From NCBI GenBank assembly GCA_900319275.1, contig ONNS01000064.1, forward strand, positions 1-37,861: a DNA stretch of 37,861 nucleotides. Direction: 5' to 3'. This document shows, in pieces, positions 1 through 37,861 of the stretch (within the stretch, counting starts at the first letter, position 1; every line of letters begins with the position of its first letter). This stretch comes from an uncultured Eubacteriales bacterium (lineage in GTDB: Bacteria > Bacillota > Clostridia > Oscillospirales > Oscillospiraceae). Position numbers and translations under genes: made by a program. The notes under the pieces were generated by a model. The model searched no databases, was not told the DNA's origin, and was given only the letters and a program-made list of their open reading frames with translations.

Positions 1-1073
1 TCGGCGCGCTGCCGCGGCTCGGCGGTCTGCGTCTGCCCCGTCACGCTGCGCGTGGAGGGGCTGAGCGTCACGTCGGCGGTCCGATCCTCGCTCCGCAGGG
101 CCGAGAGCACCGCGTAGTGCACCGCGTCGAAGACCTTCTTTTCGTCGGTGAATTTGACCTCGACCTTGGCGGGGTGGACGTTCACGTCCACCTGCGCGCA
201 GCTTAAGTCGAGATACAGCACGCAGGCCGGGTAGCGCCCGACGAGCAGCGTGTTTTTATAGGCCTGCTCGAGCGCGGCCTGCAGCAGCTGGGATTTGATG
301 AAGCGGCCGTTGCAGAAGAAATACTGCTCGCGCCGGTTTCCGCGCCCGGCCGCGGGCGACGAGGCGTAGCCGCTGACCTTGACGCCGCCGTTCTCGCCGG
401 TGCAGGCGAGCATCTGCGTCGCACTCTCGCGCCCGAGCAGCGCGTAGACCGCCGAGTCCTGCCGCCCGTCGCCGGGGGAGAAGAAGAGCTCCTCGCCGTC
501 CTTGATGAAGCGCACCGAGATCTCGGGCCGACCGAGGGCGCAACGCAGCGCCGTCAGCTGGCAGGCCGAAGCCTCGCTGCGGTCGGATTTGAGGAATTTC
601 AGGCGGGCCGGGGTATTGTAAAAGAGGTCGCGCACGATCATCGTCGTGCCCTCGGGGCAGCCGGTCGGCAGCATGTCGGTGATGTCGCCGCCGTCGAGCA
701 GCACGCGCGTGCCCTCGCTCGCCCCGCGGCGCCGGGTGTTGAGCTCGATGTGCGAGACCGCCGAGATCGCGGCCAGCGCCTCACCGCGAAAGCCCATCGT
801 CGCAATGGCGGTGAGTCCCTCCTCGTCGCGCAGCTTCGAGGTCGCATGGCGCAGAAAGGCCACGCCCGCGTCCTCGCTCGCCATGCCGCAGCCGTCGTCG
901 GTCACGCGGATATAGGTGCCCCCGCCGCCGCGGATCTCGACGGTCACGTTTTTGGCCCCGGCGTCGAAGGAGTTCTCCATCAGCTCCTTGACGACGGAGG
1001 CGGGGCGCTCCACCACCTCGCCGGCGGCGATCAGGTCCGCCAGATGGGGCGATAATACTTCTATTTCAGGCAT
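1..1073 (-). CDS. mutL: DNA mismatch repair protein MutL, N-terminal part (runs off window)
   Basis: Reading the minus strand from 1073 gives a protein starting MPEIEVLSPHLADLIAAGEV, the classic MutL opening. It continues with the GHKL ATPase boxes: ELMENSFDAGA (N box), DDGCGM, HATSKL and GFRGEAL. About 357 codons are present, covering the ATPase and transducer domains; the C-terminal dimerisation/endonuclease part lies beyond position 1. MutL couples MutS mismatch recognition to strand nicking. The ATG at 1071-1073 has an AAGGAG ribosome site 8-9 nt upstream. A TATAAT-like -10 lies at 1112-1117 on the minus strand with only a weak -35. mutS (29473-32076) is far away on the other strand, so the usual mutS-mutL adjacency is broken here. 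Confidence 0.96.
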   Translation of the reverse strand, partial: MPEIEVLSPHLADLIAAGEVVERPASVVKELMENSFDAGAKNVTVEIRGGGGTYIRVTDDGCGMASEDAGVAFLRHATSKLRDEEGLTAIATMGFRGEALAAISAVSHIELNTRRRGASEGTRVLLDGGDITDMLPTGCPEGTTMIVRDLFYNTPARLKFLKSDRSEASACQLTALRCALGRPEISVRFIKDGEELFFSPGDGRQDSAVYALLGRESATQMLACTGENGGVKVSGYASSPAAGRGNRREQYFFCNGRFIKSQLLQAALEQAYKNTLLVGRYPACVLYLDLSCAQVDVNVHPAKVEVKFTDEKKVFDAVHYAVLSALRSEDRTADVTLSPSTRSVTGQTQTAEPRQRA

Positions 1074-1207
1074 AGGCTTCTCCTTGGGATCATTTCTTCT
1101 ATATTAGCTGTATTATACACGCCCCGGGGCAAAACTTCCACTGTTTTTCTGTCAGAAATCCCGCACAGGAACAGCCAAATTCTGGCGCTGCCCCGTCGGG
1201 CACCCTT

Positions 1208-1237
1208 TTTACACATGTGATACACATGTGATATAAT
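1208..1237 (+). promoter_or_regulatory. Sigma-A-like promoter with two CACATGTG boxes in the spacer
   Basis: TTTACA (1208-1213), an 18-bp spacer and TATAAT (1232-1237) point toward the ECF sigma operon. The spacer region holds two copies of the palindrome CACATGTG spaced 11 bp apart, about one helical turn. Protein bound there would sit between the -35 and -10 elements, so a repressor or activator site is likely (inference). Confidence 0.6.
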
Positions 1238-1272
1238 AAACGCAAACGCGCTTATTATATTTGATTTTATGT

Positions 1273-1348
1273 CGTTTTTCTCGCCGCTCGCGCGGCAACC
1301 GAAAAACATGACAAATTATATCATAAGCCCTCTGGCCTTATGATATAA
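1273..1348 (+). promoter_or_regulatory. Leader hairpins upstream of the sigma gene
   Basis: Two hairpins lie in the ~180-nt leader. One has GTTTTTC/GAAAAAC arms around an inner GCCGC/GCGGC stem (about 1273-1306). The other is a 12-bp perfect inverted repeat, TTATATCATAAG/CTTATGATATAA, around 1316-1348. They could be an operator or an attenuator; no known riboswitch is recognised. Confidence 0.45.
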
Positions 1349-1425
1349 TAAAAAATAAAAATTCTGAAAACACTTTGGCAGTCTCAAACGTCATAAGAGT
1401 GAAAGCAAAAGAAAGGAGAGCGCCC

Positions 1426-1881
1426 ATGATCACAGAGCTGTATACCGTGTACCGGCCGGAGCTGCTGAAATACTGCTGCAGGATATGCGGAAACGTCAGT
1501 GATGCGGAGGATCTGCTGCAGGAGACCTTCCTGAGGGCGCTTTCCAATCTGGATCTTCTGGAAGACCTGAACGAGCCGAAACGGCGGGCCTGGCTGTACA
1601 CCGTGGCGAAAAACCTGTTCTATGACAACTGTCGGAAACAGGCAATCGCGCAAAGTCACCTGTCCCCTCCGGTGGAAGAGACAGACGGCGGTTTTTCGGA
1701 ATTCGAGACCGCGCTGCTCCTGTCAAGCCTCCCGCCGGAGCTTTCCCAGCTGTTTATCAAACGGTATTTTCAGGGCTACAGCTCAAAAGAGCTCGCCGAA
1801 GAGTACGGGCTTTCACCGTCCGGCGTCCGGGCCGCCCTGAGCCGGGCAAGAAAACTGCTTCAAGAAAAAATGAGAGAATAA
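1426..1881 (+). CDS. ECF-type RNA polymerase sigma factor
   Basis: The 151-aa protein has both ECF domains. Sigma-2 spans roughly residues 5-75 (motifs DAEDLLQETFLRA and RAWLYTVAKNLFYD). Sigma-4 spans about 95-148 (LPPELSQLF, the helix-turn-helix YSSKELAEEYGLSPSGVRAAL, ending ARKLLQEKM). Length is typical of small ECF factors. The ATG at 1426 has GAAAGGAG 7 nt upstream; an in-frame upstream start at 1375 lacks a ribosome site. The stop codon abuts the next gene, so the two are probably cotranscribed. No transmembrane anti-sigma factor is adjacent, so the control mechanism is open. Regulon and signal cannot be read from sequence. Confidence 0.93.
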   Translation: MITELYTVYRPELLKYCCRICGNVSDAEDLLQETFLRALSNLDLLEDLNEPKRRAWLYTVAKNLFYDNCRKQAIAQSHLSPPVEETDGGFSEFETALLLSSLPPELSQLFIKRYFQGYSSKELAEEYGLSPSGVRAALSRARKLLQEKMRE

Positions 1882-1895
1882 TGGAGGTCGCAACC

Positions 1896-3116
1896 ATGAA
1901 AAACAAAGTCATCAATGCCGCAACCTGTGACGCCAGAGGGGTTACGGAGGACAGCCTTGCCGGATTTGACAGCATCACGGTCAATGCCGCTTTTCTGATC
2001 ACGGACGCGCGCGCAAAGGCGCTCATGAATCAATATCCTGTCACGTTGAACGTCGCCACCGTGCTCGACGTTCCCGAAGGCCGGAATATCACCATAAAGA
2101 GCATCAACGGAAAAGGCGAGATCGGCCCCGACGCCGACGGAACCGACGTCTTCCTGCTGGTCAACGGGAAGCTGACGATCGCCGACGGGAGCCTGGACGC
2201 GGTAAAGAGCTACTATCGGATCATGGTCAACGGAAAGCTTCTGATGCCCGCAAGCTATCAGGGACAGTTCTCCAATATTACGGCCAACGGAAAAACGGAG
2301 TATTACCCGGACGGCGCGTTCATTCTGAAGAGGGATACCGAAGTGGACGATCTGTTCGTGCTGCGCGCCGCCAATACGCTCTACTACTGCCCGGGCGATC
2401 TGTTCTTCCTGGATTTGGGGCTGCATACGGAGAAGCTGCTGGAAAAGGGCCTCCGCTTTGCCGGTCAAAGAATCATAATCGCCGAGAGTCTTCTGGACAA
2501 GCTGGTCTCCCGGTTCAGCGAGGAGGCCGAGATCCTCCGCGTCCCGGATGGGACAAAACGTGTCGACGACGATCTGGAGCTGACGTCAAAAGCGGTCAAA
2601 AGATACGGGTCGAAGCTTTTTGTCTCGGGTGATGTCTCCATTCATGAAGGAGAGGCGCTGTCCTCGATGGAATACCTCTATGTGGACGGCACTGTCAAAA
2701 TCGACAAAGATCTGGAAGACGCCTTTGACGGGCTCGAATGTGTCTATGACGAATTGAAGATCATTGATCCCAATTTGGGCTGCCTCTCTGATCGACCAAT
2801 GCTCAAGATTGGCCCGGCTGTACTGAAAAAATATCCGGGCGGCGTCCGGATCGAAGACTGTGCAAAAGTCATGATCTCTGAGGAGCTCACACCGGAAGAA
2901 ATCATGGATAAGCTGCGGATCTCCGACTGCGCGCTGGTGGTTTGCTCCAGGGAGCAGGAAGAGGCCGTGAATATGATCGCGGAGGATGTGGCGATGGTCA
3001 GGGTCTCCGGCCAGGAGCAGGAGGGGCCTGGAGGCATGGTTGACGACATGCTGGGCGGCTTCTTCGGCAAGCTGAAAGACACGCAGGTGATCAACGCCGC
3101 TGAGTATAAGATGTAA
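1896..3116 (+). CDS. Hypothetical protein coupled to the ECF sigma factor
   Basis: This 406-aa protein has no signal peptide or membrane segment and I do not recognise a named family. It is rich in short beta-prone units of the form SITVNAAFLI, LLVNGKLTI, RIMVNGKLLM and KLFVSGDVSI, resembling a beta-solenoid (bactofilin-like) repeat scaffold. The N- and C-termini share a VINAA motif. The C-terminus has a glycine-rich stretch followed by FFGKLKDTQ. I chose the ATG at 1896 because GGAGG lies 8 nt upstream; an ATG at 1881 overlaps the sigma stop but has no good ribosome site. Tight coupling to the sigma gene suggests a partner, regulator or main target of it (inference). An anti-sigma role is possible but unsupported by any motif. 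Confidence 0.8.
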   Translation: MKNKVINAATCDARGVTEDSLAGFDSITVNAAFLITDARAKALMNQYPVTLNVATVLDVPEGRNITIKSINGKGEIGPDADGTDVFLLVNGKLTIADGSLDAVKSYYRIMVNGKLLMPASYQGQFSNITANGKTEYYPDGAFILKRDTEVDDLFVLRAANTLYYCPGDLFFLDLGLHTEKLLEKGLRFAGQRIIIAESLLDKLVSRFSEEAEILRVPDGTKRVDDDLELTSKAVKRYGSKLFVSGDVSIHEGEALSSMEYLYVDGTVKIDKDLEDAFDGLECVYDELKIIDPNLGCLSDRPMLKIGPAVLKKYPGGVRIEDCAKVMISEELTPEEIMDKLRISDCALVVCSREQEEAVNMIAEDVAMVRVSGQEQEGPGGMVDDMLGGFFGKLKDTQVINAAEYKM

Positions 3117-3130
3117 TCAGATACAATTTC

Positions 3131-3251
3131 AAGGGGCTGTAGCAAAATGATGTTACAGCCCCATTGTTTTGTAAAAATCCCCAGATTACCGTAGGGGCCG
3201 ACGCTCAACTCAGATTTATCGTGTGAAAATTGTGTTTTGCTACAGCTCCTT
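3131..3251. mobile_element. 121-bp MITE-like element with 17-bp terminal inverted repeats
   Basis: The left end AAGGGGCTGTAGCAAAA (3131-3147) matches the right end (3235-3251, inverted) at 16 of 17 positions. There is no room for a transposase. Inside, GGGGCTGTA (3133-3141) also pairs with TACAGCCCC (3154-3162) to form a hairpin that probably terminates the upstream operon. Similar left ends occur at 20899 and 37666. The element is probably mobilised by a transposase elsewhere in the genome (inference). Confidence 0.65.
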
Positions 3252-3255
3252 GGAA

Positions 3256-3693
3256 TTACTTTTTCATTTCCATATACGGGAGCGTGTCAAAGCCGCAGCT
3301 TTTATATACACGCAGCGCCCGTTCGTTTTCTGCCTCGATCTCCAGTCGGAGCACAGCGTCAGGGTATCTGCCTTCGATAAAGCTCAGAAAGCGGCTGCCG
3401 ATCCCCCGGCCCCGGTAGTCGTCCTTCACATACAGATCCTCGATCCAGATGCAGGGCTTTCCGAATTCCGTGGAGAAGCTCTTTGCTGTCATGGCATAGC
3501 CCTGTATTTCTTCTCCGTTTTCAAAAACATAGCCCTCGAGATACGGGCTGCCGCCGACGCAGGCGCGGAAATCCGCCTCAAAAATCTCTTCCGAGCCGTT
3601 GCTCCACACGGCGGGAGAGGCATAAAACACCCGCATCATGGCAAGGATCTGCGCCCAGTCTGTTTCTTTCATCGTTCGGATGGTAGTGTTCAT
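3256..3693 (-). CDS. GNAT family N-acetyltransferase
   Basis: The 145-aa protein begins MNTTIRTMKETDWAQIL and has the GNAT core: IEDLYVKDDYRGRGIGSRFL (motif A, the acetyl-CoA loop R-G-R-G-I-G), then RLEIEAENERALRVYKSCGF (motif B). Single-domain length is normal for the family; the acceptor substrate cannot be predicted. The ATG at 3691-3693 overlaps the stop of the upstream ATPase remnant (ATGA) and has GAGGGA about 7 nt upstream. The 3' end lies just beyond the 121-bp MITE-like element. Confidence 0.88.
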   Translation of the reverse strand: MNTTIRTMKETDWAQILAMMRVFYASPAVWSNGSEEIFEADFRACVGGSPYLEGYVFENGEEIQGYAMTAKSFSTEFGKPCIWIEDLYVKDDYRGRGIGSRFLSFIEGRYPDAVLRLEIEAENERALRVYKSCGFDTLPYMEMKK

Positions 3694-3878
3694 GTGGGTT
3701 CCCTCAGCAGCCAATCTGCCACATCTATGATCTGGACGCCTTCGTACTGATATGCCTCCTGACGGGTGCGCGTAAGAATCATTTTGGGGTAGGCATCCTT
3801 GATTTTCAGCAAGAGATCGACCTCGCGCCGGAAAGTATCGGGATCGTCGATGCTGCTTGCCACCTGAATGTACAGCAT
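3690..3878 (-). pseudogene. C-terminal remnant of an AAA ATPase with DUF4143 domain
   Basis: Sixty-two residues, starting MLYIQVASSIDDPDTFRREV and ending IIDVADWLLREPT, resemble the extreme C-terminus of AAA/DUF4143 ATPases: LYIQVA, a mid KIKDAYPKMILT block and a final DWLL. The ATPase and nuclease-like parts are missing. The frame stays open for only about 15-18 codons upstream (through LEFAKQ), then runs into a 3879-3919 palindrome and unrelated DNA. The truncation point coincides with hairpin DNA. It overlaps the GNAT start by 4 nt, so the GNAT gene was probably once the second gene of this operon. Confidence 0.6.
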
Positions 3879-3996
3879 CTGTTTCGCAAATTCAAGAATA
3901 ATATAAAATTGCGAAACAGCGCCGAGTCAAATCTCTGACAAAAAGTGAATATCTGCACCGCAGAAATGAAAGAACAGAGGCCGGACAGTTCCGGCC
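3879..3996. repeat. Palindromes at the ATPase truncation point
   Basis: CTGTTTCGCAA (3879-3889) and its exact complement (3909-3919) form an 11-bp inverted repeat around a 19-nt AT-rich spacer. A second perfect hairpin, GGCCGGA/TCCGGCC, sits at about 3979-3996. No gene is seen between 3920 and 4005. Confidence 0.6.
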
Positions 3997-4005
3997 TCCG
4001 TTCGT

Positions 4006-4193
4006 TATAACTTTGTCTCCACGTCCGCCAGCGGCGGACGTAAGCGGGCGGCAGCCCGCAACTGACGCACTTCGTGCGCCAGTTGGAGACGACGTTGCAA
4101 CGATATCCCCGAAAAACACAGACCGTTCTGTGTTTTTCATGCGAAATGCCGTTTCGCATGCGCGCATTTCATGCGCGCGGGGATTTAGTTATA
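4006..4193 (+). repeat. Tandem four-way-junction repeat, copy A
   Basis: Termini TATAACT (4006-4012) and AGTTATA (4187-4193) are inverted. Junction 1: outer stem GTCTCC (4015-4020)/GGAGAC (4085-4090) encloses hairpins at 4021-4041 (loop AGC), 4044-4059 (loop GGCA) and 4060-4084 (loop TTC). A linker containing GTTGCAAC follows. Junction 2: outer stem ATCCCC (4105-4110)/GGGGAT (4179-4184) encloses hairpins at 4111-4138, 4139-4159 and 4160-4178. Almost no base is left unpaired. The right terminus supplies the stop codon of the ParE-type toxin gene. Confidence 0.9.
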
Positions 4194-4503
4194 CGATTCT
4201 TGACAGATCGCGCCTGCTGTAGACCAGCGTACGAACCTCCATCACATGCCCGATCACCACATAAAATACAAAATAATTCTTCACCGGAATTGCGTAATAG
4301 TTCTGCTCACGGTCTTTCTTTGACCGATACGGCTCGAAGGCCTCCGGCGCTTTTAAGCGCTCGTAAATGGCCGTCTCTACCGCATCGAGGAAGTCGGCGG
4401 CGGCAATCGGATTGTGCAGGCGGAGGGCGATATAATCCACTGTTTCCTGCAGCTTCTCTTCGAAGAGCGGCAGGATTTTTAACTCATAGTGTTTTTCGTC
4501 CAT
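4189..4503 (-). CDS. RelE/ParE-family toxin
   Basis: The 104-aa protein has the RelE/ParE fold pattern: an N-terminal helix pair (LPLFEEKLQETVDYIA...NPIAAADFLDAVETAI), a central YYAIPVKNYFVFYVV strand and a C-terminal VMEVRTLVYSRRDLSRIV with the family's basic residues. ParE-type toxins poison gyrase and RelE types cleave mRNA; the sequence does not decide between them. It starts inside the end of the antitoxin gene (20-nt overlap), the usual antitoxin-toxin order. Its TAA stop is provided by the terminal TATAACT of the adjacent hairpin repeat, so the native C-terminus may have been slightly altered when the repeat arrived. Confidence 0.9.
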   Translation of the reverse strand: MDEKHYELKILPLFEEKLQETVDYIALRLHNPIAAADFLDAVETAIYERLKAPEAFEPYRSKKDREQNYYAIPVKNYFVFYVVIGHVMEVRTLVYSRRDLSRIV

Positions 4504-4756
4504 ACAGCGTCTTCCTCACCCGGTCAAACACTTCTTCCCCGGTGTGGCGCACATCGGACAAGGCAGCCGCCCGGTCGGCTTCATCCAGCGCGAGCTCAAT
4601 GCCATCGGTCAAAGCAGAGTACTGCTCCAGACTCATGACAACCATAGACCCATAGCCGTTTTTTGTAAGGAATACAGGCTCCCTGTTTTTTATAACGGTT
4701 TCCTCGATCTCGGGAAACTTGTTCCGAAGATCGGATACCGGGCGAATATTCAGCAT
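4484..4756 (-). CDS. Phd/YefM-family antitoxin
   Basis: The 90-aa protein starts MLNIRPVSDLRNKFPEIEET and contains the Phd/YefM DNA-binding N-terminus with EPVFLTKNGYGSMVVMSLEQY, a textbook family signature. Its helical C-terminal tail (EADRAAALSDVRHTGEEVFDRVR) would wrap the toxin. It neutralises the partner encoded immediately downstream and usually represses the operon. GGGAGGGA lies about 6 nt before the ATG at 4756. The upstream tandem 11-bp repeats (4780-4812) are the likely operator. Confidence 0.92.
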   Translation of the reverse strand: MLNIRPVSDLRNKFPEIEETVIKNREPVFLTKNGYGSMVVMSLEQYSALTDGIELALDEADRAAALSDVRHTGEEVFDRVRKTLYGRKTL

Positions 4757-4779
4757 TGCTGTCCCTCCCTTTTTGGTTC

Positions 4780-4812
4780 TATCATAATTTTATCACAATT
4801 CTATCATTTACG
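4780..4812 (-). promoter_or_regulatory. Three tandem 11-bp repeats in front of the toxin-antitoxin operon
   Basis: On the plus strand, TATCATAATTT (4780-4790), TATCACAATTC (4791-4801) and TATCATTTACG (4802-4812) follow each other with exactly 11-bp periodicity. All sites would therefore lie on one DNA face, just upstream of the antitoxin ribosome site. This is a probable operator for cooperative Phd-type autorepression (inference). Confidence 0.6.
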
Positions 4813-5173
4813 CAAGAGGGCTTGGGTTTGTCTTCCGGCGGTTTGCCCCCTTTCGTCGCAGGACGGCGCGGAGGCATCTGGGGAAACGGGACCTTCCCGC
4901 TGCCGGTGGCAGAGGAAGGGAAGGTTCCGTTTCCGCAGCCGCGCCTTTGGCGGGCCGTCGCGTAAGCCGTCGCGTAAGCAGGCCCGGGAAAGGCATTCGC
5001 GGCAAGGCGGTCTGCCTCTACGGCGGTCTTGCGAGGGCGTTGCGGGATTGCCGCTGAAAGGCGGCGATTTCGTTTACGCCGTATTCGCTGCAGGTATGAA
5101 CGGGGCCGGGTGCCCGGCGTGGGCCAATGCGGCAGGCAGAGAAATACGCACCGGGCCGCTATTCAATTTCATC
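4813..5173. repeat. Gene-free GC-rich repeat debris
   Basis: No convincing gene is seen. Positions about 4950-5015 match a repeat also found near 21355-21415 and, inverted, near 29140 and 29345 (core GGCGGGCCGTCGCGTAAG... GGCAAGGCGG). Here a 12-bp piece, CCGTCGCGTAAG, is duplicated in tandem. The rest is GC-rich, with short inverted repeats. Confidence 0.6.
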
Positions 5174-5202
5174 TTTACAACCCTTTTGATGCATGCTATG
5201 AT
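5174..5202 (+). promoter_or_regulatory. Sigma-A promoter for the diguanylate cyclase
   Basis: TTTACA (5174-5179), a 17-bp spacer and TATGAT (5197-5202). The predicted start near 5209 leaves a leader of about 128 nt before the chosen start codon at 5337. I checked the leader against the c-di-GMP riboswitch consensus from memory and did not recognise it. Confidence 0.65.
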
Positions 5203-5336
5203 AAATTAAATAGTGTCGCTTTTTGAAATACGCCTGTGACAAAGGCCTGGTGTGTTGTCCCGGTGCCATGTACCCTGTCAGGAAACAGATAGCACGGTAT
5301 ATATCCAGGAATCCGTATGGCGGGGAGGACACAGCA

Positions 5337-6794
5337 TTGAAAACTGCAGGAAATAAAAGAAGTCGGATCGGCGTGCTTTCGTTGGCGGGGCTGATCGCAC
5401 TGGTGATGCTTGTGCTTCTGGCCCTGGAGTTTTTATTCCTCGTGAGCGGCAACCGGGAGCGGGCGGAGTGGACAGCGCTGGTGATGGTGGATCAGATCGA
5501 GGGCATACTCAAAAGCAACGAGCGGAAGACCCAGGCGCTGGTGGATGCCCTGAAGGAGAACTACATCACCAAGGCCAAAGCGGTTTCCTACATCGTCGAT
5601 CATGTCGAGTCGGTGGAGACGAACATTGAGGAACTGCGCCATATCGCGGCGCTGATGTCCATCGACGAAATCCACCTCTTTGACGAAGGCGGCACGATCT
5701 ATTCCGGCACCGTGCCCATTTATTACGGGTACTCCTTCGATTCGGGCGAACAGATGGGCTGGTTCAAGCCCATGCTGACAGACAAGACCCTTGCCATGTG
5801 CCAGGATGTCACACCGAACACGGCCGAGGGCAAGGCCATGATGTACGCGATCTGCTGGAGCGACACCGGGGCGCGCATGGTGCAGGTCGGTATTGAGCCG
5901 CTGCGTCTGCTGGAAGAGCTGCAAGCCAACGAAATCAACGAGGTCATTGCCAGCATGCCCACCTATGACGGGCTGGACATTATAGCGGCGGACGCACAGA
6001 CCGGGGTGATCCTCGGGGCGTCTCAGCCGGGCGTTGTGGGGCAGTCGCTCCCCGATCTGGGCATCGGCCGGACAGGCGACGCGAAGATGTTTCAGGCAAA
6101 TGTTGCGGGAAAGCCCTCCTACTGTGTGCTGAAAACGTCAGGGCCTTATTCCATCGGCATCCTGCAGGATATTGCCCATGTCAACGCGGGTGTGCCGACG
6201 ACAATGCTGACAGTGTTCGTCTATCTCCTCATGGCCGGCGTGATCCTGGTGCTGGTCATCCGGAATATGACGATGAACATTTTAAACGAGCGGAGAAACG
6301 CAAACCTGGACGGTCTGACCGGCCTTGAAAACCGAAGGGCCTACGAAGCGGAGATGGCCCGGCTGGAGAAAAGCCCCGAGCTGCGGCAGCTGGTCTATGT
6401 CACCATGGACATCAACGGTCTGAAGGCGATCAATGACGAGCTCGGGCATGACGCCGGGGATACCCTGATTCGCGGCGCGGCCCGCCTGATCGCGGATTGC
6501 TTCGGCAGCCGCGGCACGGTTTACCGCATCGGCGGCGATGAATTTGCAGCGCTGACCTATATGGATCGGGAGCAGCTGGAACAAACGCTGGATAATCTCA
6601 GGGAAAGTGCCCGGCTGTGGACGCAGCGCAACAGCATGGAGCTGAGTATTTCCTGCGGGAGCGCCCGTGCGGAGGAGCTCGAGGATATTACCCCCTTTGC
6701 GCTGGCAAAGGCATCTGACAAACGTATGTACGCGGCCAAGGCGGCCTTTTATCAGCGCGGCGGCAAGGATCGGCGCCGGCTGCGCGAGAATTGA
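5337..6794 (+). CDS. Membrane-anchored diguanylate cyclase (GGDEF)
   Basis: About 485 aa. One transmembrane helix lies near the N-terminus (IGVLSLAGLIALVMLVLLAL). An external region of roughly 270 residues follows, probably a Cache/PAS-like sensor. A second helix (MLTVFVYLLMAGVILVLVI) leads into the GGDEF domain, which has LDGLTGLENRRAYE, a YRIGGDEFAAL active-site loop and a late KASDKRMYAAK segment. It should make cyclic di-GMP from two GTP. No RxxD inhibitory site precedes GGDEF, so product inhibition may be absent. I chose the TTG at 5337 because GGGGAGG ends 8 nt upstream; the frame stays open to a TTG at 5223 without a ribosome site. Confidence 0.9.
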   Translation: MKTAGNKRSRIGVLSLAGLIALVMLVLLALEFLFLVSGNRERAEWTALVMVDQIEGILKSNERKTQALVDALKENYITKAKAVSYIVDHVESVETNIEELRHIAALMSIDEIHLFDEGGTIYSGTVPIYYGYSFDSGEQMGWFKPMLTDKTLAMCQDVTPNTAEGKAMMYAICWSDTGARMVQVGIEPLRLLEELQANEINEVIASMPTYDGLDIIAADAQTGVILGASQPGVVGQSLPDLGIGRTGDAKMFQANVAGKPSYCVLKTSGPYSIGILQDIAHVNAGVPTTMLTVFVYLLMAGVILVLVIRNMTMNILNERRNANLDGLTGLENRRAYEAEMARLEKSPELRQLVYVTMDINGLKAINDELGHDAGDTLIRGAARLIADCFGSRGTVYRIGGDEFAALTYMDREQLEQTLDNLRESARLWTQRNSMELSISCGSARAEELEDITPFALAKASDKRMYAAKAAFYQRGGKDRRRLREN

Positions 6795-6867
6795 TACCGA
6801 CCTCTGATAAAAGGCTTGAAATGCCATTCAAATTTACAATAACCGCGGACAGCAGAGCATCTGTCCG

Positions 6868-6913
6868 GTATGAAAACAGCAGGCACGCCGCAGCATGCCT
6901 GCTGTTTTCATAC
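6868..6913. terminator. Perfect 18-bp stem hairpin downstream of the GGDEF gene
   Basis: The arm at 6868-6885 is exactly complementary to 6896-6913, with a 10-nt loop. It lies 73 nt after the cyclase stop. There is no run of T after it, so termination would need help or be leaky; it may instead be a repeat. Confidence 0.55.
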
Positions 6914-6927
6914 GGTTTCAGCCGTCC

Positions 6928-7083
6928 CTCATACTAGACTCCGATTAAAAGTAGACAAAGTCTACTTTTAATAGCGCGATAGCGCGTCGGAGTCTGTATG
7001 AGACGTCATCTGTGTTTTTACACAGATGGGCGACGCGTTTAGCGGCGCCTTTCTAATTAAAAGTGTCTACTTTTAATTAGAAA
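6928..7083. repeat. Three-way junction plus hairpin cluster
   Basis: An outer stem CTCATAC-AGACTCCG/CGGAGTCT-GTATGAG (6928-6943 with 6988-7002) encloses a 13-bp hairpin with a 3-nt loop (6944-6972) and a short GCGC hairpin (6974-6985). Three more hairpins follow: 7007-7028 (9 bp), about 7028-7049 (one mismatch) and 7051-7082 (14 bp, loop GTCT). The cluster sits between two convergent genes and may double as a bidirectional terminator. Confidence 0.75.
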
Positions 7084-7089
7084 ACAGTA

Positions 7090-7521
7090 TCAGTCCCAGG
7101 GCTTTTTGTCGTCGTCGGACTTTTTCTCGCTCTTGCCGGGGAGAGAGAAGACCGTGACGCTGCCGTCGGCCTTCAAAAGCTCGAACTTGCAGTCAAAACC
7201 CACGGCAGCCGCGGCGGCGGCCAGCAGGCCCCACCAGGGCAGGGCGGCCAGACCCACGACGCCGACGCCGATGCCCACCGTGACAGGCACGGTCAGCAGC
7301 ACCTCGTCGCCGCGTTTCAGGCGGATCTTGTTGACGTTGCCCTCTTTGACAGCGGCCTTGACCTTTTCGAGCAGCTCGCTGCCCTTGTCAGAGCGCTGTT
7401 CGAGATAGATGATCGCGTCCACCACGCTGCCGCCGCTCGCCTCGAGCGCGGCCTTTGCGTCGCTATAGCTGCAGCCGGTACGCTCGCGCACGGCGTCGAT
7501 GGCTTCCAGGTTGATTTCCAT
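7090..7521 (-). CDS. DUF4342 domain protein with UBA-like N-terminus
   Basis: The 143-aa protein starts MEINLEAIDAVRERTGCSYS. Residues 1-42 form a UBA/TS-N-like three-helix domain (SDAKAALEASGGSVVDAIIYLE). The DUF4342 part follows, with a GDEVLLTVPVTVGIGVGVVG strand and an alanine-rich hydrophobic segment (WWGLLAAAAAAVGF) that may touch the membrane. The C-terminus is charged (KSEKKSDDDKK). The function of this family is unknown to me. GAGGAGGGA precedes the ATG at 7521. It is convergent with the diguanylate cyclase across the hairpin cluster. Confidence 0.85.
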   Translation of the reverse strand: MEINLEAIDAVRERTGCSYSDAKAALEASGGSVVDAIIYLEQRSDKGSELLEKVKAAVKEGNVNKIRLKRGDEVLLTVPVTVGIGVGVVGLAALPWWGLLAAAAAAVGFDCKFELLKADGSVTVFSLPGKSEKKSDDDKKPWD

Positions 7522-7562
7522 ATCGTTCCCTCCTCGAAAAACTTAGGATGCTGTTATCATAC

Positions 7563-7595
7563 CACGAATTGAATAAAATGTTTCAACAATTCGTG
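7563..7595. promoter_or_regulatory. Inverted repeat between DUF4342 and uxuA
   Basis: CACGAATTG and CAATTCGTG form a 9-bp perfect inverted repeat with a 15-bp spacer, between the divergent DUF4342 and uxuA genes. It could be an operator for either gene. No regulator gene for the uxu operon is present in the window. Confidence 0.4.
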
Positions 7596-7689
7596 AACCC
7601 TGCGTGAAAAAACTTCAAAACAGGGCGGCAGTTCCCTAACTTTTATCGGAAAAGGTCCTCCGCGTCGGGAAATCAGCCGTGAAAGAGCC

Positions 7690-7718
7690 TTGCTTTTTTA
7701 CGTTATATACACTAAAAT
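7690..7718 (+). promoter_or_regulatory. Promoter of the uxuAB operon
   Basis: TTGCTT (7690-7695), a 17-bp spacer and TAAAAT (7713-7718), followed by GGAGGAG ahead of the ATG at 7762. Confidence 0.5.
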
Positions 7719-7761
7719 AAGATTACGCATACGATAAATACAGTATTAGGAGGAGTTTATC

Positions 7762-8850
7762 ATGCCAATGCAGATGGGCTTTCGCTGGTACGGCGAAGGC
7801 AACGACAAAATTTCTCTGAGCGATATCCGGCAGATCCCCGGCGTGCAGACCATCGTCTGGGCCCTGCACAACAAGATGCCCGGCGAGATCTGGCAGCCGG
7901 AGGAGATCGCCCCGGTCGTCGAGCAGATCCGCGCCGCCGGCTTCAACGCCGACGTAGTCGAGAGCGTCAACGTCCATGACGACATCAAGATCGGTCTCCC
8001 CACGCGCGACAAGTACATCGAAAACTACATCCAGACCATCCGCAACCTCAAGCCCTTCGGCGTGAAGGTCATCTGCTACAACTTCATGCCGGTCTTCGAC
8101 TGGACCCGCTCCGACCTGTTCCACCCGGTGGGCGACGGCTCGACCGCGCTCTACTACCAGAAGGACATGATCCAGGACGACCCGCGTGAGATGGCCGACT
8201 ACGTCATGAGCTTCACCGAGAAGTACCACATGACCTTCCCCGGCTGGGAGCCCGAGCGCATGGCCAAGCTCGATGAGCTGTTCGAGGCCTACAAGCCCGT
8301 CACCAAGGAAAAGCTCTGGGCCAACTTCAAGTATTTCCTCGAGGCGATCATGCCCGTCTGCCACGAGTGCGACATCAAGATGGCCGTCCACATGGACGAT
8401 CCCCCCTGGGATATCTTCGGTCTGCCCCGCCTGCTGACGAACGCCGAGAACATCGACCGCTTCCTTTCGATGGTGGACGACCCCTACAACTGCCTGACGC
8501 TCTGCTCCGGCAGCCTGAACGCCGACCCGAACAACAACGTGGCCGACATTGTGCGCAAGCACTGCGACCGCATCGCCTTTGCCCACATCCGCAACGTCAA
8601 GCACTTCCCGAACGGCGACTTCTCCGAGGCCAGCCACCGCGACTGCGACGGCGACACCGGCATCCTCGACATTCTGCGCGCCTATCACGACTGCGGCTAC
8701 GAGGGCTATATCCGCCCCGACCATGGCCGTCACCTCTGGGACGAGAAGCCCGGCAACGTCCGCCCGGGCTACGGCCTGTATGACCGCGCACTCGGCATCA
8801 TGTACATGCTGGGCGCCTGGGATCTGATGGATAAGGAGGCACAGCAATGA
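7762..8850 (+). CDS. uxuA: Mannonate dehydratase
   Basis: The 362-aa protein matches UxuA: start MPMQMGFRWYGEGNDKISL, then IPGVQTIVWALHNKMPGEIW, VICYNFMPVFDWTRSDL, MAVHMDDPPWDIFGLPR, LTLCSGSLNADPNN, FAHIRNVKH and a C-terminal YIRPDHGRHLW. These carry the metal-binding His, Cys and Asp residues of the family. It converts D-mannonate to 2-keto-3-deoxygluconate in glucuronate breakdown, in the cytosol. GGAGGAG precedes the ATG. The stop overlaps the uxuB start by 4 nt (ATGA), so the two are translationally coupled. The isomerase (UxaC), KDG kinase and a transporter are not in the window. Confidence 0.97.
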   Translation: MPMQMGFRWYGEGNDKISLSDIRQIPGVQTIVWALHNKMPGEIWQPEEIAPVVEQIRAAGFNADVVESVNVHDDIKIGLPTRDKYIENYIQTIRNLKPFGVKVICYNFMPVFDWTRSDLFHPVGDGSTALYYQKDMIQDDPREMADYVMSFTEKYHMTFPGWEPERMAKLDELFEAYKPVTKEKLWANFKYFLEAIMPVCHECDIKMAVHMDDPPWDIFGLPRLLTNAENIDRFLSMVDDPYNCLTLCSGSLNADPNNNVADIVRKHCDRIAFAHIRNVKHFPNGDFSEASHRDCDGDTGILDILRAYHDCGYEGYIRPDHGRHLWDEKPGNVRPGYGLYDRALGIMYMLGAWDLMDKEAQQ

Positions 8851-10454
8851 GCAAGCTGGATCTGAGTGAAGTCGGTCTGCGCGACCGCGCCGCATGGGAA
8901 GAAAAGGGCTATCAGCTGCCGCAGTATGACCGCGCCGAGATGATCGCCGCCACGAAGGCCTACCCCACCTGGGTTCACTTCGGCGCCGGCAACATCTTCA
9001 AGGCTCTGCACGCCGCCGGCGCCCAGCGCCTGCTGAACGAGGGCATTCTGAAAACCGGCATCATCGCCGTCGAGCGCAAGAAGAAGGGCGAAGCCGTGCA
9101 CGACGGCTACTCCGTCGTCGTCACGCTCAAGGCCGACGGCGGCGTCGAGAAGACGGTCGTCGGTTCCGTGGCCGAGAGCTGCTATCTCTACGGCGGCGAA
9201 GAGCGCCTGGCCGAGATCTTCCGCGCCCCCAGCCTGCAGATGGTCACCTTCACGATCACCGAGAAGGGCTATTCTCTGGTCGACGGCAAGGGCGAGCTGC
9301 AGCCCGACGTGGTCACCGATCTTTCGAACGGCCCCGAAAACTGCCTGACCTATATGGGCCGCGTGGCCTGGCTGCTGCTGCAGCGCTACAACGCCGGCGC
9401 CCTGCCGATCGCCATGGTCAGCACCGACAACTGCTCGCACAACGGCGACAAGCTCAAGGCCGCCATGGTCTGCTTTGCCGAGACCTGGTGCAAGAACGGC
9501 TTTGTGCCGCAGGGCTTTGTCGACTATATCGAAGATCCGAAGAAGGTCTCCTTCCCGTGGACCATGATCGACAAGATCACGCCGAGCCCCGACCGCTCCG
9601 TCGGCGCGATCCTCGAGCAGGACGGTCTCGAAGGCTTTGCCCCCACGGTCAACGCCCGCGGCACCGTCACGGCCCCCTTCGTCAACGCCGAGGAGAGCGA
9701 ATATCTGGTCTTCCAGGACGATTTCCCCAATGGCCGTCCGCCGCTGGAGAAGTGCGGCTTCTACTTCACCGCGCGCGAGACCGTCGACAAGGTCGAGCGC
9801 ATGAAGGTCTGCACCTGCCTCAACCCGCTGCACACCTCGCTGGCCGTCTACGGCTGCCTGCTGGGCTTCCAGCGCATCAGCGCCGAGATGAAGGACGAGG
9901 ACCTGCACAAGCTGGTCGAGCGCATCGGCTATGTCGAGGGCCTGCCCGTCGTCACCGACCCCGGCATCATCAAGCCGAAAGACTTCATTGACACCGTTGT
10001 CAACGTCCGCATCCCGAACCCCTTCATGCCCGACACGCCGCAGCGCATCGCGACCGACACCTCGCAGAAGCTGCCGATTCGCTTTGGTGAGACCATCAAG
10101 GCCTATCTCGCCAGCGACACGCTGGACGTGGCTGAGCTCAAGCTGATCCCGCTGGTGTACGCCGGCTGGCTGCGCTATCTGATGGCCGTCGATGACGAGG
10201 GCAAGGCCTTCGAGCCGTCCCCCGACCCGCTGCTGGCCTCCTCGCAGGCTTACCTGGCCGACATCCATCTGGGCGACGCCCTGACGGCGGACGAGGCCGA
10301 GGCCAAGCTCGCCGAGCTCCTGCACAACAAGGGCATCTTCGGCGTCGACCTGATCGAAACCGGACTTTCCAAGCTGGTCTGCCGCTACTTTGTCGAGCTG
10401 ATCGCCGGCCCCGGCGCCGTGCGCAAAACGCTGCACAAGTACGTGAACGAATAA
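8847..10454 (+). CDS. uxuB: D-mannonate oxidoreductase (fructuronate reductase), mannitol dehydrogenase family
   Basis: The 535-aa protein is of the long-chain mannitol/mannonate dehydrogenase family. An NAD-binding start, HFGAGNIFKALHAAG, is followed by the central MVSTDNCSHNGDKL, SFPWTMIDKITP and KVCTCLNPLHTSLAVYGCLL motifs and a C-terminal LVYAGWLRYLMAVDDEG. It reduces fructuronate to mannonate with NADH, the step before UxuA. Length is normal for the family. It shares an operon with uxuA by a 4-nt overlap and ends at a strong intrinsic terminator. Confidence 0.94.
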   Translation: MSKLDLSEVGLRDRAAWEEKGYQLPQYDRAEMIAATKAYPTWVHFGAGNIFKALHAAGAQRLLNEGILKTGIIAVERKKKGEAVHDGYSVVVTLKADGGVEKTVVGSVAESCYLYGGEERLAEIFRAPSLQMVTFTITEKGYSLVDGKGELQPDVVTDLSNGPENCLTYMGRVAWLLLQRYNAGALPIAMVSTDNCSHNGDKLKAAMVCFAETWCKNGFVPQGFVDYIEDPKKVSFPWTMIDKITPSPDRSVGAILEQDGLEGFAPTVNARGTVTAPFVNAEESEYLVFQDDFPNGRPPLEKCGFYFTARETVDKVERMKVCTCLNPLHTSLAVYGCLLGFQRISAEMKDEDLHKLVERIGYVEGLPVVTDPGIIKPKDFIDTVVNVRIPNPFMPDTPQRIATDTSQKLPIRFGETIKAYLASDTLDVAELKLIPLVYAGWLRYLMAVDDEGKAFEPSPDPLLASSQAYLADIHLGDALTADEAEAKLAELLHNKGIFGVDLIETGLSKLVCRYFVELIAGPGAVRKTLHKYVNE

Positions 10455-10472
10455 GTAAATCTTTACGGCTGT

Positions 10473-10510
10473 GGCCGGTGAAAACGTTTGTTTTCACCGG
10501 CCCCTTTTTT
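10473..10510 (+). terminator. Intrinsic terminator of the uxuAB operon
   Basis: A perfect 13-bp stem, GGCCGGTGAAAAC (10473-10485)/GTTTTCACCGGCC (10490-10502), with a GTTT loop is followed by six T residues (10505-10510), 18 nt after the uxuB stop. Confidence 0.92.
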
Positions 10511-10607
10511 GCGCTAAACAATTCGTTGTTTGATTATGGGGAGTTCAGAGGGGAAACCCTTCTGATTTTTCGCCTCGGAAGGCGAAAAAATGAATTTAAT
10601 ATTGTAT

Positions 10608-10690
10608 TTTTCGGGGACATTAAGTGAGCGTCCAAATCTTGATTTGGCTACGCGAACTTATGCCTGTGGTAGTGCCTCGAAAAATACTCT
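10608..10690. repeat. Long imperfect foldback, possible structured RNA
   Basis: Ends GTATTTTTCG and CGAAAAATAC pair perfectly and extend by about three pairs. Inside lie CATTAAGT/AACTTATG (one bulge), GCGT/ACGC and CCAAAT/ATTTGG stems around a CTTG loop, plus an unpaired CCTGTGGTAG arm. Three simpler hairpins (10515-10600) precede it. There is no coding signal. I do not match it to a known RNA family. Confidence 0.45.
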
Positions 10691-10692
10691 TT

Positions 10693-10925
10693 GCAGCTTG
10701 CCAGTGTGCGAGCGACGTCCTCACAAGCTCCGTATCGCTCGCTTCTGCGTTTAACACGCAAAAGCTCGTTCACTGCGCTGCTCGTCCTTTCAAATGCAAA
10801 GCGTTCGGCGCTTTGCATTTGTGAGGAAAACGGAAGGAGCGGATATGCAGCTCTTCCGGCTCTTCGCAACCGGGAGAGCGAAATGGAGCGAGTTTCGTTT
10901 GACGACGCGAGTGCGCGCAGCAAGC
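10693..10925. repeat. Hairpin repeat family 2, copy 1
   Basis: CAGCTTGC (10693-10700) pairs with GCAAGCTG (10918-10925). Inside are hairpins including TGCGT/ACGCA and CAAATGCAAAGC/GCTTTGCATTTG. The core GAGGAAAACGGAAGG...CGGATATGCAGCT (10823-10852) and a GAGTTTCGTTTGACGA block near 10890-10905 recur at 19250-19279 and 19309-19325. A further hairpin with CAAACTGTTCAG arms lies at about 10937-10976, next to the spoVT stop. Confidence 0.7.
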
Positions 10926-10976
10926 TGAAACCCCTTCAAACTGTTCAGCCCCTCTTAGGGGACTGAACAGTTTGAA

Positions 10977-11519
10977 TTAGCTCTCCATCTGCTTGCCGAG
11001 GAAGCTGGCGCAGGTCTGGGCCAGCTTGTACTCCACCTCGCCGCCCGGCGGGCTGTTGCGCGGCGTGAGGAACATCACGCAGCCGAGCACGTCCCCCTCG
11101 CTGATAACCGGCGCGGCCACCGACAGGCAGAATTTCTCGTCACCCTCAGACGCCGGCAGACTGCTGCCGCCGCTCTCCTGGCGGTAGATCGAACGGTTGT
11201 CCATGATCTCGCACAGCTGCGCGCTGATGGGCTTTTCCAGCAGCTCGCGCTTCCCGCCGCCCGACACCGCAATGATCGAGTCCCGGTCGCACACCGCGGC
11301 CATCTCGTCCGTGCTGCGCCGCAGACTGTCGCAGATCTGCGCCGCGAAATCCGACAGCTCCCCCACCGGGGAGTATTTCTTGAAAATCAGCTCGCCCTCT
11401 TTGTCGGTGAAAATCTCCAGCGGGTCACCCTCGCGGATACGCATGGTGCGGCGGATCTCCTTCGGGATCACGACGCGGCCCAGGTCGTCGATCCGCCGCA
11501 CGATTCCAGTTGCTTTCAT
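10977..11519 (-). CDS. spoVT: Stage V sporulation protein T (SpoVT), AbrB-family regulator
   Basis: The 180-aa protein starts MKATGIVRRIDDLGRVVIPK, the SpoVT/AbrB swapped-hairpin DNA-binding domain (residues 1-50). A GAF-like sensor domain follows (about 55-178), with LSDFAAQICDSLRRSTDEMA and CLSVAAPVISEGDVLGCVMF. Length fits B. subtilis SpoVT (178 aa). It tunes forespore sigma-G dependent genes, so the host is very likely a spore former. The ATG at 11519 has AGGAGG 9 nt upstream, but that ribosome site lies in the 3' arm of a strong hairpin (11528-11574), suggesting translational control. Two shortened paralogues (16126-16302 and 18744-18920) copy its N-terminus and leader. Confidence 0.96.
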   Translation of the reverse strand: MKATGIVRRIDDLGRVVIPKEIRRTMRIREGDPLEIFTDKEGELIFKKYSPVGELSDFAAQICDSLRRSTDEMAAVCDRDSIIAVSGGGKRELLEKPISAQLCEIMDNRSIYRQESGGSSLPASEGDEKFCLSVAAPVISEGDVLGCVMFLTPRNSPPGGEVEYKLAQTCASFLGKQMES

Positions 11520-11527
11520 ATGCAAAA

Positions 11528-11574
11528 TCCTCCTGCGTTTCTATCTCATGTCTCAGATAGTATTTGCAGGAGGA
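11528..11574 (-). promoter_or_regulatory. Ribosome-site-sequestering hairpin in the spoVT leader
   Basis: In mRNA sense (minus strand), TCCTCCTGC pairs with GCAGGAGGA, and CTATCT pairs with AGATAG further in. The 3' arm contains the whole spoVT ribosome site. Related hairpins occur at 13524-13576, 16311-16357 and 18929-18970. Confidence 0.8.
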
Positions 11575-11640
11575 AATATGTTATGCACGGGCGGCAGATA
11601 TGCGTACGCTGTCTGTCGCGGCAGTTCGAAAAAATATACT

Positions 11641-11669
11641 TTGTGTTTTCCCGTCGATTATGCTATGCT
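11641..11669 (+). promoter_or_regulatory. Promoter of the repeat lipoprotein gene
   Basis: TTGTGT (11641-11646), a 17-bp spacer and TATGCT (11664-11669). Transcription would start near 11676, which favours the ATG at 11703 over the one at 11676. Confidence 0.55.
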
Positions 11670-11702
11670 GAAAACATGAAAAAACAGGAAAGAAGGGGCA
11701 AC

Positions 11703-13517
11703 ATGAAAAAGGTGGTTTCCCTCCTGCTGCTCGTCATTCTCTGCCTTGGCCTGTGCGCCTGCGAAAACAGCGGCGGCGCCAGCCTTGGCACGGTGGTGTG
11801 GGAAAAAGCGTATTATCTCGACGCTTTCAACGATCCGACCGAGGAATACTATATCGGTACCGCCAAGAGGTTGAACGGCAGCTACAGCAGCAAAAGCGTA
11901 ACGGACGGCGTGCTGGAGGCCGAGATCCGTGTGGACGCGCAGATCGTTTCGATCTTTCTCTATGAAAACGGCACAGATCTCGTCAAAAACGGCGATCAAT
12001 CCTCCATTGCATTCTCCGTGCAGATGAAGGCCGCGGACGGGAGCAAGACGCAGCTCTACGGCGAAATGGCCAGCGGCGGGGACTGCGTGGAAATCTGGGA
12101 GGATCAGACGCAAAGCGTCCTGCATTTTGAAGGCAGAGAGCCGCAGGAGAACCCCGTTGCCACAGCGTTCTGCGCCGAGGACGGCGAGGTCAGCTTCTAT
12201 CTCACGCGGGAGGATCAGCCCGCGACGAGCTATCTCTTCACGGTCAAAACCGGGAACTTTGCCGCGCTTTATGAGACGGAGATCGCGACGCCGATCCGGG
12301 AGCGGGCCTATGCCCGGGCGGAGTCCCTGCTCGAAGTGAAGGACTACGGCGAAGCGATCCGTTGGTTTACGGCGCTGGGAGATTTCCGCGACAGCACCAC
12401 ACGGGTGACCAAAGCTACGAATGCGGCGCAGTACGCACAGGCGGAGGCCTTGCTCGAGGCGAAGGACTACAACGGCGCGATCGCGGCGTTTACGGCCTTG
12501 GGAGATTACCAGGATAGCGCCGCGAGAGCGGAAGAGGCGCGCACGGAACAATACGCCCGTGCGGAGGCATTGCTCGAGGCAAAGGAATATACACGCGCGA
12601 TCGCGGCGTTTACGGCGCTGGGTGATTATCGCGACAGCGTCGCACGTGTGAACGAGGCGAGAGATGCGCAGGAAAGACTGCACTCGCTGCGTATTGAATT
12701 GAGAAAAAAGACGATAGCTGCAGGCGGGCTTCAAACCGTAGGGCTGATAGCGGACGGCAGCGTCGTCGCCGTGGGAGATAACGAAGACGGCCGGTGCGAG
12801 GTCTCCGGCTGGAGAGATATCGTCGCCGTGGCCGCGGCTTTCGGGCATACCGTCGGACTGAAGGCGGACGGCAGCGTCGTCGCTGTGGGGTATAATGAAT
12901 ACGGTCAGTGTGAGGTCTCCGGCTGGACCGATATTGTTGCTGTGTCCGCGGGCTGGCATCACACTGTCGGACTGAATACGGAAGGAAGAGTCGTCGCCGT
13001 GGGATCTAACACAGATGGCCAATGCGAAGTCTCCGGCTGGTCGGGCATCGTTAATGTAGCTGCGAATGGCTTGCACACCGTGGGTTTGAAGGTGGATGGT
13101 ACCGTCGTCGCCGTGGGATCTAACAAAGATGGCCGATGCGAGGTCTCCGACTGGACCGAAATTGTCGATGTGGCCGCAGGAAGAACTCACACCGTGGGGC
13201 TGAGAGCAGACGGAACGGTCGTTGCAGTGGGAAATAATGAATACGGTCAGTGCGAGACATCCAGCTGGACCGAAATTGTCGATGTGGCTGCAGGAAGAAC
13301 TCACACCGTAGGGCTGAGAGCAGATGGAACGGTCGTTGCCGTTGGAAATAATGAATACGGCCAGTGCGAGGTCTCCGGTTGGATCGATATTGTCGCTGTG
13401 GCCGCGGGCTATTATCACACCATCGGGCTGCGGGCGGACGGCAGCGTCGTCGCTGCGGGGTATAATAAAGACGGCGAGTGCGAGGTCTCTGACTGGACCG
13501 ATATCCGCCTGCCCTGA
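11703..13517 (+). CDS. Lipoprotein with TPR-like and RCC1-like repeats
   Basis: About 604 aa. The N-terminus MKKVVSLLLLVILCLGLCAC is a lipoprotein signal with lipobox L-C-A-C, so the mature protein is anchored on the outer face of the membrane. A region of about 170 residues without a recognised domain follows. Next come three TPR-like units of about 40 residues (AEALLEAKDYNGAIAAFTALG type) and then seven RCC1-like units of about 38-39 residues (HTVGLRADGTVVAVGNNEYG, then QCEVSGWTDIVAVAAG). RCC1 units build a beta-propeller, here probably a surface binding module (inference). Units 5 and 6 are nearly identical in DNA, suggesting recent duplication. AAGGGG lies 4 nt before the ATG. It is divergent from spoVT. 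Confidence 0.88.
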   Translation: MKKVVSLLLLVILCLGLCACENSGGASLGTVVWEKAYYLDAFNDPTEEYYIGTAKRLNGSYSSKSVTDGVLEAEIRVDAQIVSIFLYENGTDLVKNGDQSSIAFSVQMKAADGSKTQLYGEMASGGDCVEIWEDQTQSVLHFEGREPQENPVATAFCAEDGEVSFYLTREDQPATSYLFTVKTGNFAALYETEIATPIRERAYARAESLLEVKDYGEAIRWFTALGDFRDSTTRVTKATNAAQYAQAEALLEAKDYNGAIAAFTALGDYQDSAARAEEARTEQYARAEALLEAKEYTRAIAAFTALGDYRDSVARVNEARDAQERLHSLRIELRKKTIAAGGLQTVGLIADGSVVAVGDNEDGRCEVSGWRDIVAVAAAFGHTVGLKADGSVVAVGYNEYGQCEVSGWTDIVAVSAGWHHTVGLNTEGRVVAVGSNTDGQCEVSGWSGIVNVAANGLHTVGLKVDGTVVAVGSNKDGRCEVSDWTEIVDVAAGRTHTVGLRADGTVVAVGNNEYGQCETSSWTEIVDVAAGRTHTVGLRADGTVVAVGNNEYGQCEVSGWIDIVAVAAGYYHTIGLRADGSVVAAGYNKDGECEVSDWTDIRLP

Positions 13518-13523
13518 CCGCTG

Positions 13524-13576
13524 AAAAATCCTCCTGCGTTTCTATCTCACACGGATAGCATCGCAGGAGGATTTTT
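13524..13576. terminator. Lone copy of the spoVT-leader hairpin acting as terminator
   Basis: AAAAATCCTCCTGCG (13524-13538) and CGCAGGAGGATTTTT (13562-13576) form 15-bp arms around the conserved CTATC...GATAG interior. A runs on one side and T runs on the other make a bidirectional terminator 7 nt after the lipoprotein stop. The interior sequence is the same as in the spoVT-type leaders. Confidence 0.8.
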
Positions 13577-13817
13577 ATTTTACAGATTACACAGCTTGCC
13601 AAGCAAAAATGCATTTCATGCTTTTTTCCACGGCACTTGTTGGGGATTTCGCTCCCCACTCCCTCGAATCACTTTGCGTCTTCGTCGCGGTCCCTGCCTG
13701 CGGCAGTTACAGTTTTGATTTCCCAATCAAAAGGAAATGAGATGTTTGTTTTTCAAAGATGAAATTATAAACTTTCAAGTACTTTCAAGTAACTTTCAAG
13801 TAAGACTTTGTCTAAGC
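13577..13817. repeat. Intergenic stretch with hairpins and three ACTTTCAAGT repeats
   Basis: No gene is seen. GGGGA/TCCCC and TTTTGATT/AATCAAAA hairpins occur near 13645 and 13711. ACTTTCAAGT is repeated at 13771-13780, 13781-13790 and 13792-13801. A related TTTCAAGTA occurs near 15330, at the other side of the AlbA_2 gene. Base composition becomes AT-rich from about 13690. Confidence 0.6.
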
Positions 13818-15257
13818 TTATGGAAGCGTGTAGTACTTAGTGGGGTCTCGCGGCGATGTGCTGTGTTCAATAACAACTTTATTTGCAACAAGCGCCTTCA
13901 AGTGAGAAGTAATGGTTGGTCGAGACTTTTTAGTTAACTCACTTAATACCCTCGGGGTGCATCTTTCAACATTAGCAATTAGGTACACTATCTCTTGGTC
14001 CAGCGGGTTAAGTGTATTCCATTGCGTTTTGAAGACAGCTTTCTGTGTTCTCCGAATCGTGCGCGCTGCAATATTGTTTCGTAAAACGAGCAGAACGGTG
14101 TTTCCGTTTGGCTCGCTAAAAACAGGAGGATCCAAAAAGAACGATGCCATATCTGTATAAATTCTCTTAACCCCTTCGTTGAGTTCTCGAACCCAGCCAA
14201 AATCGCTCAGGACTCGTGCTACCATAGGGTTTCTGGAAAAGCGAGTTGTTTGAATGTTATCTACCGTCACGATACTTGGCAAACGGCCTGGACTGGAAAA
14301 TTCGATTCTGTCATCATACATTGTGATCCTTATATAATCACCCTGCAAAGAGTAGTCCCTATGCGCGACGGCATTGACCAGTCCTTCTAACCAAGCAAAA
14401 GCCGGATACTCCGGAATGCGTTTAAAAGTTCCATCACGGCTAAGATGCTGAAACTCACGCATTTGCGACTCTAACAGGTTACGAGTCTCTGTTAGTAATA
14501 GATGCAATGGTCTTTCAATTGTAACATCTTTAATGAGGTTAAGCCGCTCACCAACTTCAGCGGTAGTGCCATCATATCGCAGGAATCTGACTCTTGCACC
14601 AGGAAGGAACTGCGTAGGATTTTTCCCGAACAGTAGTATTGCTGCAACAGTTAGTCGAAGCAATCCGTCCTTCTCTTTGATTAAGCCCCGTCCTTTTAAT
14701 AATTCCAAAGGAGATCCTACTGTTGGGTTTAGAAGATGAGAATATTCATGCATTAACTCCTCATCCAAATCTTCAATGGTTGCGTCATCAACTATTTTGG
14801 ACTCGTAGCTTTTTATTCCTTTTGAGTACTCCAAAGAAGCCAGCATTTCGGCATTCAATTTCCTGCTTGAGTCGCCAACGCGAAGATAAGCCTCACCGTT
14901 CTTTGTCTTAATAATCTCATTGATGCTCGGCGTTATATGGAATAACAGGATTCTTCCTTCGTCTCCAGACGCTAAAAGACAGGGAACAACTTCGACACGG
15001 TATTCCGGCGGAATCTGTAAAAAATCAAATGCAGCTTGTCTTAATGTGTTCTCCTGGTCATCAGTAACTCCAGTTATTCTTCTATCATCCTCAATGCCAA
15101 TAACAATTAATCCGCCAGAAGCGTTTGCAAAAGCAGATAGATGGTGAGAAAAGTCACGCGCAGCAAGTCGGCCACTTTTTCTGTCGAAAAACTGGCTTTC
15201 GGCCTGCTCAACAAGTCTCTCAATAGACAAAGATGGATCAACAATTGAAATGCCCAC
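13818..15257 (-). CDS. AlbA_2/Schlafen-type ATP-binding protein with GHKL-like and winged-helix domains
   Basis: The 479-aa protein has an AlbA_2 (Schlafen AAA_4-type) N-terminus: ESQFFDRKSGR...LSAFANASGGLIVIGIED, typical of the divergent nucleotide-binding fold. The HATPase_c_4-like middle contains AFAWLEGLVNAVAHRDYSLQ and RIEFSSPGRLP. The C-terminal winged helix contains TPRVLSELTKKSRPTITSHL. Such proteins are usually predicted transcriptional regulators, and some occur in defence islands. The GTG at 15257 is chosen because GGAGGTG lies 8 nt upstream; the frame stays open to 15290 without a ribosome site. Codon use and base composition are AT-rich compared with neighbours, indicating acquisition by transfer. 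It lies downstream of a broken DUF6088 antitoxin gene. Confidence 0.85.
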   Translation of the reverse strand: MGISIVDPSLSIERLVEQAESQFFDRKSGRLAARDFSHHLSAFANASGGLIVIGIEDDRRITGVTDDQENTLRQAAFDFLQIPPEYRVEVVPCLLASGDEGRILLFHITPSINEIIKTKNGEAYLRVGDSSRKLNAEMLASLEYSKGIKSYESKIVDDATIEDLDEELMHEYSHLLNPTVGSPLELLKGRGLIKEKDGLLRLTVAAILLFGKNPTQFLPGARVRFLRYDGTTAEVGERLNLIKDVTIERPLHLLLTETRNLLESQMREFQHLSRDGTFKRIPEYPAFAWLEGLVNAVAHRDYSLQGDYIRITMYDDRIEFSSPGRLPSIVTVDNIQTTRFSRNPMVARVLSDFGWVRELNEGVKRIYTDMASFFLDPPVFSEPNGNTVLLVLRNNIAARTIRRTQKAVFKTQWNTLNPLDQEIVYLIANVERCTPRVLSELTKKSRPTITSHLKALVANKVVIEHSTSPRDPTKYYTLP

Positions 15258-15418
15258 GAAGTACACCTCCAAGTAAGGCAATAATAGCACAAGTCAGCCG
15301 AAAAAGAAAGTGAACAGTGTTTATAGCTTTCAAGTAGTTTAAAGTGGCTAAGTAGCTCAGATCATTATTTGCAAATCTCTTGAATTGCTTGATAAATCCA
15401 AACAGTTGAATGACGAGT
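15258..15418. other. AT-rich intergenic DNA between the AlbA_2 gene and the DUF6088 pseudogene
   Basis: No gene is recognised. A single TTTCAAGTA element near 15330 matches the repeats at 13771-13801. In other genomes the DUF6088/AbiEi partner nucleotidyltransferase would lie on this side; nothing like it is visible. Confidence 0.5.
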
Positions 15419-15969
15419 TTATGATATCAGGGCGTCTTTTTCGGAAGAGCTAAGAACAGAAGAAAGATAAGCAATAGTTTTGTCATCTACGTATGGCTGC
15501 CCAAGCACTTTAATGCTTGAACAATAAGAGCTGATTTATATGAAAGGCTTGAAATATAACGATTGGCTGTATGCTTGAAAGAAATAGTGCAATTCTCTAT
15601 GAGATAGTTGCGATATGGCCCGCTGCTAACATATTGCCAAACAGCAGGCATTTGAGAAGATAAGACGAGTAGATTCAGCGCGGTATCACCACTCGGTGCG
15701 ATCTCCCATCCATTGTTTCTTGCAATTGCAGAAGCGATTTCGCTTACTTGTGGTGCCGTGTAGCATTGTAATAGAACGCTGAAATGAGGCCTATTGTAGA
15801 TTCCGCGTGATTATCTTCGATTGATACCCTGCTGAGCCAACCGAGACAGCGCTTTACTTACATTGGGCATCTCAGCCAAATCAAGGAAGTCAGACGGAAC
15901 AAAAATGGAATTGTCCGGTGCATCTGCGATGCGTTCTACAATTTGTTTCATATAGTCAGGATGGCTCAT
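15419..15969 (-). pseudogene. Broken DUF6088 (AbiEi-like) antitoxin gene
   Basis: The minus-strand frame from 15969 reads MSHPDYMKQIVERIADAPDN, then SIFVPSDFLDLA and KALSRLAQQG, then a TAA where the family has an 'RRI.RG' motif. The same frame continues with RGIYNRPHFSVLL, IAPSGDTALNLLVLSSQMPA and NRYISSLSYKSALIVQALK. A frameshift then occurs near KCLG, after which the family-like QPYVDDKTIAYLSSVLSSSE follows in another frame to a stop at 15419. The overall span (about 183 codons) fits DUF6088. So the family is clear but the gene carries one stop and one frameshift. AAGGTGAG precedes the ATG. DUF6088/AbiEi proteins are antitoxin/repressors of type IV toxin-antitoxin systems. Confidence 0.8.
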
Positions 15970-15980
15970 TGTCTCACCTT

Positions 15981-16063
15981 GTCAGCAAAACTATACAATA
16001 TTTCTGACCAATCTACAAGGGAGGTATTGTCACTCGTCAGAAAAATAATACAATTCTTCTGAC
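15981..16063 (-). promoter_or_regulatory. Twin 28-bp inverted-repeat operators
   Basis: Two sites of identical length, 15981-16008 and 16036-16063, both begin GTCAG and end CTGAC and share a TACAAT-containing centre. Centre-to-centre spacing is 55 bp. The outer site extends to an 11-bp perfect inverted repeat, ACTCGTCAGAA/TTCTGACGAGT (16033-16066). They sit immediately upstream of the DUF6088 start and overlap its likely -10, as expected for antitoxin autorepression. Confidence 0.75.
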
Positions 16064-16125
16064 GAGTAATGAAATGACCCCTCTCGAATATGCATGGTAG
16101 AACGGGCGTTTTCCGTCAATATGTA

Positions 16126-16302
16126 CTACTCCAGCCCCATCCTTTTAGCCAAATCTAACATAGAAAAGCTGAATTTTTGCCAGTTTTCCAATGTCGTCTG
16201 TGACGGGTCACCCTCGCGGCGGCGCTGCCTGCGGCGGATCTCCTTAGGGATCACGACGCGGCCGAGGTCGTCGATCCGCCGCACGATTCCTGTTGCTTTC
16301 AT
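16126..16302 (-). CDS. 58-aa SpoVT/AbrB N-terminal mini-protein (copy 1)
   Basis: Residues 1-24 (MKATGIVRRIDDLGRVVIPK plus EIRR) are identical to SpoVT. Then RQRRREGDP replaces SpoVT's TMRIREGDP. After that the sequence is unrelated: SQTTLENWQKFSFSMLDLAK, RMGLE. The AbrB fold normally needs the following strands, so this may be a truncated DNA-binder, a dominant-negative partner of SpoVT, or decayed. Compared with copy 2 the differences are mostly conservative (D/E, S/A, S/G, L/W), which suggests it is or was translated. The ATG at 16302 has AGGAGG upstream inside the same sequestering hairpin as spoVT. Confidence 0.65.
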   Translation of the reverse strand: MKATGIVRRIDDLGRVVIPKEIRRRQRRREGDPSQTTLENWQKFSFSMLDLAKRMGLE

Positions 16303-16310
16303 ATGCAAAA

Positions 16311-16357
16311 TCCTCCTGCGTTTCTATCTCATGTCACGGATAGTATTTGCAGGAGGA
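16311..16357 (-). promoter_or_regulatory. Ribosome-site-sequestering hairpin of mini-gene copy 1
   Basis: TCCTCCTGC/GCAGGAGGA arms with a CTATC/GATAG interior, as at spoVT. The 3' arm in mRNA sense contains the mini-gene ribosome site. Confidence 0.75.
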
Positions 16358-16425
16358 ATTATGTTATGCAGATAAAGTCTTTTGTCGATCGTCGGGCAGA
16401 TCGAGCTGGTTATTTCCTCTCACAC

Positions 16426-17151
16426 TTATTGCTCAGTCAGCCCCAGCTTTTCAAGTCTCGCGCGGATCGCGGCGCGAGTGCGCTTGAGTTCAGCGGACAT
16501 CTCTTTGACGTCAACGCCCGTCTGAACTGCCTGCCGCAGATATGCGTCCTCCTCTGGCTCCCAAGGCTTGCCCTGGTTTTCATGCAGAGGCGCCGCGTTA
16601 ATGGCGATGATGGCGTCCAGGTTGTCCAGAATAAACTGCTGGGCCTGCCGATCATAGACCACAGCGATATAGTCGCCGTTTAACCCGGTGCGCTGCTGTG
16701 TGGAAATACCGAGCTTCCAGCCCGCTTCTGTTGGCCTCTTGTTCTTTTTGCCACTGGGGCCCTCTTCTTCAAAGAGCAGCCCGGACTGAAGCAGAAACCT
16801 GGTGATGCTGGTGGTTTTCAGCTTCTGCATGGTGCTCAGATCTACCCGCTCATTGAGCCGCTGCGCAATTTGGCTGGCGCCGAGCGGCCACTCATCAAAC
16901 GTGTAGCGGCTGCGTTCCTCGTAGGGCAGCGCGTAGGGCGAAAGTTCTCCCTTCTTCGGGGGAGCGCCGATCACGCCCCCGTTTTCAATCACCTGCCGCA
17001 GCACATCTGACACATAAAACAGGCAGCGGGAAATACGGACATTGTTGATGATATCATTCTCCGGCACCTCCCGGCCAGTGAGCGGGTCGACGCCCTTTGC
17101 CAGCTTGTCCAGATAGTCCTTGGCGTGCTGCATGATTTCCATCTCGGTCAT
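16426..17151 (-). CDS. Hypothetical protein with C-terminal Myb/SANT-like domain
   Basis: The 241-aa protein starts MTEMEIMQHAKDYLDKLAKG with an ENDIINNVRISRCLFYVSDV segment. The middle has RLNERVDLSTMQKLKTTSIT, which may be a winged helix. The C-terminus, KPWEPEEDAYLRQAVQTGVD followed by AAIRARLEKLGL, looks like a Myb/SANT-type DNA-binding helix set. I do not recognise an overall named family. The start codon overlaps the stop of the upstream DUF4143 ATPase by 1 nt (TAATG) with AGGAGGGT ahead, so the two are translated as a pair. A DNA-associated role with the ATPase is possible but unproven. Confidence 0.8.
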   Translation of the reverse strand: MTEMEIMQHAKDYLDKLAKGVDPLTGREVPENDIINNVRISRCLFYVSDVLRQVIENGGVIGAPPKKGELSPYALPYEERSRYTFDEWPLGASQIAQRLNERVDLSTMQKLKTTSITRFLLQSGLLFEEEGPSGKKNKRPTEAGWKLGISTQQRTGLNGDYIAVVYDRQAQQFILDNLDAIIAINAAPLHENQGKPWEPEEDAYLRQAVQTGVDVKEMSAELKRTRAAIRARLEKLGLTEQ

Positions 17152-18524
17152 TATTGACCCTCCTGTCTCGCGATCTCTCCTGTTTCGGTTTTACTGAGAT
17201 GGTTCAACCATCTTCTCAAAAGAAAAGCGCAATAATACGGAAAGCTAAAGATTCCATCTGAAAACCCGATATTCCCGGCCAATAGCTTGATCCCATGCTT
17301 TACGTCGGCGTACTTTTCACCGCGGATCAGGGTAGAAAGGGACTTGGAATTATTGTTTCCTGCCTTGACCTCTACGGGGAGGAGCTCGTCTGCCGTGCGG
17401 ACGAAGAAATCCTCCTCCAGCTGGGAATCCTCGCGCTTATAATAATAGAGACCGAGACCTTGCTTTATCAGGGCCTCTGCAACCAGGTTCTCATATAGCG
17501 CACCCTTGTAGACGCCCAGGTTCTTGTTTGCTCGGAGGTCCTCCTGCGCTTCTTCGTCGAGAGAGGCCACCAACAGCCCGGTATCGGCATAATAGAGTTT
17601 GAACTTTGCCTCGTCATAATTTCCTTTCAGGGGCAGTTCCGGGAAGTGCAGGCAATAGCAGATATTCACCACGCCCGCATCCTGCAGCCATTCAATACAG
17701 CCCTGGTACTCCCTTGCGCGGGCGGATTTTGAGATCGTGCTGTACTGGAACTTCTTATTCTCCTTGGCAAGCTGCGTCGGAACATGGCGGTAAACGCTGA
17801 GGATCTTTGCCTGGTCAAGCCCCTCCGCATATTTCCGGACGTCCTCCTCATAGTCCAACAGCAGCTGCCTCTGCAGGGCCAGCGATCCGGCGAAGTTCCC
17901 TTTTTCGATGTAGCTTCGAACCACGCCGGGCATCCCGCCGAGCACGCAGTAATCCAGAAAAAGCTGCCGATATACGGCCATCTCGCTTTCGCTGAACGGG
18001 ACAAGGCTCTTCATGTGATCCAGCATGCCTTCGGCCGACTCTTCTCCGTAACCCTTGGCCCAGAGGAACTCTTCAAAGTCGAGAGAAACCATGTCATAGT
18101 CGAGCTTATACCCCACGCTGATACTCTGTATTCTGTGGTAATGAACGCCGAGCAGCGACCCGCTGCAGATCACGTCGTAACGCCGATCCTGACAGAAAGC
18201 CTTCAATGCGGTTGCGATCTCCGGAAACTCCTGCAGCTCATCAAAGAAAACCAGCGTTTCCCCGGGGAGGAATTCTTTGGAGGGATCAAGCAGCGTGATG
18301 TGCTTTACGATACTCTCCACATCATAGCCTTCCTCGGTGATCGTCTTATACTTCGGTTCCAGCGCAAAGTTGATTTCTACGACGCTTTTGTATCTCTTCT
18401 CAGAGAACCGCCGGATAGACTCCGTTTTCCCGATCTGCCGCGCGCCCTTCACGATCAGCGGTTTCCGTTCCGGGTCTGCTTTCCACGCGGTCAGATACGC
18501 GTCGATCTTCCGTTTCAGATACAT
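17151..18524 (-). CDS. AAA-family ATPase with DUF4143 domain
   Basis: The 457-aa protein has the AAA_14 domain, with Walker A IVKGARQIGKTESI (about residues 24-37), Walker B TLVFFDELQEFPE and sensor-like DVICSGSLLG. The DUF4143 nuclease-like C-terminal domain contains GALYENLVAEALIKQGLGLY...LEEDFFVRTADELLPVEVKAG; E...D...EVK fits a PD-(D/E)XK-type core. Members are widespread in Clostridia with undefined cellular function. GGAGGTG precedes the ATG at 18524. A good promoter lies at 18554-18583. It forms an operon with the following 241-aa gene and is flanked by the two SpoVT-derived mini-gene units. Confidence 0.92.
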   Translation of the reverse strand: MYLKRKIDAYLTAWKADPERKPLIVKGARQIGKTESIRRFSEKRYKSVVEINFALEPKYKTITEEGYDVESIVKHITLLDPSKEFLPGETLVFFDELQEFPEIATALKAFCQDRRYDVICSGSLLGVHYHRIQSISVGYKLDYDMVSLDFEEFLWAKGYGEESAEGMLDHMKSLVPFSESEMAVYRQLFLDYCVLGGMPGVVRSYIEKGNFAGSLALQRQLLLDYEEDVRKYAEGLDQAKILSVYRHVPTQLAKENKKFQYSTISKSARAREYQGCIEWLQDAGVVNICYCLHFPELPLKGNYDEAKFKLYYADTGLLVASLDEEAQEDLRANKNLGVYKGALYENLVAEALIKQGLGLYYYKREDSQLEEDFFVRTADELLPVEVKAGNNNSKSLSTLIRGEKYADVKHGIKLLAGNIGFSDGIFSFPYYCAFLLRRWLNHLSKTETGEIARQEGQ

Positions 18525-18553
18525 AACCGCACCTCCATGCTTCTGTTACGGTC

Positions 18554-18583
18554 ATTATAAGGCCGGGACAGTAGCCCGGTCAA
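18554..18583 (-). promoter_or_regulatory. Sigma-A promoter of the ATPase operon
   Basis: In minus sense, TTGACC (18578-18583), an 18-bp spacer and TATAAT (18554-18559). The spacer contains a CCGGG...CCCGG inverted repeat between the two hexamers, a possible repressor site. Confidence 0.7.
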
Positions 18584-18591
18584 GCGAAAAA

Positions 18592-18640
18592 TCACGAAAT
18601 CTGAGCGACTTTTATTTAATAATTCACGAAATCATAGCGA
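18592..18640. promoter_or_regulatory. 17-bp direct repeats upstream of the ATPase promoter
   Basis: TCACGAAATCTGAGCGA (18592-18608) and TCACGAAATCATAGCGA (18624-18640) differ at two positions and are spaced 32 bp start to start, about three helical turns. They begin 9 bp upstream of the -35. This is an activator-like arrangement (inference). Confidence 0.55.
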
Positions 18641-18743
18641 GTTATGGCAAGAAGCATCACGTTTTCCGACGAATATTGCCCGTTTTTCCGATTGACCCCT
18701 CTCGAATATGCACGGTAGAATGGGCGTTTTCCGTCGATATGTA

Positions 18744-18920
18744 CTAATCCCAACCCATCCTTTTAGCCAGTTCCAACATAGCAAACCCGAATTTCTGCCA
18801 GGTTTCCAATGTCGTCTGTGACGGGTCACCCTCGCGGCGGCGCTGCCTGCGGCGGATCTCCTTGGGGATCACGACGCGGCCGAGGTCGTCGATGCGGCGC
18901 ACGATTCCTGTTGCTTTCAT
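18744..18920 (-). CDS. 58-aa SpoVT/AbrB N-terminal mini-protein (copy 2)
   Basis: Identical to copy 1 through residue 40 or so (MKATGIVRRIDDLGRVVIPK, then EIRRRQRRREGDPSQTTLE), ending TWQKFGFAMLELAKRMGWD. Nucleotide changes against copy 1 include several synonymous ones, consistent with past selection on the protein. Start, ribosome site and sequestering hairpin are as in copy 1 and spoVT. A SpoVT antagonist role is speculative. Confidence 0.65.
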   Translation of the reverse strand: MKATGIVRRIDDLGRVVIPKEIRRRQRRREGDPSQTTLETWQKFGFAMLELAKRMGWD

Positions 18921-18928
18921 ATGCAAAA

Positions 18929-18970
18929 TCCTCCTGCGTTTCTATCTCACACGGATAGTATTTGCAGGAG
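18929..18970 (-). promoter_or_regulatory. Ribosome-site-sequestering hairpin of mini-gene copy 2
   Basis: CTCCTGC/GCAGGAG arms (7 bp, slightly shorter than the other copies) with a CTATC/GATAG interior. The 3' arm in mRNA sense carries the ribosome site. Confidence 0.7.
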
Positions 18971-19097
18971 AAAATTTGTTATACAAAAGTCGTCTGCTGC
19001 GAACGCTGCGCCGCGGCGGAAACCGAGAGGACTATGAAGATTTTTCGGAATTCCGGCAGGAAAGCAAGTAGATTAAGACAACAAAAATAAGTTAAAG

Positions 19098-19425
19098 GTT
19101 AAGCAATTGCGAAACTCGTTTCGCAATTGGTTGCTCGCGCTCGCGTCAGAAGAAGCTCGCGGCGCTCCGTTTCCGTCAGGCATGACGAAAACTGCGCTCT
19201 GCTCCCTCCTTCTTCCTTGGCAAAATCAAAGCCAATGCTTTGATTTTGAGAGGAAAACGGAAGGAACGGATATGCAGCTTTCGCCCTAAAAGCGGAAGCG
19301 GAATGGAGTGAGTTTCGTTTGACGATGGCGCGAGGCCTCGCATAGCTCGGCTTGGTGAGTTTTTGAAGCGGCAAAGCTGCCTCAAAAACAAATTCAATCT
19401 CCTCTGGGGAATTAAACCGGGCCTG
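19098..19425. repeat. Hairpin repeat family 2, copy 2
   Basis: It begins with a CAATTGCGAAA/TTTCGCAATTG hairpin. The central hairpin CAAAATCAAAGC/GCTTTGATTTTG sits exactly where copy 1 (10693-10925) has a different hairpin. Both are followed by the shared block GAGGAAAACGGAAGG...CGGATATGCAGCT (19250-19279) and by GAGTTTCGTTTGACGA (about 19310-19325). A TTTTTGA/TCAAAAA hairpin closes the element. No gene is seen between 18971 and 19445. Confidence 0.7.
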
Positions 19426-19445
19426 CTGGCGACTTTTGCAATCAA

Positions 19446-19647
19446 CTATATTTTCGTCTCCAATCGCTGAAAGCGATTTGGGAAAAACAATGTTTTTCCC
19501 AATCCTTTGCATGTCTTCATGCAAAGGATCGGAGACTACAATGCAATTTATTCCCAATACACGCCTTACGGCGTGTATACAGAGAAGTTACAGAGAAGTT
19601 TTAACTTCTCTGTGGCGGCGTTTCGCCGCCTAGGGAATAAATTATAG
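19446..19647. repeat. Tandem four-way-junction repeat, divergent copy
   Basis: Ends CTATATTTT and AAATTATAG are inverted at 8 of 9 positions. Junction 1: GTCTCC (19456-19461)/GGAGAC (19531-19536) encloses hairpins 19462-19478 (7 bp), 19479-19501 (10 bp) and 19502-19529 (12 bp) with one unpaired base. Junction 2: an 11-bp stem, AATTTATTCCC (19545-19555)/GGGAATAAATT (19633-19643), encloses hairpins 19557-19578, 19590-19613 and 19614-19630. An extra tandem copy of ACAGAGAAGTT lies at 19579-19589. Topology and the first outer stem match copy A; the inner hairpin sequences do not. Confidence 0.85.
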
Positions 19648-19670
19648 GATATAGAGAAGGAGGCGGTCTT

Positions 19671-19778
19671 ATGGCCCTGCTGCTGGTCGGCGCTTCGCCG
19701 GGGCGTATCACGGCGTGCAACCTGCACTGTCACGCCTCTGATTCAACAGCCCCTGCCGAGGCGAGAAAATATACTTAA
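19671..19778 (+). CDS. Possible 35-aa small protein
   Basis: An ATG at 19671 follows AAGGAGG by 8 nt and opens a 35-codon frame starting MALLLVGASPGRITACNLHC and ending in ARKYT. It has a C-x4-C-H pattern and a short hydrophobic start. No family is recognised. It starts 24 nt after the double-junction repeat, and its stop lies in the inverted repeat upstream of the next gene. It may be a leader peptide or a gene remnant; only the ribosome site supports it. Confidence 0.4.
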   Translation: MALLLVGASPGRITACNLHCHASDSTAPAEARKYT

Positions 19779-19851
19779 GCGAAGAAATGTATATTTTTGT
19801 TTAGTATTAAGTATACTTTCTATTGACTTTAAATTGATCTTTGACTATACT
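19767..19851 (+). promoter_or_regulatory. Promoter and operator-like inverted repeat of the HTH/GHKL gene
   Basis: TTGACT (19823-19828), a 17-bp spacer and TATACT (19846-19851) form a near-consensus promoter. AAATATACTTAA (19767-19778) and TTAAGTATACTT (19807-19818) are inverted at 11 of 12 positions just upstream of the -35. They are a plausible binding site for the HTH protein encoded downstream. Confidence 0.7.
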
Positions 19852-19873
19852 TTTTCCGGAGGGAGATGATCTG

Positions 19874-20881
19874 ATGAGCCTGAATGCGAACAGAGCAGAG
19901 CAGCTCAAACTCTATCTGCTGGAAAAGATTTCACAAAAGCAATCGTCTGTTGTCCGCAAAACAGCCGAGGCCTTTGATGTGACCCCGGCGACTGTGTACC
20001 GTTATCTGGAGCGGCTTGAGCGCGATGGCGTCATTCAAAAGCAAAAACGGGATCAGTATGTCCTCACAACAAGAACGGAATATACCCGTCTTGACAGGGA
20101 CAATCCGATCTTTGCTTCCGAGGATGCGATCTATGGACAATATATACGTCCTCTTCTTGCCGCTTATCCTGCCAATGTGCGCAGAATCTGGGACTATCTC
20201 TGCGGAGAAATCATCAACAATGTGATCGATCACTCTCAGGCCGTGCATCTTGATATCACAGTAACGCAGGATTATCTGAATACCTGTGTCCAGATTGCAG
20301 ACGACGGTATCGGAATCTTTGAAAAGATCCGGGATTATCTCGGGCTGCCGAATCTCGAGGAAGCAGTGGGTGAGCTCTTCAAGGGAAAACTCACAACAGA
20401 TTCCGTCCACCATTCCGGAGAAGGGATCTTCTTTTCCTCCCGCCTTGCAGATGAATTCGTGATCTTCTCCTCCGGCCTGATTTTCACGCACAACCGCTTT
20501 GAAAACGACAAGCTTCTCAATGAGCTCCCGACCACCGGAACCGTCGTGCGGATGACGCTCTCCAACTTTTCAAAAAAAGAGGCCAAAGACGTATTTGACC
20601 TGTATGCCGACCCTGACAGCGGGTTCACAAAGACGCAGATCCCACTGCGGCAATACTTCGAGTCAAGCCCTGTATCCCGGTCGCAGGCAAAACGGCTTTG
20701 CAGCCGTTTGGATCGTTTCCGGGAAGTGACGCTCGACTTTACCGGCCTGGACTGGATCGGGCAGGGCTTTGCCCATCAACTGTTTGTCGTGTTCCAGAAC
20801 GAACATCCCACGATTCGCCTCCGGCCGATCGGAATGACGGAGGACGTGGAAAAGATGGTTCGCCACGTGATGCAAGCTTAG
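19874..20881 (+). CDS. HTH - GHKL ATPase - DUF4325 (STAS-like) regulatory protein
   Basis: The 335-aa protein has three parts. An N-terminal helix-turn-helix is at residues about 15-70 (KTAEAFDVTPATVYRYLERL). A GHKL/HATPase domain has an N box EIINNVIDHSQA, G1 DDGIGIFEK and G2 HHSGEGIFFSS. A C-terminal STAS-like DUF4325 domain contains VTLDFTGLDWIGQGFAHQLF. Similar proteins are predicted ATP-dependent regulators; substrates are unknown. I chose the ATG at 19874 with GGAGGG about 10 nt upstream; the transcription start predicted near 19858 excludes the TTG at 19841. Followed by repeat DNA, with no partner gene on the same strand. Confidence 0.88.
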   Translation: MSLNANRAEQLKLYLLEKISQKQSSVVRKTAEAFDVTPATVYRYLERLERDGVIQKQKRDQYVLTTRTEYTRLDRDNPIFASEDAIYGQYIRPLLAAYPANVRRIWDYLCGEIINNVIDHSQAVHLDITVTQDYLNTCVQIADDGIGIFEKIRDYLGLPNLEEAVGELFKGKLTTDSVHHSGEGIFFSSRLADEFVIFSSGLIFTHNRFENDKLLNELPTTGTVVRMTLSNFSKKEAKDVFDLYADPDSGFTKTQIPLRQYFESSPVSRSQAKRLCSRLDRFREVTLDFTGLDWIGQGFAHQLFVVFQNEHPTIRLRPIGMTEDVEKMVRHVMQA

Positions 20882-20898
20882 TTAGTCAACAACAACCA

Positions 20899-21229
20899 AG
20901 GGGCTGTAGTAAAGCGACATTATTTCTGGAAAAGGAGTCGTTATCATCATGGTGTTGTCTCAAAATAAACGGCAGTTGGTATAAACGACACCAAGCCCAA
21001 ATACAAGCGTAGGGGCTGGCGCCCTCGACAGCCCGGCAGCATCATGGATGTATTTGTTGCAATTACGGGCGAATACGCACCGAAGAAATGCGTATTCGCC
21101 CATAATAGTTCAAATGCTTCGATTTCTTCGCACGGGCCGTCCAGGGGGCCGGCCCCTACGGCAACTCCAGAATCTCGCCACTAAAAACGCCCCGCTTCCA
21201 GTGTTGAGACGGCCCCCGATCCTGCACGG
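20899..21229. repeat. Mosaic of mobile-element ends and hairpins
   Basis: AAGGGGCTGTAGTAAAG at 20899 resembles the MITE end at 3131. A GTGTTGTCTCAAAA segment near 20953 resembles another insertion-sequence end (family not identified). A GGGCGAATACGCA/TGCGTATTCGCCC hairpin spans about 21067-21101. GTAGGGGC-type GC-rich palindromes occur at about 21010-21040 and 21140-21165. No gene is seen. Confidence 0.5.
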
Positions 21230-21482
21230 TTGACAGCGGGCCTTGGCTCGCCCCCGCCGCAAGGCGAGGGGAGAGCTGGCGCGCAGCGCCTGAGAGGGGC
21301 TGCCGGGCCTACGCCGCCGGTGGCGGATGAAGTCGGCCCGGCAACACCGCAGCTGCGCTTTTGGCGGGCCGTCGCGTAAGCAGGCCCGGGAAAGGCATTT
21401 GCGGCAAGGCGGCAGCATCCGACGCCGCGGCCCCTCTCCGTCACTTCGTGACACCTCTCCCCGCCGCGGCGAGAGGCAAGAT
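21230..21482. repeat. GC-rich hairpin repeat family 3, copy 1
   Basis: Blocks GGCGAGGGGAGAGCTGGCGC, CAGCGCCTGAGAGGGGCT and CCCCTCTCCGTCACTTCGTG recur, inverted and rearranged, at 29190-29340. The GGCGGGCCGTCGCGTAAGCAGG block near 21364 recurs at about 4960-5010. Confidence 0.75.
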
Positions 21483-21538
21483 ATGCAAACCGGCACACAG
21501 CAATGGGGGAGAGGCGTTGAAAACCGTCTCCCTATTTT

Positions 21539-22285
21539 TTATATCTTCTGTATGAATCTGCATTTCGGATAGTTGGCGCATCCGTAGAAATCCCCATATT
21601 TGCCATGGCGCAGCACCAGAGCATTTCCGCATTTGGGGCATTTCCCATTTTGTATGGCTGTTTGCTGTTCCGCGATCTTGTTTTTTACGGCGGTTACATG
21701 TTCTTTTTCGCGATCGGCTCCCACAATTTTGGCATTGCTGATTTTTTCATAGATGGAAGCCACGTCAGCACTTGAAAGAATCTGCTGTCTTTCGTTCAAT
21801 ATGACCGATTTGAGAGTGCGCAGATTGACAACCGGCGTTTTAGCCGTAACTTTCAAGGTTGCTTTATCAGAGAAAACAATGATCGGTTTAAAAACGCTCT
21901 TATCTAACTGCAAATAAGCGGATAGTGCGAGAATATGTCCCCAGTTTTGCCTGATCGGACTGTGAAAATCGTTTTTCTTTGCCCTGAAGGTCTGCTTCCA
22001 GCATTCGCTGGTTTCAGCCCCATATATCCAGCCGCCGTAGTTTTTTGTTTCTATGACAAAGATACCATACGGGGACACAACAATATGGTCGATCTGTGTC
22101 GTTCCCTTTTCCTGCGGAATGATCACATCATTCAGGGTTTTGTATTCCTCCGGCAGAGAATGCAGGATTCTTGCTACTGATGCTTCTCCCGCCTTTCCTT
22201 TTGCTTTAGGGCTGTTAAATAGGCGATTTACAATGGCAGCCAGGGCCAGCAGCACAAATGCGATTACATATAGCTTTGTATTCAT
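21539..22285 (-). CDS. NERD domain protein with C-terminal zinc finger
   Basis: The 248-aa protein has an N-terminal membrane anchor (LYVIAFVLLALAAIVNRLF). A NERD nuclease-related domain contains GKAGEASVARIL, TTQIDHIVVSPYGIFVIETK and NYGGWIYG, carrying the D...E-x-K residues of the restriction-like fold. A C-terminal topoisomerase-type C4 zinc finger contains CPKCGNALVLRHGKYGDFYG and CANYPKC. It probably binds or cuts nucleic acid at the membrane; its pathway is unknown. GGAGAT lies before the ATG at 22285. Confidence 0.9.
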   Translation of the reverse strand: MNTKLYVIAFVLLALAAIVNRLFNSPKAKGKAGEASVARILHSLPEEYKTLNDVIIPQEKGTTQIDHIVVSPYGIFVIETKNYGGWIYGAETSECWKQTFRAKKNDFHSPIRQNWGHILALSAYLQLDKSVFKPIIVFSDKATLKVTAKTPVVNLRTLKSVILNERQQILSSADVASIYEKISNAKIVGADREKEHVTAVKNKIAEQQTAIQNGKCPKCGNALVLRHGKYGDFYGCANYPKCRFIQKI

Positions 22286-22416
22286 GTTCTAATCTCCATC
22301 CTGAAAAAGACGGCCTGCTGTACCCCAAACGGACAATAAAAGCGATTGGTCGTCATCAAGCGTTCATTTTATGTATACAGACTACCATATTCTACAAGAG
22401 CCGTCAACGCAGCATT

Positions 22417-22650
22417 CTATTCTTTTTTCTTCACCACTTCCTCCCTCAGCTCGAGATGCTGCTTCTCCAGCGCCTTCCACTGCCGGTCGAGCTCTTTGAA
22501 GTCGAGATACGCCTGCCGCATCTCGTCAGATTCATACGGGACGCCCCGCGCGACCAGCTGCCGCAGCCGCTCGCGCGCCGCCTCCAGATCCACGCCCATG
22601 CTGTACAGCCGCGCCGCGGAGGCAATCAGTAAATCCTTTTCGCTGTCCAT
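22417..22650 (-). CDS. Small helical protein of unknown function
   Basis: The 77-aa, highly charged, almost entirely helical protein starts MDSEKDLLIASAARLYSMGV and has a long coiled-coil-like C-terminus (LDRQWKALEKQHLELREEVV, then KKKE). No family is recognised. GGAGCAAGGAT precedes the ATG at 22650. It is divergent from the XRE gene at 22763 and shares the TTGTCCT-box control region, so the two may be co-regulated. Confidence 0.65.
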   Translation of the reverse strand: MDSEKDLLIASAARLYSMGVDLEAARERLRQLVARGVPYESDEMRQAYLDFKELDRQWKALEKQHLELREEVVKKKE

Positions 22651-22676
22651 ATCCTTGCTCCATTTAGAATTATTTT

Positions 22677-22749
22677 TTCTTTGTCCTGTTATAGGACAAA
22701 GAATCTTGTCCTGTAGTTTACGCTACCTTTTGTCCTAAGTCAAGACAAA
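22677..22749. promoter_or_regulatory. TTGTCCT operator cluster between divergent genes
   Basis: A perfect 11-bp palindrome, TTCTTTGTCCT/AGGACAAAGAA with a 5-bp centre, covers 22677-22703. Further TTGTCCT boxes are at about 22706-22712 and 22730-22737, the latter facing GACAAA at about 22744-22749. These are likely binding sites for the XRE repressor encoded at 22763. Confidence 0.65.
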
Positions 22750-22762
22750 GGAGCGCACGATC

Positions 22763-23002
22763 ATGGCAAGAATCATAGACGGGAAAGCACAAAACATGGT
22801 GGGCGATAAGATTCGTAAGCTGCGCACCGCCCAGAAGATGAGCCAGCAGACGCTCTCTGACAGGCTTGAAACGCACGCAATCTATATCTGTCGCGGCTCA
22901 ATCTCCCGGATTGAGGATAAGCAGCGCACCGTGACAGACATTGAACTGTACGGGCTGGCCAGGGTGCTCGGCGTTTCGATAGAGGAATTGTTCCGGGACT
23001 GA
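22763..23002 (+). CDS. XRE-family HTH regulator
   Basis: The 79-aa protein consists of one Cro/C1-type HTH: VGDKIRKLRTAQKMSQQTLS, then ISRIEDKQRTVTDIELYGLA and VLGVSIEELF. AAGGAG lies 9 nt before the ATG. It probably represses itself and the divergent small gene through the TTGTCCT boxes (inference). It is followed after 13 nt by a second XRE gene, so the two form an operon. Confidence 0.88.
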   Translation: MARIIDGKAQNMVGDKIRKLRTAQKMSQQTLSDRLETHAIYICRGSISRIEDKQRTVTDIELYGLARVLGVSIEELFRD

Positions 23003-23015
23003 ACAGGGTGATTTC

Positions 23016-23258
23016 ATGACAGTCAAAGATGCGGTTGTGCACCGTTTTCAGCAGCTTTGTGCAGAAAAAGGCATCAAAACAAACGAACTTGCCACACGCT
23101 CGGGAATGACACCGTCCACCGTTTACAGTATGATGGACAGCCGTCGCAGGGACTTGTCGATCATTACGGTCAAAAAGCTGTGCGACGGCCTGGACATCTC
23201 TTTGGGTGAATTTTTCTCCACGCCTGAATTTGACGCACTGGAGCAGGAAATCAAATAG
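23016..23258 (+). CDS. Second XRE-family HTH regulator
   Basis: The 80-aa protein is a Cro/C1-type HTH of a different subgroup: RFQQLCAEKGIKTNELATRS, GMTPSTVYSMMDSRRRDLSI and KKLCDGLDISLGEFFS. AGGGTGAT precedes the ATG. It is the last gene before a strong terminator. No target is evident. Confidence 0.88.
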   Translation: MTVKDAVVHRFQQLCAEKGIKTNELATRSGMTPSTVYSMMDSRRRDLSIITVKKLCDGLDISLGEFFSTPEFDALEQEIK

Positions 23259-23261
23259 AGA

Positions 23262-23302
23262 AAAAGCCGCGGACTCGCGCTATCGCCCGTACCGCGGCTT
23301 TT
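23262..23302 (+). terminator. Intrinsic terminator after the XRE pair
   Basis: AAAAGCCGCGG (23262-23272)/CCGCGGCTTTT (23292-23302), an 11-bp stem starting 4 nt after the stop codon and ending in a T tract. Confidence 0.88.
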
Positions 23303-23463
23303 CTGTATTGCCGGATGATCGCTCTGTTTTTATCCATAAAGCTTGCGTTCTTCTCAAATTGAGAATATAATAAGCGGTAATATGGCTTGTTATCGAGTAA
23401 GCTTGATTCTGCCGCGGATCGTTTGCTTTTCGCCGTTGAAGAAAAAGGAAGGCGATACTGTTG

Positions 23464-24615
23464 ATGAATGATGTTTTATTCGTGTTCAGCGTTTTTCAAC
23501 TGACTTTCTTGTTGCTGGACCTTTTTATCATGACAAATACAAACCGCAATATCGCCAGAAAGGGTGAATATTCGTGGTTTTGTTCCCTGATCGGCACACA
23601 TATCGTATATCTGGTTCTCAACACCCTGTGGACGCTGACCGAGTACAATGTGCTTACGCTCCCCAGAAGCGCCGTGATGGTCATTTGCACGGTCAGTCTC
23701 TGGACGGTGACAAACTGCGCGACCTCGTACTTTCTCTTTGTGGTGGAGCGGCTGCAGCTGAAGCCTTTGCAGACCGGCGCGGGCCTGTGGCTGCGGTGGC
23801 TGCCCGCGGCGTTCACCACGCTGATGATTTTCACGACCTCGTGGACGGGGCTGGTCTTCCGACTCAGCGACGAGGGATATTTTGTTCACGGGCCGATGTA
23901 CCTGCCGACGCTGGCCGTGGCCAGTCTGTATCTGCTGATCGTGGCGGTGGTGGCCTGCGCCAATATCCTTCGGGAAAAAACAAGGTTCCTGCGCAAGGCG
24001 AACGCCACCTTGCTGATGTCGGTGCTGATCATCATCGTCTTCATCCTGGCGGACGGTTTCCTGTCAAAGGCCTCCATCCTTCCCGCGGCCATTTTTGCCG
24101 TCATTGTCGGGATCTTCATCACCATGCAGGAGGCCAACATCAATTCCGACGCGCTGACCGGCATGAACAACCGCCGCAAAGCGGAGGAATATTTGGCCGA
24201 CCGTGTCAGGAACGTGTCGGAGAAAAAGCCCCTGTACCTGTACATGGGCGACCTGAACAGCTTCAAGAAGATCAACGATACCTACGGCCATACCGTCGGG
24301 GACGAGGCGCTTGTTCTCTGCAGCCTGGCCCTGAAGCGTACCATCGGCCAGTACGGCGGCTTCGCGGCGCGCTACGGCGGCGACGAGTTTCTGCTCTCCT
24401 GGCAGCCGGACAAGGACAAGGAGGTCGATCCCGACGCGCTTATCCGCGATGTGAACGCTTTTCTGCAGACCTTGTCGGCGGATAAGCCATACCGGCTGGT
24501 GATGACTATGGGCTATGCCTGCTGCACCGACGCAAAGGAGCCGCTGGTCTCCTACATCCGGCAGGCGGACGATATGCTGTACCGGCGCAAGAAAGCCGCC
24601 GGCGTCGGGCGCTGA
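23464..24615 (+). CDS. Multi-pass membrane diguanylate cyclase (GGDEF)
   Basis: The 383-aa protein has about six or seven transmembrane helices in its first 225 residues (for example SVFQLTFLLLDLFIM, LMSVLIIIVFILADGF). A GGDEF domain follows, with DALTGMNNRRKAEEYL, YLYMGDLNSFKKINDTYGHT and the active-site ARYGGDEFLLSW. No RxxD inhibitory site precedes the motif. It should synthesise cyclic di-GMP in response to a membrane signal. The ATG at 23464 is preferred over the adjacent TTG; the purine-rich AAGGAAGG ribosome site is rather far upstream. It is the second diguanylate cyclase in the window. Confidence 0.9.
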   Translation: MNDVLFVFSVFQLTFLLLDLFIMTNTNRNIARKGEYSWFCSLIGTHIVYLVLNTLWTLTEYNVLTLPRSAVMVICTVSLWTVTNCATSYFLFVVERLQLKPLQTGAGLWLRWLPAAFTTLMIFTTSWTGLVFRLSDEGYFVHGPMYLPTLAVASLYLLIVAVVACANILREKTRFLRKANATLLMSVLIIIVFILADGFLSKASILPAAIFAVIVGIFITMQEANINSDALTGMNNRRKAEEYLADRVRNVSEKKPLYLYMGDLNSFKKINDTYGHTVGDEALVLCSLALKRTIGQYGGFAARYGGDEFLLSWQPDKDKEVDPDALIRDVNAFLQTLSADKPYRLVMTMGYACCTDAKEPLVSYIRQADDMLYRRKKAAGVGR

Positions 24616-24674
24616 GCCTATGCCGGCAGACCGCGGCGCCTCCGGCGTTCATTCGTCCTTATTTGACAGCAAAG

Positions 24675-24714
24675 CACGGCGATCTCGCAACAATCTGCGG
24701 GATCGCCGTGTTTT
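24675..24714 (+). terminator. Intrinsic terminator after the second GGDEF gene
   Basis: CACGGCGATC (24675-24684)/GATCGCCGTG (24701-24710) followed by TTTT. Confidence 0.85.
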
Positions 24715-24740
24715 GTAGTGCGTCCGGCGAGCGCACGGCA

Positions 24741-24789
24741 AAAACGCAGGCGCAACTTCCGCCACATGCGGTCAATGCACCTGCGTTTA
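24741..24789 (-). terminator. Terminator of the galK operon
   Basis: AACGCAGGCGC (24743-24753) pairs with GCACCTGCGTT (24777-24787) with one wobble. In minus sense the stem is followed by a T run. It lies just after the zinc-ribbon gene stop. Confidence 0.75.
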
Positions 24790-24795
24790 TTATTG

Positions 24796-25425
24796 TTATC
24801 TCTGCTCCGCCGTGATCACAGCCATCAGCGGGGCTGTCTGGGGCTGGGTCTCATTCTCGCTCCAGATATACCAGAAGATGCCGCCGGCGATGACGATCAG
24901 CGCCGCGAGCCATCCCGCCAGCAGCCGCAGCGTCTGCTGATCGGGCTGCCGTCTGCGGCTGTTCGCGCGCGATCTTCTCGTCCGGCGCTGGTAGCGATAA
25001 GGCCGCCAGCCGTCGTCCTCTGCGGCGTCTTCGACCGAAACCGCCGTCTCTTCGTCAGAAAGCGCCTCTGCCTGCTGCGCTTCATCGGGAAGTACCTCTG
25101 CCTGTCGCACTTCGTCAGGAACAGCCTCTGCCTCTTGCACTTCATCCGGAAGGACTTCTATCTGTCGTGCTTCTTCAGGAATGGCCTCTGCCGCTTGCAC
25201 TTCGTCCGGAAGGGCCTCTATCTGCCGCACTTCTTCAGGAAGAAGCTCTGGCTCTTGCGCCTCGTCCGGGAGGAACTCAAGCTCTCGTACTTCGTCAGGT
25301 AGGAGCTCTGTCTCTCGCGTTTCGCGCTCGGGCGCTTTGATCTCCTCCGGTCGGATGCTGTCGCAGTAGGGGCAGTAGCGCACATTGTCGGGGATCGTCT
25401 TGCCGCAGTATTTACATACCGTCAC
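24796..25425 (-). CDS. Zinc-ribbon protein with tandem decapeptide repeats and C-terminal membrane anchor
   Basis: The 209-aa protein has an N-terminal zinc ribbon (VCKYCGKTIPDNVRYCPYCD, four Cys). About nine acidic 10-residue repeats follow (consensus LPDEVRQAEA, residues about 40-130; 30-bp DNA repeats). After these come an arginine-rich segment (RYQRRTRRSR), one transmembrane helix (LAGWLAALIVIAGGIFWYIW) and a short tail. The ribbon is thus cytosolic on a stalk anchored by the tail. The start is GTG at 25425 with AGGAGG 8 nt upstream. It is 13 nt downstream of galK, so co-transcribed. Function unknown; repeat number may vary between strains. Confidence 0.8.
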   Translation of the reverse strand: MTVCKYCGKTIPDNVRYCPYCDSIRPEEIKAPERETRETELLPDEVRELEFLPDEAQEPELLPEEVRQIEALPDEVQAAEAIPEEARQIEVLPDEVQEAEAVPDEVRQAEVLPDEAQQAEALSDEETAVSVEDAAEDDGWRPYRYQRRTRRSRANSRRRQPDQQTLRLLAGWLAALIVIAGGIFWYIWSENETQPQTAPLMAVITAEQR

Positions 25426-25438
25426 AACACGTTCCTCC

Positions 25439-26518
25439 TCAGACCAGCCGGATCTCGCGGCAGCTGCCCCGGCCGAACTCTTTATCCATCTCCTCCTGAT
25501 AGGTCGGGAAGAAGTCGGTGGGCATCAGCGCCTGCACGCAGCCGGCAAAACCGCCGCCGTGGACGCGCCAGGCGCCCTTGCCGTGCAGCAGCCTTTCGCT
25601 CTTTTCGAGACCCTGGAGCAGCTTGGTGTCGCCGGTGGCACTGGTGACAATGTTGTTGAGCAGGTTTTCGGACGAGCGGCCGGATTCGTTCATCAAGCGC
25701 ATATACGCCTCGCCGTCCCCGGCCTTGAGAGCGTCGCGCATTTTGGGCACGCGCTCGTTCTCGCCAAAGAAGTGCATGGCGCGGCGCACCGGGCGGTTTG
25801 CCGGGTCCCAGCCCTTCTTGTAAAAGTCCTTCGGGTCGACGTCGCCGAGGACGCCCTTGTCAAAGAGATTGGCGATATAGACCATGTCCGCGGGGATGCG
25901 CGCATAGGAGCTGTCCAGCCCGGCGTGGCTGCCGCCGGTGTTGGACAGGCAGAGCGTCAGCCCCATCGTGGCAAAATCGGCCTTGACACTCTCGATCTCA
26001 TTGGTTTTGAAGTCGGCGTACACCGTGTGGCCGAGCGAGCAGGCGAGCTGCCCCATCAACCCGCAGGGCTTGCCGAAAAACTGGTTTTCGGCCGACTGGG
26101 CAGCGCGGGCGATCACAAGCGCGTCGATACCGCTGTTGTTGAACAGCTCGCTGAAGATCTTCCCGATCAGCACCGCAAAGGCCGCCGAGGAGCTGAGCCC
26201 CGAGCCCGCGGGCAGCGTGCTGCGGATTTCGGCATTGACGCCGCCGAGTGTGATCCCGAGCTCGGCAAAGGCGGCGGCCACACCGCGCACGAGGGCCTTC
26301 GGCGTGCCGAATTCCGCCGGCCGGACCGTCAGATGGTCAAGCCGGAGCTCAAAGGGCTCGAAGCCGTCCGAGCGAACACGGAAGATTTTGCTGTCGTTCG
26401 CCTCGCAGACGGCGTGGAGCCCCAGATCGACGCCGGAGGCCAGGATGCGCCCGTGCTGATGATCGGTGTGGTTGCCGGCAAGCTCGGTGCAGCCGGGCGT
26501 AAACAGCGATTTTTTCAT
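25439..26518 (-). CDS. galK: Galactokinase (GHMP kinase family)
   Basis: The 359-aa protein has the galactokinase signature PGCTELAGNHTDHQHGRILA near the N-terminus; the usual PGR is PGC here. It also has the GHMP phosphate loop LPAGSGLSSSAAF and the C-terminal WRVHGGGFAGCVQALMP. It should phosphorylate galactose, or a related sugar, at C1 with ATP in the cytosol. Length is slightly short of the 380-390 usual for GalK, so a related sugar-1-kinase is possible. GAGGAAG precedes the ATG. The other Leloir genes galT and galE are absent from the window. Confidence 0.88.
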   Translation of the reverse strand: MKKSLFTPGCTELAGNHTDHQHGRILASGVDLGLHAVCEANDSKIFRVRSDGFEPFELRLDHLTVRPAEFGTPKALVRGVAAAFAELGITLGGVNAEIRSTLPAGSGLSSSAAFAVLIGKIFSELFNNSGIDALVIARAAQSAENQFFGKPCGLMGQLACSLGHTVYADFKTNEIESVKADFATMGLTLCLSNTGGSHAGLDSSYARIPADMVYIANLFDKGVLGDVDPKDFYKKGWDPANRPVRRAMHFFGENERVPKMRDALKAGDGEAYMRLMNESGRSSENLLNNIVTSATGDTKLLQGLEKSERLLHGKGAWRVHGGGFAGCVQALMPTDFFPTYQEEMDKEFGRGSCREIRLV

Positions 26519-26631
26519 AAATTCTTCCTCGCAGATTCAGGTGATTTTTGCCCATTCTGAAATAAGGGTACTATGAGCAACATACCGCAATTTTCCGAAA
26601 ATGTCAATACTCTTTCCCTCCGATCGCGCAA

Positions 26632-26659
26632 TTGACAAACAGGCGTTTTATGATAAAAT
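26632..26659 (+). promoter_or_regulatory. Promoter of the miaB-mutS gene cluster
   Basis: TTGACA (26632-26637), a 16-bp spacer and TAAAAT (26654-26659). A tandem TATTATTATC repeat fills the leader between about 26662 and 26690. Confidence 0.6.
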
Positions 26660-26706
26660 ATACTATTATTATCTATTATTATCTATTACAAAGGAATTGC
26701 GTCACT

Positions 26707-28119
26707 ATGAGAGAACGACAGGTTATCGCGCCCGAGGAACTGAAGCGTCAGGAGGAGATCTGCGCGCGCGTGATGGAGCGCGTCACGGCCGACGGGCAGC
26801 GCCCGCTCGCGATGGTGGACACCTACGGCTGCCAGCAGAACGAGGCCGACAGCGAAAAGCTGCGCGGCTATCTTGCCTTAATGGGCTACGGCTTCACGCA
26901 GGACGAATTTCAGGCCGACGTGATCGTCGTCAACACCTGCGCCGTGCGCGAGCACGCCGAGATGCGCGTGCTGGGCAACGTCGGCGCGCTCAACCACTCG
27001 AAAAAGGCCCGCCCCGGCCAGCTGGTGTGCGTCTGCGGCTGCATGGTGCAGCAGCAGCACATGGCTGACAAGATCAAGCACTCCTACCCCGTGGTCGATC
27101 TGGTCTTCGGCCCGCATGAGCTCTGGCGCTTCCCCGAGCTGCTCGATCGGGTGCAGACGAAGCACAGGCGCGTCTTTGCCACCGCTCCGTCCGACGGCGC
27201 CGTGGCCGAGGGCATCCCCGTGCGGCGCGACGGCAAGGTGAAGGCCTGGCTTTCGATCATGTACGGCTGCAACAACTTCTGCACCTACTGCGTTGTCCCC
27301 TATGTGCGCGGGCGTGAGCGCTCGCGCCTGCCCGAGGACATTCTGCGCGAGGCACGCGAGCTTGTGGCCGCGGGCTACAAGGACATCACGCTGCTCGGGC
27401 AGAACGTCAACTCCTACGGCAAGGACCTGCCCGAGCCGGTCGATTTTGCCGATCTGATTGCGATGGTGAACGACATCCCCGGCGATTTTCGCATCCGCTT
27501 TATGACGAGCCACCCGAAGGACGCCTCCGAAAAGCTCTTTCAGACCATGGCCGCGTGCGAGAAGTGCTGCCACCAGCTGCACCTGCCGGTGCAGTCCGGC
27601 AGCGACGAGATCTTAAAGCGCATGAACCGCGGCTATGACAGCGCCAAATATCTGCGCCAGGTCGCGCTTGCGCGGCAGTACATGCCCGACCTTGTGCTGA
27701 CGACCGACATCATCGTCGGCTTCCCCGGCGAGACCGAGGAACAGTTCAACGACACGCTGCGCCTGTGCGAGCAGGTGCGCTACGACGCGATGTTTACCTT
27801 CATCTACTCCAAGCGCGTCGGCACGCCCGCGGCCTCGATGCCCGACCCCTACACGCGCGAGGAAAAGCAGGTCCACTTCGACGCGCTGACCGCGCTTGCC
27901 AACAGCATCTCACTCGAGAAGCACGCGGCGTACGAGGGACAGACTGTGCGCGTACTGATCGACGGTGAGACCGGCCGCGACGAGTACAATCTCTCGAGCC
28001 GCACCGACGGCGGCCGCCTTGTGCATCTCAAGGGCGATCCCTCGCTTGTGGGCACTTTTGCCGACGTGAAGATCACCGCGAGCTCCACCTGGGCCCTGTA
28101 TGGAGAAATCACAGAATGA
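26707..28119 (+). CDS. miaB: tRNA-2-methylthio-N6-dimethylallyladenosine synthase MiaB
   Basis: The 470-aa protein has the MTTase N-terminal domain with its three Cys (DTYGCQQNEADS, VVNTCAVREHAE, CVCGCMVQQ). The radical-SAM centre is GCNNFCTYCVVPYVRGRERS, and the segment HLPVQSGSDEILKRMNRGYD precedes a C-terminal TRAM domain. It adds the methylthio group to i6A37 of tRNAs using two Fe-S clusters. The ATG at 26707 has AAAGGA about 11 nt upstream; the frame stays open to 26632 but without a ribosome site. It overlaps the next gene by 4 nt (ATGA). Confidence 0.97.
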   Translation: MRERQVIAPEELKRQEEICARVMERVTADGQRPLAMVDTYGCQQNEADSEKLRGYLALMGYGFTQDEFQADVIVVNTCAVREHAEMRVLGNVGALNHSKKARPGQLVCVCGCMVQQQHMADKIKHSYPVVDLVFGPHELWRFPELLDRVQTKHRRVFATAPSDGAVAEGIPVRRDGKVKAWLSIMYGCNNFCTYCVVPYVRGRERSRLPEDILREARELVAAGYKDITLLGQNVNSYGKDLPEPVDFADLIAMVNDIPGDFRIRFMTSHPKDASEKLFQTMAACEKCCHQLHLPVQSGSDEILKRMNRGYDSAKYLRQVALARQYMPDLVLTTDIIVGFPGETEEQFNDTLRLCEQVRYDAMFTFIYSKRVGTPAASMPDPYTREEKQVHFDALTALANSISLEKHAAYEGQTVRVLIDGETGRDEYNLSSRTDGGRLVHLKGDPSLVGTFADVKITASSTWALYGEITE

Positions 28120-29105
28120 AGAGGCCGCTGATCGCAGCCCTGCTCGTGCTCGCGCTGCTGCTCGTTCCGGCAGTCTCCGCCGGGGCAGAGGACGCGGGCA
28201 GCGCATACACAAACGCCGCGCAATTTGCCGCGCTTCTGGATTCCCAGGGCTTTGCCCACGGCGAGATCACACCGTATGACGGCAGCGCTTACGCCCTGGC
28301 CGTCACCTGTCCCGGCGGCCCAGACGGCGCAGCGGGCCGGCTCGAGAGCGACTGGTACTTCACCGCGGACGCCGTCCACGCGCGGCTGCGCCGGCTGATC
28401 GCGTTTGACAGTCAGGATCGCGCCGCCGTGCTCGCGGCGCTCAACGGTCTGAATACCGACTGGTATCTCGCGCGCTACGCCGCCGATTTCTCCGACAACA
28501 CGGTGCTTGTCGCCGCCGACGCCCTGCTTGATAGCGGCGCGGCCGAAGAGATCTGCGCCGATCTGCTGGACACGCTCGTGCAGCGCGCCGAGGACGCCTA
28601 TGAGACGCTGCGCCCCTTTGACACACGCGGTACGACTGAGGGCTTTGCGCCGGTTCCGTTCGCCCTTGGGACCGAGTCCGGCACGCCGGAAGACGCACGC
28701 GCCAATGCCCGGGCCTTTATGGATGTGTTGGCGACCGAAGGCATCGACTATAGCGATTATGGCGAATACGACGGGCAGTATATCGTGGAATCCGTCTGCC
28801 CGGTCGAGGACGGCGGCAGCATCACGAGCGATTGGATTTTTGACGGGCGCTATGTCATCGGCGCCGTCTGGAGCCTCGCGTCCTGCGACGCGGCGGCGTA
28901 TGACAGCGTTCTCGACACGCTCAATACGCTGAATCTGACGAACGGCACGCTCAAATTCCTCGCCGACAGCTCGGACAACAGCGTGACCGCCGAGTGCTAT
29001 CAGCTGCTGCCGCGCGAGGGCGCCGGGGACGTGCTCGCCGCGCTCTATGCCCAGCTTCTGGGGCTGGTGCAATACGCACAGCCCACGCTGGAAACACTCG
29101 GGTAA
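28116..29105 (+). CDS. Secreted or membrane-anchored protein with two YbjN-like repeats
   Basis: The 329-aa protein starts MKRPLIAALLVLALLLVPAV, a Sec signal peptide ending near SAGAED. Two homologous halves (about residues 33-160 and 190-325) share SDWYF/SDWIF, AALNGLNTDW/DTLNTLNLTN and a terminal LLDTLVQRAEDAYETL/LYAQLLGLVQYAQPTL pattern. This resembles YbjN-type folds, but the match is from pattern only. The function is unknown. It is translationally coupled to miaB (ATGA overlap), an unusual partner for a tRNA-modification enzyme. Repeat DNA follows before mutS. Confidence 0.75.
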   Translation: MKRPLIAALLVLALLLVPAVSAGAEDAGSAYTNAAQFAALLDSQGFAHGEITPYDGSAYALAVTCPGGPDGAAGRLESDWYFTADAVHARLRRLIAFDSQDRAAVLAALNGLNTDWYLARYAADFSDNTVLVAADALLDSGAAEEICADLLDTLVQRAEDAYETLRPFDTRGTTEGFAPVPFALGTESGTPEDARANARAFMDVLATEGIDYSDYGEYDGQYIVESVCPVEDGGSITSDWIFDGRYVIGAVWSLASCDAAAYDSVLDTLNTLNLTNGTLKFLADSSDNSVTAECYQLLPREGAGDVLAALYAQLLGLVQYAQPTLETLG

Positions 29106-29114
29106 TAAAATAGT

Positions 29115-29440
29115 TTATTCTGTCGTAGGGAGGCAGGCCGCCTTGCCGCGAATGCGTTTCCCGGGCAAAAATCTGCGGAGATCGCCCCTTGCCTCGCCCC
29201 AGCCGCGAAGCGGCGTCTCGGGGAGAGGTGTCACGAAGTGACGGAGAGGGGTGCTGCGTCAACGAGAGCCCCTCTCAGGCGCTGCCGCGCCAGCTCTCCC
29301 CTCGCCTTGCGGCGGGGGCGAGCCAAGCCGTAGCCGGGAGGCAGGCCGCCTTGCCGCGAATGCCTCCGTGCTGGTTATACGGTTTACACGGAGGGATGAG
29401 GGCATCCCTCCCTACGATCAGAACCGACCTTTTTACAGAC
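29115..29440. repeat. GC-rich hairpin repeat family 3, copy 2
   Basis: AGGGAGGCAGGCCGCCTTGC... blocks appear twice (about 29128-29155 and 29336-29363). Between them, GGGAGAGGTGTCACGAAGTG and AGCCCCTCTCAGGCGCTG match copy 1 (21230-21482) in inverse orientation. The mutS reading frame happens to be open through this region back to 29251, but it is repeat DNA. Confidence 0.75.
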
Positions 29441-29472
29441 CCATATTCATCTTTCAGAAAGCGAGAAGATCC

Positions 29473-32076
29473 ATGGCTGAATTGACGCCGATGAAGCGGC
29501 AGTATTTTGAGATCAAGGAGCAGTACAAAGACTGTCTGCTCTTTTACCGTCTGGGCGATTTTTACGAGCTCTTCGACGAGGACGCCAAGATCGCCTCGCG
29601 CGAGCTCGATCTCGCGCTGACGACGCGCGACCGCAACGTCGAGGACCCGGACGAGCGCCTGCCGATGTGCGGCGTGCCCTACCACAGCGCCGAGACCTAT
29701 ATCGCGCGGCTGATCGCCAAGGGCTACAAGGTCGCCATCTGCGAGCAGATGGAGGACCCGGCGCTGGCCAAGGGGCTTGTGCAGCGCGACGTGATCCGCA
29801 TCATCACGCCCGGCACCGTGACCGAGAGTTCGATGCTCGAGGAGGGGCGCTCGAACTACATCGCCGCGATCTATCTCGACGAGACGGCGGGCGGCGTGGC
29901 CTTCTGCGACGTCTCGACCGGCGAATTCTGCTGTGCGGCCTTTGAAAACGACACCGTGACCCACATCGTCAACGAGCTCGGCCGCTTCGCCCCGCGCGAG
30001 GCCGTGCTCTCTGTCGGCGCCGCCGCGAGCGAGCCGCTGCGCGAGTTCCTTTCAAAAAAGCTCAACGCCATGGCCGAGACGGCCGGCGACTTCGACTATA
30101 TGCACGCCTGCGCCCTGCTGTGCCGCCAGTTTGAATATGAGGACGTCGACCAGGCCGGACTCGGCGACACGCCCGCGGCTGTCTGCGCCGCCGGGGCGCT
30201 GCTGCGCTATATCATCGACACGCAGAAATTCGACATCAGCTACATCAACCGCCTCGAGGTGTTCTACGGCGGGCGCTATATGGAGCTCGACTGGACGACG
30301 CGCCGCAATCTCGAGCTGACCGAGTCGCTGCGCAGCGGAGAGAAGCGCGGGACGCTGCTCTGGGTGCTGGACAAGACCCGGACCCCGATGGGCGCGCGCA
30401 TGCTGCGCGCCTGGGTCGAGCGGCCGCTGCTGTCGGTCGTGGCGATCAAGCGCCGCCTTTCCGCCGTGGACGAGCTCGTGCGCGACAACGTGCGCCGCGG
30501 CGAGCTGATATTGGCGCTGCGCGAGATCAGCGATATGCGCCGTCTCGTCAGCCGCGCGGTCTACGGCACGGCCGGGGGGCGCGATCTGCGCTCGCTCGCG
30601 GCCTGCATCGCGGTGCTGCCGCGCCTTGTGGAGCAGCTCGGCGGCTTCCACAGCCAGGCGCTGCGCGAGATTGCGGCCATGGACCCGCTCACGGACGTCT
30701 TTTCCGCGATCGACTGGGCGCTCTGCGAGGAGCCGCCCTTCTCGGTGCGCGAGGGCGGCATCCTCCGCGACGGCTATTCCGAGGAGGTCGACCACCTGCG
30801 TTCGGTGCGCGATAACGGCGCGCAGATGCTCCAGGACCTTGAGGCGCGTGAGCGCGAGCGCACCGGCATCAAGAAGCTCAAGGTCGGCTATAACAAGGTC
30901 TTCGGCTATTTTATCGACATTCCGAAGTCCGCGGGCGTCGAGAATGTGCCCGAGGACTATATCCGCAAGCAGACCCTCGTCTCGAACGAGCGCTACTTCA
31001 CCGGTGAGCTCAAGGATCTCGAAAACGAGCTGCTGACGGCCCGCGAGCGCATCAACGAGCTCGAATATCAGCTCTTCAACGAGCTGCGCGAGCGCGTCGC
31101 AGCGCAGGTCGACCGCATACAGGCGACGGCCGATCTCGTCGCCCAGCTCGACGTGCTCTGCTCCTTTGCCGAGGTCGCGGTGCGCAACGCTTACACAATG
31201 CCCGAGATCGACGCCTCGCGCGAGCTGCGCATCGTCGACGGCCGCCACCCGGTGGTCGAGCAGACGCTCAAAGACGTGCTCTTCGTCCCGAACGACACCT
31301 TCTTGAATGACAAGGACGACCGCGTCGCGATCGTCACCGGCCCGAACATGGCCGGTAAGTCCACCTATATGCGCCAGACAGCCCTGATCGTGCTGATGGC
31401 GCAGATCGGCTCCTTCGTCCCGGCGAAAAGCGCCACGATCGGCATTGTCGACCGCGTGTTTACGCGCATCGGCGCCTCGGACGACCTCGCCTCGGGTCAG
31501 TCGACCTTTATGGTCGAGATGAACGAGATGGCGAACATATTGCAGCACGCCACGCCGGCCTCGCTGCTGATCCTCGACGAGATCGGCCGCGGCACCTCGA
31601 CCTATGACGGCATGGCGATCGCCCGCGCGGTGCTCGAATTCTGCGCCGACAAGCGCAAGCTCGGCGCAAAAACGATGTTCGCCACGCACTACCACGAGCT
31701 CTCGGCCCTCGAGGGCGAGATCGGCGGTGTGCGCAACTACAACATCACGGCCAAAAAGCAGGGCGGCACGCTGGTCTTCCTGCGCAAGATCGTGCGCGGC
31801 GCCGCCGACGACAGCTACGGCATCGAGGTCGCGAAGCTGGCCGGGCTGCCCGACGCCGTGATCGGCAAGGCCAAGGGCTACTTAAAAGAGCTTGAGCGCG
31901 GCGGCATTGCCCCGGCGGCGTCCGTCGGCAAGGCGGCAGCGGACGAGCAGATCAGCCTTGGAGACGTCGGCACCGACGAGGTGCGCGAGCAGCTCCTCGC
32001 GCTCGATCTGAACACGATAACGCCCCTCGAGGCGCTGAACCTCCTCTATACCCTGCAGAAGAAGGCGAGGGCCTGA
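29473..32076 (+). CDS. mutS: DNA mismatch repair protein MutS
   Basis: The 867-aa protein starts MAELTPMKRQYFEIKEQYKD. The mismatch-reading F-x-E motif lies in YRLGDFYELFDEDA (about residue 30-40). Connector, lever and clamp domains follow. The ATPase has Walker A GPNMAGKSTYMRQ (about residue 622), Walker B LLILDEIGRGTSTYDG and THYHEL. Full length, typical of MutS1. It binds mismatches as a dimer and recruits MutL. I chose 29473 because this start aligns with the family and has a purine-rich AGCGAGAAG site upstream. It overlaps the CPBP gene start by 1 nt. mutL does not follow it. Confidence 0.98.
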   Translation: MAELTPMKRQYFEIKEQYKDCLLFYRLGDFYELFDEDAKIASRELDLALTTRDRNVEDPDERLPMCGVPYHSAETYIARLIAKGYKVAICEQMEDPALAKGLVQRDVIRIITPGTVTESSMLEEGRSNYIAAIYLDETAGGVAFCDVSTGEFCCAAFENDTVTHIVNELGRFAPREAVLSVGAAASEPLREFLSKKLNAMAETAGDFDYMHACALLCRQFEYEDVDQAGLGDTPAAVCAAGALLRYIIDTQKFDISYINRLEVFYGGRYMELDWTTRRNLELTESLRSGEKRGTLLWVLDKTRTPMGARMLRAWVERPLLSVVAIKRRLSAVDELVRDNVRRGELILALREISDMRRLVSRAVYGTAGGRDLRSLAACIAVLPRLVEQLGGFHSQALREIAAMDPLTDVFSAIDWALCEEPPFSVREGGILRDGYSEEVDHLRSVRDNGAQMLQDLEARERERTGIKKLKVGYNKVFGYFIDIPKSAGVENVPEDYIRKQTLVSNERYFTGELKDLENELLTARERINELEYQLFNELRERVAAQVDRIQATADLVAQLDVLCSFAEVAVRNAYTMPEIDASRELRIVDGRHPVVEQTLKDVLFVPNDTFLNDKDDRVAIVTGPNMAGKSTYMRQTALIVLMAQIGSFVPAKSATIGIVDRVFTRIGASDDLASGQSTFMVEMNEMANILQHATPASLLILDEIGRGTSTYDGMAIARAVLEFCADKRKLGAKTMFATHYHELSALEGEIGGVRNYNITAKKQGGTLVFLRKIVRGAADDSYGIEVAKLAGLPDAVIGKAKGYLKELERGGIAPAASVGKAAADEQISLGDVGTDEVREQLLALDLNTITPLEALNLLYTLQKKARA

Positions 32077-32753
32077 TGGAAAGCCGGATGACGCGGCGCG
32101 AGACGCTGCTGGCCCTGCTGTGGCTGCCAATCCATGTGTTCGGCCTGCCGCTGCTCGGAACCGCGCTTTACCAGCGCGGCACGCTGACGCTCGGGCAGAT
32201 CAACCTTCTGGTCTATGGGATCGGCGCGCTCTATATGGTGGCGGTACAGTTCGGCTTTCTGCGGCGCGATTTCGACACGCTGTGCGACAATGCCCCGGTG
32301 GTCTGTATTGAAGTCGGCCGGAGCTTTGCACTGCTGTTTATCAGCAGTCTCCTCGTGACGGGACTCTTTGAGCGCGTCGGTCTCACACAGAACGAAAACA
32401 ATGACGCGGTCTACGCCATGGCCACAACGGAGCTCGGCCCGATCGCGGCCGCGGGCACTTTTCTGGCGCCTTTTGTCGAGGAGTGCATCTTCCGCGGCGC
32501 GATCTTCGGCTCTCTGCGGCGGAAAAACCGCGCGCTCGCGTATATCGTCAGCGTACTGCTGTTCTCGCTCTACCACGTGTGGCAGTCGGCGCTTTTCGAT
32601 CCGATGCAGCTGCTGTATCTGCTGCAATATATCCCGGCCTCGCTGATCCTGGTGCGCTGCTACGAGCGCTGCGACAGCATCTGGGGCGTGATTTTCGTAC
32701 ACATGCTCAACAACGGCCTGCCGATGCTGGCCATATCGTATCTGAATCCATAA
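32076..32753 (+). CDS. CPBP-family intramembrane metalloprotease
   Basis: The 225-aa, multi-pass membrane protein carries the CPBP/CAAX motifs: EECIFRG (E-E-x3-R type), FSLYHVWQS (F-x3-H) and HMLNNGLPML (H-x3-N). It may process prenylated or signal peptides, or confer bacteriocin immunity; the substrate is unknown. The ATG overlaps the mutS stop (TGATG), so it is coupled. Its TAA stop lies inside the terminal TAACT of hairpin repeat copy B, so the native C-terminus may have been altered by the insertion. Confidence 0.88.
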   Translation: MESRMTRRETLLALLWLPIHVFGLPLLGTALYQRGTLTLGQINLLVYGIGALYMVAVQFGFLRRDFDTLCDNAPVVCIEVGRSFALLFISSLLVTGLFERVGLTQNENNDAVYAMATTELGPIAAAGTFLAPFVEECIFRGAIFGSLRRKNRALAYIVSVLLFSLYHVWQSALFDPMQLLYLLQYIPASLILVRCYERCDSIWGVIFVHMLNNGLPMLAISYLNP

Positions 32754-32932
32754 CTAAATCCCCGCGCGCATGAAATGCGCGCATGCGAAACGCTGTTTCG
32801 CATAAAAAACGCAGAATACTCTGTGTTTTTTGGGGATACCGTTGCAACGTCGTCTCCAACTGACGCACGTTGTGCGTCAGTTGCGGGCTATTGCCCGCTT
32901 ACGTCCGCCGCTGGCGGACGTGGAGACAAAGT
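32750..32932 (-). repeat. Tandem four-way-junction repeat, copy B
   Basis: Inverse orientation to copy A. Junction 2 stem ATCCCC (32758-32763)/GGGGAT (32832-32837) and junction 1 stem GTCTCC (32852-32857)/GGAGAC (32922-32927) each enclose three hairpins. The ATAACT end is kept at 32750 but the other end stops at ACAAAGT and joins trmO coding sequence directly. Stems match copy A almost base for base; most differences fall in hairpin loops. Confidence 0.9.
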
Positions 32933-33533
32933 GGTCGGGAGCCTGACGGCGCGCATCGTGTTTGAACCGGCATACCGCAATGCCGACGCCCTGCGCGGGC
33001 TCGAGGGTTTTTCCCACATCTGGCTGATCTGGCAGTTTTCAGCCAATCTCCGCGAGAACTGGCGGCCGACCGTGCGCCCGCCGCGCCTCGGCGGCAACGA
33101 GCGCATGGGCGTGTTTGCCACGCGCTCGCCGTTTCGGCCCAACGCCCTGGGGCTGAGCTGCGTAAAGCTGCTCGGCATTGAGCCGAGCGCGGACGGCCCG
33201 GTGCTCACAGTCGCCGGGGCCGATCTGATGGACGGGACGCCGATCTTCGACATCAAGCCCTATCTGCCCTACGCCGACTGTATACCTGATGCCACCGGCG
33301 GCTTCGCGCCGGACAGCGGGGCGAAGCTCGCGGTCACGATCCCGGAGACGCTGCTGCAAAAGGTCCCGGCGGACAAGCGCGAGGCTCTGCGCGGCGTGCT
33401 CGAAAACGACCCGCGCCCGCGCTACCAGGACGACAGCGCGCGCGTCTATAAGCTCGACTTTGCCGGGCTGCACATCGAATTTCAGGTAGACGGCCGGGCG
33501 CTCCGCGTGACTGACATAAGGCATCTGATATAG
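32933..33533 (+). pseudogene. trmO: TrmO (TsaA) family tRNA methyltransferase, 5'-truncated by repeat copy B
   Basis: From SLTARIVFEPAYRNADALRG on, this is a good TrmO/TsaA: GLEGFSHIWLIWQF, GVFATRSPFRPNALGLSCVK, DLMDGTPIFDIKPYLPYAD and a full C-terminal half. The first 30 or so residues of the family, including the N-terminal strand and the IPRQ-type segment involved in S-adenosylmethionine binding, are missing. The frame remains open into the hairpin repeat as far as 32775, giving an artificial N-terminus with no ribosome site. TrmO methylates N6-threonylcarbamoyl-A37 in some tRNAs. I expect loss of function, unless another start is used. Confidence 0.8.
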
Positions 33534-33538
33534 ATCAA

Positions 33539-33589
33539 AATTCCAGATAGAACTCGCAGTGTTGTGAGTTTTATCTGGAATTTCTTTAC
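33539..33589 (+). terminator. Terminator after trmO
   Basis: AATTCCAGATAGAACTC (33539-33555) pairs with 33566-33582 with a single G-U, followed by a T-rich tract. Confidence 0.85.
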
Positions 33590-33625
33590 ATATTCAGTTT
33601 TATCTCGTTACTGACGTAAATTCAA

Positions 33626-33654
33626 TTGACAAAAGCTGTCTGTTTTTGTAGAAT
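33626..33654 (+). promoter_or_regulatory. Consensus sigma-A promoter of the 28-aa gene
   Basis: TTGACA (33626-33631), a 17-bp spacer and TAGAAT (33649-33654). The palindrome GCCCGTACGGGC (33661-33672) lies at the predicted transcription start. Confidence 0.8.
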
Positions 33655-33730
33655 TATTTTGCCCGTACGGGCAGGCGTTGCCAAGCGTAAAAAAGGCGGT
33701 TCCGTCACATCTCCGAAAGGAGGTGTTATT

Positions 33731-33817
33731 ATGCCGATTACATTGACATTTCATGTATGGAAGTACACGATCACTGTCACCGTAAAAAGCAGAAACCGCC
33801 ACTCCTCGACCAAGTGA
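33731..33817 (+). CDS. 28-aa small protein
   Basis: An ATG at 33731 is preceded by AAAGGAGGTG with ideal spacing. The peptide MPITLTFHVWKYTITVTVKS, ending RNRHSSTK, is beta-prone and basic at the end. A consensus promoter lies 100 bp upstream, and a hairpin (33791-33825, one mismatch) overlaps its last codons and stop, so this is a compact stand-alone transcript. It is too short for family assignment. It lacks the hydrophobic helix of typical type I toxins. Function unknown; translation appears strong. Confidence 0.75.
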   Translation: MPITLTFHVWKYTITVTVKSRNRHSSTK

Positions 33818-33825
33818 CGGTTTCT

Positions 33826-33971
33826 ATTGCATTAAGATAGGAACTTGAGTTTGGACGGAGCCGCTTTTCGGCAACGCCTTTTACATTTGTATTATAACGA
33901 CTACAATTCGTCCTGTCAAGGAGTTTTCTGTATGGGACGTTGCAGGCGGCGTCCCAATTAAATATATATGT
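33826..33971. other. Short intergenic region with hairpin
   Basis: A GGGACG/CGTCCC hairpin (33934-33955) lies just downstream of the ABC operon end on the minus strand, without a clear T run. No gene is seen. Confidence 0.45.
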
Positions 33972-34916
33972 TTACTTGCTCTTGATATAAGGCTTGCCGT
34001 TGGCCGCGGGCACGCGGGACTTGCCGACGAACAGCACCAGCACGATGACCGTGACCACATAGGGGATCATCGAAATGAGGTGCATATTCACGCTCGACGA
34101 GCCGCCCAGCACGACCTTGAGACCCGAGCAGAAGCCGAACAGCAGGCAGCCGATCAGCGCGCCGTGGGGACGGAACTTGCCGAAGATGACCGCCGCGATG
34201 GCGATAAAGCCCTGGCCGACGATGGAAATCGGACGGAACTGCGTCGAGATCGTCATTGTGACGCAGGCGCCGCCGAGCCCGGCCAGGAAGCCGGAGATGC
34301 AGACGCACAGGAAGCGCATCTTGATGACGTCGATGCCCAGCGTCTCGCAGGCCTGAGGGTGCTCGCCGCAGGCGCGCAGGCGCAGACCGAAGCGGGTCTT
34401 GTAGAAGACGAACCACACGAGAATGACCGCGATAAACACCAGATAGGTGGAGGCGTAGTTTGCAAAAACGTTGTCCATAAAGCGGCCGAACACCGTGGAG
34501 GTATCGAACATCCCGGCAAACAGCTTGGGGATCTTCTGGGTGGCCGTCAGCGGGATCGTGTCGGTCGAATCAAACAGCACGCGCGCGATCATGATGACGA
34601 TACCGGGGCCGAGCATATTGATGGCCGTGCCGGCGATCGTCTGGTCAGCACCGAGGTTGACAGTGGCGACCGCGTGCAGCATGCCGAAGAAGGCGCCGGC
34701 AAGACCGCCGCAGATAAAGCCGATCCAGGGATTGCCCGTGAAGTAGGCCACGACCGTGCCCGTAAAGGCGCCGGCGGTCATCATGCCCTCAATGCCGATG
34801 TTGACGACGCCCGAGACTTCCGAAAAGCAGGAGCCGAGCGCGCCGTACAGCAGGGGCGTTGCATAGACCAGAGTGGCAAAGAGGACGATGCCGAGACTGT
34901 TGATAAAGTTTGTCAT
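33972..34916 (-). CDS. nupQ: Nucleoside-type ABC transporter permease (NupQ/BmpC-like)
   Basis: The 314-aa protein has about eight membrane helices and the BPD_transp_2 pattern: VVNIGIEGMMTAGAFTGTVV, AGTAINMLGPGI, RFGLRLRACGEHPQACETLG (the cytoplasmic loop contacting the ATPase) and GFIAIAAVIFGKFRPHGALI. It pairs with the adjacent permease as a heterodimer importing nucleosides in characterised relatives. Its start overlaps the upstream permease stop by 4 nt (34913-34916). It is the last gene of the operon; the substrate is inferred from family. Confidence 0.92.
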   Translation of the reverse strand: MTNFINSLGIVLFATLVYATPLLYGALGSCFSEVSGVVNIGIEGMMTAGAFTGTVVAYFTGNPWIGFICGGLAGAFFGMLHAVATVNLGADQTIAGTAINMLGPGIVIMIARVLFDSTDTIPLTATQKIPKLFAGMFDTSTVFGRFMDNVFANYASTYLVFIAVILVWFVFYKTRFGLRLRACGEHPQACETLGIDVIKMRFLCVCISGFLAGLGGACVTMTISTQFRPISIVGQGFIAIAAVIFGKFRPHGALIGCLLFGFCSGLKVVLGGSSSVNMHLISMIPYVVTVIVLVLFVGKSRVPAANGKPYIKSK

Positions 34917-36025
34917 TTCTTTTCCTCCTTCCCGGCTGCGGCACTGCTCACTTTGGGACGCGGTTTAAAGCGCTTGATATTTTCAAAGATGACAGAGATC
35001 GCAATGAAGAAGACGACGGTGCCGACGATGACGTTGATGAGCTGCGTCGGTACTCCCTCCAGGTTCAGCTTGCTGCCGCCGTACATCAGCGCGCCGTAGA
35101 ACAGACCGGCAACACCAACACCGAAGGGGTTGGAGCAGCCGATCAGCGCGACCACGATGCCCGCGAAACCGAAGCCCTCCTGGCTGGAGAAGATCGAGAT
35201 GCGCTTGCCCATGCCCATGACCTGCAGAGCACCGGCAAGGCCTGCCAGCGCGCCGGAGATCGCCAGCGCCGTGAGGATCGAGCGGTCGACATTGATGCCG
35301 CCGTACTCAGCCGCGAAGCGGTTGGCGCCGACCGCCTTGAGCTCGTAGCCGAGCGTGGTCTTCTCAATGACGAACCACACAACGATCATGGCGATAATGG
35401 CGATGATAAAGCCCCAGTTGGCCGTCGGCGCAAGCCCGGTGTTCTTGATAAACTCCTTGGAAAAGAGCATGCTTGCGTTATCCGAGATGTTCTTCGTGGC
35501 TTCAGCCGTGCCGCTGCTCTTGATCGCGGGGATACCGGCGATGAAGTTGGAGAGATAGAACGCGATCCAGTTGAACATGATCATGCTCAACACCTCGTTG
35601 ATGCCCCGCTTGGTCTTTAGGATACCGACGATGATGCCCCAGATCGCGCCCGCGGCCATGGCCGCGATAAAGCACAGGGGAATCAGCAGCGGTTTCGGAA
35701 GGCCTTCGCAGAGAATACCGACCACCGCCGCCGCCATCGAGCCGACCACGAACTGGCCCTCGGCGCCGATGTTGAACACGCCGGTCTTAAAGGAGAACGC
35801 CACCGAGAGACCGACGACGATATAGGGTACCGAGTAGACGATCACGTAGGAAAAGCCCTTGAGTGTGGTAACGCTGTTGATCAGACGGCCATAAGCCGCA
35901 CCCACGGACAGGCCCATCACGACCAGGAAGATCGCACCCACCAGGAAGCCCAGCAGGATCGACAGCAGAATGTGAATAAAGCGGTTTTCCGAAATGAAAT
36001 CGAGGAAGCCCTTTTTCTTTGTCAT
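34913..36025 (-). CDS. nupP: Nucleoside-type ABC transporter permease (NupP-like)
   Basis: The 370-aa protein has an N-terminal helix (FIHILLSILLGFLVGAIFLV) and the family motifs FSFKTGVFNIGAEGQFVVGS, TKRGINEVLSMIMFNWIAFY, TTLGYELKAVGANRFAAEYG and GFGFAGIVVALIGCSNPFGV. It forms the second membrane subunit with NupQ. It overlaps nupO by 4 nt (ATGA) at 36022-36025, so the three genes are translationally coupled. Confidence 0.93.
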   Translation of the reverse strand: MTKKKGFLDFISENRFIHILLSILLGFLVGAIFLVVMGLSVGAAYGRLINSVTTLKGFSYVIVYSVPYIVVGLSVAFSFKTGVFNIGAEGQFVVGSMAAAVVGILCEGLPKPLLIPLCFIAAMAAGAIWGIIVGILKTKRGINEVLSMIMFNWIAFYLSNFIAGIPAIKSSGTAEATKNISDNASMLFSKEFIKNTGLAPTANWGFIIAIIAMIVVWFVIEKTTLGYELKAVGANRFAAEYGGINVDRSILTALAISGALAGLAGALQVMGMGKRISIFSSQEGFGFAGIVVALIGCSNPFGVGVAGLFYGALMYGGSKLNLEGVPTQLINVIVGTVVFFIAISVIFENIKRFKPRPKVSSAAAGKEEKK

Positions 36026-37563
36026 GCCTTTTTCCCTCCTCCCGCCATCATCAGTCCGAGCGAGTTCTCGTCAGCCTCCTTGCCGGGGATGGAGGCGACG
36101 ATCTGACCGTCGAAGATGACGTCGATGATATCTGAAAGACTCATGATCTCGTCGAGCTCAAAGCTGACGAGCAGCACCGCCTTGCCCTTGTTGCGCTGAT
36201 CGACGATGTACTTGTGCACATACTCGATCGCACCGACGTCGAGGCCGCGGGTGGGGTTGACCGCAATCAGCAGGTCCTTGTCGTTCTGCACCTCGCGGGC
36301 GATGATGACCTTCTGCTGGTTGCCGCCCGAGAGCGTGCCGGCCGCGCGCTTCTCGCTGCCGCCCGGGCGGATGTCGTAATTTTCGATGGATTGGCTGGCA
36401 TGCTCAAAGATCGCTGCGCGCTGCAGGACCTTTTTGCTCGAGAAGGGTTCCTTTTCATAGTTCTGCAGGATCAGGTTGTCCTCGATCGAGAAGTCGAGCA
36501 CGAGGCCGTGCTTCTGCCGGTCGGCGGGGATCGAAGAGACACCGTGCTCGAAGCCGAAGGCGGGGGACTTGTTGAAGACGTCTGTCCCGTTGACCAGCAC
36601 CTGGCCCGAGGTACCCTTGCGCAGGCCCGTGATGACCTCGACGAGCTCGGTCTGGCCGTTGCCGTCGATGCCCGCGATGCCGACGATCTCGCCGCGGTGC
36701 ACCTGGAGGTTCAGCCCCTTGACGATCTCGATGCCGCGGTAGTCGAGGCAGTGCAGGTTCTTCACGTCCAGCACGACCTCGCCGGGCTTCTGCTCGGGCT
36801 TGTCGACCGTGAAAGTGACCTTGCGGCCGACCATCATGCTGGCCAGGTCGTTCTCGTCCACCTTTTCGACGTCGACCGTGTCGATGTACTTGCCCATGCG
36901 GATGATCGTGCAGAAGTCGGCCGACTCCTTGATCTCCTTGAGCTTGTGGGTGATGATGATTATGCTCTTGCCGTCCTTGACAAGGTTGTGCATGATCTCG
37001 ATGAGCTCGGTGATCTCCTGCGGCGTCAGCGAGGAGGTCGGCTCGTCGAGGATCAGGATGTCGGCACCGCGGTAGAGCGCCTTGAGTATCTCGACGCGCT
37101 GCTGCATGCCGACCGAGATATCCTCGATCTTCGCGTCGGGGTCGATCGACAGGCCGTAGCGCTCGGAGAGTTCGACCACGTTTTTGCGCGCCGTGGCCAT
37201 GTCCAGCTTGACGCCCTTGGTCGGCTCGGTGCCGAGCACGATGTTTTCGGTGACCGTAAAGGGCTGCACCAGCATGAAGTGCTGGTGGACCATGCCGATG
37301 CCGGCGTCGATGGCATCGCGCGGGTTGTTCATGACGATTTTTTTGCCGTTGACCAGGATATCGCCGGACGTGGGCTTGAGCAGACCGTAGAGCTGGTTCA
37401 TCAGCGTCGATTTGCCCGCGCCGTTTTCGCCCAGGATCGCGTGGATTTCGCCCTTGTGGACTGTCAGATTGATCCCGTCGTTGGCCGTGAAATCGCCGAA
37501 TTTCTTGACGATGTTCCGCATTTCAATGACGGGGGTATTCATGTCCACATACTGTTTTGCCAA
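36022..37563 (-). CDS. nupO: Nucleoside-type ABC transporter ATP-binding protein (NupO-like)
   Basis: The 513-aa protein has two fused ATPase domains. The first has Walker A LGENGAGKSTLMNQLYG, signature SVGMQQRVEILKAL and Walker B ILILDEPTSSLTP. The second has a degenerate loop, GIDGNGQTELVEVITG, signature LSGGNQQKVIIAREV and NPTRGLDVGA. This asymmetric pair is typical of the sugar/nucleoside subfamily. The start is TTG at 37563 with GGGGGCGG upstream; an ATG at 37542 is a possible alternative. The substrate-binding lipoprotein (BmpA/NupN) usually encoded first is not in the window; repeat DNA separates this gene from whatever lies to the right. Confidence 0.94.
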   Translation of the reverse strand: MAKQYVDMNTPVIEMRNIVKKFGDFTANDGINLTVHKGEIHAILGENGAGKSTLMNQLYGLLKPTSGDILVNGKKIVMNNPRDAIDAGIGMVHQHFMLVQPFTVTENIVLGTEPTKGVKLDMATARKNVVELSERYGLSIDPDAKIEDISVGMQQRVEILKALYRGADILILDEPTSSLTPQEITELIEIMHNLVKDGKSIIIITHKLKEIKESADFCTIIRMGKYIDTVDVEKVDENDLASMMVGRKVTFTVDKPEQKPGEVVLDVKNLHCLDYRGIEIVKGLNLQVHRGEIVGIAGIDGNGQTELVEVITGLRKGTSGQVLVNGTDVFNKSPAFGFEHGVSSIPADRQKHGLVLDFSIEDNLILQNYEKEPFSSKKVLQRAAIFEHASQSIENYDIRPGGSEKRAAGTLSGGNQQKVIIAREVQNDKDLLIAVNPTRGLDVGAIEYVHKYIVDQRNKGKAVLLVSFELDEIMSLSDIIDVIFDGQIVASIPGKEADENSLGLMMAGGGKKA

Positions 37564-37663
37564 AGTGACCGCCCCCTGTTGATAGTCTGTGTAAAATTAT
37601 TTTATCATAGCTTTTTCGCTTTTTCCACCATTTCTTTATCGCTTTCGAAATTTTCATGACCAT

Positions 37664-37813
37664 CAAAAAGGGGCTGTTGCAAAATGCGGATTAGCTGCAC
37701 AAATTATGGTTCTGCCGTAGGGGAGGGGCTTGCCCCTCCCGCGCACGCAAATGTATAAATTTGCAAATAATGTACGGCGCAATCGCAAAATTGCTGCGAT
37801 TGCGCCGTACATT
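37664..37813. repeat. Mobile-element end and long perfect hairpin
   Basis: AAGGGGCTGTTGCAAAATG (about 37666-37684) matches the MITE end at 3131 at most positions. A GAGGGGC/GCCCCTC palindrome lies near 37723-37740. A perfect 19-bp stem (37769-37787 with 37795-37813) with a 7-nt loop closes the stretch. No gene is seen. Confidence 0.65.
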
Positions 37814-37816
37814 GTC

Positions 37817-37861
37817 TATAACTTTGTCTCCACGTCCGCCGTTGGCGGACGTAAGCGGGCA
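37817..37861 (+). repeat. Tandem four-way-junction repeat, copy C (cut by window end)
   Basis: TATAACT (37817-37823), GTCTCC (37826-37831) and the first hairpin ACGTCCGCC/GGCGGACGT (37832-37852) match copy A, but the loop is GTT instead of AGC. The second hairpin starts GCGGGCA and is cut off. Confidence 0.85.

Follow-up and report, generated by a model that had tools for sequence, protein, structure and literature searches.

The closest described systems in behaviour, as far as the available portions of the sources go, are the bcr repeats of Bacillus cereus and the GC clusters of yeast mitochondria. The group A repeats of B. cereus (bcr1-bcr3) belong to the BCRs of 100-400 bp, and bcr1 averages 39 copies per strain (PMC6542083). 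The GC clusters are palindromic mobile units with AG or ACT direct repeats that resemble a target duplication; the best studied are 42 bp long. Changes occur mainly in their loops; merger, shuffling and horizontal exchange have been described, and the mechanism of amplification was still under debate in that source (PMC4478555). The REP/BIME and CGTC-tagged palindromes are 20-40 bp, occur singly or as dimers, and carry a tag tetranucleotide at one end (PMC3733652). The stem-loop families of 40 bacterial genomes have a predicted common fold, in some of them on both strands; Efa-1 and Pae-1 consist of two adjacent hairpins (PMC2267715).

The window analysed here is the whole stretch of 37,861 nucleotides of the host contig. 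It contains a 188-bp repeat, the twin-cloverleaf element (copy A), whose parts are listed in Table 1. An earlier note, made from the sequence alone, had read this repeat as two tandem four-way junctions, each with an outer stem and three hairpins. Its coordinates, stems and termini agreed with the sequence, and the fold was far beyond chance when checked, as that note proposed, on both strands and with DNA parameters. As RNA, copy A reached -105.7 kcal/mol (z -11.3), and none of 200 shuffles was as good; the minus strand as RNA gave z -11.4. As DNA the z-score was -11.0, and the TATAACT/AGTTATA ends were paired too. The first junction has two unpaired bases (AA); the second is fully paired. 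The linker palindrome GTTGCAAC formed a seventh hairpin of 3 bp in the DNA and minus-strand folds. The terminal inverted repeats are 14 bp and imperfect, with four differing positions; ATAACTWWRTCYCC is present at both ends.

Table 1. Features of the twin-cloverleaf element and related repeats; positions refer to the window unless a locus (L) is named.
Feature	Position	Strand	Description and basis
Full twin-cloverleaf element, copy A	4006..4193	+	188 bp; sequence, RNA and DNA folds, BLAST copies
Left terminus TATAACT	4006..4012	+	sequence; DNA fold; counts of ATAACTWWRTCYCC
Inserted unit of copy A, probably AACT...AGTT	4009-4190	+	putatively duplicated AT on both flanks; junction comparison
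Cloverleaf A, outer stem GTCTCC/GGAGAC	4015..4090	+	stem 4015-4020 with 4085-4090; folds, alignments
Cloverleaf A hairpins	4021-4041, 4044-4059, 4060-4084	+	folds, alignments
Linker with small palindrome GTTGCAAC	4091..4104	+	DNA fold; corresponds to family G linker GGAGACKACRWTGCAA
Cloverleaf B, outer stem ATCCCC/GGGGAT	4105..4184	+	stem 4105-4110 with 4179-4184; folds, alignments
Cloverleaf B hairpins	4111-4138, 4139-4159, 4160-4178	+	folds, alignments
Right terminus AGTTATA	4187..4193	+	sequence
Copy B	32750..32932	-	left end truncated, ATA lost; BLAST
Copy C, partial	37817..37861	+	runs into contig end; inside family H repeat
Family G element	19447..19646	+	same skeleton, unrelated hairpins; two four-way junctions in fold
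Family K	L074:2395-2600, L166:1501-1662, L169:1501-1661		multi-hairpin element
Family H	37670-37816; L013, L021, L036, L050, L053		repeat, apparent end GGGGCTGTTGCAAAAT

No element with six hairpins in two closed four-way junctions was found in the consulted portion of the openly licensed literature, within the words searched, and no Rfam match was obtained in the window at the gathering score. Both results agree with the earlier statement that no named element has this design. The bcr repeats are like the element in their mobility, in having a short junction motif and in that no transposase is named; however, the motif differs, and a twin cloverleaf is not stated in the available part of the source, with the comparison made by description only (PMC6542083). 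The GC clusters are also mobile and show a short junction motif, merger and shuffling of palindromes; but they belong to an organelle, and the available text describes no pair of closed four-way junctions, again in a comparison by description only (PMC4478555). The CGTC families are high-copy palindromes with no known transposase, as is the element, whereas no twin junction is described for REP/BIME in the portion consulted. A REP/BIME unit was rejected as an identification: such units are 20-40 bp with a GTAG or CGTC tag at one end, and the element is 188 bp with ATAACT at both ends (PMC3733652). Among the stem-loop families, the accessible text describes none with six hairpins in two closed junctions (PMC2267715). 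Prokaryotic MITEs, as the available part of PMC10969869 describes them, are similarly short and gene-free, with terminal inverted repeats, many intergenic copies and a stable fold. The element is different in its short, imperfect ends, its interior of two closed four-way junctions and its probable AT duplication; no parent IS was found, and a sister family has the same skeleton with other hairpins.

Similar copies with fixed ends are dispersed in the host genome, a 3.04-Mb draft of 161 contigs. BLAST gave 44 matches to the element, which were merged by hand into 33 places, including intact copies, truncated ones, and ones reduced to one 51-bp hairpin. Many copies lie at contig ends (such as C28, C69, C72, C79, C103, C143 and the window end), which indicates that the repeat breaks the assembly; some halves may therefore be one copy. 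Copies within family H repeats may have travelled with H, so the 33 places do not represent 33 independent insertions. The 16 longest host rows share 86-100% pairwise identity (median 92%). An exact ATAACTWWRTCYCC was found at 48 host sites, 47 of them at copies; the control gave 0. Of the solo end-like sites, the five that were inspected look like chance or unrelated stems: C140, C72 and C151 in the host, C89 in NK3B98 and C190 in RUG11160.

A scan of public genome contigs identified nine stretches in four assemblies (RUG11160, NK3B98, RUG11929, and RGIG6858). RUG11160 has about 14 places, 13 by the covariance model (merged by hand) and one by its end only; the other three have one copy each. 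The copy search proposed earlier thus extended the repeat to the host genome, RUG11160 and three more assemblies. A RUG11160 contig shares about 85% identity with the host genome across 2.7 kb of flanking sequence. The NK3B98 copy has 99.4% identity to host copy L021 over 169 aligned positions and 98.9% to L013 over 186; such near-identical sequences point to a recent transfer. By BLAST, none of 39 relatives (24 from the host genus) gave a match. The covariance model found no copy in 393 other genomes; this negative is weak, because the filters were strict, six candidates were scored in each genome listed, and just six host copies were recovered. The skeleton pattern matched three of 400 genomes of the host's family, namely the host, G597 and G601; the latter two matches lie in coding DNA and look like chance. 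Among phages, plasmids and viral contigs, none matched the element.

Comparison of occupied and empty sites, available at three sites, showed that the element inserts into pre-existing sequence. L013, inside family H, was compared with the H copy on C145 (L053/L057; 97% over 124 bp of joined flanks); L021 was compared with L036, also in an H repeat (94% over joined flanks). Both H empty sites hold AT once. The L011 copy lies within a DUF3793 gene, splitting it into an N-terminal part (1-127 of PF12672) and a C-terminal part (124-166); the RUG11929 homologue (L117) is uninterrupted. The four bases at the equivalent site there are TACA, which supports the 4-base length of the site, but not AT itself. 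The earlier note had looked to empty sites in sister strains; those compared here are two paralogous sites and one cross-species gene. Empty sites were also sought across genomes for the RUG11160 and RGIG6858 insertions, with no clean two-flank alignment. The joined flanks of L005 match elsewhere at 75%; this is a shared hairpin-rich flank, and no empty site.

AT adjoins every intact end (columns 2-3 and 187-188 of alignment A3, described below), with the exception of the truncated copy B. A few copies have point changes in the bases beyond the AT. A T precedes the AT in 18 of 30 rows, and an A follows it in 21 of 31. Since the H empty sites hold a single AT, where duplication of TA would call for two further bases, the unit was taken as AACT...AGTT with a 2-bp AT duplication. 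On these alignments, the junctions fit a target duplication of AT, mostly within T-AT-A. MITEs of IS630/Tc1-type transposons, such as the Correia and RUP elements, duplicate TA. An origin of this kind would be in keeping with the TATA-like ends, size, and copy number, but is unlikely: it predicts two bases more at the empty H site than are present, and DDE_3 (PF13358) was not found in the host draft genome (control matches in 3 of 14 genomes).

Several genes adjoin the copies. A minus-strand ParE-like ORF (4189-4503) ends with the TAA in the right terminus of copy A; at copy B, the element also supplies the stop codon of the upstream Rce1-like protease ORF. Copy B joins the 5' side of a TrmO-like gene (window 32750-33533). 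This ORF starts inside copy B, which encodes 52-53 residues at its beginning; the TrmO_N match begins after this part, at profile position 8 of 116. From its sequence, the ORF might be a chimeric or 5'-truncated gene. Elsewhere in the window, a gene at 11520-13517 has RCC1-type repeats (PF13540), among them one tandem repeat of 114 bp that is seen in the DNA itself. A 167-bp sequence is found three times (11421, 16204, and 18822). The copy at 11421 is located at the start of the RCC1-repeat gene, and the other two share 92% and 75% identity with it; these may be a repeated gene start or remnants.

The structure used for the covariation analysis was taken from one aligned copy. Alignment A3 has 42 rows, leaving out L029, L030, L031, L032, and L033 of the host, and C78, C85 and the second C16 copy of RUG11160. 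In the 28 host rows, 97.8% of 1688 cells are paired. Two-sided changes occur at three pairs, a level that 193 of 500 shuffles reach (2.2 in the shuffles); by cells there are 16, against 5.8, exceeding every shuffle. Covariation within the host rows alone is modest. With the other assemblies added (42 rows), 98.0% of 2308 cells are paired. Two-sided changes now occur at 11 pairs, a number reached by none of 500 shuffles (2.5 in the shuffles); the slid controls give 0-5. This is in line with the covarying stems that the earlier note looked for. The divergent RGIG6858 copy retains 60 of 73 compared pairs; among the 13 changed pairs, eight are two-sided Watson-Crick changes and five are unpaired on the + strand. 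The paired columns deviate in 2.5% of cells (123/4861), and the unpaired columns in 15.0% (179/1190). The stems are preserved by two-sided changes across species, and the loops drift. Palindrome correction by template switching, with no selection, could also be a source of the two-sided changes.

A strong fold and two-sided pair changes would also be expected of a structured RNA gene or a cis-regulatory RNA, multicopy by chance, and MITE transcripts commonly fold stably, according to the available part of PMC10969869. Such an RNA is nevertheless very improbable. Neither strand folds better than the other, which speaks for DNA and against RNA. Outside the terminal helix, G-U pairs of the + strand were found in 14 cells (12 types), and A-C pairs, equivalent to G-U on the other strand, in 33 cells (11 types). 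The + strand is therefore not favoured as RNA, and by cells the deviating pairs lean to the minus strand. Moreover, one copy interrupts a gene, no Rfam hit was obtained, and family G (below) retains the skeleton but not the hairpin sequences. Between the two possibilities raised earlier, a mobile element or a structured RNA, the copies, empty sites and compensated stems thus favour a mobile, structured, non-autonomous element, and the RNA is disfavoured.

Family G was found via the flanks of L004, L009, and L031. Its DNA fold (19446-19644) has two four-way junctions and a z-score of -17.0. The ends, the GTCTCC/GGAGAC outer stem, the linker (GGAGACKACRWTGCAA), and the second stem all correspond to those of the twin-cloverleaf element; the hairpins are different. 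The skeleton is identical at 42 of 56 positions in a hand-made alignment, and the block score is 36/46, against a best score of 31 in one 380-kb mononucleotide window shuffle. The host genome contains eight family G copies with an exact GTCTCC/GGAGAC stem; the listed hits of the four other assemblies include none. A second family with the same framework but other hairpins suggests that the shape itself matters for movement. Family K is a looser third family, with three hairpins and a stem carrying two more (z -10.9); its best copy ends in ATACT...AGTAT. It is found in RGIG6858, the host genome, and RUG11160, where it is cut by the contig end. Family H has G+C-rich hairpins, gives 50 host-genome matches to one 89-base piece, and hosts twin-cloverleaf copies at several places. 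On C85 of RUG11160 (L111:1-105), the right end of the element is abutted by other sequence ending in GACAGCCCC; an H-like element may have inserted there in nested fashion.

Size variants and fusions were also found. Two places consist of the 51-bp hairpin only, each side of which is made up of the left end plus hairpin 1. A 137-bp variant has no hairpins 4 and 5, and another has no linker. C78 of RUG11160 apparently has cloverleaf A alone between the ends, as judged by eye. Elements joined end to end with a common TATA are located on C112 and C80 and in L004 and L009; on C88, a family G element is fused to a truncated twin-cloverleaf copy. The whole-hairpin losses and the fusions, together with possible palindrome correction, are what a passive palindrome would produce, spreading by recombination or template switching at replication-slippage hot spots, with no enzyme. 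The fixed ends at unrelated sites, the single AT at the H empty sites, and the 99.4% identical copy in another genome make this quite unlikely.

The best explanation, with a probability of about 80%, is that the twin-cloverleaf element is mobile DNA of a non-autonomous, MITE-like type, with conserved ends and branched shape and with replaceable hairpins. As in MITEs, it is short and non-coding, with many dispersed copies, terminal inverted repeats, and a probable target duplication for which empty sites are available. An enzyme provided in trans might recognise the termini and the adjoining outer stems, cut with a 2-bp stagger, and join the element to an AT. The DNA itself would form the branched fold, either single-stranded at the replication fork or by extrusion, and the fold might be retained as it aids recognition or escape from repair. 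The hairpins would be replaceable modules; the elements would shorten through whole-hairpin loss and become joined at their ends through a common TATA. A DDE transposase that cuts with a 2-bp stagger would fit, and so would a serine recombinase whose crossover is AT. The latter may be possible since the joined ends, as inferred, would read AGTT-AT-AACT. In the five assemblies, which are fragmented at repeats, inspection by eye at up to one mismatch found no inward-facing end pair around a gene that might represent an autonomous partner.

Movement of REP/BIME-type palindromes by a RAYT (Y1 HUH transposase) was considered as well. The host genome has two Y1_Tnp matches, and the copies are palindromic and, based on ORFs, mostly intergenic. 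However, no part of the element lies at either host Y1 locus (10-base matches only), and no Y1 match was obtained in RUG11160, where the element has about 14 places. Nor is the IS200/IS605 reaction expected to give inverted ends and duplication of AT. This explanation is thus highly unlikely. As a separate observation, a host Y1 (RAYT-like) transposase gene (L122:1336-1830) contains two REP-like palindromes within its reading frame (GTAGGGGCGACC..., ...GGTCGCCCCTAC).

Within the MITE-like reading, a more speculative proposal is that the mobile DNA is inherited by shape. One machinery, possibly a serine recombinase with an AT crossover, would read the termini, two outer stems and linker of the twin junction, and the six hairpins would be exchangeable whatever their sequence; family G, and loosely family K, would be included. 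This is possible, but rather doubtful at present.

In summary, the element is real, mobile and structured, and most likely acts at the DNA level. Its sister family is unusual. In practice, the element disrupts short-read assemblies, many copies being located at contig ends. If the proposed reading is true, it would be a bacterial mobile element in which the branched DNA fold, rather than the sequence, is preserved, in parallel with the yeast mitochondrial GC clusters as they appear in the consulted part of PMC4478555. Since two families have a common skeleton and different hairpins, recognition by shape would be directly testable.
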